Below are positions 1-64,000 of a stretch of 64,000 bases of DNA, in pieces; the stretch's first letter is position 1, and the number at the start of each line of letters is the position of its first letter. Source of the DNA: Limibacillus sp. (GTDB taxonomy: Bacteria; Pseudomonadota; Alphaproteobacteria; Kiloniellales; CECT-8803); assembly GCA_037379885.1 (NCBI GenBank), contig JARRJC010000003.1, positions 1-64,000 of the forward strand, written 5' to 3'. Under the pieces are notes generated by a model. That model saw only the letters and a list, made by a program, of their open reading frames with translations, did not search any database and was not told the DNA's origin. The position numbers were made by a program, and so were the translations under genes.

Positions 1-461
1 GCCAAGGGGCTGGCGAAGATCCGGTCGCCGCCGGACTTGGCGGGGGACGCGCTTCCGCCGGATGCCGCCGGCTGGGCTGCGGGCTGGGCTTCGGACTTTG
101 GCGCGGGCTCGGATTTAGGCGCAGGCTCAGCTGCTTCCTTCTTCTCCTCCTTGGGCGCTTCGGCCTTGCTTCCCTGCTTCGGAGAAGCGTCGGCGCCTTC
201 CAGGTCGTCCGCACTCTCCCCCTCTTCCAGCAGCAGCGCGATCACCTCGTTGACCGGCACGCCCTCCGTGCCTTCGGCCACGACGATCTTGCCGAGCGTC
301 CCCTCTTCGACCGCTTCCACCTCCATGGTGGCCTTGTCGGTCTCGATCTCGGCGATCACATCGCCGGAGTTGACCTCGTCGCCTTCCTTGACGAGCCATT
401 TGGCCAGCTTGCCCTCCGTCATGGTGGGCGAAAGTGCCGGCATCAGAACCTGAACGGGCAT
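1..461 (-). CDS. pdhC: Pyruvate dehydrogenase E2, dihydrolipoamide acetyltransferase (5' part only)
   Basis: This is the N-terminal 153 codons of the E2 core of the pyruvate dehydrogenase complex, which moves the acetyl group from lipoamide to CoA. The gene runs off the left edge. The ATG at 459-461 follows a good GGGGAGG ribosome-binding site. Residues 1-78 form a lipoyl domain with the lipoylation lysine K43 in [10 protein letters not shown] mobile Ala/Pro/Lys/Glu-rich linker follows, and the last visible residues, RIFASPLA, begin the peripheral-subunit-binding domain. It lies 27 nt downstream of pdhB in the same operon. The catalytic domain is outside the window, so a sister 2-oxo-acid E2 cannot be strictly excluded, but the neighbours make PDH by far the likeliest. 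Confidence 0.93.
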
Positions 462-488
462 TTCAATTCCTCCCCGAAGACCGGGTTA

Positions 489-1910
489 TCAGTCGCGGTA
501 GCAGACGGCCTTGGCCGCCGCCACGATATGCTCGGCCTGGGGCAGCGCCAGCTTTTCCAGGTTGGCGGCATAGGGCATTGGCACGTCCTTGCCGCAGACC
601 CGCGCCACCGGCGCATCCAGCCAATCGAAGGCCTGCTCCATCATGATCGCGGCCATTTCGGAGCCGATGCCGCAAACGGCCCAGCCCTCTTCGACCGAGA
701 CCAGACGGTTGGTCTTCTTCACCGAGTTGATGATTGTTTCGGCGTCCAGCGGGCGCAGCGAACGCAGGTCGATGACCTCCGCGTCAATGCCTTCCTCGGC
801 CAGCTGGGCCGCCGCCTCCAGGGCCATGCCGACGCAGACCGAATAGCCGACCAGCGTCACGTCGCTGCCCTTCTTCACCACCTTCGCCTTGCCGATGGGG
901 ACGGTCCAATCGTCGCTCTTCGGCACCTCGAAGGACTGGCCGTAGAGGATTTCGTTCTCCAGGAAGACCACGGGATCCGGATCGCGGATCGCCGCTTTCA
1001 GGAGACCCTTCGCATCGGCCGCCGAATAGGGCGCCACCACCTTCAATCCGGGGATATGCGCATACCAGGAAGCATAGTCCTGGGAGTGCTGGGCGGCCAC
1101 GCGCGAAGCCGCGCCGTTGGGGCCGCGGAACACGATGGGCACATGCACCTGTCCGCCGGACATGTAGAGCTGCTTGGCGGCGGAGTTGATGATGTGGTCG
1201 ATCGCCTGCATGGCGAAGTTGAAGGTCATGAACTCGACGATGGGCTTCAGCCCGTAATAGGCGGCGCCCGTGCCGAGACCGGCAAAGCCCATCTCGGTGA
1301 TCGGCGTGTCGATCACGCGCTTGGCGCCGAACTCGTCGAGAAGACCCTGGGTCACTTTGTAGGCGCCCTGATATTCGGCCACCTCCTCGCCCATGACGAA
1401 GACCTTGTCGTCGGCCCGCATCTCCTCGGCCATGGCGTCGCGCAGCGCTTCACGGACGGTCAGGGTCTCGGTCTCCCCGGTCCATTCCGGCTCGTCCTGC
1501 TCTCCGCTGGACTGCCCGGTGGCGACCGGTTGAGGTACCTCTTCAGGCGCGGCGGCCCGGGCCGGCTGAGACGCGGGAGCCTCTGCCGCTTCGTCGTCGC
1601 TCGAATCTCCATTCGAATCGTCAGAGGGGGCCGCCGTGTCGGCGCCCTCCAGCGCGCTCTCGTCCTCGCCTTCTTCGAGCAGCAGGGCGATGGGGCTGTT
1701 GACGGCGACACCCTCGGTGCCTTCCTCGACCAGTATCTTGCCGAGCTTGCCTTCCTCGACCGCCTCGACCTCCATGGTGGCCTTGTCGGTCTCGATCTCC
1801 GCGATGACGTCGCCGGCGCTTACCTCGTCGCCGACCGACTTCACCCATTTCGCCAGCTTGCCCTCGGTCATCGTGGGCGAAAGTGCCGGCATCAGCACTT
1901 GAACGGGCAT
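489..1910 (-). CDS. pdhB: Pyruvate dehydrogenase E1 component, beta subunit, with N-terminal lipoyl domain
   Basis: Beta subunit (473 aa) of the alpha2beta2 E1, which decarboxylates pyruvate on thiamine diphosphate. Residues 1-78 are a complete lipoyl domain with the target lysine K43 in ETDKATMEV, followed by an acidic Ser/Asp/Glu/Pro linker to about residue 145. The E1-beta pyrimidine-binding and transketolase C-terminal domains fill the remainder ([29 protein letters not shown]). The lipoyl fusion makes it about 140 residues longer than an ordinary E1-beta. This architecture is known from alphaproteobacteria. The gene follows pdhA after 41 nt. Its lipoyl domain is strikingly like that of pdhC in both protein and DNA. 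Confidence 0.97.
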
Positions 1911-1951
1911 TTTCTTGCCTCCCTAAAGCGTTTTTTACCGGTCTCGGCGAC

Positions 1952-3010
1952 TCAGAGTTCGAGCGCGTAGACGTCGGTCCAGAGTTCGGAGGGATCCGGC
2001 TCGGGACTGTTCTGAGCGAAATCCGCGGCGTCGGAGATGATGTCCTTCACCTCCCGGTCGATCCCCTTCAGCGTGTCCTCGTCGCTCACCTTGTTTTCCA
2101 GGATGAGCTTCTTCAACTGATCGATGGGATCGTGCTCGGTGCGCATCTTCTGCACCTCTTCGCGGGTCCGGTACTTGGCCGGGTCCGACATGGAGTGGCC
2201 GCGATAGCGGTAGGTCATCATCTCGAGGATGTAGGGACCCTCCCCTTTACGCACCTTCTCGATGATGGCGGCGGTTTCCTCCTGGACCTTGATGACGTCC
2301 ATGCCGTCGATCTGCTTGCCCGGAATGCCGTAAGCCTCGCCGCGCTTATAGAGCTCGGTCGATGCCGAGGCGCGCTGGACGGAGGTACCCATGCCGTAGC
2401 GGTTGTTCTCGATCACGTAGATGACCGGCAGCTTCCAGAGCGCGGCCATGTTGAAGGACTCATAGACCTGTCCCTGGTTCACCGCGCCGTCGCCCAGATA
2501 ACAGAAGTGGACCGTGTCCTCGCCCAGGTACTTCTGGGCGAAGCCGATGCCCGTGCCGATGGGCACCTGCGCGCCCACGATGCCATGGCCGCCGAAGAAC
2601 TTCTTCTCCCGGCTGAACATGTGCATGGAGCCGCCCTTGCCCTTGGAGTAACCGTCCTTGCGGCCGGTCAGCTCGGCCATCACGCCCTTTGAGTCCATGC
2701 CGCTGGCGAGCATGTGCCCGTGACAGCGGTACGAGGCGACCACGCTGTCCTCGTCCGTCATGTTGGCGTGAATGCCCGTCACCACGGCCTCCTGCCCGAT
2801 GTACAGGTGACAGAAGCCACCGATCAGGCCCATGCCGTACATCTGGCCCGCCTTCTCTTCGAAGCGGCGGATCAGCAGCATCTCCCGATAGTAGCTGAGC
2901 AGCTTTTCAGCGCTGTAGTTGGTGCTGGATGACGTCTTGGATTTGCGGGTGCGCTTGCGCGCGGGGGACTGACTGGCGGAGCTTGAGCTCGCGCTTTTCC
3001 TGGTCGCCAT
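1952..3010 (-). CDS. pdhA: Pyruvate dehydrogenase E1 component, alpha subunit
   Basis: Alpha subunit (352 aa) of the thiamine-diphosphate-dependent E1. The ThDP motif is GDG at residues 173-175 with the closing NN at 202-203. The phosphorylation-loop region YRYRGHSMSDPAKYR of the E1-alpha family is present. Residues 1-32 are a Ser/Lys/Arg-rich, probably disordered leader that is not part of the catalytic fold; such leaders occur in alphaproteobacterial PdhA. First gene of pdhA-pdhB-pdhC, with its own promoter region at 3011-3196. The start is supported by GGCAGGGAG 5 nt upstream of the ATG. Confidence 0.97.
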   Translation of the reverse strand: MATRKSASSSSASQSPARKRTRKSKTSSSTNYSAEKLLSYYREMLLIRRFEEKAGQMYGMGLIGGFCHLYIGQEAVVTGIHANMTDEDSVVASYRCHGHMLASGMDSKGVMAELTGRKDGYSKGKGGSMHMFSREKKFFGGHGIVGAQVPIGTGIGFAQKYLGEDTVHFCYLGDGAVNQGQVYESFNMAALWKLPVIYVIENNRYGMGTSVQRASASTELYKRGEAYGIPGKQIDGMDVIKVQEETAAIIEKVRKGEGPYILEMMTYRYRGHSMSDPAKYRTREEVQKMRTEHDPIDQLKKLILENKVSDEDTLKGIDREVKDIISDAADFAQNSPEPDPSELWTDVYALEL

Positions 3011-3028
3011 GACTCTCCCTGCCTATGG

Positions 3029-3048
3029 TTGACTGCGCTTGACTGCGC
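3029..3048. repeat. 10-bp tandem repeat in the pdhA leader
   Basis: TTGACTGCGC occurs twice in direct tandem (3029-3038 and 3039-3048), 18 bases upstream of the pdhA start codon and downstream of the proposed -10. A third partial copy (GCGCATTGC) follows. It lies in the transcribed leader if the promoter call at 3062-3090 is right. Its function is unknown; it could be a protein-binding site or a simple duplication. Confidence 0.6.
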
Positions 3049-3061
3049 ATTGCTGAGGTCA

Positions 3062-3090
3062 ACGATAGGCCCATAACGAGAAAATTGCAA
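3062..3090 (-). promoter_or_regulatory. Putative sigma70-type promoter of pdhA-pdhB-pdhC
   Basis: On the minus strand, -35 TTGCAA (3085-3090) is followed after 17 bp by -10 TATCGT (3062-3067). It lies about 50 bases upstream of the pdhA ATG in the gap after ftsB. Both hexamers are imperfect but the spacing is ideal, and the -35 lies inside an inverted repeat. Inferred from sequence only. Confidence 0.45.
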
Positions 3091-3117
3091 CGCGACCTAA
3101 CGCGTTGCAATTTCTCG
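3077..3117. promoter_or_regulatory. Inverted repeat overlapping the pdhA -35: likely operator
   Basis: ATTGCAACGCG (3084-3094) is perfectly mirrored by CGCGTTGCAAT (3101-3111) around a 6-nt spacer, and the dyad extends through CGAGAA/TTCTCG to 3077 and 3117 with one unpaired A. Each arm contains the self-palindrome TTGCAA, with the two centres 20 bp (about two helical turns) apart. The dyad covers the proposed -35, the position expected for a repressor. The cognate regulator is not identifiable in the window. Confidence 0.55.
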
Positions 3118-3196
3118 ATTTTCTTTTATTTAACTTGATATTAGTTCAGGCTGCTCGAAACGGAATTCACGTCGCCGTCGCCCAGATTACCCCTGG

Positions 3197-3526
3197 TTAA
3201 TTCCCCCGGGGATTCCCATCGAAACGAACCACGCCGTCGGTCGGCTGCCCGTAGTTCAGCAGCAGTCGCGCGCGCTCGTCGAGAAGATCGAGGTCGAGAC
3301 TCTCAGGACGCAAACCGGCCACCTTCATCTCCAAGGCGGCGCGCTGTTCGGAAACAGCGGCGGACTGGAGCTCGGCCTGCTGAAGCTCCTTGTTGAGCTT
3401 CACATAGGCAAGAAAGCCCCGCTCGCCCTGCACCGCATGGAAGCCGAAGTAGACCACCATGCAGGCCGCGAAGACCTGGAGCGACACGGCGACGCCGCGC
3501 TTGCGTATTTCCTGTAGCATCGACAT
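3197..3526 (-). CDS. ftsB: Septum formation initiator FtsB/DivIC family protein
   Basis: A 109-residue single-pass inner-membrane protein of the divisome; in the family, FtsB bridges FtsL and FtsQ. A short basic N-terminus (residues 1-10) precedes one hydrophobic helix at about 13-31. A periplasmic coiled coil then runs to about 70, followed by the family C-terminal region with ERARLLLNYG. The location between eno and pdhA is the standard one for alphaproteobacterial ftsB and supports the call more strongly than the weakly conserved sequence. The start could also be Met3 at 3520. The preceding 171 bases up to eno hold no other gene. Confidence 0.85.
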   Translation of the reverse strand: MSMLQEIRKRGVAVSLQVFAACMVVYFGFHAVQGERGFLAYVKLNKELQQAELQSAAVSEQRAALEMKVAGLRPESLDLDLLDERARLLLNYGQPTDGVVRFDGNPRGN

Positions 3527-3697
3527 GCCCCTATGGAACCACCAAGCGACTCGGCGCGCAATCTAAAAAATTCAATGATTCCAAGGGGATTCCCGGTGTG
3601 ACTCAAAAGACTCTATGTTCTCTTTTTGATCACCCTGGCCCAAAGGGCCACCACTATATCTAGTAGCAGTTCGGGAAGCTCGCCAACTAGCCCGCCG

Positions 3698-4999
<1,302 letters not shown>

Positions 5000-5090
5000 C
5001 TAGCAGCGAAGGAAAGAAGAGAGCAGAGGAATAGCGCCTCGCCGCGCGAGCGGCAAGCTGAAGCGGCCCCGAAAGGCGGCTGAGTCCAAA

Positions 5091-5939
5091 TCAGATCGAA
5101 ACGGGATGCGCCTTGGCGACCTTGTCGAGCTCCGCCATGACCGAGAGCATCTCCTTCAACCGGGTCAGCGGAATCATGTTCGGCCCGTCGGAGGGGGCGT
5201 TGTCGGGGTCTTGGTGGGTCTCCGCGAAGACCGCGGCGACGCCGACCGCAATGGCGGCGCGGGCCAGGACCGGCGCGAACTCGCGCTGTCCGCCCGAGGA
5301 GGTGCCCTGCCCGCCCGGCTGCTGCACCGAGTGGGTCGCATCGAAGACGATGGGACAGCCGGTGTCGCGCGCCATGATGGGCAAACCGCGCATGTCGGAG
5401 ACCAGGGTGTTGTACCCGAAGGAGGCGCCGCGCTCGGTCAGAAGCACGCGCTCGTTGCCGGCCTCCTTCAGCTTGGCGAACACGTTCTTCATGTCCCAGG
5501 GCGCCAGGAACTGGCCCTTCTTCACATTGATCGCGGCACCGGTTTCGGCGGCGGCGATCAAAAGGTCCGTCTGGCGGCAGAGGAAGGCCGGGATCTGGAG
5601 CACGTCCACCGCCTCGGCGGCCGGCGCGCACTGCTCGGGCAGGTGCACGTCCGTCAGCGTGGGGCAGCCGGTCGAGGCCCGCACCTCGGCCAGAATCTCC
5701 AGCCCCTCCCCGATCCCAACACCGCGCGCGGCCTTGAGGGAGGTCCGGTTCGCCTTGTCGAAGGAGGACTTATAGATGAGCGGGATGCCCAAGGCGTCCG
5801 TGATCTCCTTGATCGCCTGGCTGGTCTCCAGCGCATGCTGGCGGCTTTCGATCTGGCAGGGACCGGCGATCAGGGTGAAGGGCCTGTCGTTGGCGACGGT
5901 CAGGTCGCCGATGGCGACGCTACGGTTAGGCTCGGACAT
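5091..5939 (-). CDS. kdsA: 3-deoxy-8-phosphooctulonate (Kdo-8-P) synthase
   Basis: Condenses arabinose 5-phosphate with phosphoenolpyruvate to Kdo-8-phosphate, the committed step to the LPS inner-core sugar. The protein is 282 aa. IAGPCQIES places a cysteine (C28) at the position that distinguishes the metal-dependent class from the metal-free E. coli class, which has Asn there, so a metal-dependent enzyme is inferred. [11 protein letters not shown] and [12 protein letters not shown] are further family motifs. It begins 31 nt downstream of pyrG, so the two are probably co-transcribed. Confidence 0.96.
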
Positions 5940-5970
5940 GGGCTTTGCTGCCTCGATAACGGCGCCCCGG

Positions 5971-7605
<1,635 letters not shown>

Positions 7606-7743
7606 CTATCGGGCCTAACTCCTTTCGGAGCAAGCCTCCCTCTATCGCTCGTTCCTGCCCGCCGTGGAACCCAGAAGGGCCTGCCCCGGCAACCCTATGA
7701 TTCGCCGCACTTTGGCGGCGTGGCGCGCGCCGAATTCCGAAGC

Positions 7744-7790
7744 GCACAAAAGAAATCGCGCCGGACCAGGAAGCTCCCGATCCGGCGCGA
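7744..7790 (-). terminator. Rho-independent terminator after secG
   Basis: On the minus strand a perfect 10-bp stem TCGCGCCGGA/TCCGGCGCGA (7756-7765 with 7781-7790) around a 15-nt loop is followed at once by TTTCTTTTG. It begins 13 nt past the secG stop codon. This separates tpiA-secG from pyrG-kdsA. Confidence 0.85.
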
Positions 7791-7803
7791 CTCGAGTCGT
7801 CCG

Positions 7804-8178
7804 TTACTGAACCGGCACGCTGGGCGCGCTCGGCTCGCTATCGCTACTGCCGTCCGTGCCCTCTTCGGCCGGGAGCGGCGCCAGGGGCGCGAGCTGCTCG
7901 CTGCCGCCCAGGTCGTCAAGAACCGACGAACCGCCTTCACGGTCCACGCCCGAGAGGATCGTGAGCACGACGCTCAGTCCCATGAAGCAGGCTGCGAGAA
8001 TGGCAGTGGTGCGGGTCAAGAGGTTGGCGGTACCGCGACCGGTGAGGAAACCTCCGCCGCCACCGCCGCCGCCACCGCCGCCGATGCCGAGCGCGCCGCC
8101 TTCACTGCGCTGCATCAGCACGACGCCGATCATGGCGAGCGTGACCAACAGAAAGATGACGAGGATGATCGAAAACAT
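7804..8178 (-). CDS. secG: Preprotein translocase subunit SecG
   Basis: Small accessory subunit of the SecYEG channel (124 aa). The N-terminal helix MFSIILVIFLLVTLAMIGVV is followed by the family segment LMQRSEGGALGIGG, a second membrane helix at about 58-76, and a C-terminal Ser/Glu/Pro-rich tail of roughly 48 residues. The inter-helix loop contains 11 consecutive glycines (8050-8082), longer than the short glycine-rich stretch usual in the family. The position between tpiA and pyrG is standard. It is followed by a strong terminator. Confidence 0.95.
   Translation of the reverse strand: MFSIILVIFLLVTLAMIGVVLMQRSEGGALGIGGGGGGGGGGGFLTGRGTANLLTRTTAILAACFMGLSVVLTILSGVDREGGSSVLDDLGGSEQLAPLAPLPAEEGTDGSSDSEPSAPSVPVQ
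8050..8082 (-). repeat. Glycine-codon run inside secG
   Basis: Eleven consecutive GGN codons, mostly GGC with GGT/GGA interruptions, encode the cytoplasmic loop of SecG. Such a triplet tract could vary in length by slippage in steps of whole codons, which would not break the frame. Confidence 0.8.
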
Positions 8179-8307
8179 GGAGCTTTCCGCTTCCCAGCAA
8201 GTCCTTGGCGGGCGCCCGGTTTTCTCTTCCAGGAAAGGCCCGGCTGCCGCCGTTCATTCAACACATGGCTTTCGGGAGGGGTATTTAGACCCTTTGACCC
8301 GCTATTG

Positions 8308-9051
8308 CTAGGGGCAAGCGCGCGCGATCTCCCAAAAATCGTCGGCCTTCAGGCTGGCGCCTCCGACCAGCGCGCCATCGACATCCGCCAGAGCCAACAG
8401 CTCCGCGGCATTGTTGGGTTTCACCGAGCCGCCATAAAGGATCAGTGTGGCGGAGGCCTCCTCAGCACCCCGCATCTCCTCCAGGACGCGCCGCAGCTCC
8501 GCGTGAACCTCGGCAACGTCGTCAGGGGTCGCGCTCTTTCCCGTTCCGATCGCCCAGACCGGTTCGTAGGCAACGACAGCGGTGCCGCCCTCAGGCAGAG
8601 AGCCGCGAAGCTGATCCGCTACGATAGAGAGCGCGCGTCCAGCCTCCCGCTCCTCCAGGCTTTCCCCCAGGCAGACGATGGGCGTCAGGCCCGCGGCCAG
8701 CGCGGCCTCCGCCTTCGCCTTGACCAGGGCGTCGCTCTCGTCGTGGTCGGCGCGCCTTTCGGAGTGGCCGACGATCACATGGCTGCACCCCAGGTCCGCC
8801 AGCATGGGCGCGGCGATGTCTCCGGTGTGCGCGCCGCCGGGCTCGCTGTGGCAGTCCTGTCCGCCGAGCGCGATGGGGCCGCTGGACAGGACCCCGCCCA
8901 CGGTCATGATCAGCGTCGCCGGCGGGCAGACCAGAAGGTCGCAATTCGGACTCTCACCCGCCGCCAGGTTGCTCAGGGCGCGCGCAAGCTCCACCCCATC
9001 GCCCAGAAGGCCGTTCATCTTCCAATTGCCCGCAATCAGCTTCCGCCTCAT
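8308..9051 (-). CDS. tpiA: Triosephosphate isomerase
   Basis: Interconverts dihydroxyacetone phosphate and glyceraldehyde 3-phosphate (TIM barrel, 247 aa). Catalytic residues are K11 in GNWKMNG, H96 in VGHSERR and E163 in [10 protein letters not shown], with the phosphate loop [11 protein letters not shown] chose the ATG at 9051, which is preceded by GGGGTCGAG. A GTG at 9069 in the same frame would add six residues absent from the family. It is transcribed away from ppiD; the 232-base divergent region between them must hold both promoters, but I see no clear hexamers there. secG follows after 129 nt. Confidence 0.97.
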
Positions 9052-9283
9052 CTCGACCCCGTTCTTCACCCGTCAATCGCAAGGCTTGCTGGTAGCACGA
9101 AGAGCCCCGGCTTTCCAGGGTCCGAGGGGGGTGGGAAGAGCGCCGCTCTTTGGCGGTTGCCGGGTCTTGAGCGCCTCTCTAAGATGCGCGCCGCGCCGCC
9201 CCCTTGGCGGCGCCGTTCGCCGCACCGTTGAAAGAGGTCCCGCGTCAGCCGGGGACCGCCAGGAAGGACCTGAAGAGGCAATC

Positions 9284-11191
9284 ATGCTCAAGACCATGCG
9301 CAGCACCGTCGGCAAGATCGTAACGATCGGGCTCTTCGCTCTCCTGATCCTGAGTTTCGCCGTCTGGGGCATCGGCGACATCTTCAGGGGACAGGGTGCG
9401 GACAGCGTCGTTGCGAAGGTGGGCGATCGCGAGATCACCGTCGCGGAGTACAGCCGGGTCCTGCAACAGGAGGTCAACCGCACCCAGCAGATGCTGGGCC
9501 GTTCGCTGGATGGCGATCAGATCCGCGACTTCGGCGTGGCCGAACGCGCGCTGGAGCGCCTCATCACCCAGACCTCCATCGATCTTCTGAGCGACGATCT
9601 CGGCATGACGGTCACCGAGGAGCAGCTGCGCGAATCGATTCGCCAGGACCCCGGTTTCCAAGGGCCCGACGGACAGTTCGATCCCTCCTTGCTGCGCAAC
9701 GCGCTCTTCGCCAACAACATGAGCGAGTCGATGTTCCTGGGCGTCCTGAGCAAGTCCATCGCGCGCCAGCAGCTTCTGGACGCCGCCTTCGCGGGTCTGG
9801 AAGTCCCCGATGCCTTCGCCATGCCGCTTTACGCCTATGAGAATGAAACGCGCGATGCGCGCTACGTGACGCTGTTCCACAGCGCCTTCGCCGACATCGA
9901 AGACCCGGAGGAAGTCGCCCTTCAGAGCTTCTATCAGGAGCAGAAGCAGAACTTCATGGCGCCGGAGTACCGCGCCCTGACCGTGGTCCGCATCACCGCC
10001 GAAGACCTGATGGACGAGGTCGCGGTCAGCGAGGAGCAACTGCGCGAAGAATACGAGCTGCGCAAATCCAGTTTCGAGGTGCCGGAGACCCGCACCCTGA
10101 CCCAGGTCGTGTTGTCGGCCGAGGAGGACGCACAGGCGCTCGCCGCCGCCGCGCAGGAAGGCAAGACGCTTGCAGCCGCCGCCGAAGAGCTGGGCCTGCC
10201 CGGCCCTGTGGACCTCGGCAGCGTGACCAAGGATGAGCTGCCCGGCGCCGTCGCCGAGACCGCTTTCCAGGGAGAGGCCGGCAGCGTGGTCGGTCCCGCC
10301 GCCTCCCCCCTTGGTTTCCACGTCATTCGGATCGACAGCGTGACAGCCGGTTCGCTGCGTACCTTTGAAGAGGTGCGGGACGAACTGACGCGCGAGCTGA
10401 AGCGCGGCCAGGCTATCGACAGCCTCGTCACGCTGGCGAACGAGTTCGACGACACTATTGCCGGAGGCGCCTCGCTTGAGGAAGCCGCCGCGGCCTTGGC
10501 GCTGCCGATCCAGAGCATCGACGCGGTGGACCGCAGCGGGCGCACGCCCGATGGCGCCCTGGTGGAGGGCCTGGAGCCGCGCGAAGCGATCCTGACGGAG
10601 GCCTATCAGCTCGAACCGGGCCTCGAGAGCCTTCTGATCGAGACCGGCGACGACGGCTACTTCATGGTCCGGGTCGACGGCATCACGCCGGAAAGCGAGC
10701 GCCCCCTCTCCGAGGTTCGCGACAGCGTGATCCGCCGCTGGAAGCAGGAAGAGCGCGCCCGCCTTGCCGGGGAACTCGCCGAGGCGATCCAGGCCAAGGC
10801 CGCCGAGGGTCTGACCCTGGAAGCGGCGATCGAGGCGGTCGAGAAGCCCGAGGGCATGAATCTGGTCGTGGAGACGACAGAGGGCGTTGCCCGCAATGAG
10901 CGCGACCAGCAGAAGGTCCCCTCCCCGCAGTTCACCTCCACCCTGTTCCAGATGGAGCCCGAGGAGGTGCGCACCACCGTCGGCCCCCTGGCCGAGATCG
11001 TGGTTCGGCTGAGCGCCATCGAGACCCCGGAGCCCTCGGAAGATCAGCAGGCTCTCGACGACCTGCGGGCCGTCACCCTGGGGGCGATGCAGAACGACCT
11101 GGGCGCGCAGCTGCTTCAGGCTCTGCGCGAAGAACAGGGCGTCTCCGTGAACCGCCAGCAGATCGACCTGCTGCTCCAGAACTACCTCTAA
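9284..11191 (+). CDS. ppiD: Membrane-anchored periplasmic peptidyl-prolyl isomerase/chaperone PpiD
   Basis: An inner-membrane-anchored periplasmic folding factor acting on proteins leaving the Sec channel (635 aa). The short cytoplasmic tail MLKTMRSTVGK is followed by one membrane helix at residues 12-31. A SurA-like N-terminal chaperone domain then runs to about 220, a parvulin (PPIC) domain spans about 240-360 (ending SPLGFHVIRIDSV), and a long C-terminal helical region follows. The ATG at 9284 follows GAAGAGG. The frame stays open well upstream, but without a ribosome-binding site or homologous sequence. trpE starts 33 nt downstream, so the two are likely co-transcribed. Confidence 0.92.
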   Translation: MLKTMRSTVGKIVTIGLFALLILSFAVWGIGDIFRGQGADSVVAKVGDREITVAEYSRVLQQEVNRTQQMLGRSLDGDQIRDFGVAERALERLITQTSIDLLSDDLGMTVTEEQLRESIRQDPGFQGPDGQFDPSLLRNALFANNMSESMFLGVLSKSIARQQLLDAAFAGLEVPDAFAMPLYAYENETRDARYVTLFHSAFADIEDPEEVALQSFYQEQKQNFMAPEYRALTVVRITAEDLMDEVAVSEEQLREEYELRKSSFEVPETRTLTQVVLSAEEDAQALAAAAQEGKTLAAAAEELGLPGPVDLGSVTKDELPGAVAETAFQGEAGSVVGPAASPLGFHVIRIDSVTAGSLRTFEEVRDELTRELKRGQAIDSLVTLANEFDDTIAGGASLEEAAAALALPIQSIDAVDRSGRTPDGALVEGLEPREAILTEAYQLEPGLESLLIETGDDGYFMVRVDGITPESERPLSEVRDSVIRRWKQEERARLAGELAEAIQAKAAEGLTLEAAIEAVEKPEGMNLVVETTEGVARNERDQQKVPSPQFTSTLFQMEPEEVRTTVGPLAEIVVRLSAIETPEPSEDQQALDDLRAVTLGAMQNDLGAQLLQALREEQGVSVNRQQIDLLLQNYL

Positions 11192-11224
11192 CGCCGTCGC
11201 GGCCAGGAAGGCTTGGGCCCTCTC

Positions 11225-12733
11225 ATGCAGACCACGCCAGACTACGAGGCCTTCAAGACCAAGTACCAGGCAGGCGAATCCCAGGTCGTCTCGCTGCGTC
11301 TGCTGGCCGACCTTGAAACGCCCGTTTCGGCCTTTCTGAAGCTGACCGACGGGCAGTCCTTCCGCTGCCTCTTCGAATCGGTGGAGGGCGGCACGACCAT
11401 CGGGCGCTACTCCTTCATCGGCATGAAGCCCGACGTCATCTGGCGCTGCAAAAGCGGCAAGGCGGAAATCAACCGGCAGGCTCTCAGCGACAGCGAGGCC
11501 TTCGAGCCCTTGGCGGGCAAGCCGCTGGAGAACCTGCGCGCGCTGATCGCCGAGAGCCGTATCGCGCTGCCGGAGGACTGCCCGCCCATGGCCTCGGCCC
11601 TGATCGGTTACTTCGGCTATGACATGATCCGGGAGGTGGAGCGGATCCCGGAAGAGAACCCGGATGTCCTGGAGATTCCCGACTCCCTCTTTCTGCGCCC
11701 CACCATCGTCGCGGTCTTCGACCGTCTGGAAGACCAGATCACAGTCTTCACGCCGGTCTTCCCGCGAGACGGGTTGGACGCTCGCTTGGCCTATGAGCGC
11801 GCGCTGGAGCGCCTCTCGAAAGTGGCCGAGGACTTCGAGCGTTCGCTGCACGACCGACGCCTGCCGATCGGAACCCAGGCGCAACTTCCCGAACCGCAGT
11901 CGAACACCACGCGGGAGGGCTATCACCGCATGGTGGAGAAGGCCAAGGAGTACATCCTGGCCGGCGACATCTTCCAGGTGGTCCCCTCGCAGCGCTTCCG
12001 CCTGCCTTTCGAGCTGCCGCCCTTCGCGCTCTACAGGGCGCTGCGCCGCTTGAACCCCTCCCCCTTTCTCTTCTTTCTGGAGATGGGCGAGATGGCCGTG
12101 GTGGGCTCCAGCCCCGAGATCCTCGTGCGGCTGCGTCAAGGCGATATCACCATCCGCCCCATAGCCGGGACCCGCAAGCGGGGCGCGACGCCCGAAGAGG
12201 ACCGCGCGCTGGCCGAAGAGCTTCTGGCCGATCCCAAGGAACTGTCGGAGCATCTGATGCTGCTCGACCTGGGGCGCAACGATGTCGGCCGGGTCGCCGA
12301 GATCGGCAGCGTGAAGGTCACCGAGCAGTACACCATAGAGCGCTACAGCCACGTCATGCACATCGTCTCCAACGTGGTGGGCCGCATCCGCGCGGGCTTC
12401 GACATGATCGACGCGCTGGCGGCAGGCTTCCCGGCGGGCACCGTTTCCGGCGCGCCCAAGGTCCGCGCCATGGAGATCATCGAGGAGCTGGAGCCCGAGC
12501 GACGCGGCATCTACGCCGGCGCGGTCGGTTATCTGGGCGCGGGCGGCGACATGGACACCTGCATCGCGCTGCGCACGGCGCTCATCAAGAAAGAGGTCAT
12601 GTACGTGCAGGCGGGCGGCGGCGTGGTCGCGGACAGCGACCCGGAAGCGGAGTATCAGGAGAGCTGCAACAAGGCCCGCGCCCTGCTGCGCGCCGCCGAG
12701 GAAGCAGTGAATTTCGCGAAGTCCCAGAACTAG
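11225..12733 (+). CDS. trpE: Anthranilate synthase component I
   Basis: Converts chorismate plus ammonia (from TrpG) to anthranilate, the first committed step of tryptophan synthesis. The protein is 502 aa. The N-terminal domain carries the feedback-site region FRCLFESVEGG. The chorismate-binding domain includes PIAGTRKRG, LDLGRNDVGRV and AGTVSGAPKVRAMEII. It is not fused to TrpG, unlike the rhizobial TrpEG. The ATG at 11225 is preferred to a TTG at 11213 that abuts the AGGAAGG ribosome-binding site. It is cut off from trpG-trpD-trpC by a 4-kb opposite-strand insert (12770-16689). Confidence 0.97.
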   Translation: MQTTPDYEAFKTKYQAGESQVVSLRLLADLETPVSAFLKLTDGQSFRCLFESVEGGTTIGRYSFIGMKPDVIWRCKSGKAEINRQALSDSEAFEPLAGKPLENLRALIAESRIALPEDCPPMASALIGYFGYDMIREVERIPEENPDVLEIPDSLFLRPTIVAVFDRLEDQITVFTPVFPRDGLDARLAYERALERLSKVAEDFERSLHDRRLPIGTQAQLPEPQSNTTREGYHRMVEKAKEYILAGDIFQVVPSQRFRLPFELPPFALYRALRRLNPSPFLFFLEMGEMAVVGSSPEILVRLRQGDITIRPIAGTRKRGATPEEDRALAEELLADPKELSEHLMLLDLGRNDVGRVAEIGSVKVTEQYTIERYSHVMHIVSNVVGRIRAGFDMIDALAAGFPAGTVSGAPKVRAMEIIEELEPERRGIYAGAVGYLGAGGDMDTCIALRTALIKKEVMYVQAGGGVVADSDPEAEYQESCNKARALLRAAEEAVNFAKSQN

Positions 12734-12769
12734 AAAGAAGCAGACCTAAGGAGCCCAAACCCAGCCGGG

Positions 12770-13948
12770 TCAGCCGACCTCGCCGCGCCGCTTCACGATC
12801 GCCGTCAGGGGCACGATCACGAAGCCCCGCTCCCGCGCGCTGGGAATCCATTCGCGCAGAACCTCCAGCGTATAGCTCTGCGGATGGCCTATCCCCACGG
12901 CATAGCCGCGCCGCTGGGCGATGGTCTCCAACTCCTCAAGCTGCTGCACCACGAAACTGCTGGTCGGCTCGTGGTCCAGGAAGACATCGCGGGCGATAAC
13001 GGGCAGACCGGCCCGCCGCGCCACCCCGCCCGCCACCGACCGGGCCGAGGTTCGGGAATCCAGGAACAGCAGGCCGCGCTCCTTGAGCGCCGCCATGACG
13101 GGCTTCAGCGCCTCGGCATCCTCGGTGTAGCGGCTGCCCATGTGGTTGTTGACGCCGACATAGCCTTCGAAGCGCGCCAGGCCCCAATCCAACCGCCGCT
13201 CGATCTCGTTGCGTGACAGCCCCAGCAGCAAGGCGTTCTCGCCCGGATCGTTGTGCGCGATGTCCGAGGGTTCCATGGGGAAATGCACCATCAACTCGTG
13301 CCCCCGTTCGCGCGCGGCCTGGGTCATGCGCGGCAGATCGCTGGCATAGGTCATGAAGGCCAGCGTCAAGGGCGGCGGCAGGTCGATAGCTTCCCAGGCA
13401 GTGCTGCGATTCACGCCGACATCGTCCAGCACGATTGCGATCCACGGCTTTTCCTGCGGGGCATCGACGGCGACGGCGTTGCGCAGCCAGGTCGCCTGGC
13501 GGGCCGGGGCGACCACGGCTTGCGGAACCACCGGCTTCTCCACCTCAGGCGCGAGGACTGCGGGTTCCGGAACGGGCGCGGGAGCTGGCGCTGCAGCCTT
13601 CACCTGCGGCAGCACCTCGGGCCGCTGTACGATCTGGGGCTTTGGCTTGGGCGGCTGCGGCACGGGCGAAAGCCGGTAGGCCTCCGGTTCTTCAGCGACG
13701 ATCTGACGATCTTCCCCGGCCACGGGCTCGCCCGGCGGCGTGTGAGAGAAGTAGAGCCCCAGGATCAGTCCCACCGCGAAAATCCCGAGGGAAACCAGAG
13801 CCAACCGCATGGCGCCGACGAAGAAGCGCTGAAGCGAAATACCCGAAGCCGCCGTCTTGCGGCGGCGGCTCTTGCTGCTGGATTTTCGCTTGGCTGCCGG
13901 CTTGGCGGTCGAGCGCCTAGAGGCAGGCTTGCTGACTTTCCTCGCCAT
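12770..13948 (-). CDS. Divergent polysaccharide deacetylase family protein (DUF610)
   Basis: A 392-residue cell-envelope protein. The N-terminal 35 residues are Lys/Arg/Ser-rich, one membrane helix lies at about 43-66, and a long Pro/Ala/Val-rich periplasmic linker reaches to about 160. A NodB-like catalytic domain then begins with the metal-site Asp pair D175/D176 (IVLDDVG) and has HELMVHFPMEP and VGVNNHMGS further on. The true substrate of this divergent branch is unknown. It lies 69 nt downstream of cueR on the same strand and converges on trpE with a 36-nt gap. In related genomes this family usually sits elsewhere, near a carboxyl-terminal protease gene, so its place inside the trp locus is unusual. 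Confidence 0.85.
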   Translation of the reverse strand: MARKVSKPASRRSTAKPAAKRKSSSKSRRRKTAASGISLQRFFVGAMRLALVSLGIFAVGLILGLYFSHTPPGEPVAGEDRQIVAEEPEAYRLSPVPQPPKPKPQIVQRPEVLPQVKAAAPAPAPVPEPAVLAPEVEKPVVPQAVVAPARQATWLRNAVAVDAPQEKPWIAIVLDDVGVNRSTAWEAIDLPPPLTLAFMTYASDLPRMTQAARERGHELMVHFPMEPSDIAHNDPGENALLLGLSRNEIERRLDWGLARFEGYVGVNNHMGSRYTEDAEALKPVMAALKERGLLFLDSRTSARSVAGGVARRAGLPVIARDVFLDHEPTSSFVVQQLEELETIAQRRGYAVGIGHPQSYTLEVLREWIPSARERGFVIVPLTAIVKRRGEVG

Positions 13949-14017
13949 GGCCGCGCGTGCGCTCCGTCTCCCCCGTCTGAACGTGAAGAGACGCTAGCAC
14001 AGCGGCCCGGAGTCGCT

Positions 14018-14413
14018 TTACCGGCTGCGCCCGGCGAGATCCTTCAGGATCGGGCAATCGGGCCGGGCGTCCCCGTGGCAGCGCTCGATCAGTTCGGCGA
14101 GCGTCTCCCTCAGGGATTGCAGTTCGGCGATGCGGGCATCGACGTCATCGAGGTGCTCCTGCGCCACGGCCTTTACCTGGGCGGAGGAGCGTTCCCGATC
14201 GCGCCAGAGCGTCAGGAGGTCCGCCACCTCCCGCACCCTGAACCCGAGATTGCGGGCCCGTGAGATGAAACGCAGCGTTTCCAGATCGCGCTGGTCATAG
14301 TCGCGGTAGCCGGATTCCGTGCGGTCCGCCGGAGCGATCAGGCCGATGCCCTCGTAATAGCGGATGGTTTTCGGCGGAACGCCGGAAGCCTTGGCCACCT
14401 CACCGATCTTCAT
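14018..14413 (-). CDS. cueR: MerR-family copper-responsive transcriptional regulator CueR
   Basis: A 131-residue MerR-family activator. The winged helix-turn-helix MKIGEVAKASGVPPKTIRYYE is followed by a dimerisation helix, and the C-terminal metal loop has two cysteines separated by seven residues (CHGDARPDC). This is the spacing of the Cu(I) site in E. coli CueR. The ATG at 14413 is used; the open frame runs 23 codons further into copA without homology. It starts 2 nt after the copA stop, so it is translated from the copA transcript. A matching CueR-type promoter lies upstream of copA, indicating autoregulation. Confidence 0.93.
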   Translation of the reverse strand: MKIGEVAKASGVPPKTIRYYEGIGLIAPADRTESGYRDYDQRDLETLRFISRARNLGFRVREVADLLTLWRDRERSSAQVKAVAQEHLDDVDARIAELQSLRETLAELIERCHGDARPDCPILKDLAGRSR

Positions 14414-14415
14414 TT

Positions 14416-16689
14416 CTATTCGTCCTCTTTGGTCATGCGGCCGGCAAAGCGCCTCAAGAGAAGCGAGTTGGAGACCACGCAAACCGAGCTTAACGCCATG
14501 GCGGCCCCGGCGAAAACCGGGTTCAGGTACCCAAGCGCCGCAAGCGGCAGCCCAACGACGTTATAGATGAAGGCCCAGAAGAGGTTCTGTTTGATCTTGC
14601 GGTAGGTCGCCTCGGCCAAGCCGAGAGCGTCGGCCACCAGGCGCGGGTCTTCGCGCATCAGGGTGATCCCGGCGGCCTCCACCGCGGCCTCGGTCCCCTT
14701 GCCCATGGCGATGCCAAGGTCGGCAGCCGCCAGCGCGGGCGCGTCGTTGACGCCGTCGCCCACCATGGCGATCACCTTACCGCTCTTGGAAAAGCCTTCG
14801 ATGATCTCCAGCTTCTGATCGGGCAGCAGCTCGGCCCGCAGCTCATCGAGCGCCAGGCCTTCAGCCATGCCGCGCGCCGCCTCTTCGCTGTCGCCGGAGA
14901 TCATGAGCGTGCTGCGGCCTTGTTCCTTGAGGCGTTCAAGGCCCCGCTTGGCCGTGTCCCGCAAGGCGTCGCCCAGGCCCATGACTCCCAGAAGCGGCCC
15001 GCCTTCCTCAGCCACCCAAACCAGGCTCTGGCCCGCCTGCTCTGCCCGTTTGCCTTCCTGCTCGAGCGGCGAGACGTCAATGGAACGCTCCGTCATCAGG
15101 CGCTTGCTGCCGATCAAGAGCCTGCGGTCTTCGACCTGCGCCGAGAGGCCCCGGCCCGCCAGCACCTTTTGCTCCTGCGGCTCGACCGTCGAAAGGTCAC
15201 GTTCCTCGGCTGCGGCAATGATCGCGCGCGCCAGGGGATGGCTGCTGCCGGACTGGGCCGAGGCCGTCAGGCGCAGCAACTCGTCTTCGCTGAGACCCTC
15301 GGCCACCGCCACGCTGCGCACCTGCGGCGCGCCCTTGGTGAGCGTACCGGTCTTGTCGAAGGCCACGACCTCTACCTTGCGGGCCATCTCCAGCGCGGCT
15401 GCGTCCCGGATCAGGATGCCGTGACGGGCCGCCAGACCGGTCCCGACCATGATCGCCGTCGGCGTCGCCAGGCCAAGCGCGCAGGGACAGGCGATGACCA
15501 GGACGGAGACGGCGTTGATGACGGCTTCGCTGGCGGAGGCTCCCGCAAGCAGCCAGCCGCCCAAGGTGACGAGGCTGAACACCAGCACCGCCGGGACGAA
15601 GACCGACGCGATGCGGTCCACGAGACGCTGCACCGGAGCCTTGGAGCCCTGAGCGCGCTCCACCAAGTCCATCAGGCGGTCAAGCTGCGTTCCTTCACCG
15701 GCGGCCGTCACCTGCACCCGAAGCCGCCCGTCGCCGTTCAGCGAGCCCCCGACCACCTTGTCGTCGCGGCCCTTGGGCACGGCGCGGCTTTCACCTGTCA
15801 GGAGCGACTCGTCCGCCTGGCTCTCGCCCTCCAGCACGACCCCGTCGACCGGAAAGCGCTCACCGGGGGAGACAATGACGACCTCTCCCTTCTGCAGGGC
15901 ATCGAGGGAGACGGTCTCCAGTTTTCCGTCGCGCTCGACCCGCGCCTTCTCGGGCCGCAGGGATGCGAGAGCCTTCAGTGCGGAGCCCGCCGCCAGGCGC
16001 GCCTTGTCTTCAAGCATCCGGCCCAAAAGGACCAGGGTTATGACAGCCGCCGATGCCTCGAAATAAAGCTCCACGCCCCCGGCGCTCCAGGGGTCGGCGG
16101 CGCCCAAGGTAAGGGCCAGTGAAAGGCCGTAGGCGGCAGAGGTGCCGACCACGACCAGACTGTCCATGTTGAATTCGCCGTGGCGGATCGCGATCAGCGC
16201 CGGGCGGTAGAAGCGCCAGCCCGCAACGAACTGCACCGGGGTCGCCAGCAGCAACTGCACCATCGGCGGCAGCATGGCCTCGATCCCGAACCAGCCGAGC
16301 AGCATGGGCACGATCAGCGGCAGGGTCAGGAGAATGGAGAGGGCGAGAATCAGGATCGCAGCCGTTGAAAGCCGCGCCGGTTCCGGGTGGTGGTGGCCGA
16401 CCTCGTGACCTCGCCTTTCGGCATGATAGCCGACATTGGCGACCGCCTCTTCAAGACCCGCGATCGCCGTCTCGTCCAGCAGGCTTACGCGCGCCGAACG
16501 GCTCGCCAGGTTGACCTCGGCCGTTTCCACGCCGGGAACCGAACGCAGGGCCTTCTCGACCCGCGAGACGCAGCCCGCACAGGTCATGCCCTCGATATCG
16601 AGGGTGACATCGCTGTGGCCCTTCTCGTGGGCCGCCTCGTGACCCATCTCGTGGGCCACCTCGTGGGCCTTGGAATGCTTCGTGCTCAT
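14416..16689 (-). CDS. copA: Copper-exporting P1B-type ATPase CopA
   Basis: Pumps Cu(I) out of the cytoplasm (757 aa). A His-rich leader (H5, 9, 13, 17, 21 and 25) precedes one heavy-metal-associated domain with GMTCAGC (C37, C40). A second His cluster (H95, H99-H101) lies just before the first membrane helix. The membrane copper site is CPC (C401, C403), the phosphorylated aspartate is D445 in DKTGT, the SSHPLARA motif is present, and the hinge is GDGVNDAPAL. The start is the ATG at 16689; a TTG two codons earlier is less likely. cueR follows directly. Its promoter carries a perfect CueR dyad. Confidence 0.97.
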   Translation of the reverse strand: MSTKHSKAHEVAHEMGHEAAHEKGHSDVTLDIEGMTCAGCVSRVEKALRSVPGVETAEVNLASRSARVSLLDETAIAGLEEAVANVGYHAERRGHEVGHHHPEPARLSTAAILILALSILLTLPLIVPMLLGWFGIEAMLPPMVQLLLATPVQFVAGWRFYRPALIAIRHGEFNMDSLVVVGTSAAYGLSLALTLGAADPWSAGGVELYFEASAAVITLVLLGRMLEDKARLAAGSALKALASLRPEKARVERDGKLETVSLDALQKGEVVIVSPGERFPVDGVVLEGESQADESLLTGESRAVPKGRDDKVVGGSLNGDGRLRVQVTAAGEGTQLDRLMDLVERAQGSKAPVQRLVDRIASVFVPAVLVFSLVTLGGWLLAGASASEAVINAVSVLVIACPCALGLATPTAIMVGTGLAARHGILIRDAAALEMARKVEVVAFDKTGTLTKGAPQVRSVAVAEGLSEDELLRLTASAQSGSSHPLARAIIAAAEERDLSTVEPQEQKVLAGRGLSAQVEDRRLLIGSKRLMTERSIDVSPLEQEGKRAEQAGQSLVWVAEEGGPLLGVMGLGDALRDTAKRGLERLKEQGRSTLMISGDSEEAARGMAEGLALDELRAELLPDQKLEIIEGFSKSGKVIAMVGDGVNDAPALAAADLGIAMGKGTEAAVEAAGITLMREDPRLVADALGLAEATYRKIKQNLFWAFIYNVVGLPLAALGYLNPVFAGAAMALSSVCVVSNSLLLRRFAGRMTKEDE
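16609..16668 (-). repeat. 12-bp tandem repeats encoding a histidine ladder in CopA
   Basis: Five degenerate 12-bp units (GCCCACGAGGTG, GCCCACGAGATG, GGTCACGAGGCG and so on) encode residues 8-27 with the pattern (A/G)-H-(E/S)-x. Histidines therefore fall at every fourth residue and, with H5, would line one face of a helix. Confidence 0.8.
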
Positions 16690-16736
16690 AGACAATCGCT
16701 GTCCTTAATGCATTGCTGTTGTTCTCTCGTCATTCG

Positions 16737-16767
16737 GATATGGGGGTTCCAGTAACTGGAAGGTCAA
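16737..16767 (-). promoter_or_regulatory. CueR-type promoter/operator of copA-cueR
   Basis: On the minus strand, -35 TTGACC (16762-16767) and -10 CATATC (16737-16742) are separated by 19 bp, the overlong spacing typical of MerR-family promoters. The spacer contains the perfect dyad TTCCAGT-t-ACTGGAA (fwd 16747-16761). Spacing and dyad agree with known copA promoters activated by DNA distortion when CueR binds Cu(I). Confidence 0.85.
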
Positions 16768-16774
16768 GGGGCGC

Positions 16775-16804
16775 TTTTCAGCAGCGACAACGGCCTGCTA
16801 TAAC
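16775..16804 (+). promoter_or_regulatory. Putative promoter of trpG-trpD-trpC
   Basis: -35 TTTTCA (16775-16780) and -10 TATAAC (16799-16804) are separated by 18 bp and lie 53 bases upstream of trpG. The -35 is only 7 bp from the -35 of the divergent copA promoter. The call rests on hexamer match and on the need for a promoter, since copA-cueR interrupts the locus on the other strand. Confidence 0.4.
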
Positions 16805-16830
16805 CTTCGTCTCGCTGCCAGGAGCGCAGC

Positions 16831-16848
16831 ATGAATAAACCCTTTTAA
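16831..16848 (+). CDS. Five-codon mini-ORF upstream of trpG
   Basis: ATG AAT AAA CCC TTT TAA (MNKPF) follows the strong ribosome-binding site CAGGAG with 6 nt spacing and ends 9 nt before the trpG ATG. The trpG start itself has only a weak AAGG. Translation of this mini-ORF could couple to trpG by re-initiation. It has no tryptophan codon, so it is not a classical attenuator peptide. It may also be chance. Confidence 0.35.
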   Translation: MNKPF

Positions 16849-16857
16849 GGCCCTGAC

Positions 16858-17451
16858 ATGTTTGCGTTAATCGACAACTACGACTCCTTCACCTACAACC
16901 TCTACCACTTCCTGGGCGAGCTGGGAGCGGAGGTGAAGGTCTGGCGCAACGACGCCATCACTGTCGATGAACTGCTGGCCATGAACCCACAGGGGGTCAT
17001 CCTTTCGCCCGGTCCTTGCGACCCGGATCAGGCGGGCATCTGCCTGGAAATGGTCGAGCGCGGCGCGGGACGCCTGCCGATACTGGGGGTCTGTCTCGGC
17101 CATCAGGCCATCGGCCAGGCCTTCGGCGGCAAGGTCGTGCGCGGCCCGAAGCCCATGCACGGCAAGGTCTCCGAAGTCTCACACAAAGGCGCCGGCGTCT
17201 TCGAGGGCTTGCCCAACAACTTCGAGGCGACCCGCTATCACTCGCTGGTGGTGGCGCGCGAGGGGCTGCCGGACTGCCTGGAGGTGACCGCCGAGACCGC
17301 CGACGGCATGATCATGGGGATGCAGCACCGCGAGCACCCGGTGCACGGCGTGCAGTTCCACCCGGAATCCATCGCCTCCCAGCACGGCCACAAGTTGCTT
17401 GGAAACTTCCTGCGGCTGGCGGGGCACAACGCAACCCGCGCGGTCGCCTAA
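16858..17451 (+). CDS. trpG: Anthranilate synthase component II (glutamine amidotransferase)
   Basis: Supplies ammonia from glutamine to TrpE (197 aa). This class I glutaminase has its nucleophile C79 in [10 protein letters not shown] and the catalytic H168/E170 in VQFHPES, all intact. The N-terminal [12 protein letters not shown] motif is typical of TrpG/PabA. The same subunit may also serve p-aminobenzoate synthase, since no pabA is seen here. trpD follows after 36 nt. Translation starts at the ATG at 16858, possibly coupled to the mini-ORF just upstream. Confidence 0.96.
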
Positions 17452-17487
17452 GGCCGCGGACAGCAAGCGCAAGAAGGCGGAGCCTCC

Positions 17488-18531
17488 ATGACCGACGACA
17501 CTCTCGACCTGAAGCCGCTTATCGCCAAGGTGGCTGGGGCCCAATCGCTGGACGCGGCTGAAGCCGAGCGCGCCTTTGACATCATGATGTCCGGCAAGGC
17601 CACGCCGACCCAGATCGGCGGGTTCCTGATGGCGCTGCGCGTGCGCGGCGAGACAGTCGAGGAGATCACCGGCGCGGCGCGCGCCATGCGGGCGAAGATG
17701 GAGAAGGTGAAAGCGCCCGCCGGCGCGATAGACACCTGCGGCACCGGCGGCGACGGGGTCGGCACCCTCAACATCTCCACCGCCGTCGCGCTGGTCGTCG
17801 CCGCCTGCGGCGTGCCGGTGGCCAAGCACGGCAACCGCGCCGCCTCCTCCAAGAGTGGCGCCGCCGATGTGCTGCAAGCCCTCGGGGTTAACCTGGATGC
17901 GGAGAAAGCCCAGGTCGAGCGCACTCTGGCCGAAGTGGGCACGGCCTTCCTGATCGCGCCGCGCTATCACAGCGCCATGCGCCACGTGGGTCCCTCGCGC
18001 ATGGAGTTGGGGACCCGCACGATCTTCAATCTGCTGGGGCCGCTCTGCAATCCAGCCGGGGTCAAGCGTCAGGTGATGGGGGTCTTCTCCGACGCCTGGC
18101 TTGAGCCCCTCGCCCAGGTCCTGGGCGACCTCGGCTCCGAGCGGGCCTGGCTGGTGCATGGCGATCCCGGATTGGACGAGATCTCCATCACCGGCCCCAC
18201 GAAGGTCGCGGAGTTAAAGGACGGTAAGGTGACCAGCTTTGAGATCACGCCCGAGGACGCCGGCCTGCCGCGCCACGAGCTGAGCTCGATCCTGGGCGGC
18301 AGCGGCGAGGAGAACGCAGAGGCGCTGAAGGCGCTGCTGAATGGGGCCGAGGGCGGCTATCGTGATATCGTCCTGATGGGCTCCGCCGCCGCGCTTCTCG
18401 TCGCGGAAAAGGCGGGCGATCTCAAGGAGGGCGCGGCCCAGGCCGCCGCCGCCATCGACGAAGGGCGCGCCCGCGAGGTGCTGCAGCGGATGGTCGCGAT
18501 CAGCAACGAAGGGACGGGAACGGGAGCATGA
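17488..18531 (+). CDS. trpD: Anthranilate phosphoribosyltransferase
   Basis: Joins anthranilate to PRPP, the second step of tryptophan synthesis (347 aa). The PRPP-binding motif DTCGTGGDG and the following [12 protein letters not shown] segment are intact, and [13 protein letters not shown] is conserved. The protein is a single-domain TrpD, not fused to TrpG. Its stop overlaps the trpC start by 4 nt (ATGA), indicating translational coupling. Confidence 0.97.
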
Positions 18532-19352
18532 GCGACGTTCTGGAACGCATCTGCGAGGACAAGCGCACCCACATCGCCGCGAAGAAGGCCTCAATCTCGC
18601 TCGCGGAGTTGGAGGCGCGCGCCAAGCAGGCCGACGCGCCGCGCGGCTTTCACGCAGCCTTGGCCGAGGCCGCGCGAACCCGCGGATACGGTCTTATCTG
18701 CGAGATCAAGAAGGCGTCCCCCTCCAAGGGGCTGATTCGCGAGGACTTCGACCCACCGTCCCTGGCCCGCGCCTATGAGGCCGGAGGCGCGAGCTGCCTT
18801 TCGGTGCTGACCGACGAGAAGTACTTCCAGGGCGACGACCGCTATCTTCAAGCCGCGCGCAAGGCCGTCGCCCTGCCCGCTTTGCGCAAGGACTTCATGC
18901 TGGAGCCGTATCAGGTGGTGGAAAGCCGCGCGCTAAGCGCCGACTGCATCCTGCTGATCATGGCGGCGCTGGAGGATGCCCAGGCAGCAGAACTGGAAGC
19001 CGCCGCGCTTGAGTGGGGCATGGACGTTCTGATCGAGGTGCACGACGGGGAAGAGTTGGATCGCGCTCTAAAGCTCCGATCCCCAATGATCGGCATAAAT
19101 AATCGTAATCTCAAAACGTTAGAGGTCGATCTTCAGACCACGGAGCGGCTTGCGGGCCGCGTTCCCGATGACCGTCTGCTGATCGCCGAGAGCGGGCTCT
19201 ACGCGCGTCCGGACCTGGAGCGCATGCGCCGCGTCGGGGCCGAGGCCTTCCTGATCGGCGAATCGCTGATGCGCCAGCCCGACGTGGCGGAGGCGACCCG
19301 CGCGCTGCTGCCCGATGCGGCGGGCGGCAGCGCCTCTCTGCAAAGCGCCTGA
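18528..19352 (+). CDS. trpC: Indole-3-glycerol phosphate synthase
   Basis: Closes the indole ring from carboxyphenylaminodeoxyribulose phosphate (TIM barrel, 274 aa). The catalytic lysine lies in [10 protein letters not shown], with [20 protein letters not shown] and IAESGL as later family motifs. It is monofunctional, with no TrpF fusion. It overlaps trpD by 4 nt and is followed after 12 nt by moaC, so molybdenum-cofactor genes appear to be read from the same transcript. Confidence 0.97.
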
Positions 19353-19364
19353 GGGAGTGGACCG

Positions 19365-19841
19365 ATGGGCGACTTCACGCACTTCGACGAAAGCGGCAAG
19401 GCCGTGATGGTGGACGTCTCCGGCAAGGGCGAGACCGAGCGGGTCGCCGTTGCGGGCGGGCGTGTCGAGCTGTCGGAGGAGACGGCCCGGCTCATCGCAT
19501 CCGGCGGCATGAAGAAGGGCGACGTGCTTTCCGTGGCGCGGCTGGCCGGGATCATGGGCGCAAAGCGCACACCCGACCTGATCCCGCTCTGCCATCCCCT
19601 CTCCCTCTCCTCGGTCAAGGTGGAGCTTTCGCTGGACGAGGCGGCAAGCGCCGTGGACATCAAGGCCACCTGCAAGCTGATTGGGCGGACAGGCGTGGAG
19701 ATGGAGGCGCTCACCGCCGTCTCGGTTGCGGCGCTTACGGTCTACGACATGTGCAAGGCGGTCGATAAGGGCATGCGCATCACCGATATCCGCCTCTTGC
19801 ACAAGTCGGGCGGCAAGTCCGGCACCTACGAGGCCAAGTGA
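19365..19841 (+). CDS. moaC: Cyclic pyranopterin monophosphate synthase MoaC
   Basis: Catalyses the second part of the first step of molybdenum cofactor synthesis, converting the MoaA product to cyclic pyranopterin monophosphate (158 aa). [13 protein letters not shown] and [21 protein letters not shown] are the family signatures, with DKGMRI following. It lies between trpC and moeA, and its TGA overlaps the moeA ATG. MoaA is not in the window. Confidence 0.97.
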
Positions 19842-21058
19842 TGCTGCCGGTAGCAGAGGCCCGCGCGCGCATCCTCGAAGCCTTCAGCCCGCTCGCCCCG
19901 GAGACGCTGTCGCTGGCCCAGGCCGGCGGGCGCGTGCTGGCCGAGGACCTCGCCTCCCACCGCACCCAGCCACCCAAGGACATGTCCGCCATGGACGGCT
20001 TCGCCATGAAGGCCGTGGACCTCGAACAGGCTCCGGTTACGCTCACCGTGGTGGCGGAGGTCCCGGCGGGCAGCTCCTACGACCGGCCGCTGAAGGCCGG
20101 AGAGGCCGTCCGGATCTTCACCGGCGCTCCCCTCCCGGACGGCGCCGACTGCATCGTGATCCAGGAGGACGCCGAGTTGGACGGGGACAAGGTTTCCGTC
20201 GCCCAGCCGGTCGGCAAGGGCAACTATGTCCGCCCCGCCGGACTGGACTTCAAGGAAGGCGACGTGAAGCTGACGGCGGGAACCCGCCTCAGCGCCCGGG
20301 ATATCGGTCTGGCGGCGGCCATGAACCGCCCCTGGCTGAAACTGCGCCGCAAGCCGCGAATCGCCTTGCTCGCGACCGGCGACGAGATCGTCATGCCGGG
20401 CGAGGCCATCGGACCCAACCAGATCGTCAGCTCCAACGTCCTGGCCCTGGCCGCCCTGATCGAGGAAGCGGGCGGAGAGCCGGTCAACCTCGGCATCGCC
20501 CCCGACCGGGAGGATGCGCTGGTCGCGCTGCTGGAAGGCGCGCGCGGCTGCGACCTGCTGGTCACCACCGGCGGCGCCTCGGTCGGCAAGCACGACATTG
20601 TGCAGGGCGCCCTCTCCTCGCGCGGGCTGGAACTGGACTTCTGGAAGATCGCGATGCGGCCCGGAAAGCCGTTGATGTTCGGACGCTGGGCCGAATTGCC
20701 GGTGCTGGGACTGCCCGGAAACCCGGTGTCGAGCCTGGTCTGTTCCTACCTCTTCCTGCTGCCGATCATGGCGAAACTTCTGGATTGCCCGGCGCTTGCG
20801 CCAGAACCCCGCAGCGCCCGCCTTGGAAAGGGCCTGCCGGAGAACGACCGGCGGGAGGATTACCTGCGGGCCCGTCTGGAATCGGATGATCAGGGACTGC
20901 TGACCGCCTTCGCCTTCTCCCGGCAGGACTCCTCCATGCTGGCGACGCTGAAGGACGCGGACGCGCTGCTGATCCGTCCCCCGCACGCCCCCGCCGCCGA
21001 CGCGGGCGAGCCTTGTCAGGTCATCCCGCTGAGGGGGATCGGCGGGCGTGCGCTCTGA
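19841..21058 (+). CDS. moeA: Molybdopterin molybdenumtransferase MoeA
   Basis: Inserts molybdate into adenylylated molybdopterin (405 aa). The N-terminal region with MSAMDGFAMK binds the cofactor. The central MoCF domain has LLATGDEIV and VTTGGASVGKHD, then RPGKPLMFG and LGLPGNPVSS, and a C-terminal beta-barrel domain follows. The start is the ATG at 19841, sharing one base with the moaC stop; a GTG at 19838 is possible. lexA follows after 148 nt that contain an SOS box. Confidence 0.96.
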   Translation: MLPVAEARARILEAFSPLAPETLSLAQAGGRVLAEDLASHRTQPPKDMSAMDGFAMKAVDLEQAPVTLTVVAEVPAGSSYDRPLKAGEAVRIFTGAPLPDGADCIVIQEDAELDGDKVSVAQPVGKGNYVRPAGLDFKEGDVKLTAGTRLSARDIGLAAAMNRPWLKLRRKPRIALLATGDEIVMPGEAIGPNQIVSSNVLALAALIEEAGGEPVNLGIAPDREDALVALLEGARGCDLLVTTGGASVGKHDIVQGALSSRGLELDFWKIAMRPGKPLMFGRWAELPVLGLPGNPVSSLVCSYLFLLPIMAKLLDCPALAPEPRSARLGKGLPENDRREDYLRARLESDDQGLLTAFAFSRQDSSMLATLKDADALLIRPPHAPAADAGEPCQVIPLRGIGGRAL

Positions 21059-21106
21059 CCAGACGGCCGAATGATCCTTTGCCGAAAAGCGCTTGACCAT
21101 CAGAAG

Positions 21107-21121
21107 GAACTAAACTAGAAC
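21107..21121 (+). promoter_or_regulatory. Alphaproteobacterial SOS box (LexA operator) upstream of lexA
   Basis: GAAC-TAAACTA-GAAC is a perfect GAAC-N7-GAAC direct repeat, the established LexA site of alphaproteobacteria, 85 bp before the lexA start codon. Its place upstream of lexA indicates autoregulation of the SOS response. Confidence 0.85.
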
Positions 21122-21206
21122 ATTCTCGAAGTTTCCACTTTGTTCCCTATTGGGGGCCCAGATTATTCTTCGGGCGGGGAACGCGGTAGATCGGGGAATT
21201 GACAGC

Positions 21207-21905
21207 ATGTTGACCAGAAAACAGCGCGAACTTCTTCTCTTCATCAACGAACGTTTGGGCGCCGATGGCGTGTCGCCCTCCTTCGATGAGATGAAGGAGG
21301 CGCTGGGACTGAAGTCCAAGTCAGGCATCCACCGACTCATCACGGGATTGGAGGAGCGCGGCTTCATCCGCCGCCTGCCCCACCGGGCCCGGGCCATCGA
21401 AATTCTGCGGCTCCCCGAAGACCGCATGGGCGCCCAGGCCGCCGATCCCGGCAGCAACGTCATCACCGGCGTCTTCGGTCAGGAGCCGCGAGGCCTGCCT
21501 GACCTGATGGGCGACGGCAGCAGCCAGCAGTTGCCCCTCTATGGCCGAATCGCCGCGGGCACGCCCATCGAAGCCCTCCGCGACAACAGCAACTTCGTCG
21601 ATGTGCCCGGCGCCATGTTGAGCGCGCGCGGCGAATTCTACGCGCTGGAGGTCGAAGGCGATTCCATGATCGACGCCGGGATCTTCGACGGCGACACCGT
21701 GATCATCAAACGCGCCGACACGGCAGAGAATGGCGCCATCGCGGTCGCCCTGGTGGACGACGGAGAGGTCACCTTGAAGCGCATCCGCCGCAAGGGGCAC
21801 TCCATCGCCCTGGAGCCCGCCAACAAGGCCTATGAGACCCGCATCTTCCCACCCGATCGTGTGCAGGTGCAGGGTGTCCTCGTGGGTCTGATGCGGCGCT
21901 ACTGA
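21207..21905 (+). CDS. lexA: LexA repressor, SOS regulator
   Basis: Represses DNA-damage genes and self-cleaves when RecA is active (232 aa). An N-terminal winged helix begins [15 protein letters not shown], and a hinge of about 40 residues follows. The S24 peptidase domain has its cleavage site at A117-G118 and the catalytic S153 (EGDSM) and K191 (VTLKRI). I take the ATG at 21207 because LexA proteins begin MLTRKQ; the open frame extends 19 codons upstream through the promoter region. It converges with comEC, leaving only 7 nt between stops. Confidence 0.97.
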
Positions 21906-21912
21906 CACCCCT

Positions 21913-24003
21913 CTATCGGGGCTGACGCGTCCAGGGCCTTTGACCACGGCTTTCCTCGACCGTTTCCAGTCTGATCTCCGGCCCTCCCTCGAAGGTCAAG
22001 AGATGCGCGCCCTCGTCGAAAAGGTCGTAGAGGTCGCTCCGCCCGAGCGGCGCGGGGCAGTCGACGCGCCGCAGCGGCTCGCGTGAAATCACCAGGTCCG
22101 CGATCAGGCAGTCTTCCGCCGCACCCTCCGGCGTGGCGCTCACGGCGACGAGCAATCCTTCGCGCCGGATCAGGCAGCCTTTGCTGTCGCACTGCACCGC
22201 CCCGGTTTCCTGCGCCTCGCGCCAGGATCCCGCTTGCGTTTCTCCCAGATGCTGTAGCCAGAGCTTCCGCGTGAAGGCTTCCCGCCGGAGGCTCGAAAGA
22301 TAGTAGCGCCCCTCCTCTCCGCGCAGGGCGATCAGTTCTCCGCGCTCGTCGACCAGCAGATCCGGTAGAGGCTTCAGGGGACTGGCGGCCAAGCCCGGAA
22401 TCACCAGCAGCAATCCCAACCAGCGCGCCCGCCCGCGCGTCAGCGAGAGCCAGAGGCCGCCCGCCGTTACCATGAGCAGTCCGCCGAGCGGCAGGGTCGG
22501 CAGGGCGAGGGATGCGCCCGGCAAACTTGAGAACCAGCCCGCGATGAAGAGCAGCAGCTCGATCGCCCAGCCCATGGGCGCCAGAGCCAGCGCCTCCAAG
22601 CCCAGTGGCCAGAGCAGCCCCGCGGCCACGGCCGCCGGCATGATAATGAGCGCCGTCAGGGGCACGGCCACCAGATTTGCGAAGAGCCCATAGGGCGTCA
22701 CCCGGCCGAAGTGATGGAGCGCGAAGGGCGTGGTGGCCAGAATCGCGATCAGCGATGTCGTGCTCAGCACCAGGAAGTAGAGCAGCAGCCTGGAGGTCCC
22801 CCCACGCTCTCCTTCCTCCGACTGAGGCGCGCCGAGGCGGGAGTGCCGGAAAAAGGCGACCAGCGCGGTCACGGCGGCGAAGGAAAGCTGGAAGGAGGGC
22901 GAGAGCAGGCTCTCCGGCGCCACGGCGAGCACCAGGAAGGCGGCGGCGGCGACCAGCCGCAAGGAAAAGGGGTTGCGCTCCAACAGCACCGCGAAGAGGG
23001 CGATGGCGACCATCACGAAGGCGCGTTGCGCCGGGATGGTCGCCCCGGCGAGGAACAGATAGCAGAAGGCGGCCACCATGCCGCCCACAGCCGCGATCTT
23101 CTTGATCGGCCAGCGAAGCGCCACGCCCGGCGCCGCCGCCAGGGCAAAGCGCAGAGAAAAGACCAGCGTCGCCGCCACGAGGCCGAGGTGCAGGCCGGAG
23201 ATCGCCAGAAGGTGGGCGAGGCCTGAACGGCGCATCGCCTCTTCGGTTTCTTCGGAGAGGGCGCCGCGCTGCCCGGTGACCAGCGCCACCGCGACGGCGC
23301 CGGCCTGACCGGGAACCACCTCTTGAATGCGCGCGCCGATCCGCAGCCGCAGTCCGTTCCAGAAGCCGCGCCATCTCTCCCCAACCCCCTGTGGAGGCGC
23401 CGCCCCGGTCCGCTCCGCCGTTCCGTAGGCGTAGCCCACGGCGCCGATGCCCTGGAAGTAGGCGCGGCGCGCAAAATCGAACCCGCCCGGCACGAGAGGC
23501 CGCGAGGGTGGCAGCAGCACAGCGCGCAAGCGGATACGGTCGCCCGGCTCCAGCGCCTCCCCACCGCTCGCCAACCTCAGGCGCACACGCCTGGGCGGCG
23601 CGCCTTCGGGCGGCTTTTCGAAGCGGAGACCGGATAGGACAAGGCGGTGGCTGCCGCTGTCGGCTTCCAGCAGGTCGATCCGGCCTTCCAGGATCTGCGG
23701 CGGCAAGCGATTCTCAATCAAAGGGGTGCCGACGGAGTCAGAACGCCAGGCGGCGTTCAACAGACCCAACTGGACCAGTAGAGAGCCGAGGAGCAAGAGT
23801 CGCAGCGCCGGCAGACGGTAGCAGGACAGCAGCAGAACAGCCGTGGGCGCGAGCCCATAAAGCAGCCATTGGATGTCGGGCTCCCTCGCGAGGCCGAAAT
23901 AGAGTCCCGTCCCCAGGGCGAAGGGAACCGGCGCCCATACCAGCAAACCGTCCGGCGCCAGTGTGGCGCGGACACGCTCTGCCGCTTCGCCTCGCGCCCC
24001 CAC
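21913..24003 (-). CDS. comEC: ComEC/Rec2-family DNA uptake channel protein
   Basis: A polytopic inner-membrane protein (696 aa) of the ComEC family, thought to carry single-stranded DNA across the membrane during natural transformation. An N-terminal region with two or three hydrophobic helices leads into a DUF4131/OB-like segment. The Competence domain follows ([12 protein letters not shown] and about eight helices). The C-terminal about 150 residues have no HxHxDH metallo-beta-lactamase motif, so the nuclease-like domain seen in firmicute ComEC is lost or degenerate, as in many alphaproteobacterial members. The start at 24003 is GTG. It is transcribed away from gltX. Confidence 0.9.
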
Positions 24004-24210
24004 TCGCTTCCCCGCACCTTCGATCCGTCAACAGGAGATGAGCGCAAACTCTGCCCAATGCGGGGCCGAAAAGAGAGTATCAGATTGTCTCAGAGGGCTG
24101 GCGGTGCCTTGGGATATGACAGGAAGCCCGCGGCTGTGCTAAAAGCCACGCGCCCTTGCTTGAGGGCGGAACTCCATCGAAAATTTCTAATCGAGAGCAC
24201 TGTAGGAAGC

Positions 24211-25623
24211 ATGGCACCCGTCACCCGTTTCGCCCCCTCACCCACCGGATATCTGCACATCGGCGGCGCGCGCACCGCGCTCTTCAACTGGCTCTACTCC
24301 AAGCACCACGGCGGCGTCTTCCGCCTGCGCATCGAGGATACCGACCGCCAGCGCTCCACGCCCGAAGCCATCGAGGCGATAATCCGCGGCCTCAAGTGGC
24401 TCGGTCTCGATTGGGACGACGAGGTCGTCTACCAGTCCACCCGCGCAGAGCGTCACGCGGAGGTGGCCCGCTCGCTGCTGAGCGAAGGCAAGGCCTACTA
24501 CTGCTACGCCACCCAGGCCGAGTTGGAGGCCATGCGGGCCGAACAGCGCGCGGCGGGCAAGCCGACGCGCTACGACGGCCGCTGGCGCGACCGCGACCCG
24601 AAAGAGGCCCCTGAAGGCGTTCCGCCCGTCATCCGGCTGAAAGCGCCGCAGGAGGGCGAAACGGTTATCCAGGACCAGGTTCAGGGCGAGGTCCGGGTTC
24701 AGAACGCCCAGTTGGACGACATGGTGCTGTTGCGCGCCGACGGCTCGCCCACCTACATGCTCTCCGTTGTGGTCGATGACCATGACATGGAGATCACCCA
24801 CGCGATCCGGGGCGACGACCACCTGACCAACGCCTTCCGGCAGACCCAGCTCTACCGCGCCTGCGGCTGGGAACCGCCCGAGTTCGCGCACATTCCCCTG
24901 ATCCACGGCCCAGACGGCGCGAAGCTGTCCAAGCGCCATGGCGCGCTGGGCGTCGAGACCTACGAGGAGATGGGCTACCTGCCGGAAGCCATGCGCAACT
25001 ACCTGCTTCGCCTTGGCTGGGGGCACGGGGATGAGGAGATCATCTCCACCGAACAGGCCATCGAGTGGTTCGACCTGGACGCCGTCGGGCGCTCGCCCGC
25101 CCGCTTCGACTTCCAGAAGCTGGACAACCTGAACGGCCACTACCTCCGCGAAGCCGACGATGCGCGCCTCGCCTACGACTGCGCGGCCCGTTTGGAGTCC
25201 CTCCTGGGCCGGGCGCTTTCCGGGGAAGAGATCGACAAGCTCACCAAGGCAATGGATGGTTTAAAGCAACGCGCCAAGACATTGAAAGAAATAGCGGAAA
25301 GTGCTGTTTTTTTCTTCAAAGCCCCCTCCGCCCTGACGCCGAAGGCCGCGAAGAACCTGGATGATGCGGGACGCGCTGTGATCGCCGCTCTGGTGCCCTT
25401 CCTGGAGGCCCTTCCCGAATGGAGCGAGGAGGCCTGCGAGGCGGCCGTGCGGAGCTACGCGGAGGACAACGAGCTGAAGTTGGGGCAAGTGGCGCAGCCG
25501 CTGCGCGGCGCGCTCACCGGGTCCCACATGTCCCCGGGCATCTTCGAGGTCATGGTGCTTCTGGGGCGCGAGGAGTGCCTTTCGCGCCTGCAAAATATCC
25601 CCATGAAAGTGCTGGAGAATTAA
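24211..25623 (+). CDS. gltX: Glutamyl-tRNA synthetase
   Basis: Charges tRNA(Glu), and possibly tRNA(Gln) in a genome relying on GatCAB (470 aa). The class I signature HIGG (residues 15-18) and the KMSKS-equivalent KLSKR (238-242) are present, with the anticodon-binding helical domain at the C-terminus. The ATG at 24211 follows GTAGGAAGC and begins the canonical APSPTGYLH block. The frame is open for another 340 nt upstream, but that stretch overlaps comEC and shows no homology. gltA follows after 86 nt with its own promoter. Confidence 0.97.
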
Positions 25624-25635
25624 GCAGCGGTTCAA

Positions 25636-25664
25636 TTGATCTCAGCGGCTTTAGCCACTATGCT
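25636..25664 (+). promoter_or_regulatory. Putative sigma70-type promoter of gltA
   Basis: -35 TTGATC (25636-25641), a 17-bp spacer and -10 TATGCT (25659-25664) lie in the gap between gltX and gltA, 45 bases before the start codon. Both hexamers are close to consensus. Confidence 0.5.
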
Positions 25665-25709
25665 GCGCTGCATTAAAAATAAGCGAACAGTTTGCGAGGA
25701 CCGGGAAAG

Positions 25710-27002
<1,293 letters not shown>

Positions 27003-27021
27003 CCGCTCTCCAGGTCCGAGG

Positions 27022-27056
27022 AAAAGCCCCGTTGCAGCCCGCACGGGGCTTTTTTC
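27022..27056 (+). terminator. Rho-independent terminator after gltA
   Basis: An 11-bp stem AAAAGCCCCGT/ACGGGGCTTTT (27022-27032 with 27043-27053) with a 10-nt loop runs into TTTTTTCTTTT, 19 nt after the gltA stop codon. Confidence 0.92.
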
Positions 27057-27125
27057 TTTTGCGCTTTCGCCCCTCCCCCGCTTCCATCAAGGAAGAGAGC
27101 GAGCAGAAAAGAGAGGAGACCCGCG

Positions 27126-27416
27126 ATGAGCGCCTTCATCCTGGTGGACACGAAGATCAAGGACGAGGAAGCCTATGAACGCTACAAGGCGCAGGCCAAG
27201 CCCCTCGCCGAGAGTTTCGGTGGCGTCTACCGTGCGCGCGGCGGTCCGATGGAAGCCGTGGAGACGGATCTCTGGAGCCCGACCCGGCTGGTCCTGATCG
27301 AGTTTCCGGACGCCGCGGCCGCCAAGAGCTTCCTGAACTCGGAAGCCTACGCCCCCGTCCGCGCGATACGGCAGGCCAACGCCGACTGCACCCTGGTGAT
27401 CTTCGAAGGTAGCTAG
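27126..27416 (+). CDS. DUF1330 domain protein
   Basis: A 96-residue protein of the DUF1330 family, small dimeric alpha-beta barrel (ferredoxin-like) proteins of unknown function. The segments FILVDTKIKDEEAYERYKAQA, FGGVYRARGG, RLVLIEFPDAAAAKSFLNSEAY and ADCTLVIFEG match the family layout. It lies alone after the gltA terminator, with AGAGGAGACCCGCG as ribosome-binding site. Its stop TAG shares the tetranucleotide CTAG with the lpxB stop on the other strand. No function can be assigned from context. Confidence 0.85.
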   Translation: MSAFILVDTKIKDEEAYERYKAQAKPLAESFGGVYRARGGPMEAVETDLWSPTRLVLIEFPDAAAAKSFLNSEAYAPVRAIRQANADCTLVIFEGS

Positions 27417-28600
27417 GCAGCCGCCGGGGTCTTTCCGGCCAGCTCCAAGACCTTGCGTGCGGCGCGCAAACTCGGCGCAGGCCCCTCGGCGCCCAGAAGC
27501 GCCAGGGCGGGACGGACGGCTTCGCGCTGGGCCTGCCGCGCCTCCTCGCTCTCCAGCAACCCGGCAAGCGCCTGGCTGAGCGCCTCGGGCGTTGCGGCCT
27601 CCTGGAGGTATTCGGGCTGCACCTCGCGATCCAAGAGGATGTTGATGAGGCTGGCGAACCGCACCTTCAGCACCCGGCGCGCGATGGCGGCCGAGAGAGC
27701 GTTGACACGGTAACTGATGATCGAGGGCACACCCGCCGCCGCCAGTTCGACCGCGACGGTGCCCGAGGCGGCGAGCGCGACGTCGCTTGCGGCGAAGGCT
27801 TCGTGCTTGTTCGCCTGCCCTTCCACCACGGCGGAGGGAACAGACCAGCCCGCCAGGTCCAGCCTGACCCTCTCGGCGACCGTCGCCACGGTGGGCACGA
27901 CCAATTGAAGGTCCGGATGGGATTCGGCGAGGCGTTCGACTGTCTCCCTGAACAGGGGCAGCAGCCTGTTCACCTCCATCTTCCGGCTGCCGGGCAGCAG
28001 GCAGAGGGTCTCCGCCCCCGGCGTCAATCCCTGCCGGGAGATGAAGGCTTCCGGGTCGGGTGGGTCCCTGAAGGGCTCCACCACCGGATGCCCGACGAAG
28101 GTGGTCGCCAAACCGTGCTTTTCGAAATAGGGCGGCTCGAAGGGCATCAGCGTCAGCAGGTGATCGAGATAAGCCGCCATTTTCTCCGCGCGCTTGGCCT
28201 TCCACGCCCAGACCTGTGGGGCGACATAGTGCACCAGCGGGAAGGTCACGCCCGCCGCGCGCAGCCGCTTGGCGACCCCCAAGCCGAAGTCGGGCATGTC
28301 GATGGAGAGATAGATATCCGGCTCAAGGCGCAAGGCGGCGGCGGCGACCTGGCGCATACGGCGAAGTATGTTGAGCGCCTGGGGCAGCACTTCGACGATC
28401 CCCATGACCGCGAGCTCACCCATGGGGATCATGCTCTCCATGCCCTCGGCTTCCATATAGGGGCCGCCAATGCCGGAGAAGCGCACCTTGCCGTCCGTCT
28501 CGCTCTTGAGCGCCGCCATCAAGCGCGCACCGAGCTGATCGCCCGACGGCTCACCGGCGACCAGGAAGACGTGCAGGTCGCCCGACCGCTCCCCGCTCAT
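27413..28600 (-). CDS. lpxB: Lipid-A-disaccharide synthase
   Basis: Joins UDP-2,3-diacylglucosamine to lipid X at the inner membrane to give the lipid A disaccharide (395 aa). VAGEPSGDQLGARLM, FSGIGGPYMEAEGM, DMPDFGLGVAKR and LLPGSRKMEV are GT19 family motifs. The ATG at 28600 overlaps the TGA of lpxI's second frame (ATGA), so I prefer it to an upstream start 18 codons earlier. Last gene of the rpsB-to-lpxB block; it converges with the DUF1330 gene, with stops overlapping by 3 bp. Confidence 0.96.
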   Translation of the reverse strand: MSGERSGDLHVFLVAGEPSGDQLGARLMAALKSETDGKVRFSGIGGPYMEAEGMESMIPMGELAVMGIVEVLPQALNILRRMRQVAAAALRLEPDIYLSIDMPDFGLGVAKRLRAAGVTFPLVHYVAPQVWAWKAKRAEKMAAYLDHLLTLMPFEPPYFEKHGLATTFVGHPVVEPFRDPPDPEAFISRQGLTPGAETLCLLPGSRKMEVNRLLPLFRETVERLAESHPDLQLVVPTVATVAERVRLDLAGWSVPSAVVEGQANKHEAFAASDVALAASGTVAVELAAAGVPSIISYRVNALSAAIARRVLKVRFASLINILLDREVQPEYLQEAATPEALSQALAGLLESEEARQAQREAVRPALALLGAEGPAPSLRAARKVLELAGKTPAAA

Positions 28601-29425
28601 GGCCGGGGCAATCCGAGGAGAAAGAGCCCCTGACGGTCCGCCAGACGACAGCACTCCTCTTCATCAACGATGAGGGCGCCCCCTTCTTCAAAGGCTATGC
28701 CGCGAAGCCCGGCGTCAGCCGCCTCCTTGATGGTCCTCGGTCCGATGGTCGGCAGGTCTGCGCGCTTTTCCTGTTGCGGCTTTGCGAGCTTCACAATCGC
28801 GCTGGAGGTCCTTGACCCGCGCCAGGAGCTTGTCCGTGCCTTCAATGGCTTCCACGCCCAGCACCAAACCCTGTTGCACGACAACCGACTGTCCGACATC
28901 CAAGGCGCCGAGGGCCTTCGCGACTTCCGCGCCCCGCTCAATATCCTGGCGCGCCTGGGCGTCCGGCTCGACGGAGCCGTAGAGACCCGAACGCGCGGCC
29001 ATGTCGGTCATGATCTCCTCGATACCGACCACGCCGAATCCCTCGCGCTCTTCCAGTTCGCGGATGATGGCGGTCAGGATGCCGTCGTCGCCCAGAGCCG
29101 CCTTGCCCGCTCTGGCGAGCCCCTCGCGCGCCCTGCGGTCGGGTAGAAGCGATGTAATGCCCGGACGCTTGATCGGACCGGCGAGAACGATGTCCTTCAC
29201 CTCCTCTTGATGGAGGCGCTCCAGGATCTCTCCAACCGCCCCAAGCCGGGTCCAGAAATGCGGCAGGTCCCTACAGGTCTCCTTTTCGGTCTGACCCTTG
29301 AAGCAGACCAAGAAGACCTCCCGCCCGAGAGAGCGGGCGCGCAGGGCGACGCGCCGGGGAAGGCTTCCGCCGCCGGCAAGGATAGCGAGCTTGCGGGCTT
29401 CAGGATTTTGGCTGGCAGATGCCAT
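28597..29425 (-). pseudogene. lpxI: UDP-2,3-diacylglucosamine pyrophosphatase LpxI, frameshifted
   Basis: LpxI hydrolyses UDP-2,3-diacylglucosamine to lipid X and UMP, the step before LpxB. From the ATG at 29425 the first frame gives clear LpxI sequence (LAILAGGGSLP, VLAGPIKRPG, LLARVKDL) to about 28800, then runs into unrelated residues and stops at 28715 (236 aa). The missing C-terminus (IVKLAKPQQEKRADLPTIGP onward, to LFLLG) continues in another frame from about 28800 and ends in a TGA overlapping the lpxB ATG. The total of 829 nt is one more than a multiple of three. Either the gene is broken or the sequence has an error; there is no slippery heptamer. It overlaps the lpxA end by 26 nt. 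Confidence 0.85.
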
Positions 29426-30194
29426 GGCGCGACTGCTGCAAGATGAAGCCGACCATCTCATCGATCATGGGATTGTCCGGCAGTTCCGCGCGCAGAGCTT
29501 CCGCCCGCGCCGCCAGGGTGCCGGCGTCCCTGTCGTCGAACAGGGTGGCGACAGACTCGCGGAGTTGGCGTATCTGCTCCAGCGGAAAGCTCGCCCGCTT
29601 CAGGCCGACGATATTGATTCCCGCCATGCTGGCGCGGTCGCCATGCACGAGGCTGTAGGGCAGCACGTCCTGCTCAACGCCAGACATGCCGCCGATCATT
29701 GCGCCCTTGCCGATGCGCACGAACTGCAGGACCGCCGAATGGCCGCCGATCACCGAGCGATCGCCGATGGTCACATGACCGGCGATGATCGCGTTGTTCG
29801 CGAGGATGACGTTGTTGCCCACTTGGCAGTCGTGAGCGATATGCACCCCCACCATGAAGAGGCAGTTATCGCCGACCTTGGTCAGCATGCCCCCGCCCTT
29901 GGTTCCCGGGTTCATGGTGACATGCTCGCGGATCATGCAGTTGCGGCCGATCTCCAGCCGCGACTCCTCGCCTGAGAACTTCAGGTCTTGAGGCTGGTGT
30001 CCGAGGGATGCGAAGGGAAAGACCCGCGAGCCCTCGCCGATGGAGGTGTGGCCAACGACACTGACATGGCTGACCAGTTCCACACCGTCGCCGAGTTCTA
30101 CCTGCGCACCCACCACGCAAAAGGGACCCACCTTGACGCCTGCGCCCAGGCGCGCGCCTTCCTCGACCAGGGCGTTTGGATGTACCTCGGCCAT
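29400..30194 (-). CDS. lpxA: Acyl-ACP--UDP-N-acetylglucosamine O-acyltransferase
   Basis: First step of lipid A synthesis: transfers a 3-hydroxyacyl chain from ACP to UDP-GlcNAc. The 264-aa protein is a left-handed beta-helix of hexapeptide repeats, with the catalytic histidine H121 in VHIAHDCQVGNN and a C-terminal helical domain. Its start overlaps the fabZ stop by one base, and its end overlaps the start of lpxI. Confidence 0.97.
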   Translation of the reverse strand: MAEVHPNALVEEGARLGAGVKVGPFCVVGAQVELGDGVELVSHVSVVGHTSIGEGSRVFPFASLGHQPQDLKFSGEESRLEIGRNCMIREHVTMNPGTKGGGMLTKVGDNCLFMVGVHIAHDCQVGNNVILANNAIIAGHVTIGDRSVIGGHSAVLQFVRIGKGAMIGGMSGVEQDVLPYSLVHGDRASMAGINIVGLKRASFPLEQIRQLRESVATLFDDRDAGTLAARAEALRAELPDNPMIDEMVGFILQQSRHGICQPKS

Positions 30195-30664
30195 CAGTCT
30201 TCCATGATCATCGCGGAGAACTCAGCCTCGGCCATCAGCTGCTCACCAACCTTGGCCTCACCCCTGAAGCGCCAGACGTTGCGCCTGTTCTTGAGTTTCA
30301 CGACATGGATATGAACCTGATCGCCCGGCGTGACGGGCCGCCGGAAGCGCGCGCCGTCCACCGTCATGAAGTAGACGAGCTTGCCCGCGGCCGCACCTTC
30401 CAGCGTTTCCACCACGAGAACGGCGGCGGTCTGCGCCATCGCCTCGATCAGCAGCACCCCGGGCATGACCGGCTGGCGCGGAAAATGGCCCTGGAAGAAG
30501 GGTTCGTTTATCGAGACGTTCTTGACGCCAACCGCTGATTCATTCGGTACGAGGTCAACGACACGGTCGATGAGCAGGAAAGGGTATCGATGAGGGATCA
30601 TCTCCATGATACCCAGAATATCGATAGTGCCCTTTTCCGCGCGGCTCTTGAGTTCTCTCGCCAT
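30194..30664 (-). CDS. fabZ: 3-hydroxyacyl-ACP dehydratase FabZ
   Basis: Dehydrates 3-hydroxyacyl-ACP in fatty-acid elongation; its substrate pool is shared with LpxA and LpxD, which explains the gene pairing. The 156-aa hotdog-fold protein has catalytic H60 (GHFP) and E74 (LLIEAMAQ) around PVMPGV. It starts 18 nt after lpxD and shares one base with lpxA. Confidence 0.97.
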
Positions 30665-30682
30665 AGCGTTCGGTCCCAGCTA

Positions 30683-31693
30683 TCAATCCACCAAGCGCCG
30701 CCACTTGGCGACCAACTTGAAGAAATCCTTTATCGGCATCGCCGGCGCGCCAGCAACCTTCTCGCCCGCCGCCAGATCCCGCATCACTCCCGATTTGGCC
30801 GCAACCATCGCACCATCCCCGATCGTCAAATGTCCAGCAATGCCCGATTGCGCCGCCAGGGTGACGAAGTTGCCGAGTTTCGAGCTTCCCGCGACCCCCG
30901 CCTGGGAAACGATGACACAGCCTCTGCCGAGGCGAACGTTGTGCCCGATCTGCACTAAATTATCAATCTTACAACCCGGCCCTATTACCGTATCGGGGGC
31001 AGCCCCACGGTCCACGGTAACATTCGCCCCCAACTCGCATCCATCGCCGATGATCACTCGGCCCAACTGGGGCACATCCTCGTGGCCTGCGGCATCCATG
31101 GCGAAGCCAAACCCGCGCTGACCTATCCTACAACCGCTGTGCAGCGTGACCCGGTTTCCGATCTCGCAAAAAGACAGGGTCACCTGGGGATGCACCCGGC
31201 AGTCCTCCCCAAGAATGACGTTCCGCCCGATATGCACCTGAGCGCCGATGCGCGTCCCTGCGCCGATCTCGGCACCTTCCTCGACGATAGTGAAGGGACC
31301 GACCGAGACACCTTCGCCGAGATGCGCGGCGGGATGAACCGACGCGGACTCGTGAATGCCCGGGTCTCCCGGCGCTTCGGGATAGAAGGCGGCGGCGACC
31401 CGGGCATAGCCACGGTAGGGTTTCGCCGTGACCAGCAGCGCCATGTCCGGCGGCGCGTTCGCCGCTTGATCCGGGGCCAGGATGCACGCGCTCGCCTTCG
31501 AGTCCTTCAACTGAGGCAGATACTTCTTGTTGTCGAGGAAGGTGATGTCGCCTTCGCCCGCTTTGTCCAAGGGGGCAACGTCGCGCAGCTCGTCGACAGC
31601 ATCCGCGTTCCCGGCAATCTCCGCCTCTGCCAGGTCCGCAAGCTCGGAGAGAGCAAACGGTCCTTTGCGCTCAAAGAACCTCGGATCAGCCAT
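30683..31693 (-). CDS. lpxD: UDP-3-O-(3-hydroxyacyl)glucosamine N-acyltransferase
   Basis: Third step of lipid A synthesis, N-acylating the deacetylated UDP-sugar (336 aa). An N-terminal uridine-binding domain (residues 1-105) precedes a left-handed beta-helix of hexapeptide repeats and a short C-terminal helix. The catalytic histidine is H251 in [10 protein letters not shown]. LpxC, the intervening deacetylase, is not in the window. The start is one base after the skp stop, indicating tight coupling. Confidence 0.97.
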
Positions 31694-31694
31694 G

Positions 31695-32336
31695 TCATCC
31701 TCCCGATGCGCCGCCGTCAGGGTTGCTGTCGTCTACCGCACCTTCCTCGGGCCCTACAAGCGGTGCATTCAGCGTATCAAAGGGCAGACTGACCTCGGGG
31801 AAGGCCGCGTTCAAGCGCTCAAGGGTTTCTTCCGTGGCGTCCAGTTGAGGCTGATTGTAGATCACGGAGCTCTTGGTTACGACTATTGCCGCGCCCCTCT
31901 CCTTTGCAATAGACGCCACCACGCGCTCCAAGGCTTCCTGCACCGCGCTAAAACCCGACGCATAGAGGCGGTCGAGCGTGGAGCGCTGGTTCTGGACCTG
32001 ACGCTGAAGCTCGGCGATCTTCTGCTGGAAGCTGCGGCGCTCCTGCGCGAAGGCTTCGGCGCTCAGGCTTTCACGGCGCTGGATCAAGGACTGCTCTTCA
32101 GCTCTCAGTTCCTCTTGTTGCTTGACCAACTCCTGCTGGAGCACCTGACGACGTTGATCAATCGCCCTCTGCATCAGTTTTACAGCGTCCGATTCGCGGA
32201 TGATCCGTTGCGCGTCGACGACCATGATGGCGTCGCCGACGCTTTCCTGCGCCCAACTCTGGAAGCTGGGCAGCAACAGCCCAATGCTCAGGAGAACCGC
32301 GCCCAGAAGGCCACGGCGGACACTCGAATAGCTCAT
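31695..32336 (-). CDS. skp: OmpH/Skp-family periplasmic chaperone
   Basis: A 213-residue periplasmic chaperone that holds unfolded outer-membrane proteins for the BAM complex. A signal peptide ends near residue 29 ([13 protein letters not shown]). It is followed by the long, charged, coiled-coil arms of the family ([24 protein letters not shown]) and a Pro/Gly/Asp-rich tail. The ATG at 32336 was chosen because it begins the signal peptide. It follows bamA after 7 nt and precedes lpxD, the classical bamA-skp-lpxD-fabZ-lpxA order. Confidence 0.93.
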
Positions 32337-32343
32337 GATCTTA

Positions 32344-34641
32344 TTAGAACCGCGTGCCGAGACTGAAATACAGAAGTTCGTCCTGATCATAGTCTTCCTT
32401 GATCACCGGAATACCAAAATCGATGACCAAGGGCCCAAAGGGCGAATTCCAGGAAAAACCAACGCCGGCCGTCGCTCGAAGGCTGGGGTCGTCATCAACT
32501 GCGAAGTTGTAGGGATGCCCCCAGACCGAACCGAAATCCGTGAAGACCCGGCCCGACAGCCCCAGCTCCTCCGGCAGTCCAAGCGGGAACAGCAGCTCCA
32601 CGGTACCCACCGCGAAGTTCTCGCCGCCGAGCGAGTCGCCGGTCGCCGAGTCCCGGGGGCCGATGCCGCCGCCGCTCTCAAAGCCCCGGAAGAGGCCGCC
32701 GCCGACGAAGAAGCGGTCGCTCAGCGTCGTATCCTGCCCAATACCGAAGATGTTCCCGACGTCGCCGCCGACATGGAGCGTCCATTGGTTGGCGACTGGG
32801 TAGTAGTAGTCGGCCTCAACAGTGTTCTTGATGAAGCGGACATCGCCCCCCAAGCCCGCCAGCTCGGTGATGAACGCCAACCGGTAGCCCTCGGTGGGAT
32901 TAAGGCTGGCATCAAGATCCTGCGTCGAGATGGTGTGCTGGAGAGACGATTGGAGGCGCGTTCCCTGCTCCAGGACAACAGCCTGGGACGCGCCAGCCTG
33001 AACGTCGGTGATCTCCTGCTGTTTCAGGGTATAGCGCCAGAGCTGACGGGTGTTGGGCGAGAGTTGGTAGCCCGCGCGCAGAGACCCGCCGGTATCGATC
33101 TGCTCGAAGGAGGAAGTATCGGTCAAATCCTGGGCTACGCGGAAGAGATCGAAACCGGCGGCAAGGTTGCGATCCAGGAAATAGGGCTCGGTAAAGCTCA
33201 GGTCGACTTCGGATCGTTCACCCGCGATGGTGAAGGACACCTGCGCGTCCTGTCCCCGGCCCAAGAGGTTGCGCTCTCGCAGCGTGATCGAGCCCAAGGG
33301 GCCGACTGAGGACGAGAAACCTGCGCCGAAACTGAGCTCGCCGGTCGACTGCTCCTCGACCTCGATCGTCACCACGCTCCGGTCGGCTGCCGTACCGACC
33401 TCGGTGTCCAGCGACACATCGCTGAAGAAACCCAATCTCTGGATACGGTCGCGCGAGCGCCTGATCTTGGTGGAATTGAAGGCGTCGCCCTCGGCCAGAA
33501 GGAACTCGCGCCGGATCACTTCGTCCCGCGTCCGGTCGTTACCGATGATGTTGATGCGCTCGACGAAGACCTTCGGCCCCTCGTTGATGACGTAGGTGAG
33601 CCCGATGATGTAGTCGACCGAGTTCTTGTCGACGCGCGGCGCGATATCGACGAAGGCGTAGCCCTGGTTGCCGACGGCTTCTGTCAGGTTCTCCACTGTC
33701 TCATCGACCTGCGAGGCATCGTACCAGTCGCCTTCCTCGGTAACGATCAGGTCGCGCACGCTCTCGACATCCAGGCCGCGCAGGCTGCTCTCGATGTCGA
33801 TCGCACCGAAGACGTAGCGCGCGCCCTCCTCCACCACGAAGGTGATGATGAAGCTGTCGCGCTCGGGCGTCAGTTCCGCCGTGGTGTTGAGCACCTGGAA
33901 GTCGGCGTAGCCTTCGCTCCGGTAGAAGTCGGTCAGAAGCTGTTCGTCGAACTGCAAGCGGTCCGGATCGTAGCTGTCGGTGGTGGCGAGGAAGTTCCAG
34001 GAGCTGTACTCCTGAGAGATAACCACGTCCTCCAACTCGCCATCGGAGAAGGCCCGGTTGCCGACGAAGTTGATCGCCGAGATGGTGGTCAAGGGGCCTT
34101 CGTCGATCTCAAAGACCAGATCGACGCGGTTCTGCGGCTGGCGGATGATCTTCGGTTCCACAACGGCGCCAAAACGACCCTGCCGCCGGTACAACTCGCG
34201 GATCCGCTCGGCGTCGCTCAGGGCCTTCGCCCGGGTGAAGACGCGCGCGGGCCGCAGCTCGGTCTCGGAGCGCACCGTCTCGTCATCGATGCGCAGGTTG
34301 CCCTCATAGGCGATGCGGTTGATGGTCGGGTGTTCGGAGACCACGACGATCAGCGTGTCGACATCGCGCCGCAGGGTGACGTCCTCGAAAAAGCCGGTAT
34401 CGAAGAGGCGCTTCAGCGTTTCGTTCAAGGTGACGGGGTCGAACTGGTCACCCGGCGAGACCGTCATGTAGGTCCGCACGGTTTGGGGGTCGATTCGAAG
34501 GCTTCCCTCGATCCGGATCTCCTCGATCGTCCCGCCGTCCAGCAAGGTCTGTGCTTCCACCCGCGGAGTCGCGACCTCCAGAGCCGCCAATACAAGCAGC
34601 GCCGCAGAGAGAATCCCAGCGATACGGCGGATAGACGACAC
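32344..34641 (-). CDS. bamA: Outer membrane protein assembly factor BamA
   Basis: Core of the BAM machine, which folds beta-barrels into the outer membrane (765 aa). A signal peptide (residues 1 to about 30) is followed by five POTRA domains to about residue 420 and a 16-strand barrel. The substrate-binding signature VRGF-like loop appears as LFRGFESGG, and the protein ends in a terminal Phe (SLGTRF), itself a barrel-insertion signal. The gene lies between rseP and skp, a conserved arrangement. Confidence 0.97.
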   Translation of the reverse strand: MSSIRRIAGILSAALLVLAALEVATPRVEAQTLLDGGTIEEIRIEGSLRIDPQTVRTYMTVSPGDQFDPVTLNETLKRLFDTGFFEDVTLRRDVDTLIVVVSEHPTINRIAYEGNLRIDDETVRSETELRPARVFTRAKALSDAERIRELYRRQGRFGAVVEPKIIRQPQNRVDLVFEIDEGPLTTISAINFVGNRAFSDGELEDVVISQEYSSWNFLATTDSYDPDRLQFDEQLLTDFYRSEGYADFQVLNTTAELTPERDSFIITFVVEEGARYVFGAIDIESSLRGLDVESVRDLIVTEEGDWYDASQVDETVENLTEAVGNQGYAFVDIAPRVDKNSVDYIIGLTYVINEGPKVFVERINIIGNDRTRDEVIRREFLLAEGDAFNSTKIRRSRDRIQRLGFFSDVSLDTEVGTAADRSVVTIEVEEQSTGELSFGAGFSSSVGPLGSITLRERNLLGRGQDAQVSFTIAGERSEVDLSFTEPYFLDRNLAAGFDLFRVAQDLTDTSSFEQIDTGGSLRAGYQLSPNTRQLWRYTLKQQEITDVQAGASQAVVLEQGTRLQSSLQHTISTQDLDASLNPTEGYRLAFITELAGLGGDVRFIKNTVEADYYYPVANQWTLHVGGDVGNIFGIGQDTTLSDRFFVGGGLFRGFESGGGIGPRDSATGDSLGGENFAVGTVELLFPLGLPEELGLSGRVFTDFGSVWGHPYNFAVDDDPSLRATAGVGFSWNSPFGPLVIDFGIPVIKEDYDQDELLYFSLGTRF

Positions 34642-34707
34642 GTTCCCCCCTTTTTCCCCTCATCGGACGCGGTAGCCGAGGTCTCCGGCCTCACCGAACC
34701 CGCCGCC

Positions 34708-35838
34708 TCAGCCCGAGAAGTAGTTCCAGACCGGCAGATTGGAGATGTCGTTCCAGGTTACGAAGAGCATAAGACCTAGTACCAGAGCCAATCCAATGCG
34801 GAAACCATATTCTTGGGCCCGCTCGCCCAGAGGCTTCCCGCGGACCGCTTCAAAGGCATAGAAAAGCAGGTGCCCGCCATCCAGCATCGGGATCGGGAAG
34901 AGGTTGATCAGCCCGAGATTGATCGAGAGCACGGCGGCGAACCAAATCGCGGTACCGATGCCCAGGTCCACGGCCTGCCCTGACATCTGAGCAATCCTGA
35001 TCGGGCCGCCCAGTTCCTCGGCGCTGCGGTCCCCGGTAATGATCTGTCCGACGGCTTTCAGCGTGCCGATGGAGAGGTTCCAGGTTTCGGTGAAAGCCGC
35101 CAGCACCGCGGTCGCGGGTCCGACCTCGCGATACTCGACCCCACTGCGCCCAACACCCAGGTATCCCCGCGTGCTGCTGTTGCCCATGCGGTCTTCGATC
35201 TTGTCGGAGCCGATCTCGGTTGGCAGGACGATCTCCTGCCCCGCCCGCAAGACCGTGAAATCCAGCGTTTCGCCGGGCGTGGTGAGCGCAACGATCCTCT
35301 GCAGGTCCTCGAAACGCTCAACGGCTTGGCCATCAACGGCGATGATGCGGTCGTCAGGCTCGAAACCCGCCGCCAGCGCCGGGCTGTCCGGCTTCACATC
35401 CCCAATGACGGGCGGCGTATAGGGCTGGCCGTTGAAGACGAACAGCCCGGCCAGCATGACGATCGCGAGCAGGAAGTTGGCGATGGGGCCCGCCGCCACC
35501 ACGGCGGTTCGCTGCCCCAAACGCTTGTGATGGAAGGATACCTCCTTCTCCTCGGGCGTCATGTCGCGAAGGCTGCCATCCGGCGTGCTGGCGGCGTCAG
35601 AGTCGCCGAACATCTTCACATAACCGCCGAGCGGCAGCAGCGAGACCTTCCAGCGCGTCCCGGCCTTGTCGTTCCAGCCGAAGATCTCCTTGCCGAAGCC
35701 GATGGAGAAGACCTCGACCTTCACGCCGTTCCAGCGCGCCACGAGGTAGTGACCCATCTCGTGCACGAACACCAGGATCGACAGGATGATCAGGAAGGGG
35801 ATGACGAAGTTCTGTATCCCCGAGAAAATTTCAAACAT
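34708..35838 (-). CDS. rseP: RIP metalloprotease RseP
   Basis: A site-2 intramembrane zinc protease that cleaves anti-sigma factors and leftover signal peptides (376 aa). The first membrane helix carries HEMGH (H26, E27, H30), one PDZ domain lies near residues 125-200 (SPALAAGFEPDDRIIAVDG), and the third zinc ligand is in PIPMLDGGHLLFY. The ATG at 35838 begins the hydrophobic helix; the open frame extends 16 codons further with no support. 122 nt separate it from dxr and 66 nt from bamA. Confidence 0.96.
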   Translation of the reverse strand: MFEIFSGIQNFVIPFLIILSILVFVHEMGHYLVARWNGVKVEVFSIGFGKEIFGWNDKAGTRWKVSLLPLGGYVKMFGDSDAASTPDGSLRDMTPEEKEVSFHHKRLGQRTAVVAAGPIANFLLAIVMLAGLFVFNGQPYTPPVIGDVKPDSPALAAGFEPDDRIIAVDGQAVERFEDLQRIVALTTPGETLDFTVLRAGQEIVLPTEIGSDKIEDRMGNSSTRGYLGVGRSGVEYREVGPATAVLAAFTETWNLSIGTLKAVGQIITGDRSAEELGGPIRIAQMSGQAVDLGIGTAIWFAAVLSINLGLINLFPIPMLDGGHLLFYAFEAVRGKPLGERAQEYGFRIGLALVLGLMLFVTWNDISNLPVWNYFSG

Positions 35839-35960
35839 ACCGGCAGTAACTCGCTTTTCTGTACGGTCGTGTTGCTCAGGCCTCAATCCCCGCTGGGTGT
35901 ATGCCAGCCGAGGACCCTAGAGCAATAGATAGTGCGTCTGCGGGCGTGCGCCATGAGAGA

Positions 35961-37139
35961 TTAAGAGGAGGCGGCCAGCTTCGGCAAGGAGGCTCTCGCC
36001 ATCTCCCTCGTGCGCCCGTCCAAGGCGATCACCTCTTCGATGCTCTCCGGCGTGTCCTCGCGGCTTTGCTCCAGGCAATCCTCCACCAGGGCGGCGATCT
36101 CAAGATAGCCGATCCGCCCGGCCAGGAAGGCCTCCACCGCGATCTCGTTGGCCGCGTTCAGGATCGCCGGCGCGGCCCCGCCCGCCTTCAAGGCCTCGCG
36201 GGCCAGACGCAGCGCCGGGAAACGCTCGGCGTCGGGCGCGAAAAAATTCAGCTGCGCGATCTCCGCAAGGTCGAGCCGCTTGACCGGTGCTGCGATCCTC
36301 TTGGGCCAGCCGAGAGCGTAGGCGATCGGCGTGCGCATGTCCGGCATGCCCATCTGCGCCAGGACGGAGCCGTCCCGGTAGGCCACCAGCGAATGGATCA
36401 CCGATTGGGGGTGAACCAGGATGTCGATCCGGTCTTCCGGCAGCCCGAAGAGATGATGCGCTTCGATCAGCTCCAAGCCCTTGTTCATCATGGTGGCCGA
36501 ATCCACCGAGATCTTCGCGCCCATGTCCCAGTTGGGGTGCGCGCAGGCCTGCCGGGGCGTCACTCCCGCCATGGCCGCGCGGTCCAGCGAGAGGAAGGGA
36601 CCGCCCGAGGCCGTCAGGATGATCCGCTCCACGCTGTCGCGCTGCTCGCCGTCCAGGACCTGGAAGATGGCGTTGTGTTCGGAATCGACGGGCAGCAGCG
36701 TGGCGCCGCAGCGCGCGACCTCCCGCGTCACCAGGTGACCCGCGCAGACCAGGGACTCCTTGTTCGCCAAGGCCACCGCGGCGCCGCGCCGCACCGCGCT
36801 CAAGGTCGGCGCCAGCCCGGCGGCCCCGACAATGGCGGACATGACCAGTTCGGCCGGCCGGCCGGCGGCCTCGCAGAGCGCTTCCGGTCCGGCCGCCGCT
36901 TCGATGCCGCTGCCCGAAAGCGCCTCTTTCAGCGTGGCGTACTGAGCAGGGTCGGCCACCACGGCGAGCTTGGCGCCGAAGCGCTTGGCCAACTCGGCGA
37001 GTTGGGTGGCGTTGCCATTCGCCGTCAGGGCTTCGACGTCGAAGAGGTCGGGATGATGGGACACCACATCCAGCGTCGAGGCGCCGACCGACCCGGTCGC
37101 GCCCAGCACCGTGATCCGCCGGGGCTCAGAGCCAGCCAT
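35961..37139 (-). CDS. dxr: 1-deoxy-D-xylulose 5-phosphate reductoisomerase
   Basis: Second step of the MEP isoprenoid pathway, making 2-C-methyl-D-erythritol 4-phosphate with NADPH (392 aa). The NADPH-binding loop is VLGATGSVGASTLD near the N-terminus. The metal and substrate region includes PVDSEHNAIFQ, TASGGPF and MGAKISVDSATMMNKGLE. It overlaps cdsA by 14 nt. It supplies precursors used by the neighbouring uppS. Confidence 0.97.
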   Translation of the reverse strand: MAGSEPRRITVLGATGSVGASTLDVVSHHPDLFDVEALTANGNATQLAELAKRFGAKLAVVADPAQYATLKEALSGSGIEAAAGPEALCEAAGRPAELVMSAIVGAAGLAPTLSAVRRGAAVALANKESLVCAGHLVTREVARCGATLLPVDSEHNAIFQVLDGEQRDSVERIILTASGGPFLSLDRAAMAGVTPRQACAHPNWDMGAKISVDSATMMNKGLELIEAHHLFGLPEDRIDILVHPQSVIHSLVAYRDGSVLAQMGMPDMRTPIAYALGWPKRIAAPVKRLDLAEIAQLNFFAPDAERFPALRLAREALKAGGAAPAILNAANEIAVEAFLAGRIGYLEIAALVEDCLEQSREDTPESIEEVIALDGRTREMARASLPKLAASS

Positions 37140-37950
37140 GGCCCGCGTCCCGAAGCAGGTAGACCAAAGCGGCCACGCCCAGTGAAGCCATCAGCAATCC
37201 GTCCACTCTATCCAAGAGTCCTCCATGGCCCGGGATCAAATGGCTCGCGTCCTTGACCCCGAAATAGCGCTTGATGCCAGATTCAAGGAAATCGCCCGCT
37301 TGCGCAACCACCGCCAGCAGAGCGCCCAGGACGAGCAGCGCCAAAGGGTCCCACGGCTCCACCAGCAACCCCGCGATCAGGCTCACGGTGCCAGACGCCG
37401 CCATGCCGCCCAGCAGACCGGCCCAGGTCTTCTTCGGGCTGATGCTCGGCAGCAGCTTGGGCCCGCCTATGCCACGCCCTGCCGCGTAGGCGCCGACATC
37501 GGTCGCCCACACCGCCGTCATGACCCAGAAGGCGAGCGCCAGGCCTTCCGGCTGACCGCGCAGCCAGAGAAAGGAAAAACAGGCCATCGGCAAGTATACG
37601 GACCCGAGGAAAAGCAGCCTGGGCGAGCCGCCGACCCGCTGCCCGATCAGCGTCACCAAGGCCGCGGAGACTGCCAGGACGCCGAGCCCGGGCTCAGTCC
37701 CGAGCTGGCGCAGCGCGAAGAGCGATGCCAGCGTCCCCACCAGGATCACCGCCAGGACCACGCCCTTCTTCTGATGATCGCAGAGCAGCGCCCATTCGGC
37801 GGCAAGAATGGCCAGCCCCGCGTAAACGAGCAGATCGAGATAAGGCGACCCGAAATAGAGCGCCAGCAGAACGGGCGGCGCCATGACCAGCGCCGCCAGG
37901 GCACGCGGCAGGAGGCCGCTGCTGGATTTATCAGGCTGAGACGCTTGCAC
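37126..37950 (-). CDS. cdsA: Phosphatidate cytidylyltransferase
   Basis: Makes CDP-diacylglycerol, the branch point of phospholipid synthesis (274 aa). It is an integral membrane protein with about seven or eight hydrophobic helices. The C-terminal family signature is present as SGIKRYFGVKDASHLIPGHGGLLDR-like sequence, here with the key GVKD and GHGG(L/I)LDR(V/F)D elements. It overlaps uppS by 20 nt and dxr by 14 nt, so the three are translationally coupled. Confidence 0.96.
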   Translation of the reverse strand: MQASQPDKSSSGLLPRALAALVMAPPVLLALYFGSPYLDLLVYAGLAILAAEWALLCDHQKKGVVLAVILVGTLASLFALRQLGTEPGLGVLAVSAALVTLIGQRVGGSPRLLFLGSVYLPMACFSFLWLRGQPEGLALAFWVMTAVWATDVGAYAAGRGIGGPKLLPSISPKKTWAGLLGGMAASGTVSLIAGLLVEPWDPLALLVLGALLAVVAQAGDFLESGIKRYFGVKDASHLIPGHGGLLDRVDGLLMASLGVAALVYLLRDAGHGWL

Positions 37951-38689
37951 CGTAGCGCCTGTCGCGGCGGCGGAACTCCTCGATCGCCGCCGTCAACTCA
38001 GCTTCTCCAAAATCGGGCCAGAGGCAATCCACGAACATCAGCTCGCTATAGGCGGACTGCCAGAGCAGAAAGTTGCTGAGCCGCTGCTCGCCGCTGGTCC
38101 GCAAGATCAGGTCGGGGTCGGGAATGTCACTGGTCCAGAGCCGCTGCTCGAAGGCGCGCTCGTCGATCGCCTCGGGGCTGAGGCGGCCTTCGGCCACGGC
38201 GCGGGCCATATCCTGCATGGCGGCGACCATCTCCTGACGCGAACCGTAGGACAGCGCCATGATCAGGTCCATCTGGGCGTTGGAGCGGGTCAGCCCCTCT
38301 CCCTCTTCGATCAGATCCAGGATTTCCTGGTCGAGACGGCTGCGCTCCCCAACGACCCGCAGGCGGATGCCGTTCTTATGGAGTTCGCGCACCTCGTTCT
38401 TGAGGTACCAGCGCAGCAGGCCCATGAGATCGTTGACCTCGTCCACCGGCCGCTTCCAGTTCTCGGAAGAAAAGCTGTAGAGGGTGAGATAGCGGAGCCC
38501 CATCTTCGTCGCCGCCGTCACGGGGCGGCGGGCGGCGTCGGCGCCCCGCTTGTGCCCCGCCGTGCGCGGCAGACCGCGCGCCTTCGCCCAACGCCCGTTG
38601 CCATCCATGATGACGGCAAGATGCAGCGGGACGCCCTGCTGGTCCGCGCTCTGCTCCAGGTTCTGTCTGCTGGGCTCGACGACCGCCAT
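37931..38689 (-). CDS. uppS: Undecaprenyl diphosphate synthase
   Basis: Extends farnesyl diphosphate with cis-isoprene units to the C55 carrier of peptidoglycan and O-antigen (252 aa). The catalytic aspartate is D29 in IMDGNGRWAK. GHKRGAD, LYSFSSENWKRP and the C-terminal DLILRTSGEQRLSNFLLWQ are family motifs. It starts 2 nt after frr and overlaps cdsA. Confidence 0.97.
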   Translation of the reverse strand: MAVVEPSRQNLEQSADQQGVPLHLAVIMDGNGRWAKARGLPRTAGHKRGADAARRPVTAATKMGLRYLTLYSFSSENWKRPVDEVNDLMGLLRWYLKNEVRELHKNGIRLRVVGERSRLDQEILDLIEEGEGLTRSNAQMDLIMALSYGSRQEMVAAMQDMARAVAEGRLSPEAIDERAFEQRLWTSDIPDPDLILRTSGEQRLSNFLLWQSAYSELMFVDCLWPDFGEAELTAAIEEFRRRDRRYGASVSA

Positions 38690-38691
38690 GG

Positions 38692-39249
38692 TCAGACCTG
38701 CATGATCTCCGCTTCTTTGTGGGCCAGTGTCTCATCGACCGCCTTGATGTGCTGGTCGGTCAACTCCTGTATCTGATCTGCCAGGCGTTTGTGTTCGTCT
38801 TGTGAAATCTCGCCGTCTTTTTCGAGCTTTTTCAGGCGGTCCATGCCGTCGCGGCGCACATTGCGGACCGCCACCCGGCCCTGCTCGGCGTACTTGCTGG
38901 CGATGCGGGACAACTCCTGACGCCGTTCCTCGTTCAAGGCGGGGATCGGCACCCGGATCAACTGACCGTCGCTGGCCGGGTTGAGGCCCAGGCCGGAATC
39001 GCGAATCGCCTTTTCCGTCGCCCCCACGAGGCCCCGGTCCCAGACCTGAACCGTGATCATGCGCGGCTCGGGCACGCTGACCGTGCCGACCGCGTTGAGT
39101 GGCATGGAGCTTCCATAAGCCTCGACCATGACCGGTTCCAAGAGACCGGCCGAGGCCCGCCCGGTACGCAGGCCGGCGAACTCGCGCTTCACCGCTTCCA
39201 GCGCGCCGTCCATGCGCTGTTCGATGTCTTTTAAATTGGGATCAGCCAT
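38692..39249 (-). CDS. frr: Ribosome recycling factor
   Basis: Splits post-termination ribosomes together with EF-G. At 185 aa it has exactly the family length. The three-helix-bundle sequence includes [20 protein letters not shown] and the C-terminal [22 protein letters not shown]. The ATG at 39249 gives the canonical length and MADPNL start; an upstream in-frame start at 39267 would overlap the ribosome-binding site. It lies 14 nt after pyrH. Confidence 0.97.
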
Positions 39250-39263
39250 GGGCCGCTCCTCCC

Positions 39264-39989
39264 TCAATCTTCGTCCGTTACAATGGTATACTGCCCGCGC
39301 CCTGCAATCACCTCCGCAAAACCACCGGGGGTGTTGATCGAGAACACGAGGATCGGGATGCCGTTCTCGCGCGACAAGGAAATCGCCGAGTGGTCCATGA
39401 CTCCCAGATCTTCGGTCAGGACGCGGTGATAGTTCAGCTTCTGATAGCGCTTCGCATCGGGGTTCTTGGCAGGGTCGGAGTCGTAGACGCCGTCGACCTT
39501 TGTGCCCTTCAACAGAAGCTCGCAGTTCATTTCAGACGCCCGCAGAGCGGCGGCGGTGTCGGTCGTGAAGAAGGGGTTGCCGGTGCCCGCCGCGAAGATG
39601 ACGATGCGCTTCTTCTCAAGATGGCGCATCGCGCGGCGCCGGATGTAAGGCTCGGCGACCGCCGCCATGGGTATGGCCGACTGCACGCGGGTCGGAAGCC
39701 CCACCTTCTCCAGCGCGTTCTGCATGGCGAGCGAGTTAATGACCGTCGCCATCATTCCCATGTAGTCCGCCGTCGCCCGCTCCATCCCCTGAGCGGCGCC
39801 TGAGAGGCCGCGGAAGATATTGCCGCCGCCGATGACAAGGCAAACCTCCACGCCAAGGTCATAGACCGCCTTCACCTCACGGGCGATGCGCTCCACCGTG
39901 TCGGGGTCCAGGCCATAGTCGCGCCCGCCCATCAGGGCCTCGCCGGAGATCTTCAGCAAAACGCGCTTGTACTTGGCCTCGGAGTCCAT
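39264..39989 (-). CDS. pyrH: UMP kinase
   Basis: Phosphorylates UMP to UDP (amino-acid-kinase fold, 241 aa), typically activated by GTP and inhibited by [15 protein letters not shown] is the nucleotide-binding start, followed by [28 protein letters not shown] and [11 protein letters not shown]. It is separated from tsf by a strong terminator (40036-40070), so pyrH-frr-uppS and the following genes need either read-through or a promoter in the short gap at 39990-40035. Confidence 0.97.
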
Positions 39990-40035
39990 CGCTTGCCCGT
40001 CCCTCTCTTCGAATCGCTTACGCCGCTCGCGGCGA

Positions 40036-40070
40036 AAAAGAAAGCGCCGCCCTTTTTAGGGGGCGGCGCT
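40036..40070 (-). terminator. Rho-independent terminator after tsf
   Basis: On the minus strand a 10-bp stem AGCGCCGCCC/GGGCGGCGCT (40043-40052 with 40061-40070) and an 8-nt loop are followed by TTCTTTTTC. It lies 52 nt past the tsf stop and separates rpsB-tsf from pyrH. Confidence 0.88.
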
Positions 40071-40121
40071 GCTTCACACAAGATGTGCGATGGTTTTATG
40101 TCGGCTTGCTTCAGCCCCGGA

Positions 40122-41048
40122 TCAGCGTCCGGCCTGTGCGGCGACCTCCGCGGCAAAATCCGACTCTTCGCGCTCGATGCCTTCGCCGAGCTGCATGCGG
40201 GAGAAGCCGACGAGCTTCACCGGCGCGCCGGCCTCGCGGCCCGCGGCCTCGACCGCCTTGCCGACCTTGGTCTCGCCGTCGATGACGAAGACCTGCTCCA
40301 GCAGCACCACCTCTTCGTAGTACTTGCGCAGACGGCCCTCGACCATCTTGCCGATGATCTCCTCGGGCTTGCCGGAGGCGCGCGCCTGCTCCATCAGAAC
40401 TTCGCGCTCGCGGTCCAGCAGGGACTGGTCGAGACTGTCGACGTCGAGCGACTGCGGATTGGTAGCCGCGATGTGCATGGCGACCTGACGCCCGAAGGCC
40501 TGCAGGACGTCTTTATCACCGCTCGACTCCAGCGCGACCAGCACGCCGATCTTGCCGAGGCCCGGAATCTCCTGGTTGTGGACGTAGGTCGCGACCACCC
40601 CGTCGGAGACCGAGAAGGCCGCCGTGCGGCGCAGGCTCATGTTCTCGCCAATCGTGGCGATCATCTTGGTCAACTCGTCTGCGACCGTGCCCTCTCCGCC
40701 CGGATAGGCCATGGCCTTCAGAGCTTCGATGTCGCCATCGGCTTCAAGCGCCAGCTTGGCGACGTTGGAGACGAAGCCACGGAACTGGTCGTTGCGGGCG
40801 ACGAAGTCAGTCTCGGAGTTGACCTCCACCACCGCGCCCGCATTGCCCTCGGACGCAACGCCGACCAGACCTTCAGCGGCCGTGCGGCCCGCCTTCTTGG
40901 CGGCAGCCGCCAGGCCCTTGGTGCGCAGCCAGTCGATGGCCGCCTCGATGTCGCCACCGGATTCGGTGAGCGCCTTCTTGCAGTCCATCATGCCCGCGCC
41001 GGATTTCTCGCGGAGCTCCTTAACAAGAGCAGCCGTAATCTCAGCCAT
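40122..41048 (-). CDS. tsf: Elongation factor Ts
   Basis: Nucleotide-exchange factor for EF-Tu (308 aa). The N-terminal UBA-like domain has [16 protein letters not shown], a core dimerisation region follows ([12 protein letters not shown] and QNPQSL-like sequence), and the C-terminal segment has the coiled-coil motif. It follows rpsB after 54 nt, as in most bacteria, and ends at a strong terminator. Confidence 0.97.
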
Positions 41049-41102
41049 TTCTCATCCTATCTATCAGAATTGCTCGATAGCCCTATGAAAGAGCTACGAT
41101 AA

Positions 41103-42041
41103 TTAAGCCTTCTTGGAATCGCCCTCAGCGGCGGCTTCCTCGACCTCGGGCTCTTCTGCCGGAGCCTCTTCAGCCTTGGGCTCCTCGGCGGGAGCGTCCG
41201 CGGCGGGAGCTTCCTCGGCCTTGGCCTCCTCGGCAGGGGCTTCCTCAGCCTTGGGCGCCTCAGCAGGGGTAGCCTCCGCAGGAGCGACCTCAGCAGCAGC
41301 CGGCTCCACCGGAGCCTTCTCCGACGCGCCGACGTCGACGCCGCTGGCGGAAAGCTCGGTCTGAATGCCGTCCAGAACCGTCTGGCTCATCAGATCGCAG
41401 TAAGTGGCGATCGCCCGCAGGGCGTCGTCGTTACCGGGGATCGGATAGGTGATGCCGTCGGGATCGGAGTTGGAGTCGAGCACGGCGACCACCGGGATGC
41501 CCAGGCGGTTGGCCTCCTCGATCGCCAGGTGCTCCTTGTTGGTGTCGATGATGACGATGGCGTCGGGCAGACCGCCCATCTCCTTGATGCCGCCCAGCGC
41601 GCGCTCCAGCTTGTCGCGCTCGCGGTTCATCACCAGCAGTTCCTTCTTGGTCAGGCCGACGTTGTCCTCGGACAGCTTGGCCTCAAGGTCCTTTAGGCGC
41701 TTGATGGAGTTGGAAATGGTCTTCCAGTTGGTCAGCATGCCGCCCAGCCAGCGGTGGTTCACGTAGTACTGGCCGCACTGGCTGGCGGACTCGGCGACCT
41801 TCTCGCTGGCCTGACGCTTGGTGCCCACGAACAGCACGCGGCCACCGCCGGCGACGACGCCGTGCAGGAACTCCAGCGCGCGCTGCAGCATGGGAACGGT
41901 CTGGGAAAGATCGAGAATGTGGACGCCGTTGCGCTCGCCGAAGATGAAGGGCTCCATCTTGGGGTTCCAGCGGCGGGTGGTGTGTCCGAAGTGAACGCCG
42001 GCCTCGAGCAGCTGACGCATGGTGAAGCTGGGAACAGCCAT
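41103..42041 (-). CDS. rpsB: 30S ribosomal protein S2, with long acidic C-terminal tail
   Basis: Small-subunit protein S2 (312 aa). The core covers residues 1 to about 235: [45 protein letters not shown]-like sequence, then [21 protein letters not shown]. Residues 239-312 are an Ala/Glu/Pro/Lys-rich repeat tail with KAEEAPAEE recurring and a KKA end. Such extensions of S2 are known in alphaproteobacteria, but this one is long. First gene of rpsB-tsf, with a structured 190-base leader. Confidence 0.96.
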
Positions 42042-42083
42042 CTTTTAGTTCCTTTTCCGGTTATGCCTCCGCGGAGAGGATGA

Positions 42084-42100
42084 TCCGGGACCGTCCCGGA
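42084..42100. promoter_or_regulatory. Palindrome in the rpsB leader
   Basis: TCCGGGAC-c-GTCCCGGA is a perfect 8+1+8 palindrome lying 43-59 bases upstream of the rpsB start codon. A second short dyad CTCCGCGGAG (42067-42076) sits closer to the gene. In RNA these would form stable hairpins. S2 autoregulates through its leader in other bacteria, so a role in translational control is possible but unproven. Confidence 0.45.
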
Positions 42101-42163
42101 CACCGGAGCGACGGACGGGATGTCTCCCCGGCCTGCCGCAACTCCGCGTGCGTGATGGCCCGG

Positions 42164-42191
42164 AAAATAGCCATCGGCGGCACTATTGCAA
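42164..42191 (-). promoter_or_regulatory. Putative promoter of rpsB-tsf
   Basis: On the minus strand, -35 TTGCAA (42186-42191) and -10 TATTTT (42164-42169) are separated by 16 bp in the gap between dnaE and rpsB. It would give a leader of about 115 nt containing the palindrome at 42084-42100. The hexamer match is moderate. Confidence 0.4.
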
Positions 42192-42231
42192 GGGAAATCT
42201 CGGTGACGGCGCTTGCTGCGGACCGGGACCG

Positions 42232-45705
<3,474 letters not shown>

Positions 45706-45720
45706 GATGGGTAGAGCTTA

Positions 45721-46401
45721 CTAGCCCTCCACGATTCGGCCATCTTCCAGTCGAAGGCGGCGGTCCATGCGATCGGCGAGACTGGGGTTGTGCGTCGCGA
45801 TCAAGGCCGCCAGACCCTTGTCGCGCACCAGTCCGATCAGAAGCTCAAAGACCCGGTCGCCCGTGGCCGGATCAAGATTGCCCGTCGGCTCGTCCGCCAG
45901 CAGCAAGGCCGGCCGGTTCGCCAGAGCGCGCGCAATCGCCACGCGCTGCTGCTCGCCGCCGGAAAGCCGCGCGGGGCGGTGACCCGCCCGCTCCGACAGC
46001 CCCACGTCGGCCAGAAGGGACTGGGCGCGCTCGCGCGCCTCGGCCTTCGGCGTGCCGGTGATGAGTTGCGGGATCACGAGGTTCTCCAGCGCGGAGAACT
46101 CGGGCAGCAGGTGATGGTATTGATAGACGAACCCGATCGTGCGCCCGCGCAGCGCCGTGCGCTTGACCTCGGAGAGCTTGGAGGCGTCCTCCCCCGCGAT
46201 GGAGAGCGCGCCGCTGTCCGGCTTCTCCAGGAGGCCGCAGATCTGCAGCAGGGTGGACTTGCCGGCGCCGGAAGGGCCGACCAGCGCGACCATCTCACCT
46301 GCGCGCACCGAGAGATCGGCGCCCCGCAGCACCTCCAGGCGGCGCTCGCCCTGCTCGAAGACCTTGACCAGGCCCTGAATGGATAGCGTCACGTCACTCA
46401 T
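45721..46401 (-). CDS. lolD: Lipoprotein-releasing ABC transporter, ATP-binding protein LolD
   Basis: ATPase of the LolCDE complex, which extracts outer-membrane lipoproteins from the inner membrane (226 aa). Walker A is [11 protein letters not shown], the signature is [15 protein letters not shown], and Walker B is [13 protein letters not shown]. MacB-type exporters share these motifs, but pairing with a LolC/E permease (8-nt overlap) supports LolD. The start overlaps the end of lolC. Confidence 0.95.
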
Positions 46402-47641
46402 AGCGAAGCGCCTCCACCGGATCGAGGCGCGCGGCGCGCCAGGCCGGATAGATCGTCGCCAGGAAGGAGAGGCACAACGCCATGGCGACGACCGAGGTCA
46501 CCTCGGTCCAGTCGATCACGGCAGGCAGGTTGGTCAGGAAATAGATCTCCGGATCGAAGACCTTCGCGCCCACCAGATCCTCCACCCAGCCCTGGATGGT
46601 CTTGATGTTCGCGGCGAAGCCGACGCCCAGAAGCAGGCCCGTCACCGTGCCGAAGATGCCGATGGAGGCTCCGCTCAAGAGGAACACCCGCAGGATCATG
46701 GCGCGGGTCGCCCCCATGGTGCGCAGGATGGCGATGTCGCGGCCCTTGTCCTTCACCAGCATGATCTGGCCGGAGATGATGTTAAAGGCGGCCACCAGGA
46801 TGATGAGCGTCAGGATCAGGAACATGACGTTGCGTTCGACCTGAAGCGCGTTGAAGAAGCTGGCGTTGGTCTGCTTCCAGTCCTGAATCCGGTAGGAGGA
46901 TCCCAGAGTGTCCCGGATGTCCGCTGTGTTGATGAAGACGCTGTCCGGGTCCTCCACGAAGACCTCTATCGCGGTCACGGCCCCCGGTGTCCGGAAGAAG
47001 ACCTGGGCGGCCTCCAGCGGCATGTAGATGAAACCGCTGTCGTATTCGTACATGCCCACGTTGAAGAGGGCGGCGATCCGGTAGGTCTTGATGCGCGGGA
47101 CCGAGCCGATGACGGTGGTGTTGCCTTGCGGCGAGACCAACTTGATCGGATCGCCCACGCGCAAGCCCAGAGAGGTCGCGAGGCGCTCGCCCACCACAAG
47201 ACCGTCCCGCGCCTCCATGTCCTCGATCGAGCCGGAGGCGATGTTGTCGGCGATGATCCTGCGGGCCAGCAACTCTTCCTTGGAGACGCCGCGCACCAGC
47301 GCGCCCGTGGCGCCGCCCCGCGCGCCGGTCACCATGACCTGCCCGCGGACCTGGGGCGTCGCCTGGACGATGCCGGTCATGTTCTCGAGCGTGACGTTCA
47401 GGGAGTCATAGTTCTCGATGGCGCCGGCCGCGGAATAGACCGTCAGGTGGCCGTTGACGCCGAGGATCCGGCCCAGCAGTTCCTGCCGGAAGCCGTTCAT
47501 CACCGACATGACGATGATCAGCGTCGCCACGCCCAGGCAGATGCCGAGCAGCGAGAAGCCCGCGATCACGGAGATGAAGCCTTCCTGCTTTCTGGGACGC
47601 AGGTAGCGCCAGGCCACCATGCGCTCGAAGACGCCGAACAA
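46394..47641 (-). CDS. lolC: Lipoprotein-releasing ABC transporter permease LolC/LolE
   Basis: A membrane subunit of the Lol release complex (415 aa). There is one N-terminal helix ([29 protein letters not shown] region, residues 20-48), then a large periplasmic MacB-like domain to about 260. Three C-terminal helices form the FtsX domain, with [14 protein letters not shown] as the coupling region. Only one permease gene is present, so it probably forms a homodimer (LolF type) or pairs with a distant homologue. Confidence 0.93.
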
Positions 47642-47688
47642 AGGCCGCTCCCTCTTGGTTTAAGGCCGCTGGTTCACGCGGGCGTGAC

Positions 47689-49014
47689 TCAGGCGGTCAG
47701 GCGCGCGAGGGCGGACTCCAAGGAGAGTTCCTCCTTTTCGCCCGTCGCCCGAGACTTCAACTCAACTACGCCTTTTTCAAGGCCGCGCGGACCGATCACC
47801 AGTTGCCAGGGCAGCCCGATAAGGTCCATGTCCGCGAACTTCGCGCCCGGACGCTCGTCCCGGTCGTCGTAGAGCGTCTCCACGCCGGCCGATTCCAGCT
47901 TTGCGTAGACCTCGTCACAGGCCTTGGCGCAGGCGTCGTCCGTGGGGCGCAGGTTGATCAAACCGACCTTGTAGGGGGCGACGGACTCCGGCCAGATGAT
48001 GCCGTTCTCGTCGTGGCTGGCCTCGATGATGCCGCCGACCAACCGCGAGACGCCAATCCCATAGGATCCCATGTGGACCGCGGACTCCGTCCCGTCGGGG
48101 CCGGTGACGGTCGCGCCCAGGGGCTCGGAATACTTGGTGCCGAAATAGAAGATGTGACCGACCTCGATGCCGCGCCGCTGAACGCGCTTGCCCTCGGGCA
48201 CCTCGGCCTCGAAGGCCGCGGGGTCGTGCTTCTCGTCGGTGCGCGCATAGAGGCTGGTGTAGTAGTCGACCAGCTTCTTCACCGCCGCCGCATCCTCGTA
48301 GTCCACCTCCAGGTTGGCCACGTCCACGTCCACGAAGTCCTGATGACAGAAGACCTCCGACTCGCCGGTATCGGCCAGGATGATGAACTCGTGGCTGAGA
48401 TTGCCGCCGATGGGGCCGGTGTCGGCCTCCATGGGAATGGCTTTCAGTCCGAGACGGGCGAAAGTCCTCAGGTAACAGACGAAGTAGTTATTATAAGACT
48501 CTACAGCTTTTTCATAATTCAGATCGAAGCTGTAGGCGTCCTTCATCAGGAACTCGCGCCCGCGCATGACGCCGAAGCGCGGCCTGACCTCGTCCCGGAA
48601 CTTCCACTGGATGTGATAGAGCAGCTTGGGCAGCGCCTTGTAGCTGCGCACCTCCGAGGCAAAGATATCGGTGATCAGTTCTTCGTTGGTGGGGCCGTAG
48701 AGCATGTCACGCTCGTGCCGGTCGCGGATGCGCAGCATCTCCGGCCCGTAGGCGTCGTAGCGCCCCGATTTCTTCCAGAGGTCGGCCGACTGGATGGTCG
48801 GCATCAGGACCTCCTGACAGCCCATGCGATTCTCTTCCTCGCGCACGATCTGCTCGATCTTCTTCAGGACCTTGTAGCCCATGGGCAGCCAGGAATAGAT
48901 CCCGGCGCTCGCCTGGCGGACCATGCCCGCGCGCAGCATCAAGCGATGCGAGACGATCTGCGCCTCGGAGGGCGTGTCCTTCATGGTGGGGAGGAAATAG
49001 CGGGAGAGACGCAT
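47689..49014 (-). CDS. proS: Prolyl-tRNA synthetase, short form without editing domain
   Basis: A class II synthetase charging tRNA(Pro) (441 aa). Motif 2 lies around [30 protein letters not shown]-like sequence, motif 3 in [16 protein letters not shown], and the anticodon-binding domain is C-terminal. E. coli-type ProRS is about 570 aa because of an inserted editing domain between motifs 2 and 3; this insert is absent, as usual in alphaproteobacteria. The ATG at 49014 (AGGA 5 nt upstream) begins the canonical [10 protein letters not shown]. First gene of proS-lolC-lolD-dnaE. Confidence 0.96.
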
Positions 49015-49390
49015 GGCGATCCTGCTCTTGATCCTGTCTGGGACTCTACTGGAGAAGACGCCGGGAATGTAGGACTTGCCCGGCGGGGTGTCCACGGTGA
49101 AAACCCGTCAGCGGCTTATCTGCGGGTCGGGGATACTCCTTCAAGGGCCGCGCTCGCTTTCGCCAGGAACGATCATCTCCAGAAAGCCGCAAGCCTCAAT
49201 AATTCGCATAAATTGCGTGACACGCGGGAGCCTATAGAATAAAAGAACCATGGCTTGAGTCGCGGGACATAAACGCGGCCCGAGTTTGGGGAGGAAAAAT
49301 AAAAACGGCAGGCCAATGAGCCTGCCGTTTCCAATTCGGGGCCCTGCACCCCGCCTTCAGCCCCCGCCTTTAGTCCTCAGGTCTCAGCCT
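49015..49390. other. 376-base intergenic region between tag and proS
   Basis: The only gene-free stretch over 300 bases. The left two thirds should contain the proS promoter and leader, but I see no pair of hexamers I would defend; the AT-rich patch at 49195-49250 is the likeliest place. The right part holds the tag terminator (49292-49330). Between it and the tag stop lies a pyrimidine-rich stretch with repeated CTTCAGC/CTCAG words (49355-49400). No RNA gene was recognised. Confidence 0.6.
49292..49330 (-). terminator. Rho-independent terminator after tag
   Basis: On the minus strand an 11-bp stem AAACGGCAGGC/GCCTGCCGTTT (49303-49313 with 49320-49330) and a 6-nt loop are followed by TTTATTTTTCC. 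It ends the long nuo-birA-...-tag transcription unit, 61 nt after the tag stop. Confidence 0.9.
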
Positions 49391-49927
49391 TCAGCTCTTC
49401 AGCCAGAGCGGCTCCGCCGCCCTCACCCGCGCCTGCACCGGGCAGTCATCGCGATGCGCGCCGGGCAGTACCCCGCTCGACATCAGGAACTCGCCGACGA
49501 TCTCCGGCCCCATGAACTTGAAGGTCTTGCGGAAGAGTTTCACCCACTCAGCCTTGGTCAGCGGGTGGTGCGCCTCGATCCAGGAATAGAAGCCGCCATG
49601 GCTGCCGCGCAGATCCTGGATCACCTTGGCGTTGTGGATGAAGGCCCCGATTTTGAGGCGGTTGCGGATCACCTCTGGATCGCCGAGGTAGGCGGCGATC
49701 TCCTCTTCCCCGAAGCCGGCCACGCGGTCCACGTCGAAGCCCGCCAGGCGCCGCCGGAAGCCCTCCCGCTTCTTGAGGATCAACTCCCAGCTCAAGCCGG
49801 CCTGGGCGATCTCCAGCACCAAACGCTCGAACAGCCCGGTCTCGTCGGTCAGGGGAAAGCCGTATTCCCGGTCGTGATAGTGCGCATGCACCGGGTGGTC
49901 TGGAGCGAAATCGCAATAGCCGCTCAT
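49391..49927 (-). CDS. tag: DNA-3-methyladenine glycosylase I
   Basis: Excises 3-methyladenine from alkylated DNA (178 aa). It has the Tag helix-hairpin-helix glycosylase fold: YHDREYGFPL near the start, then LSWELILKKREGFRRRLAGFD. The four residues of the zinc snap are in place: C5 and H18 at the N-terminus, H158 and C162 (GAHRDDCPV) at the C-terminus. It begins 18 nt after the DUF1467 gene and is followed by a strong terminator, so it is the last gene of that operon. Confidence 0.95.
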   Translation of the reverse strand: MSGYCDFAPDHPVHAHYHDREYGFPLTDETGLFERLVLEIAQAGLSWELILKKREGFRRRLAGFDVDRVAGFGEEEIAAYLGDPEVIRNRLKIGAFIHNAKVIQDLRGSHGGFYSWIEAHHPLTKAEWVKLFRKTFKFMGPEIVGEFLMSSGVLPGAHRDDCPVQARVRAAEPLWLKS

Positions 49928-49945
49928 GCCTCTCCCCTCACCCGA

Positions 49946-50182
49946 TCAGAGGTCGCGGAAGACAAGAATGTCGTTCGAAATCAAATAGAACAGGATGCCC
50001 CAGATCACCGCCGTAATGACCGTGGTCGCCAGCACCTTGCGGCCCATCATCGGACGTTCGGGCGCGCTGGGGGCATGACCCGGTTCCGGGTTTTCCGGCG
50101 GGCGCGCACCCCAGGGAAGAACTGCCAAGAGAACGACCCACCAGATAATCGCAAACAGCATGACGGCGGTGTAGGGATTCAT
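49946..50182 (-). CDS. DUF1467 family small membrane protein
   Basis: A 78-residue protein with two hydrophobic helices (about 6-24 and 54-71) separated by a Pro/Glu-rich loop containing PWGARPPENPEPGHAP. The WWVVLLAVLPWG motif is characteristic of DUF1467, a family confined mainly to alphaproteobacteria. The function is unknown. The ATG at 50182 was chosen because residues before it belong to the overlapping mce gene region in another frame. It lies 16 nt after mce. This placement near mce and proS is common in the class. Confidence 0.88.
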   Translation of the reverse strand: MNPYTAVMLFAIIWWVVLLAVLPWGARPPENPEPGHAPSAPERPMMGRKVLATTVITAVIWGILFYLISNDILVFRDL

Positions 50183-50198
50183 GACGACGCCTACTACC

Positions 50199-50603
50199 TC
50201 AAGCCTGCTCCAGCTCGACCAAGGTGCCGCAGAAGTCCTTGGGGTGCAGGAAGAGCACCGGCTTGCCGTGCGCGCCGATCTTCGGGTTCCCGTCGCCCAG
50301 GACCCGCGCACCCTCGCTCTTCAGCTTGTCGCGGGCGGCGATGATGTCATCCACCTCGTAGCAGACATGGTGCATGCCGCCGCTGGCGTTCTTGTCCAGG
50401 AAGGCCTGGATCGGCGAGTTCTCGCCCAGGGGATGCAGCAGCTCGACCTTGGTGTTGGGCAGCTCCACGAAGACCACCGTGACGCCGTGGTCCGGCTCAT
50501 CCTGCGGCTCGGAGACCTTCGCGCCCAGGACCTGGGCATACTGCTTGGCCGCGGCTTCCAGGTCCGGCACGGCGATGGCGATGTGGTTCAAACGTCCGAT
50601 CAT
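50199..50603 (-). CDS. mce: Methylmalonyl-CoA epimerase
   Basis: Interconverts the (R) and (S) epimers of methylmalonyl-CoA in propionate metabolism (134 aa, VOC superfamily). The metal ligands of the fold start with H7 in LNHIAIAVPDLE; the second repeat has GMHHVCYEVDDI, and VELEQA closes the protein. The mutase subunits are not in the window. It lies 23 nt after rnj in the nuo-downstream operon. Confidence 0.94.
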   Translation of the reverse strand: MIGRLNHIAIAVPDLEAAAKQYAQVLGAKVSEPQDEPDHGVTVVFVELPNTKVELLHPLGENSPIQAFLDKNASGGMHHVCYEVDDIIAARDKLKSEGARVLGDGNPKIGAHGKPVLFLHPKDFCGTLVELEQA

Positions 50604-50626
50604 CTCTTTCCTCGTTCTCGTCTTCT

Positions 50627-52291
50627 CTAACTCAAGCGCACCAGGTGCACGTCGGTCACGGGTTTCTTGTCCGCCAAGCGCCGGAAGAAGCGCCTGACGG
50701 CGATCCGTCCGGCCTCCCGCACGGCCTCGTCATCGGCGAGTTCGCGCTTGCGGAGCGATTGGATGCTCCTTTCGATATAGGCCTCGGCGGCGTCCAATTC
50801 ATCGGCTTCCAAGTCCTCGTCCAGCAGCCCGTGACAGGAAAGCTGCGGCGGCGCCAGGAGAGCACCCGCCGCGTCCATCACCAGGGTCAGGCTGGCGGCC
50901 CCGTTGTAGAGCATCCGCACCCGCTCGCGCAGCACCTCGCTCTCGATGGGCCGTAGGGCCTGTCCGTCCAGCGCCAGGCGGCCCGACGTCACCTGTTCGA
51001 CCACCTCGGCCGGCCCCGGCGCAAGGCGGATCAGGTCGCCGTTGCGGCAGACGATCGACTGCGGCACCTGGCATTCCTCGGCGAGCGCGGCGTGCTCCAA
51101 CAGATGACGGGACTCGCCATGCACGGGGATCGCGATCTGGGGCCGGACCCACTGGTACATCTGCGAGAGCTCGTCGCGCGCCGGATGGCCGGAGACGTGA
51201 ATCTCGTGCTCGTCGTCTGTGTAGATCTCGATGCCCTGCTCGGCGAGCTGGTTCTGGAGCGCGAAGATGCCCACCTCGTTGCCGGGGATGATGCGCGAGG
51301 AGAAGACCACCGCGTCCCCCTCCTCCAGCACGATCTGCTGGTGCTCCCCCCTGGCGATGCGCGAGAGAGCGGCGCGCGGTTCGCCCTGGCTGCCGGTGCA
51401 GATCAGAAGCACCTCGTTTCGTGGCAGATAGCCCAGTTCTTCCTCGGCCACCACGGTCGGGAAGTCCTGCAGGTAGCCGCTTTCCTGCGCTGCTTCCATC
51501 ATGCGTTTGAGCGACCGCCCGGCAAGGCAGACCCGCCGACCCGTCTTCTTCGCGACCCGGCCCAGACTCTGGAGCCGGGCGATGTTCGAAGCAAAACAGC
51601 CCACGGCCACCCGGTTCGGCAGCTTCGATACCAGCTCCAGCAGGCCTTCCTGGACATCGCCTTCGCTGCCCGAATCGCCCTCCACCAGGGCATTGGTGGA
51701 ATCGCAGACCATGGCCAGGATGTTCTCGTCGGCCAGCTCGCGCAGCCGCGTCTCGTCGTAGTCGCCGCCGACCTGGGGTTCGGGGTCGAGCTTCCAGTCG
51801 CCGGTGTGCAGGACCTTTCCGACAGGCGTATGGATGATCAGCGCATTGGGTTCGGGGATGGAATGGGTCAGGGTCACCAGCTCGATCTCGAAGGGACCGA
51901 CCGTGAACTGGCCCGACAGCGGCACCTCCTTCAAGGGCACCTGGTCCAGAAGCCCCGCCTCCTCCAGCTTCCGCCGCAGCACGGCGGCGGTGAAGCGCGT
52001 CGCATAGACGGGACAGCGCAGTCGCGGCCAGAGGTAGGGCACGGCCCCCAGATGGTCTTCGTGGGCGTGGGTCAGGATCAGGCCGGCAAGTTCGTCCCGG
52101 CGCGCTTCGATGAAGGCGGGGTCCGGCATCACCACATCGACTGAGGGTACGCGCGGATCGCCGAAGGTGACGCCCAGATCGACCATCAGCCATTGGCCGT
52201 CGTGGCCGTAGAGATTGAGGTTCATCCCAATCTCCCCGGTCCCGCCGAGCGGCAGGAAGTAGAGTTCGTCCTTGGCTGGAAAGTCGCTCAC
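50627..52291 (-). CDS. rnj: Ribonuclease J
   Basis: A beta-CASP metallo-beta-lactamase ribonuclease with 5'-exo and endo activity, used in rRNA and mRNA maturation (554 aa). The zinc motif HAHEDH lies at residues 75-80, later ligands lie in LHTGDWKLDPEP and HVSGHPARDE, and PVHGESRHL marks the beta-CASP domain. The C-terminal RNase J domain is intact. Its start shares ATGA with the coaX stop. RNase J is usual in alphaproteobacteria alongside RNase E. Confidence 0.96.
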   Translation of the reverse strand: MSDFPAKDELYFLPLGGTGEIGMNLNLYGHDGQWLMVDLGVTFGDPRVPSVDVVMPDPAFIEARRDELAGLILTHAHEDHLGAVPYLWPRLRCPVYATRFTAAVLRRKLEEAGLLDQVPLKEVPLSGQFTVGPFEIELVTLTHSIPEPNALIIHTPVGKVLHTGDWKLDPEPQVGGDYDETRLRELADENILAMVCDSTNALVEGDSGSEGDVQEGLLELVSKLPNRVAVGCFASNIARLQSLGRVAKKTGRRVCLAGRSLKRMMEAAQESGYLQDFPTVVAEEELGYLPRNEVLLICTGSQGEPRAALSRIARGEHQQIVLEEGDAVVFSSRIIPGNEVGIFALQNQLAEQGIEIYTDDEHEIHVSGHPARDELSQMYQWVRPQIAIPVHGESRHLLEHAALAEECQVPQSIVCRNGDLIRLAPGPAEVVEQVTSGRLALDGQALRPIESEVLRERVRMLYNGAASLTLVMDAAGALLAPPQLSCHGLLDEDLEADELDAAEAYIERSIQSLRKRELADDEAVREAGRIAVRRFFRRLADKKPVTDVHLVRLS

Positions 52292-53079
52292 CGGGGCTCC
52301 GCCCCGCCCTGGCGCAGGTTGATCGCGTCGATGAGTTGCAGGCCGCGCAAGGTGAGATCGCCGTCCACTTCGCCAATCGCGTCGGTCGCTTCAGCGAAGA
52401 GCGGCGCCAAGCCGCCGGTCGAGATCACCCGCATCTCCGCCCCGTACTCCGCCCGGATGCGGGCGACCAGCCCCTCGATCAATCCAATGTAGCCCCAGAA
52501 GACGCCGGACTTCATGGCGGGGGCCGTCGCCTTGCCGATCACCTGGGCGGGCTTCTCCGGCGTGATCCGCGGCAACTGCGCGGCGGCGCGGTAGAGCGCC
52601 TCGATGGAGAGATTGATGCCGGGTGCGATCACGCCACCCTCATAGCCCCCGTCCGGCCCGACGATGTCGAAGGTGGTGGCCGTGCCGAAGTCGATCACGA
52701 TCAGCGGGCCGCCGTAGCGCTCCTGGGCCGCGACGCAGTTGACCAGCCTGTCGACGCCGACCTGCTCGGGCCGCTCGATACGCACCGGTACGCCCGTCTC
52801 CACGCCCGGCTGGCCAACGAACAGAGGCTTCACGCCGAAGTAGCGCTCGCAGAGGGAGCGCAGGGCGTAGGCCGCAGGCGGCACGACATTGGCGATGATG
52901 GCGCGGTCGATGTCGCTGGCCGAAATCCCCGCCAACTGCATCAGTTGGGTCAACCAGACCGCATGCTCGTCCGCCGTCTTGTTCGCCTGACTGGAGGCGC
53001 GCCACTTGGCGACAGCCGTATCGCCGTCGAAGACAGCGAAGGAGATGTTCGTGTTTCCGCAGTCGATGGCTAGGAGCAT
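52288..53079 (-). CDS. coaX: Type III pantothenate kinase
   Basis: Phosphorylates pantothenate, the first step of CoA synthesis (263 aa, ASKHA fold). The ATP-binding phosphate-1 loop is AIDCGNTNISFAVFDGD (D6), then GVDRLVNCVAA, and DFGTATTFD is the second motif. The ATG at 53079 begins MLLAIDCGNT, as in the family; a start 18 codons earlier overlaps birA. It follows birA after 7 nt and overlaps rnj by 4 nt. Confidence 0.96.
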   Translation of the reverse strand: MLLAIDCGNTNISFAVFDGDTAVAKWRASSQANKTADEHAVWLTQLMQLAGISASDIDRAIIANVVPPAAYALRSLCERYFGVKPLFVGQPGVETGVPVRIERPEQVGVDRLVNCVAAQERYGGPLIVIDFGTATTFDIVGPDGGYEGGVIAPGINLSIEALYRAAAQLPRITPEKPAQVIGKATAPAMKSGVFWGYIGLIEGLVARIRAEYGAEMRVISTGGLAPLFAEATDAIGEVDGDLTLRGLQLIDAINLRQGGAEPR

Positions 53080-53086
53080 GTGCCTG

Positions 53087-53863
53087 TCAGCCCCCTGCCC
53101 GGTCGAAGAAAACATCCCCCACGGCGATGGCACGCGGGCTGCCGCTTCCCTGGTCCAGCAGCAGGTGCCCCTCCCCGTCCAGGTCCTGGAAGCGCCCTTC
53201 CAGCGTCTCGCGCGGCAGACGCACGCGGATCATCTCGCCCTTGCCTTCGGCATGGCGCATCCAGGCGCGGCGCAGCGGCTCGAAGCCGTCTTCCAGCCAA
53301 ATGTTCACCCAGGACAGGAAGTGCCTGGCGAACGCCTCCAACAGGTCTGCTTCCGTCACGCTGGGCGCGCAGCCCTCGAAATGCAGGCTGGTCGCGTTGA
53401 TGTCGGAATCGCGCGGGAAGGACTTCACGTTGGCGCCGACGCCCAGGACCAGCCACTCGACGCCGCCCTCGGCGTTCGCCTGGGCCTCCAGAAGAATGCC
53501 CGCCAGCTTGCGGCCATTGGCGAGCACGTCGTTGGGCCACTTGTAAGTGACCTCGATCAGGGGCGGCGCTACCGAGCCAACAGCGTCGCCAAGCGCCAGC
53601 GCGGCGGCGAAGCCGAGCTGGGCCGCCTGCTTCAGTTCGCAGTCCGGACGCAAGACCATGGACAGGAAGAGATTGCCTCGCGGGCTGGTCCAGGAGCGTC
53701 CCTGGCGGCCCTTTCCGCCCGTCTGTTCCTTGGCCCAGACAAGGGTTCCGTCCTCGGCGCCCTCGGCGGCAAGGCGCTTGGCCTCTTCATTGCTGGAGAC
53801 AACACTGTCCAGCTCGACCAGCCGATAGGCCGGCGGCAGGCGAAGCGTCCTCTCGTCGCTCAT
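53087..53863 (-). CDS. birA: Biotin--[acetyl-CoA-carboxylase] ligase
   Basis: Attaches biotin to the carrier protein of acetyl-CoA carboxylase (258 aa). The catalytic domain shows SSNEEAKRLA, KGRQGRSWTSPRGNLFLS (biotin/ATP loop) and KWPNDVLANGRKLAGILLE. There is no N-terminal helix-turn-helix, so it is a monofunctional ligase, not a repressor like E. coli BirA. It lies 21 nt after nuoN, the standard alphaproteobacterial position. Confidence 0.96.
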   Translation of the reverse strand: MSDERTLRLPPAYRLVELDSVVSSNEEAKRLAAEGAEDGTLVWAKEQTGGKGRQGRSWTSPRGNLFLSMVLRPDCELKQAAQLGFAAALALGDAVGSVAPPLIEVTYKWPNDVLANGRKLAGILLEAQANAEGGVEWLVLGVGANVKSFPRDSDINATSLHFEGCAPSVTEADLLEAFARHFLSWVNIWLEDGFEPLRRAWMRHAEGKGEMIRVRLPRETLEGRFQDLDGEGHLLLDQGSGSPRAIAVGDVFFDRAGG

Positions 53864-53884
53864 GATGGTTTCTCCGTTTCCACC

Positions 53885-55339
53885 TCAGCCCGGGAAGAGC
53901 GAGGCGGCGGCGGCGCCGGCGGTCTCGACCAGCGGCCCCGGCACCAGGAAAAACAGCAGAATGGCGACGGCCGTCACGCCCATGATCCCCGCCGCCGACA
54001 GGCCGAGCGGGCTATCAAGGGTCTCCACCGGCTCGTCGAAGTACATCAGCTTGATGATGCGCAGGTAGTAGAAGGCGCCCACCACCGAGGCCAGCACGCC
54101 GATGACCGCCAGGGTGTAGAGGCCCGCCTCGACCGCCGCCAGGAAGACGTAGAGCTTGCCGAAGAACCCGGCCAGCGGCGGGATGCCCGCCATGGAGAAC
54201 ATGAAGATCGCCAGGGCGGCGGCCATCAGGGGGTTGGTCTTGGAGAGACCGCGCAGGTCGTCGATGCCCTCCAGCATCCGGCCCTGGTTCCTCATGGAGA
54301 GGATGCAGGCGAAGGTGCCGAGGTTCATCACCAGGTAGATCGACATGTAGATGATGACGCCCTGAACGCCCTGCTCCGTGCCCGCCGAGAGGCCGACCAG
54401 CGCATAGCCCACGTGGCCGATGGAGGAATAGGCCATCAGGCGCTTGATGTTGGTCTGCTGGATCGCGGCCAGCGCGCCGAGCGCCATGGAGGTGACGGAG
54501 ATGAAGAACAGGATCTGCTGCCACTCGCTCAACAGGTCCGCGAAGGGACCGACCATGACCCGGACGAAGAGCGCCATGGCCGCGACCTTGGGCGCGGTCG
54601 CGAAGAAGGCGGTGACCGCCGTCGGCGAGCCTTCGTAGACGTCCGGCGTCCACATGTGGAAGGGAACGGCGGAAACCTTGAAAGCCAGACCGGCGATCAC
54701 GAAGACCAGACCGAAGATGACGCCAAGCGAGGGATCGCTGCCCGCATGACCGGCAAAGACTTCCGCCAGGCGCGCGAACTCCACCGTGCCCGCGAAGCCG
54801 TAGATCAGCGAGCAGCCGTAGAGCAGCATCCCTGAGGAAATCGCGCCCAGAATGAAGTACTTGAGGCCCGCCTCCGTGGAACGCTGGCTGTCGCGCCTGA
54901 AGGCCGCGACCACGTAGAGCGCCAGCGACTGCAACTCCAGGCCGACGTAAAGGGAGATGAGGTTCCCCGCGGAAATCATCATCATCATGCCGAGCGTCGC
55001 CAGCACCAGCAGCACCGGGAACTCGAAGCGGTCCATGCCCTGCTCGCGCGCATAGCGTTGCGACAGGATGATGGCCGCGCCGGCGCCGGTCAGGACCAGC
55101 ACCTTCATGAAGACCGAGAAGGCGTCCTGCACGAAGAGGCCGCCGAAGGCTTCGCCCGTGAACCCGGACCCGCCCAAGAGCAGCGCCAGGGCGACGGCGA
55201 GGCTGGCCACCGCCGGCCAGAGGGTCGCGCCCACGTGGTCGCGCTTCTGGAAGACGCCCAGCATGAGCAGCCCCATGGCCGCGATGGCCAGGAAGATTTC
55301 CGGAAGGACGAGCAGGTAATCCTGAGAGGTGAAGATCAT
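53885..55339 (-). CDS. nuoN: NADH-quinone oxidoreductase subunit N
   Basis: An antiporter-like proton-pumping subunit of the Complex I membrane arm (484 aa, about 14 helices). The family features are visible: [17 protein letters not shown] with the conserved Glu, [21 protein letters not shown] with the helix-7 Lys, and [13 protein letters not shown]. Last nuo gene, 13 nt after nuoM, and followed by birA. Confidence 0.97.
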
Positions 55340-55352
55340 GGATCCGCTTTCC

Positions 55353-56882
55353 TTACTCGAGGCCGATCAAGGCAGCCAGATGCGGCGCCTCCGACGTGGC
55401 CAGGGCCGTTTCGTAGTTGGTGATCAGGTTCTCCACGGAAGCCGACATCACATCCAGGAAGCTGACCGGATAGATGCCCATCCAGAGCATCACGATCAGC
55501 AGCGGCGCGAAGACCAGTTTCTCGCGCCAGTTCAGGTCCAGGAGACCCTTCAGGTCCTCCTTGCTCAACTGGCCGAAGATCACCCGGCGATAGAGATAGA
55601 GCATGTAGGCCGCGCCCAGGACCATGCCGCTGGCGGTCAGGAGAGCGACCCAGGTGCTGACCTGGAACGCCCCCATGATCACAAGGAACTCGCCGACGAA
55701 TCCGGCGGTGCCCGGCAGGCCGACGGAGCCCAGCATGAAGGCCATGAAGATCAGTGCGTAACCCGGCATGTTCTCCGCCAGGCCGCCATAGCGATCGATC
55801 TCGCGGGTGTGCAGGCGGTCGTAGACCACGCCGACCACCAGGAAGAGCGCGGCGGAAATAATGCCGTGGGAGAGCATCTGGAAGATCGCGCCCTCCAGCC
55901 CCTGCTGATTGACCGCGAAGATGCCGATCGTCACGAAGCCCATGTGGGCGACGGAGGAATAGGCGATCAGCTTCTTCATGTCCTTCTGCGCCAGCGCCAC
56001 CAGCGAGGTGTAGATCACCGCCGTCACCGAGAGGGTGAAGATCAGCGGCATGAAGAACTCAGAGGCCTCGGGCAGGATCGGCAGAGAGAAACGCAAGAAC
56101 CCGTAGGCGCCCATCTTCAAGAGCACGCCCGCCAGGATGACCGATCCGGCCGTAGGCGCCTCCACGTGCGCATCGGGCAGCCAGGTGTGGACCGGCCACA
56201 TGGGCACCTTGACCGCGAAGGAGGCGAAGAAGGCCAGCCAGAGCCAGATCTGCATCTCGAAGGGGATGCGCGCGGTCAGCAGCGTCGGGATATCGGTCGT
56301 CCCGGTCTCGAAGTAGATCGCCAGCACCGCCAGCAGCATCAGGACCGAGCCCGCCAGGGTGTAGAGGAAGAACTTGAAGGCCGCATAGACCCGGCGCTGC
56401 CCGCCCCAGACGCCGATGATCAGGAACATCGGGATCAGGACCGCCTCGAAGAAGATGTAGAAGGTCACGAAATCCAGGGCGCAGAACATGCCGACCATGA
56501 AGGTCTCAAGCACCAGGAAAGCGATCATGTACTCCTTCACCCGGCGCGTGACCGACTCCCAGCTCGCCAGGATGCAGAGCGGCGTCAGCAGGGTGGAAAG
56601 CAGCACGAACAGCATGGAGATGCCATCGACGCCGACCTGATAGGCGATCCCGAAACTGGGTATCCACTCGGCGCGCTCGACGAACTGGAACTCCGCCGTG
56701 CCCCGCTCGAAGCCGAACCAGAGGAACAGCGAGAGCAGGAAGGTGATGAGCGCGGTCCAGAGCGCCACGTAGCGCGCGTTGCGCGCCACCACGGCCTCGT
56801 CACCGCGAATGAAGAAGATACACCCCGCCCCGACCAGGGGCAGGAAGGTGATGAGCGAGAGAAGCGGCCAACCTTGCATCAC
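55353..56882 (-). CDS. nuoM: NADH-quinone oxidoreductase subunit M
   Basis: The second antiporter-like subunit (509 aa, about 14 helices). [21 protein letters not shown] carries the conserved Glu; [31 protein letters not shown] and [18 protein letters not shown] carry the helix-7 Lys and later Lys/His. It lies 7 nt after nuoL and 13 nt before nuoN. Confidence 0.97.
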
Positions 56883-56889
56883 TATCCCC

Positions 56890-58818
56890 TCACCCGATCG
56901 TCGCCAGCAGATACCAGCTGATCAGGAACACCACCCCGATCAGCATGGCAAAGGCGTAGTGGTACACAAAACCGCTCTGCAGGCGGCTGACGCGCGCCGC
57001 GAGGTTCTTGGCGGCGCTGGCAAGGCCGTTCGGCCCAAGACCGTCGATCAGCAGCACATCGCCCGTCTGCCAGAGGCCGCGCCCCAGATACATGGCCGGG
57101 CGCACGAAGATCCGGTCGTAGAGTTCGTCGAAATACCACTTGTTGAGGAAGAAGAGGTAAAGCGGGCGCGCCTTCGCCGTGAAGACCGCCGGGATGCCCG
57201 GCGCGACCATGTAGGCGACGTAGGCCAAGCCGATGCCCGACAGGCCCGCCACCAGCGGCAGGTACTTGACCCAGGCCGGGACATGATGCGCCTCCTCGAT
57301 CACATCGCCGAGCGTCAGGATCGACAGGGCCCAGAACTCCTCGCGGCCATCGCCCACGAACCACTCGTAGGCGACGTAGCCCGAGAGCACCGCCCCCGTG
57401 GCCAGCACCATCAGCGGGATCAGCATGACCTTGGGCGATTCATGCGCGTGCTCGAAGACCTGCTGGTCGCCCCGGAACTTGCCGTGGAAGGTCATGAGCA
57501 AGAGGCGCCAGGAATAGAAGGCCGTCAGGAAGGCCGCGATCACGCCCGCCCAGTAGGCGAAGGTGCCCGCGTTGGTATGCGCGGCGTAGGCGGTCTCCAG
57601 AACCATGTCCTTGGAGAAGAAGCCGGCGAAGGGCGGGATGCCCGCCAGCGCCAGGGAGCCGATCCACATGAGCCCGTAGGTCCAGGGGATGGTGCGCCAG
57701 AGGCCGCCCATCTTGCGCATGTCTTGCTCGTTCGCGACCGCGTGGATCACCGAGCCCGCGCCCAGGAACAGCAGCGCCTTGAAGAAGGCGTGGGTCATCA
57801 GGTGGAACATGGCCGCGCTGTAGGCGGAAACGCCGATCGCGAAGAACATGTAGCCGAGCTGGGAGCAGGTCGAATAGGCGATCACCCGCTTGATGTCGTT
57901 CTGACAGGTGCCGACCGTCGCCGCGAAGAAGGCCGTGCAGGCGCCAACGATGGTCACCACGGTCAAGGCGTCCGGCGCGTACTCGAAAATCGGCGAGAGG
58001 CGGCAGAGCATGAAGACGCCCGCCGTCACCATGGTCGCGGCATGGATCAGCGCGGAAACCGGCGTCGGGCCCTCCATGGCGTCCGGCAGCCAGGTGTGCA
58101 GGCCCAACTGCGCCGACTTGCCCATCGCGCCGATGAAGAGCAGCAGGCAGATGATGGTCAGCGCGTGCCCCTCGATGCCCAGGAAGTTGACCGTGTAGTC
58201 CTGGAAGTTCGGCACGGCCTCGAAGGCCTGATCGAAGCTGACCGTGCCAAGCAGCAGGAAGGCGCCGGCGATGCCGAGCGCGAAGCCGACGTCGCCCACG
58301 CGGTTGACCAGGAAGGCCTTGATGGCCGCTGCGTTCGCGCTGGGCTTCTCGTACCAGAAGCCGATCAGCAGGTAGGAGGCCAGACCGACGCCCTCCCAGC
58401 CGAAGAACATCTGCACGAAGTTGTCCGCCGTCACCAGCATCAGCATGAAGAAGGTGAAGAGGCTCAAGTAAGCCATGAAGCGCGGGATCGACTTGTCGTG
58501 GCTCATGTAGCCCACGGAATAGACGTGGACCATGGCCGAAACGCCGGTCACCACCACCAGCATGACGGCGGAGAGCGTGTCGATCCGAAGCGCCCAGGAG
58601 GCTTCGAAAGCGCCGCTGTCGAACCAGGTGAAGAGCTCGATGACCTTCAGCTTCTCCTCGCCGAACCCGATGGTCGCAAAGGAGATGCAGGACAGCACAG
58701 CCGAGACGATCAGCAGCGAGCAGGTGACGATCTGCGCGCCGCGGTCGCCGATCTTCTTGCCGAAGAAACCGGCAATGATCGCGCCCAGAAGCGGCAGGAA
58801 TACGATAAGGGCTTCCAT
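56890..58818 (-). CDS. nuoL: NADH-quinone oxidoreductase subunit L
   Basis: The distal antiporter-like subunit (642 aa), including the C-terminal lateral helix that runs along the membrane arm. Conserved parts are [19 protein letters not shown] (Glu), [30 protein letters not shown] (Lys nearby) and [20 protein letters not shown]. It lies 19 nt after nuoK. Confidence 0.97.
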
Positions 58819-58837
58819 GGTTTCTTGTTCTCCCCCC

Positions 58838-59149
58838 TCAGCCCTTCATCATGTTGATGTCTTCGACCGCGATGGAGCCGCGATTGCGGAAGTAGACCAC
58901 CAGGATGGCGAGCCCGATCGCCGCTTCGGCGGCGGCCACGGTCAGCACGATCATGGTGAAGATCTGCCCGACCAGATCCCCCAGGTGCGTCGAGAAGGCG
59001 ACCAGATTGATGTTGACCGCCAGCAGCATCAGCTCGATCGACATCAGGATCACGATGACGTTCTTCCGGTTCAGGAAGATGCCGAAAATCCCCAGCGTGA
59101 AGAGGATCGCCGAGAGCGTCAGGTAGTGTGAAAGACCTATTTCAAGCAT
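58838..59149 (-). CDS. nuoK: NADH-quinone oxidoreductase subunit K
   Basis: A three-helix membrane subunit (103 aa) contributing two conserved membrane glutamates, here in [16 protein letters not shown] and [17 protein letters not shown], to the proton path. It starts 3 nt after nuoJ. The frame and length match the family exactly. Confidence 0.97.
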
Positions 59150-59152
59150 GAT

Positions 59153-59767
59153 CTAGACCCCGCTCCGGCTCGGTACTTTTTTGACCTCGATGGTATCGCC
59201 GACCTTGCGCGACACCTGCTTGGAGATCGACTGGCGGCGCACGCCCTCGCGCTTCCTGAGCGTCAGCACGATGGCGCCGATCATGGCGACCAGCAGGATC
59301 ATGCCGCAGGCCTGGAAGAGGTAGACGTAGTCGGTGTAGAGCACGCGGCCGATGGCCTCGGTGTTGGTCACCTGATCGATCGGCGGGATCGGTTGCTGGG
59401 CGACGCTGGCGGCCTCGGGCGCCACGGCCCAGGCGCCGAACACCAGGATCAGCTCGGCCAGAAGCACCAGACCGATCAAGGCCCCGATGGGCAGGTATTG
59501 AAGGAACCCTTGCCGGAGCTCGACGATGTTGATGTCCAGCATCATCACCACGAAGAGGAACAAGACGGCGACCGCGCCGACATAGACCACGACCAGGATC
59601 ATGGCCAGAAACTCCGCGCCCATCAGCACGAAGATGCCCGAGGCGTTGACGAAGGCCAGGATCAGGAACAGCACGGAATGCACGGGATTGCGCGCGGCGA
59701 TCACCATGATCGCCGACGCGACGATGATCCCGGCCAGGAGATAGAATACGAGGGCCTGAACGATCAT
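59153..59767 (-). CDS. nuoJ: NADH-quinone oxidoreductase subunit J
   Basis: A five-helix membrane subunit (204 aa) next to the quinone end of the proton channel. The MGAEFLAMILVVVYVGAVAVLFLFVVMML segment is the family signature. The C-terminus has a basic cytoplasmic tail (RKREGVRRQSISKQVSRK). 75 nt separate it from nuoI and only 3 nt from nuoK. Confidence 0.96.
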   Translation of the reverse strand: MIVQALVFYLLAGIIVASAIMVIAARNPVHSVLFLILAFVNASGIFVLMGAEFLAMILVVVYVGAVAVLFLFVVMMLDINIVELRQGFLQYLPIGALIGLVLLAELILVFGAWAVAPEAASVAQQPIPPIDQVTNTEAIGRVLYTDYVYLFQACGMILLVAMIGAIVLTLRKREGVRRQSISKQVSRKVGDTIEVKKVPSRSGV

Positions 59768-59842
59768 GGCTTCGCGCCCTCCCCTTTTATCTTGTTCAAC
59801 AACATCCGTTCCCCGTGTCCCTAGTTCCGCGCCCCGTGTGCC

Positions 59843-60331
59843 TTAGCGGTAGGGCGCGTCCTTGGCGATCGCCTGCGCGATCTCGTACTCCCAACGCTCG
59901 CCGTTCTCCAGCAGCTTGTCCTTGTTGTAGAAGAGCTCCTCGCGGGTCTCCGCGGCGAACTCGAAGTTCGGCCCCTCGACGATGGCGTCCACCGGGCAGG
60001 CTTCCTGACAGAAGCCGCAGTAGATGCACTTGGTCATGTCGATGTCGTAGCGCGTGGTGCGGCGGCTGCCGTCCTCGCGCGGCTCCGACTCGATGGTGAT
60101 CGCCAGCGCCGGACAGATCGCCTCGCAGAGCTTGCAGGCGATGCAGCGCTCCTCGCCGTTGGGATAGCGCCTCAGCGCGTGCTCCCCCCGGAAGCGCGGC
60201 GAAATCGGCCCCTTCTCGTAGGGGTAGTTCAGCGTCACCTTCGGTGTGAAGAAGTAGCGCAGGGTCATGGCCATGCCGCCCAGCAACTCGGCCAGGAACA
60301 GGGACTTAGCGCTGCGATCTATGAAGGACAT
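59843..60331 (-). CDS. nuoI: NADH-quinone oxidoreductase subunit I (2x[4Fe-4S])
   Basis: Carries clusters N6a and N6b in the peripheral arm (162 aa). Both [4Fe-4S] motifs are complete: C63, C66, C69, C73 ([12 protein letters not shown]) and C102, C105, C108, C112 ([12 protein letters not shown]). It lies 22 nt after nuoH. Confidence 0.98.
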
Positions 60332-60353
60332 TATTGCTCGTTACCCTTTGTTA

Positions 60354-61364
60354 TCACTTCGGCAGCCAGTCGAAGGCCACCAGCACACCCGCGGTCAGAA
60401 CCACCCAAAGCAGCGAGAAGGGAAGGAAGACCTTCCACCCGAGACGCATCAGCTGGTCGTAGCGGTAGCGCGGGAAAGTAGCGCGGACCCAGAGGAAGAA
60501 GAACAGCACCAGGCAGATCTTCGCCGCGAACCAGATCGGCCCCGGGATCCAATTGAAGGGCGCGATGTCGATGATCGGCAGCCAGCCCCCCAGGAACAGG
60601 ATCGTGGTCATCGCGCTCATCAGGATCATGTTGGCGTATTCGCCCAGGAAGAAGAGCGCGAAGGTCATGGAGGAGTATTCGACGAAGAAGCCCGCGACCA
60701 GCTCGGACTCGCCTTCGGGCAGGTCGAAGGGCGCGCGGTTGGTCTCCGCCAGGACCGAGATGAAGAAGATCACGAACATCGGCAGCAGCGGCACGGCGAA
60801 CCAGAGCCCGCGCTGCGCCTCGACGATATCGGTCAGGTTCAGGGAGCCGACGCAGAGCAGCACCGTGATGATCACGAAACCCATGGAAACTTCATAGGAG
60901 ACCATCTGCGCGGCCGACCGAAGCGCGCCCAGGAAGGGATACTTCGAGTTGGAGGCCCAACCGGCCATGATCACGCCGTAGACGCCGAGCGAGGAAATGG
61001 CGAAGAGGTACAGGATGCCGACGTTGATGTCGGAGATCACCAGACCCGGCCCGACCGGGATCACCGCCCAGGCCACCATCGCCAGGATGAAGGTCAGCAT
61101 CGGCGCGGCGACGAAGACGATCTTGTTGGCGCCCGCGGGCAGGATGGTTTCCTTGAACAGCAGCTTGATGCCGTCGGCCAGAGGCTGCAGAAGCCCCAGC
61201 GGCCCGACCGTGTTGGGCCCCTTGCGCAGCTGCATGGCGCCGATCACCTTGCGCTCGGCGTAGGTCAGATAGGCGACGGCGCCCAGCAACGGCACCACGA
61301 TCGCCAGGATCTGCAGCACGATGATGATGCCGGGCAACGCATAGCCCTGGAAGAACTCAGCCAT
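60354..61364 (-). CDS. nuoH: NADH-quinone oxidoreductase subunit H
   Basis: An eight-helix membrane subunit (336 aa) forming the quinone-entry chamber with NuoB and Nuo[32 protein letters not shown] is the family start and [27 protein letters not shown] the quinone-site signature. It overlaps nuoG by 8 nt, so the two are translationally coupled. Confidence 0.98.
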
Positions 61365-63417
61365 CGGTGCCCGTCGCCTCCCCCTTGTTCCAGACGAAGG
61401 CCTCGCTGCAGGCGGCCATGGTCTCCGACGCCCGTGAGATCGGGTCAGTCATGTAGAAGTTTTCTATTGGAAGATCAAAGGCTTCCGATGCAATCCTCCC
61501 ATCCATTCCGAAGGCCTCCCAAGCGGCCTTGGGCACCTGATCAATGGCGGCGAAGAGGGGATTGACCTCGATCATGTGCTGGCGCAACTCGCCCAGGCTG
61601 TCGTAGGGAAGCGCCTTGCCGGTCAGCGGCGAGAAAGCCCGCAGAATGGTCCAGTCCTCCCGCGCCTCACCCGGCGGAAAGGCAGCCAGGCGCCCGAGCT
61701 GCACCCTGCCCTCGACATTGACGTAGGTGCCGTTCTTTTCCGTGTAGGCGGCGCCCGGCAGGATCACATCGGCGCGGTGAGCGCCCGCGTCGCCGTGGTG
61801 CCCCTGATAGACGACAAAGCTGTCGCCCAGGCGGCCCATGTCGATCTCGTCCGCGCCCAGCAGCCAGACCAGGCCGATATCGCCCTTCTCGCAGCCCTCC
61901 AGGATGCCGGTCGTGTCGCGCCCGCCCTCGCCCGGCGCGAAGCCGATGTCGAGACCGCCGACGCGGCTGGCGGCGCGCTGCAGCACGTTGAAGCCGTTCC
62001 AGTCGCCGGAGACCATGCCGAAGCGCTCGGCCACCTGCCGGGCCAGGGCCAGCAGCGCATCGCCGTCCGCGCGCGCCAGGACGCCAGAGCCCAGGATGAT
62101 CATGGGCTTCTCGGCTTTCTCCAGCACCTCGGCGAAGGCGCCCTTGCCCTCGGCCAGTTCCTTCAGGCTGTCTGGCCCCGCGCCCAGGTAGTCGGTCTCG
62201 TAGGTCAGGTCGACCGGCTGGCCGATCACGCCGACCCTGAAGCCGCCCCTCAGGAACCGCTTGCGCAGGCGTGCGTTGACCATGGCCGCTTCCCAGCGCG
62301 GGTTGGACCCGACGATGAGACAAGCGTCAGCCTGTTCGATACCCGCGATGGAGCTGTTGAAAAGGTAGGAGGCGCGCACGCCCGGATCGCCCTTGGCGCC
62401 GTCCTGGCGGCAATCGATGTTGGCCGAGCCGAGGGAGCTCATCAGGTCCTTCAGCGCCAGCATGGACTCGACCTCGCAGAGATCGCCCGCGATGGCCGCC
62501 ACCTGCTCGCCCTTCAGCACGGAAAGCTTGTCGGCGATGGCCTGGAAGGCCACCTCCCAGCTCACCGGCTGCAGCTTGCCGTCCCGGCGCAGGTAGGGCC
62601 GGTCCAGACGGCGCTTCTTGAGGCCGTCGATGGCATGGCGGGTCTTGTCGTGGATCCACTCCTCGTTGATGCCTTCATGCAGGCGCGGCAGGACCCGCAG
62701 GACCTCCCTGCCCCGCACGTCGACGCGGATGTTGGAGCCCACGGCGTCCATAACGTCGACCGAGAGGGTCTTGCGCAACTCCCAGGGGCGCGCGTGGAAG
62801 GCGTAGGGACGGCTGGTCAGTGCGCCGACCGGGCAGACATCCACAACGTTGCCGGAAAGCTCCGAGTTCACCGCCTGCTCAAGGCTGGTGATCTCGGCGT
62901 GCTCGCCGCGATTGACGAGGCCCATCTGCTCGACGCCGCCGATCTCCGTGGAGAAGCGCACACAGCGCGTGCAGTGGATGCAGCGGGTCATGATCGTCTT
63001 GATCAGCGGCCCCATGTACTTCTCGGTGACCGCGCGCTTGTTCTCTTCGTAGCGGCTGCGGTCGAAGCCATAGGCCATGGCCTGGTCCTGAAGGTCGCAT
63101 TCACCGCCCTGATCGCAGATCGGGCAGTCCAGCGGATGGTTGATCAGAAGGAACTCCATCACGCCCTTGCGCGCCTTCTTGACCTTGTCGGTGTCGGTCT
63201 TGATCACCATTCCTTCGCCGACCGGCATGGCGCAGGACGCGATGGGCTTGGGCGCCTTTTCCATCTCGACCAGACACATGCGGCAGTTGCCCGCGATCGA
63301 CAGGCGGTCGTGATAGCAAAAGCGCGGTATCTCCTTGCCCGCCATCTCGCAGGCTTGGAGCACCGTGACTCCTGCCGGTACTTCGATTTCGATGCCGTCG
63401 ACGGTTACCTTCGGCAT
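61357..63417 (-). CDS. nuoG: NADH-quinone oxidoreductase subunit G
   Basis: The largest peripheral-arm subunit (686 aa). A [2Fe-2S] ferredoxin domain (C34, C45, C48, C62) comes first, then the N5 cluster with its His ligand (H94, C98, C101, C107), then the N4 cluster (C146, C149, C152 and a later Cys in [10 protein letters not shown]). A molybdopterin-oxidoreductase-like domain, vestigial in Complex I, fills the rest. The extra N7 cysteine motif of E. coli NuoG is not obvious. It lies 3 nt after nuoF. Confidence 0.97.
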
Positions 63418-63420
63418 TGC

Positions 63421-64000
63421 TTACTCCGCTGCCGTTTGGTGGTTTTTCTTATAGTCCGCAATCCGCTTCTCCAGCTCCGGCCGGAAGTGGCGGATCAGGC
63501 CCTGGACAGGCCAGGCCGCAGCGTCGCCCAACGCGCAGATGGTATGGCCTTCGACCTGATAGCTGACGTCCAGAAGGTTATCGATCTCCTCGACGTCCGC
63601 GCGGCCCTGCACCATGCGGGTCATGACCCGGTACATCCAGCCCGTGCCCTCTCGGCAGGGCGTGCACTGGCCGCAGGACTCATGCATGTAGAAGTGGCTG
63701 AAGCGCGCGATGGCCTCGACGATATCGGTCGACTTGTCCATCACCATCACCGCCGCCGTGCCCAGGCCCGACTTCGCCTCCTTAAGCGAATCGAAGTCCA
63801 TCAGCACGTTGTCGCAGACATCCTTGGGGATGACCGGGACCGAAGAGCCGCCCGGCACTACGGCCAGCAGGTTGTCCCAACCGCCGCGCACCCCGCCCGC
63901 GTGCTTTTCGATCAACTCGCGCAGGGGGATGCCCATCTCCTCCTCCACGTTGCAGGGCTGCTCGACGTGGCCGGAGATGGAATAGATCTTGGTGCCGGTG
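63421..64000 (-). CDS. nuoF: NADH-quinone oxidoreductase subunit F (3' part)
   Basis: The C-terminal 192 codons of the FMN- and NADH-binding subunit; the gene runs off the right edge. Reading in from the edge gives [22 protein letters not shown], then PGGSSVPVI and the [4Fe-4S] N3 motif [16 protein letters not shown], with a last cysteine in [13 protein letters not shown]. The Rossmann-like FMN domain lies outside the window. Confidence 0.96.

Follow-up and report, generated by a model that had tools for sequence, protein, structure and literature searches.

The window analysed here, meaning the whole 64,000-nucleotide stretch, begins together with its contig inside the pdh operon. Three open reading frames on the minus strand frame the region of interest, namely pdhA, which encodes pyruvate dehydrogenase E1 alpha (1952..3010), an ftsB/DivIC-like septum formation gene as its upstream neighbour (3197..3526), and eno (3698-4975). 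The gene preceding pdhA is annotated as a septum formation initiator in two records, and the ftsB translation finds matches ahead of pdhA in many related loci (tblastn). Between these two genes, on the minus strand, lies an inverted repeat (3077..3117) with arms of 17 and 18 nt, a 6-nt loop, and one bulged T, whose stem follows the ftsB stop by about 80 nt.

This dyad is perfect only over 3082-3113 (13-bp arms), the outer arms differing by the 1-nt bulge. Its core, ATTGCAACGCG-N6-CGCGTTGCAAT, spans 3084-3111 upstream of pdhA and carries TTGCAA at 3085-3090 and again at 3105-3110, with centres 20 bp apart, so that the mirrored pair described in an initial annotation of this DNA is borne out by reading the sequence. 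Folded as RNA, the dyad reaches -25.1 kcal/mol on the minus strand and -25.0 kcal/mol on the plus strand, a stability equalled by 0 of 200 shuffles on either. The ATTGCAACGCG-N6-CGCGTTGCAAT pattern occupies a single place in the 3.1-Mb genome (control, 0), and 100 shuffled versions of the window contained no instance of the dyad pattern. TTGCAA pairs separated by 2-32 nt were found at four places in the genome, the 14-nt gap occurring at the dyad only. The dyad is also the longest perfect inverted repeat in the 64-kb window (loops of 3-10 nt), and the three other intergenic inverted repeats of at least 10 bp (27022-27053, 40043-40070, and 49303-49330) look like ordinary terminators behind genes. 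No Rfam family reached its gathering score within positions 1-12000 of the window.

The right, downstream arm of the dyad coincides with what is very likely the -35 hexamer of pdhA, TTGCAA at 3085..3090 (minus strand), to which a 17-bp spacer joins the -10 hexamer TATCGT (3062..3067, minus strand), aligned with TATTCT, TATCTT, or TACTTT in relatives. We compared 50 usable pdhA upstream regions from 58 genomes of the order, those without a full-length pdhA match or a retrieved region being left out (G006, G008, G019, G023, G028, G032, G036, and G040). In 48 of these 50 promoters, this genome's included, the best hexamer pair had the form TTG-17 bp-TAnnnT, as opposed to 2% in locally shuffled sequence, under a scoring scheme that favours this form in real and shuffled sequence alike. 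A -35/-10 pair with a 16-18 bp spacer is thus conserved in relatives, as tested for a sigma-70 type promoter, while a strict TTGACA/TATAAT sigma-70 scan did not call the pdhA promoter. The proposals that the dyad covers the pdhA -35 and that its downstream TTGCAA serves as that hexamer both hold up in this comparison.

A palindrome and an IHF-like site upstream of pdhA

Across the order, the pdhA promoter carries a second and more widespread arrangement, consisting of a 20-bp palindrome TTAACYGAAWTTCRGTTAAT followed, after 18 bp, by an IHF-like site WWTCAANNNNTTR. The order form of the palindrome reads TTAAYYNAWWNYNRGTTAAT. The best match to it outscores 95% of local shuffles in 47 of the 50 promoters (all except G017, G046, and G055) and 99% of them in 41. 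The distance from the end of the palindrome to the -35 is 38 bp in 32 promoters and 40 bp in 11, with 37, 49, 58, or 67 bp in the remaining seven. In this genome (hereafter G000), comparison of promoters and the sequence model R1 described below place a degenerate copy of the palindrome, TGAACTAATATCAAGTTAAA, at 3129..3148 (minus strand). The initial annotation had seen the dyad and missed this palindrome just upstream of it.

The consensus for IHF is WATCAANNNNTTR, and the 13-mer at offset 38 from the palindrome start, WWTCARNNNNTTA, fits it. The mean IHF-like score at that offset is 7.24 of 9 across the 50 promoters, compared with 3.3 (sd 0.86) over all offsets, and the score is at least 7 in 42 of 50 promoters, where the background is 0.7%, and at least 8 in 25 of 50. 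The fit is not uniform: a 13-mer elsewhere within offsets 25-59 beats offset 38 in nine of the 50 promoters, G000 among them, and ties with it in three more, and the site sits at offset 37 in G001 and G015. In the window, the corresponding place is taken by TTGCAACGCGTTA (3098..3110, minus strand), which comprises the left dyad arm and half of the loop and matches seven of the nine consensus positions, two being missed; a different 13-mer 10 nt further upstream, at offset 28, scores 8. The left arm of the dyad therefore overlies the IHF-like site, just as the right arm overlies the -35. Palindrome and IHF-like site mostly keep their offset even in promoters with another distance to the -35 (families f4 and f5), and so the two look like one unit. 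IHF alpha is encoded in this genome (143.5 bits, cut-off 120.25), which makes IHF a possible ligand of this module, with binding itself putative.

CtrA was considered for the distal palindrome. Its motif is TTAA-N7-TTAA, whereas the palindrome has the spacing TTAA-N11-TTAA, and CtrA was rejected accordingly. Dif, ArgR, and FNR sites were also considered and set aside on sequence. Rfam returned no family at gathering score in eight loci with the palindrome. Among the titles and abstract beginnings searched, with most subscription papers outside this scope, we found no description of the combined palindrome and IHF-like unit, and a search for the palindrome's letters gave no relevant title among the best 15 of 53 matches. 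In families f7 and f3, the palindrome pattern is also found where rmuC (PF02646) and DUF4139 (PF13598) genes converge, either between the two or next to them, at positions 3589 (L117), 3182 (L118), 1575 (L119), 1839 and 1909 (L120), 1793 (L121), 2310 (L122), and 5 (L123). Pfam identified the two genes together in L117, L120, and L121; in L118 and L119 it recognised only rmuC, and in L123 only DUF4139. L119 has TTGCAATATGTTA there, and L118 has CA-N5-TTA 38 bp on.

To follow the module further, we used R1, a sequence-only model of the 53-nt unit built from 41 of the 50 order promoters, which leaves out those with shifted spacing (G001, G015, G025, and G037) and near-duplicates (G030, G034, G045, G052, and G057). 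Within the order, 44 of its 48 places at E ≤0.001 coincide with pdhA places, the four unconfirmed ones falling in G059 (two), G036, and G060. R1 sets the unit of the present promoter, itself part of the model, at 3098-3146 (E 2.2e-6). In a strict first look at 289 genomes across the class, R1 had matches in 40 at E 0.01 and none in the other 249. In 24 of 26 loci examined outside the order, the module stands before pdhA on the same strand, with the palindrome in the sharper form TTAACYGAAWTTCRGTTAAT. The IHF-like site occupies the same offset in these 24 promoters, scoring 7.29 of 9 compared with 3.26 (sd 0.68) at the other offsets and reaching at least 8 in 11 of them. These loci were selected for likeness to a model built on order promoters, and we therefore ran a test free of that selection, in which loci were picked by PdhA protein. 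Ten named plasmid-collection records were read, out of 32 in which pdhA was found in this way, and the module was present in four, at E 6e-4 or better: Azospirillum brasilense NZ_CP059450.1, Shinella sp. PSBB067, Sinorhizobium meliloti CP090106.1, and Sinorhizobium sp. K101, the last three being Rhizobiaceae. It was absent from the other six (two Paracoccus, Microvirga, Devosia, Sphingomonas, and S. meliloti pSymA), and in the Devosia and Sphingomonas records pdhA follows a gene whose annotation is not ftsB.

The dyad in related promoters

The dyad is far less widespread. A pattern combining it with a -10, TTGCAA-N14-TTGCAA-N16..18-TANNNT, has three matches in 61 genomes of the order (control pattern, 0), each of them at pdhA: in G000, in G001 from the same family, and in G024 from another family. 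The stricter form ATTGCAA-N4-TTA-N7-TTGCAA-N17-TANNNT, searched across 84,980 species genomes, recovered 21 stretches, in a collection that may omit the window's own records and in which G001 did not appear. Only one of these stretches encodes pdhA (L067, JACZWN010000212.1, matched to the G024 contig); in the other 20, neither pdhA nor ftsB nor eno found a match, and these look like chance occurrences.

In the three dyads, TTA opens the loop every time, and the inner arms read CGCG/CGCG, TGAG/CTCA, and TGGT/ACCA, such that the bases differ and remain complementary in each case. An outer stem with a bulge folds in both G000 and G001, again with differing bases. In G024 the hairpin folds without an outer stem, and its stability is equalled by 23 of 200 shuffles. 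Among the 34 order promoters of matching spacing (38-bp or 37-bp geometry), these three are the only ones with the dyad. The remaining 31 form 40 of 124 possible inner pairs, compared with 41.4 expected from shuffled halves; with the three dyads included, the count is 52 of 136 compared with 45.3 (p 0.09). CAA-N14-TTG is found in 25 of the 34 promoters and CA-N15-TTG in 33. Given the chance-level pairing in the 31 without the dyad, something other than pairing seems to have conserved CAA and TTG there. The dyad is therefore not a general operator of the order, and where it is present its pairing is kept. Conservation of the dyad, which the initial annotation had made the check on its proposal, is thus found only in part: the exact form recurs at pdhA in two relatives, and it is kept in three of 34 comparable promoters.

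Other hairpins were seen at pdhA promoters. In family f2, CAGGGC-N5-GCCCTG occurs in G002 and G009 and in less perfect form in G016, and a less perfect hairpin is also present in G027; these occupy nearly the same place as the dyad but with a shifted axis, and were not counted as the dyad. Hairpins may thus have arisen at this place more than once. The Sinorhizobium and Shinella pdhA promoters (L224, L225, and L226) bear yet another dyad, GCCAT-N6-ATGGC, after the IHF-like site, with ATAGC in K101.

Candidate explanations for the dyad

An ScfR/RamB-like acyl-CoA regulator had been named as a speculative candidate for acting at the repeat. TTGCAA is the core of the published ScfR-family TTTGCAAA boxes, and this genome has one ScfR-family gene (75 bits to PF09856). 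Like the operators of RamB and PccR, the dyad would present paired TTGCAA-containing boxes near a central-carbon gene. It differs from them in spacing and in having inverted, GC-rich inner arms, and its genome context lends no support: the 9-kb stretch around the ScfR-family gene contains no TTGCAA, the genome has no second TTGCAA pair of this spacing, and the inner bases are not conserved between relatives. In G001, the 10-kb ScfR stretch has one TTGCAA, inside the ScfR match itself. The Paracoccus class-2 RamB site consists of two near-identical boxes 18 bp apart (PMC10370305), a spacing unlike that of the dyad. After the family search and a look at the gene neighbourhood and at TTGCAA pairs across the genome, this candidate was rejected, and we regard it as highly improbable. 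The sole ScfR-family protein found (L064 1608-2999, 463 aa) is encoded, judging by eye, near an ABC binding protein, a response regulator, and a symporter-histidine kinase.

PhaR, which responds to PHB, initially looked a strong candidate, as a double operator of the kind known from phasin promoters, where a pair of sites surrounds the -35. Both arms contain a match to the 9-nt core YGCRNYGCR (TGCAACGCG and CGCGTTGCA). PhaR is encoded here (equivalog match to TIGR01848) and in 59 of the 61 genomes of the order, and within the class pdhA has been published as a target. In Bradyrhizobium, PhaR is linked to pdhA by a weak shift and a 2.25-fold change (PMC6201568), and in Sinorhizobium, Pdh protein levels respond to PhaR (PMC12542648); the part of the table covered in the latter has no pdhA row. 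The dyad shares the target gene and the class with these cases and differs in scoring below the published sites. On a matrix built from 25 sites of PMC12542648 (rows marked Efficient or Weak, without three of the four exoH sites and without the rhaR and acyP rows, which are mirror-image duplicates), the arms score only 5.5 and 0.5, the better one ranking 26 in the window, whereas the 25 sites score 13.7-24.9, or 12.2-24.2 leave-one-out, and the sites in the phasin promoter of this genome reach 26.1 and 20.8. The core is moreover broken in G001 and G024, neither of which has any YGCRNYGCR within 250 nt before pdhA. The score cut is not absolute, because the three left-out exoH sites score 2.5, 7.8, and 9.6 and yet lie in a fragment that binds, and conversely an unbound guaB site scores 17.0. 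On these matrix scores PhaR was rejected and appears very unlikely. Sequence comparison thus favours neither protein for the dyad, PhaR being less firmly excluded than ScfR.

PhaR-like sites were observed elsewhere. In genus g4, a strong site (ATATTGTGCAATGCAGCATTT type, matrix 19.1-24.9) lies about 170-200 nt before the pdhA start, and thus not where the dyad does, in all eight genomes examined (G003, G017, G021, G026, G030, G034, G046, and G051, as loci L040, L034, L043, L027, L044, L037, L039, and L041), a ninth, G060, being left out of the count. This counts in favour of PhaR acting at pdhA in that genus, where the site is likely a PHB-responsive input. In the present genome, a candidate PhaR regulon could include phasin (L175 1943-2021), a MaoC-type hydratase (L174 1765-1806), PEP carboxylase (L185 1824), a redoxin (L170 1676), an HpcH/HpaI lyase (L172 1839), and lpxC (L173 1795), each with a strong site upstream (matrix scores of 14.2-26.1); these come from 20 stretches picked by eye for strong sites among the best 100 of 103 PhaR-like places, and do not constitute a count. 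The best PhaR-matrix match of the window lies at 25658-25678 (17.9, CTATGCTGCGCTGCATTAAAA).

Two further explanations need no named regulator. A DNA-binding protein other than ScfR and PhaR could read a pair of TTGCAAYG half-sites separated by two helical turns and block RNA polymerase at the -35. In favour of such an operator, three genomes from two families share the half-sites TTGCAAYG...CRTTGCAA with exactly the 20-bp spacing, and the pattern with its -10 is confined to pdhA among the 61 genomes. Its single copy in the genome, its absence from the 31 other promoters of the same build, and innermost bases that covary instead of being fixed weigh against it, and the repressor-operator geometry read into the repeat by the initial annotation is not upheld on these grounds; we consider this version of an operator unlikely, if well short of negligible. 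The dyad could also have no function, the CAA of the IHF-like site and the TTG of the -35, 20 bp apart, having seeded a quasi-palindrome that was perfected in three lineages by template-switch mutation, a mechanism that can perfect quasi-palindromes. The prevalence of CAA-N14-TTG and CA-N15-TTG in promoters of dyad spacing and the chance-level pairing elsewhere fit such an origin, and perfect arms with differing letters are the expected trace of template-switch conversion. This conversion would nonetheless have to occur or be refreshed in separate lineages, and the bulged outer stem is also kept between G000 and G001; a purely mutational by-product seems to us a real but minority prospect.

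The reading that we prefer, with a probability of about 0.45, is that the dyad is a hairpin specific to this lineage, superimposed on two older elements of the pdhA promoter that are each conserved in their own right. Its right arm would be the -35 hexamer TTGCAA, and its left arm and loop TTA would occupy the IHF-like WWTCAANNNNTTR, at a fixed 18 bp from the palindrome TTAACYGAAWTTCRGTTAAT in a module that precedes pdhA across the order and also in several further orders of Alphaproteobacteria. IHF and a putative regulator would bind this module and control pdhA. Less certainly, the hairpin may act in eno-ftsB read-through RNA, either as a processing stem or as an insulator resembling a terminator, perhaps shielding pdhA from ftsB transcripts and leaving it to be served by its own regulated promoter. 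Inner bases that change yet still pair in three genomes, when the 31 other promoters pair at chance, argue for a hairpin. The dyad also resembles intrinsic (rho-independent) terminators that overlap a downstream promoter: it is likewise intergenic and behind a same-strand gene, forms a stable stem on the transcribed strand (-25.1 kcal/mol on the minus strand), is long and GC-cored with a small loop, and shows paired changes between genomes. It differs from them in that two of the three dyad genomes have a weak U-tract or none on the pdhA strand. The G001 hairpin is called terminator-like on the pdhA strand (1 vs 0.3 in shuffles, a narrow margin), the G024 hairpin received no such call, and this genome has a single call, which falls on the opposite strand and compares with an average of 0.8 in shuffles. 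The module in turn resembles IHF-assisted promoters in its fixed site between the distal palindrome and the -35, its A/T-rich 5' flank, and the presence of an IHF alpha gene; it differs here in that consensus positions 2-3 are changed and the putative site is embedded in a hairpin. Against the hairpin reading, the dyad is known from three genomes only, the G024 stem is not unusually stable, and a protein reading both arms would also be suited by a TTGCAA in each.

Implications for pdhA control

Pyruvate dehydrogenase forms the gateway between glycolysis and the TCA cycle, and the literature covered here, with most subscription papers outside its scope, holds little besides the PhaR work on how pdh expression is controlled in Alphaproteobacteria. 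A broader and more speculative proposal, which we hold to be possible though on balance doubtful, is that one old module (the 20-bp palindrome and the IHF site with their 18-bp gap) controls pdhA in much of this class through a near-single-target regulator, and that its IHF arm has here been remade into a hairpin with the -35, coupling initiation at pdhA to eno-ftsB read-through. If this is true, the regulator of the module would be a functional counterpart of PdhR. The dyad itself shows how a hairpin can come to overlie a promoter in one lineage, and cautions that a dyad on a -35 need not be an operator. The module beside it offers a concrete and testable cis-element in culturable species such as Sinorhizobium meliloti and Azospirillum brasilense.
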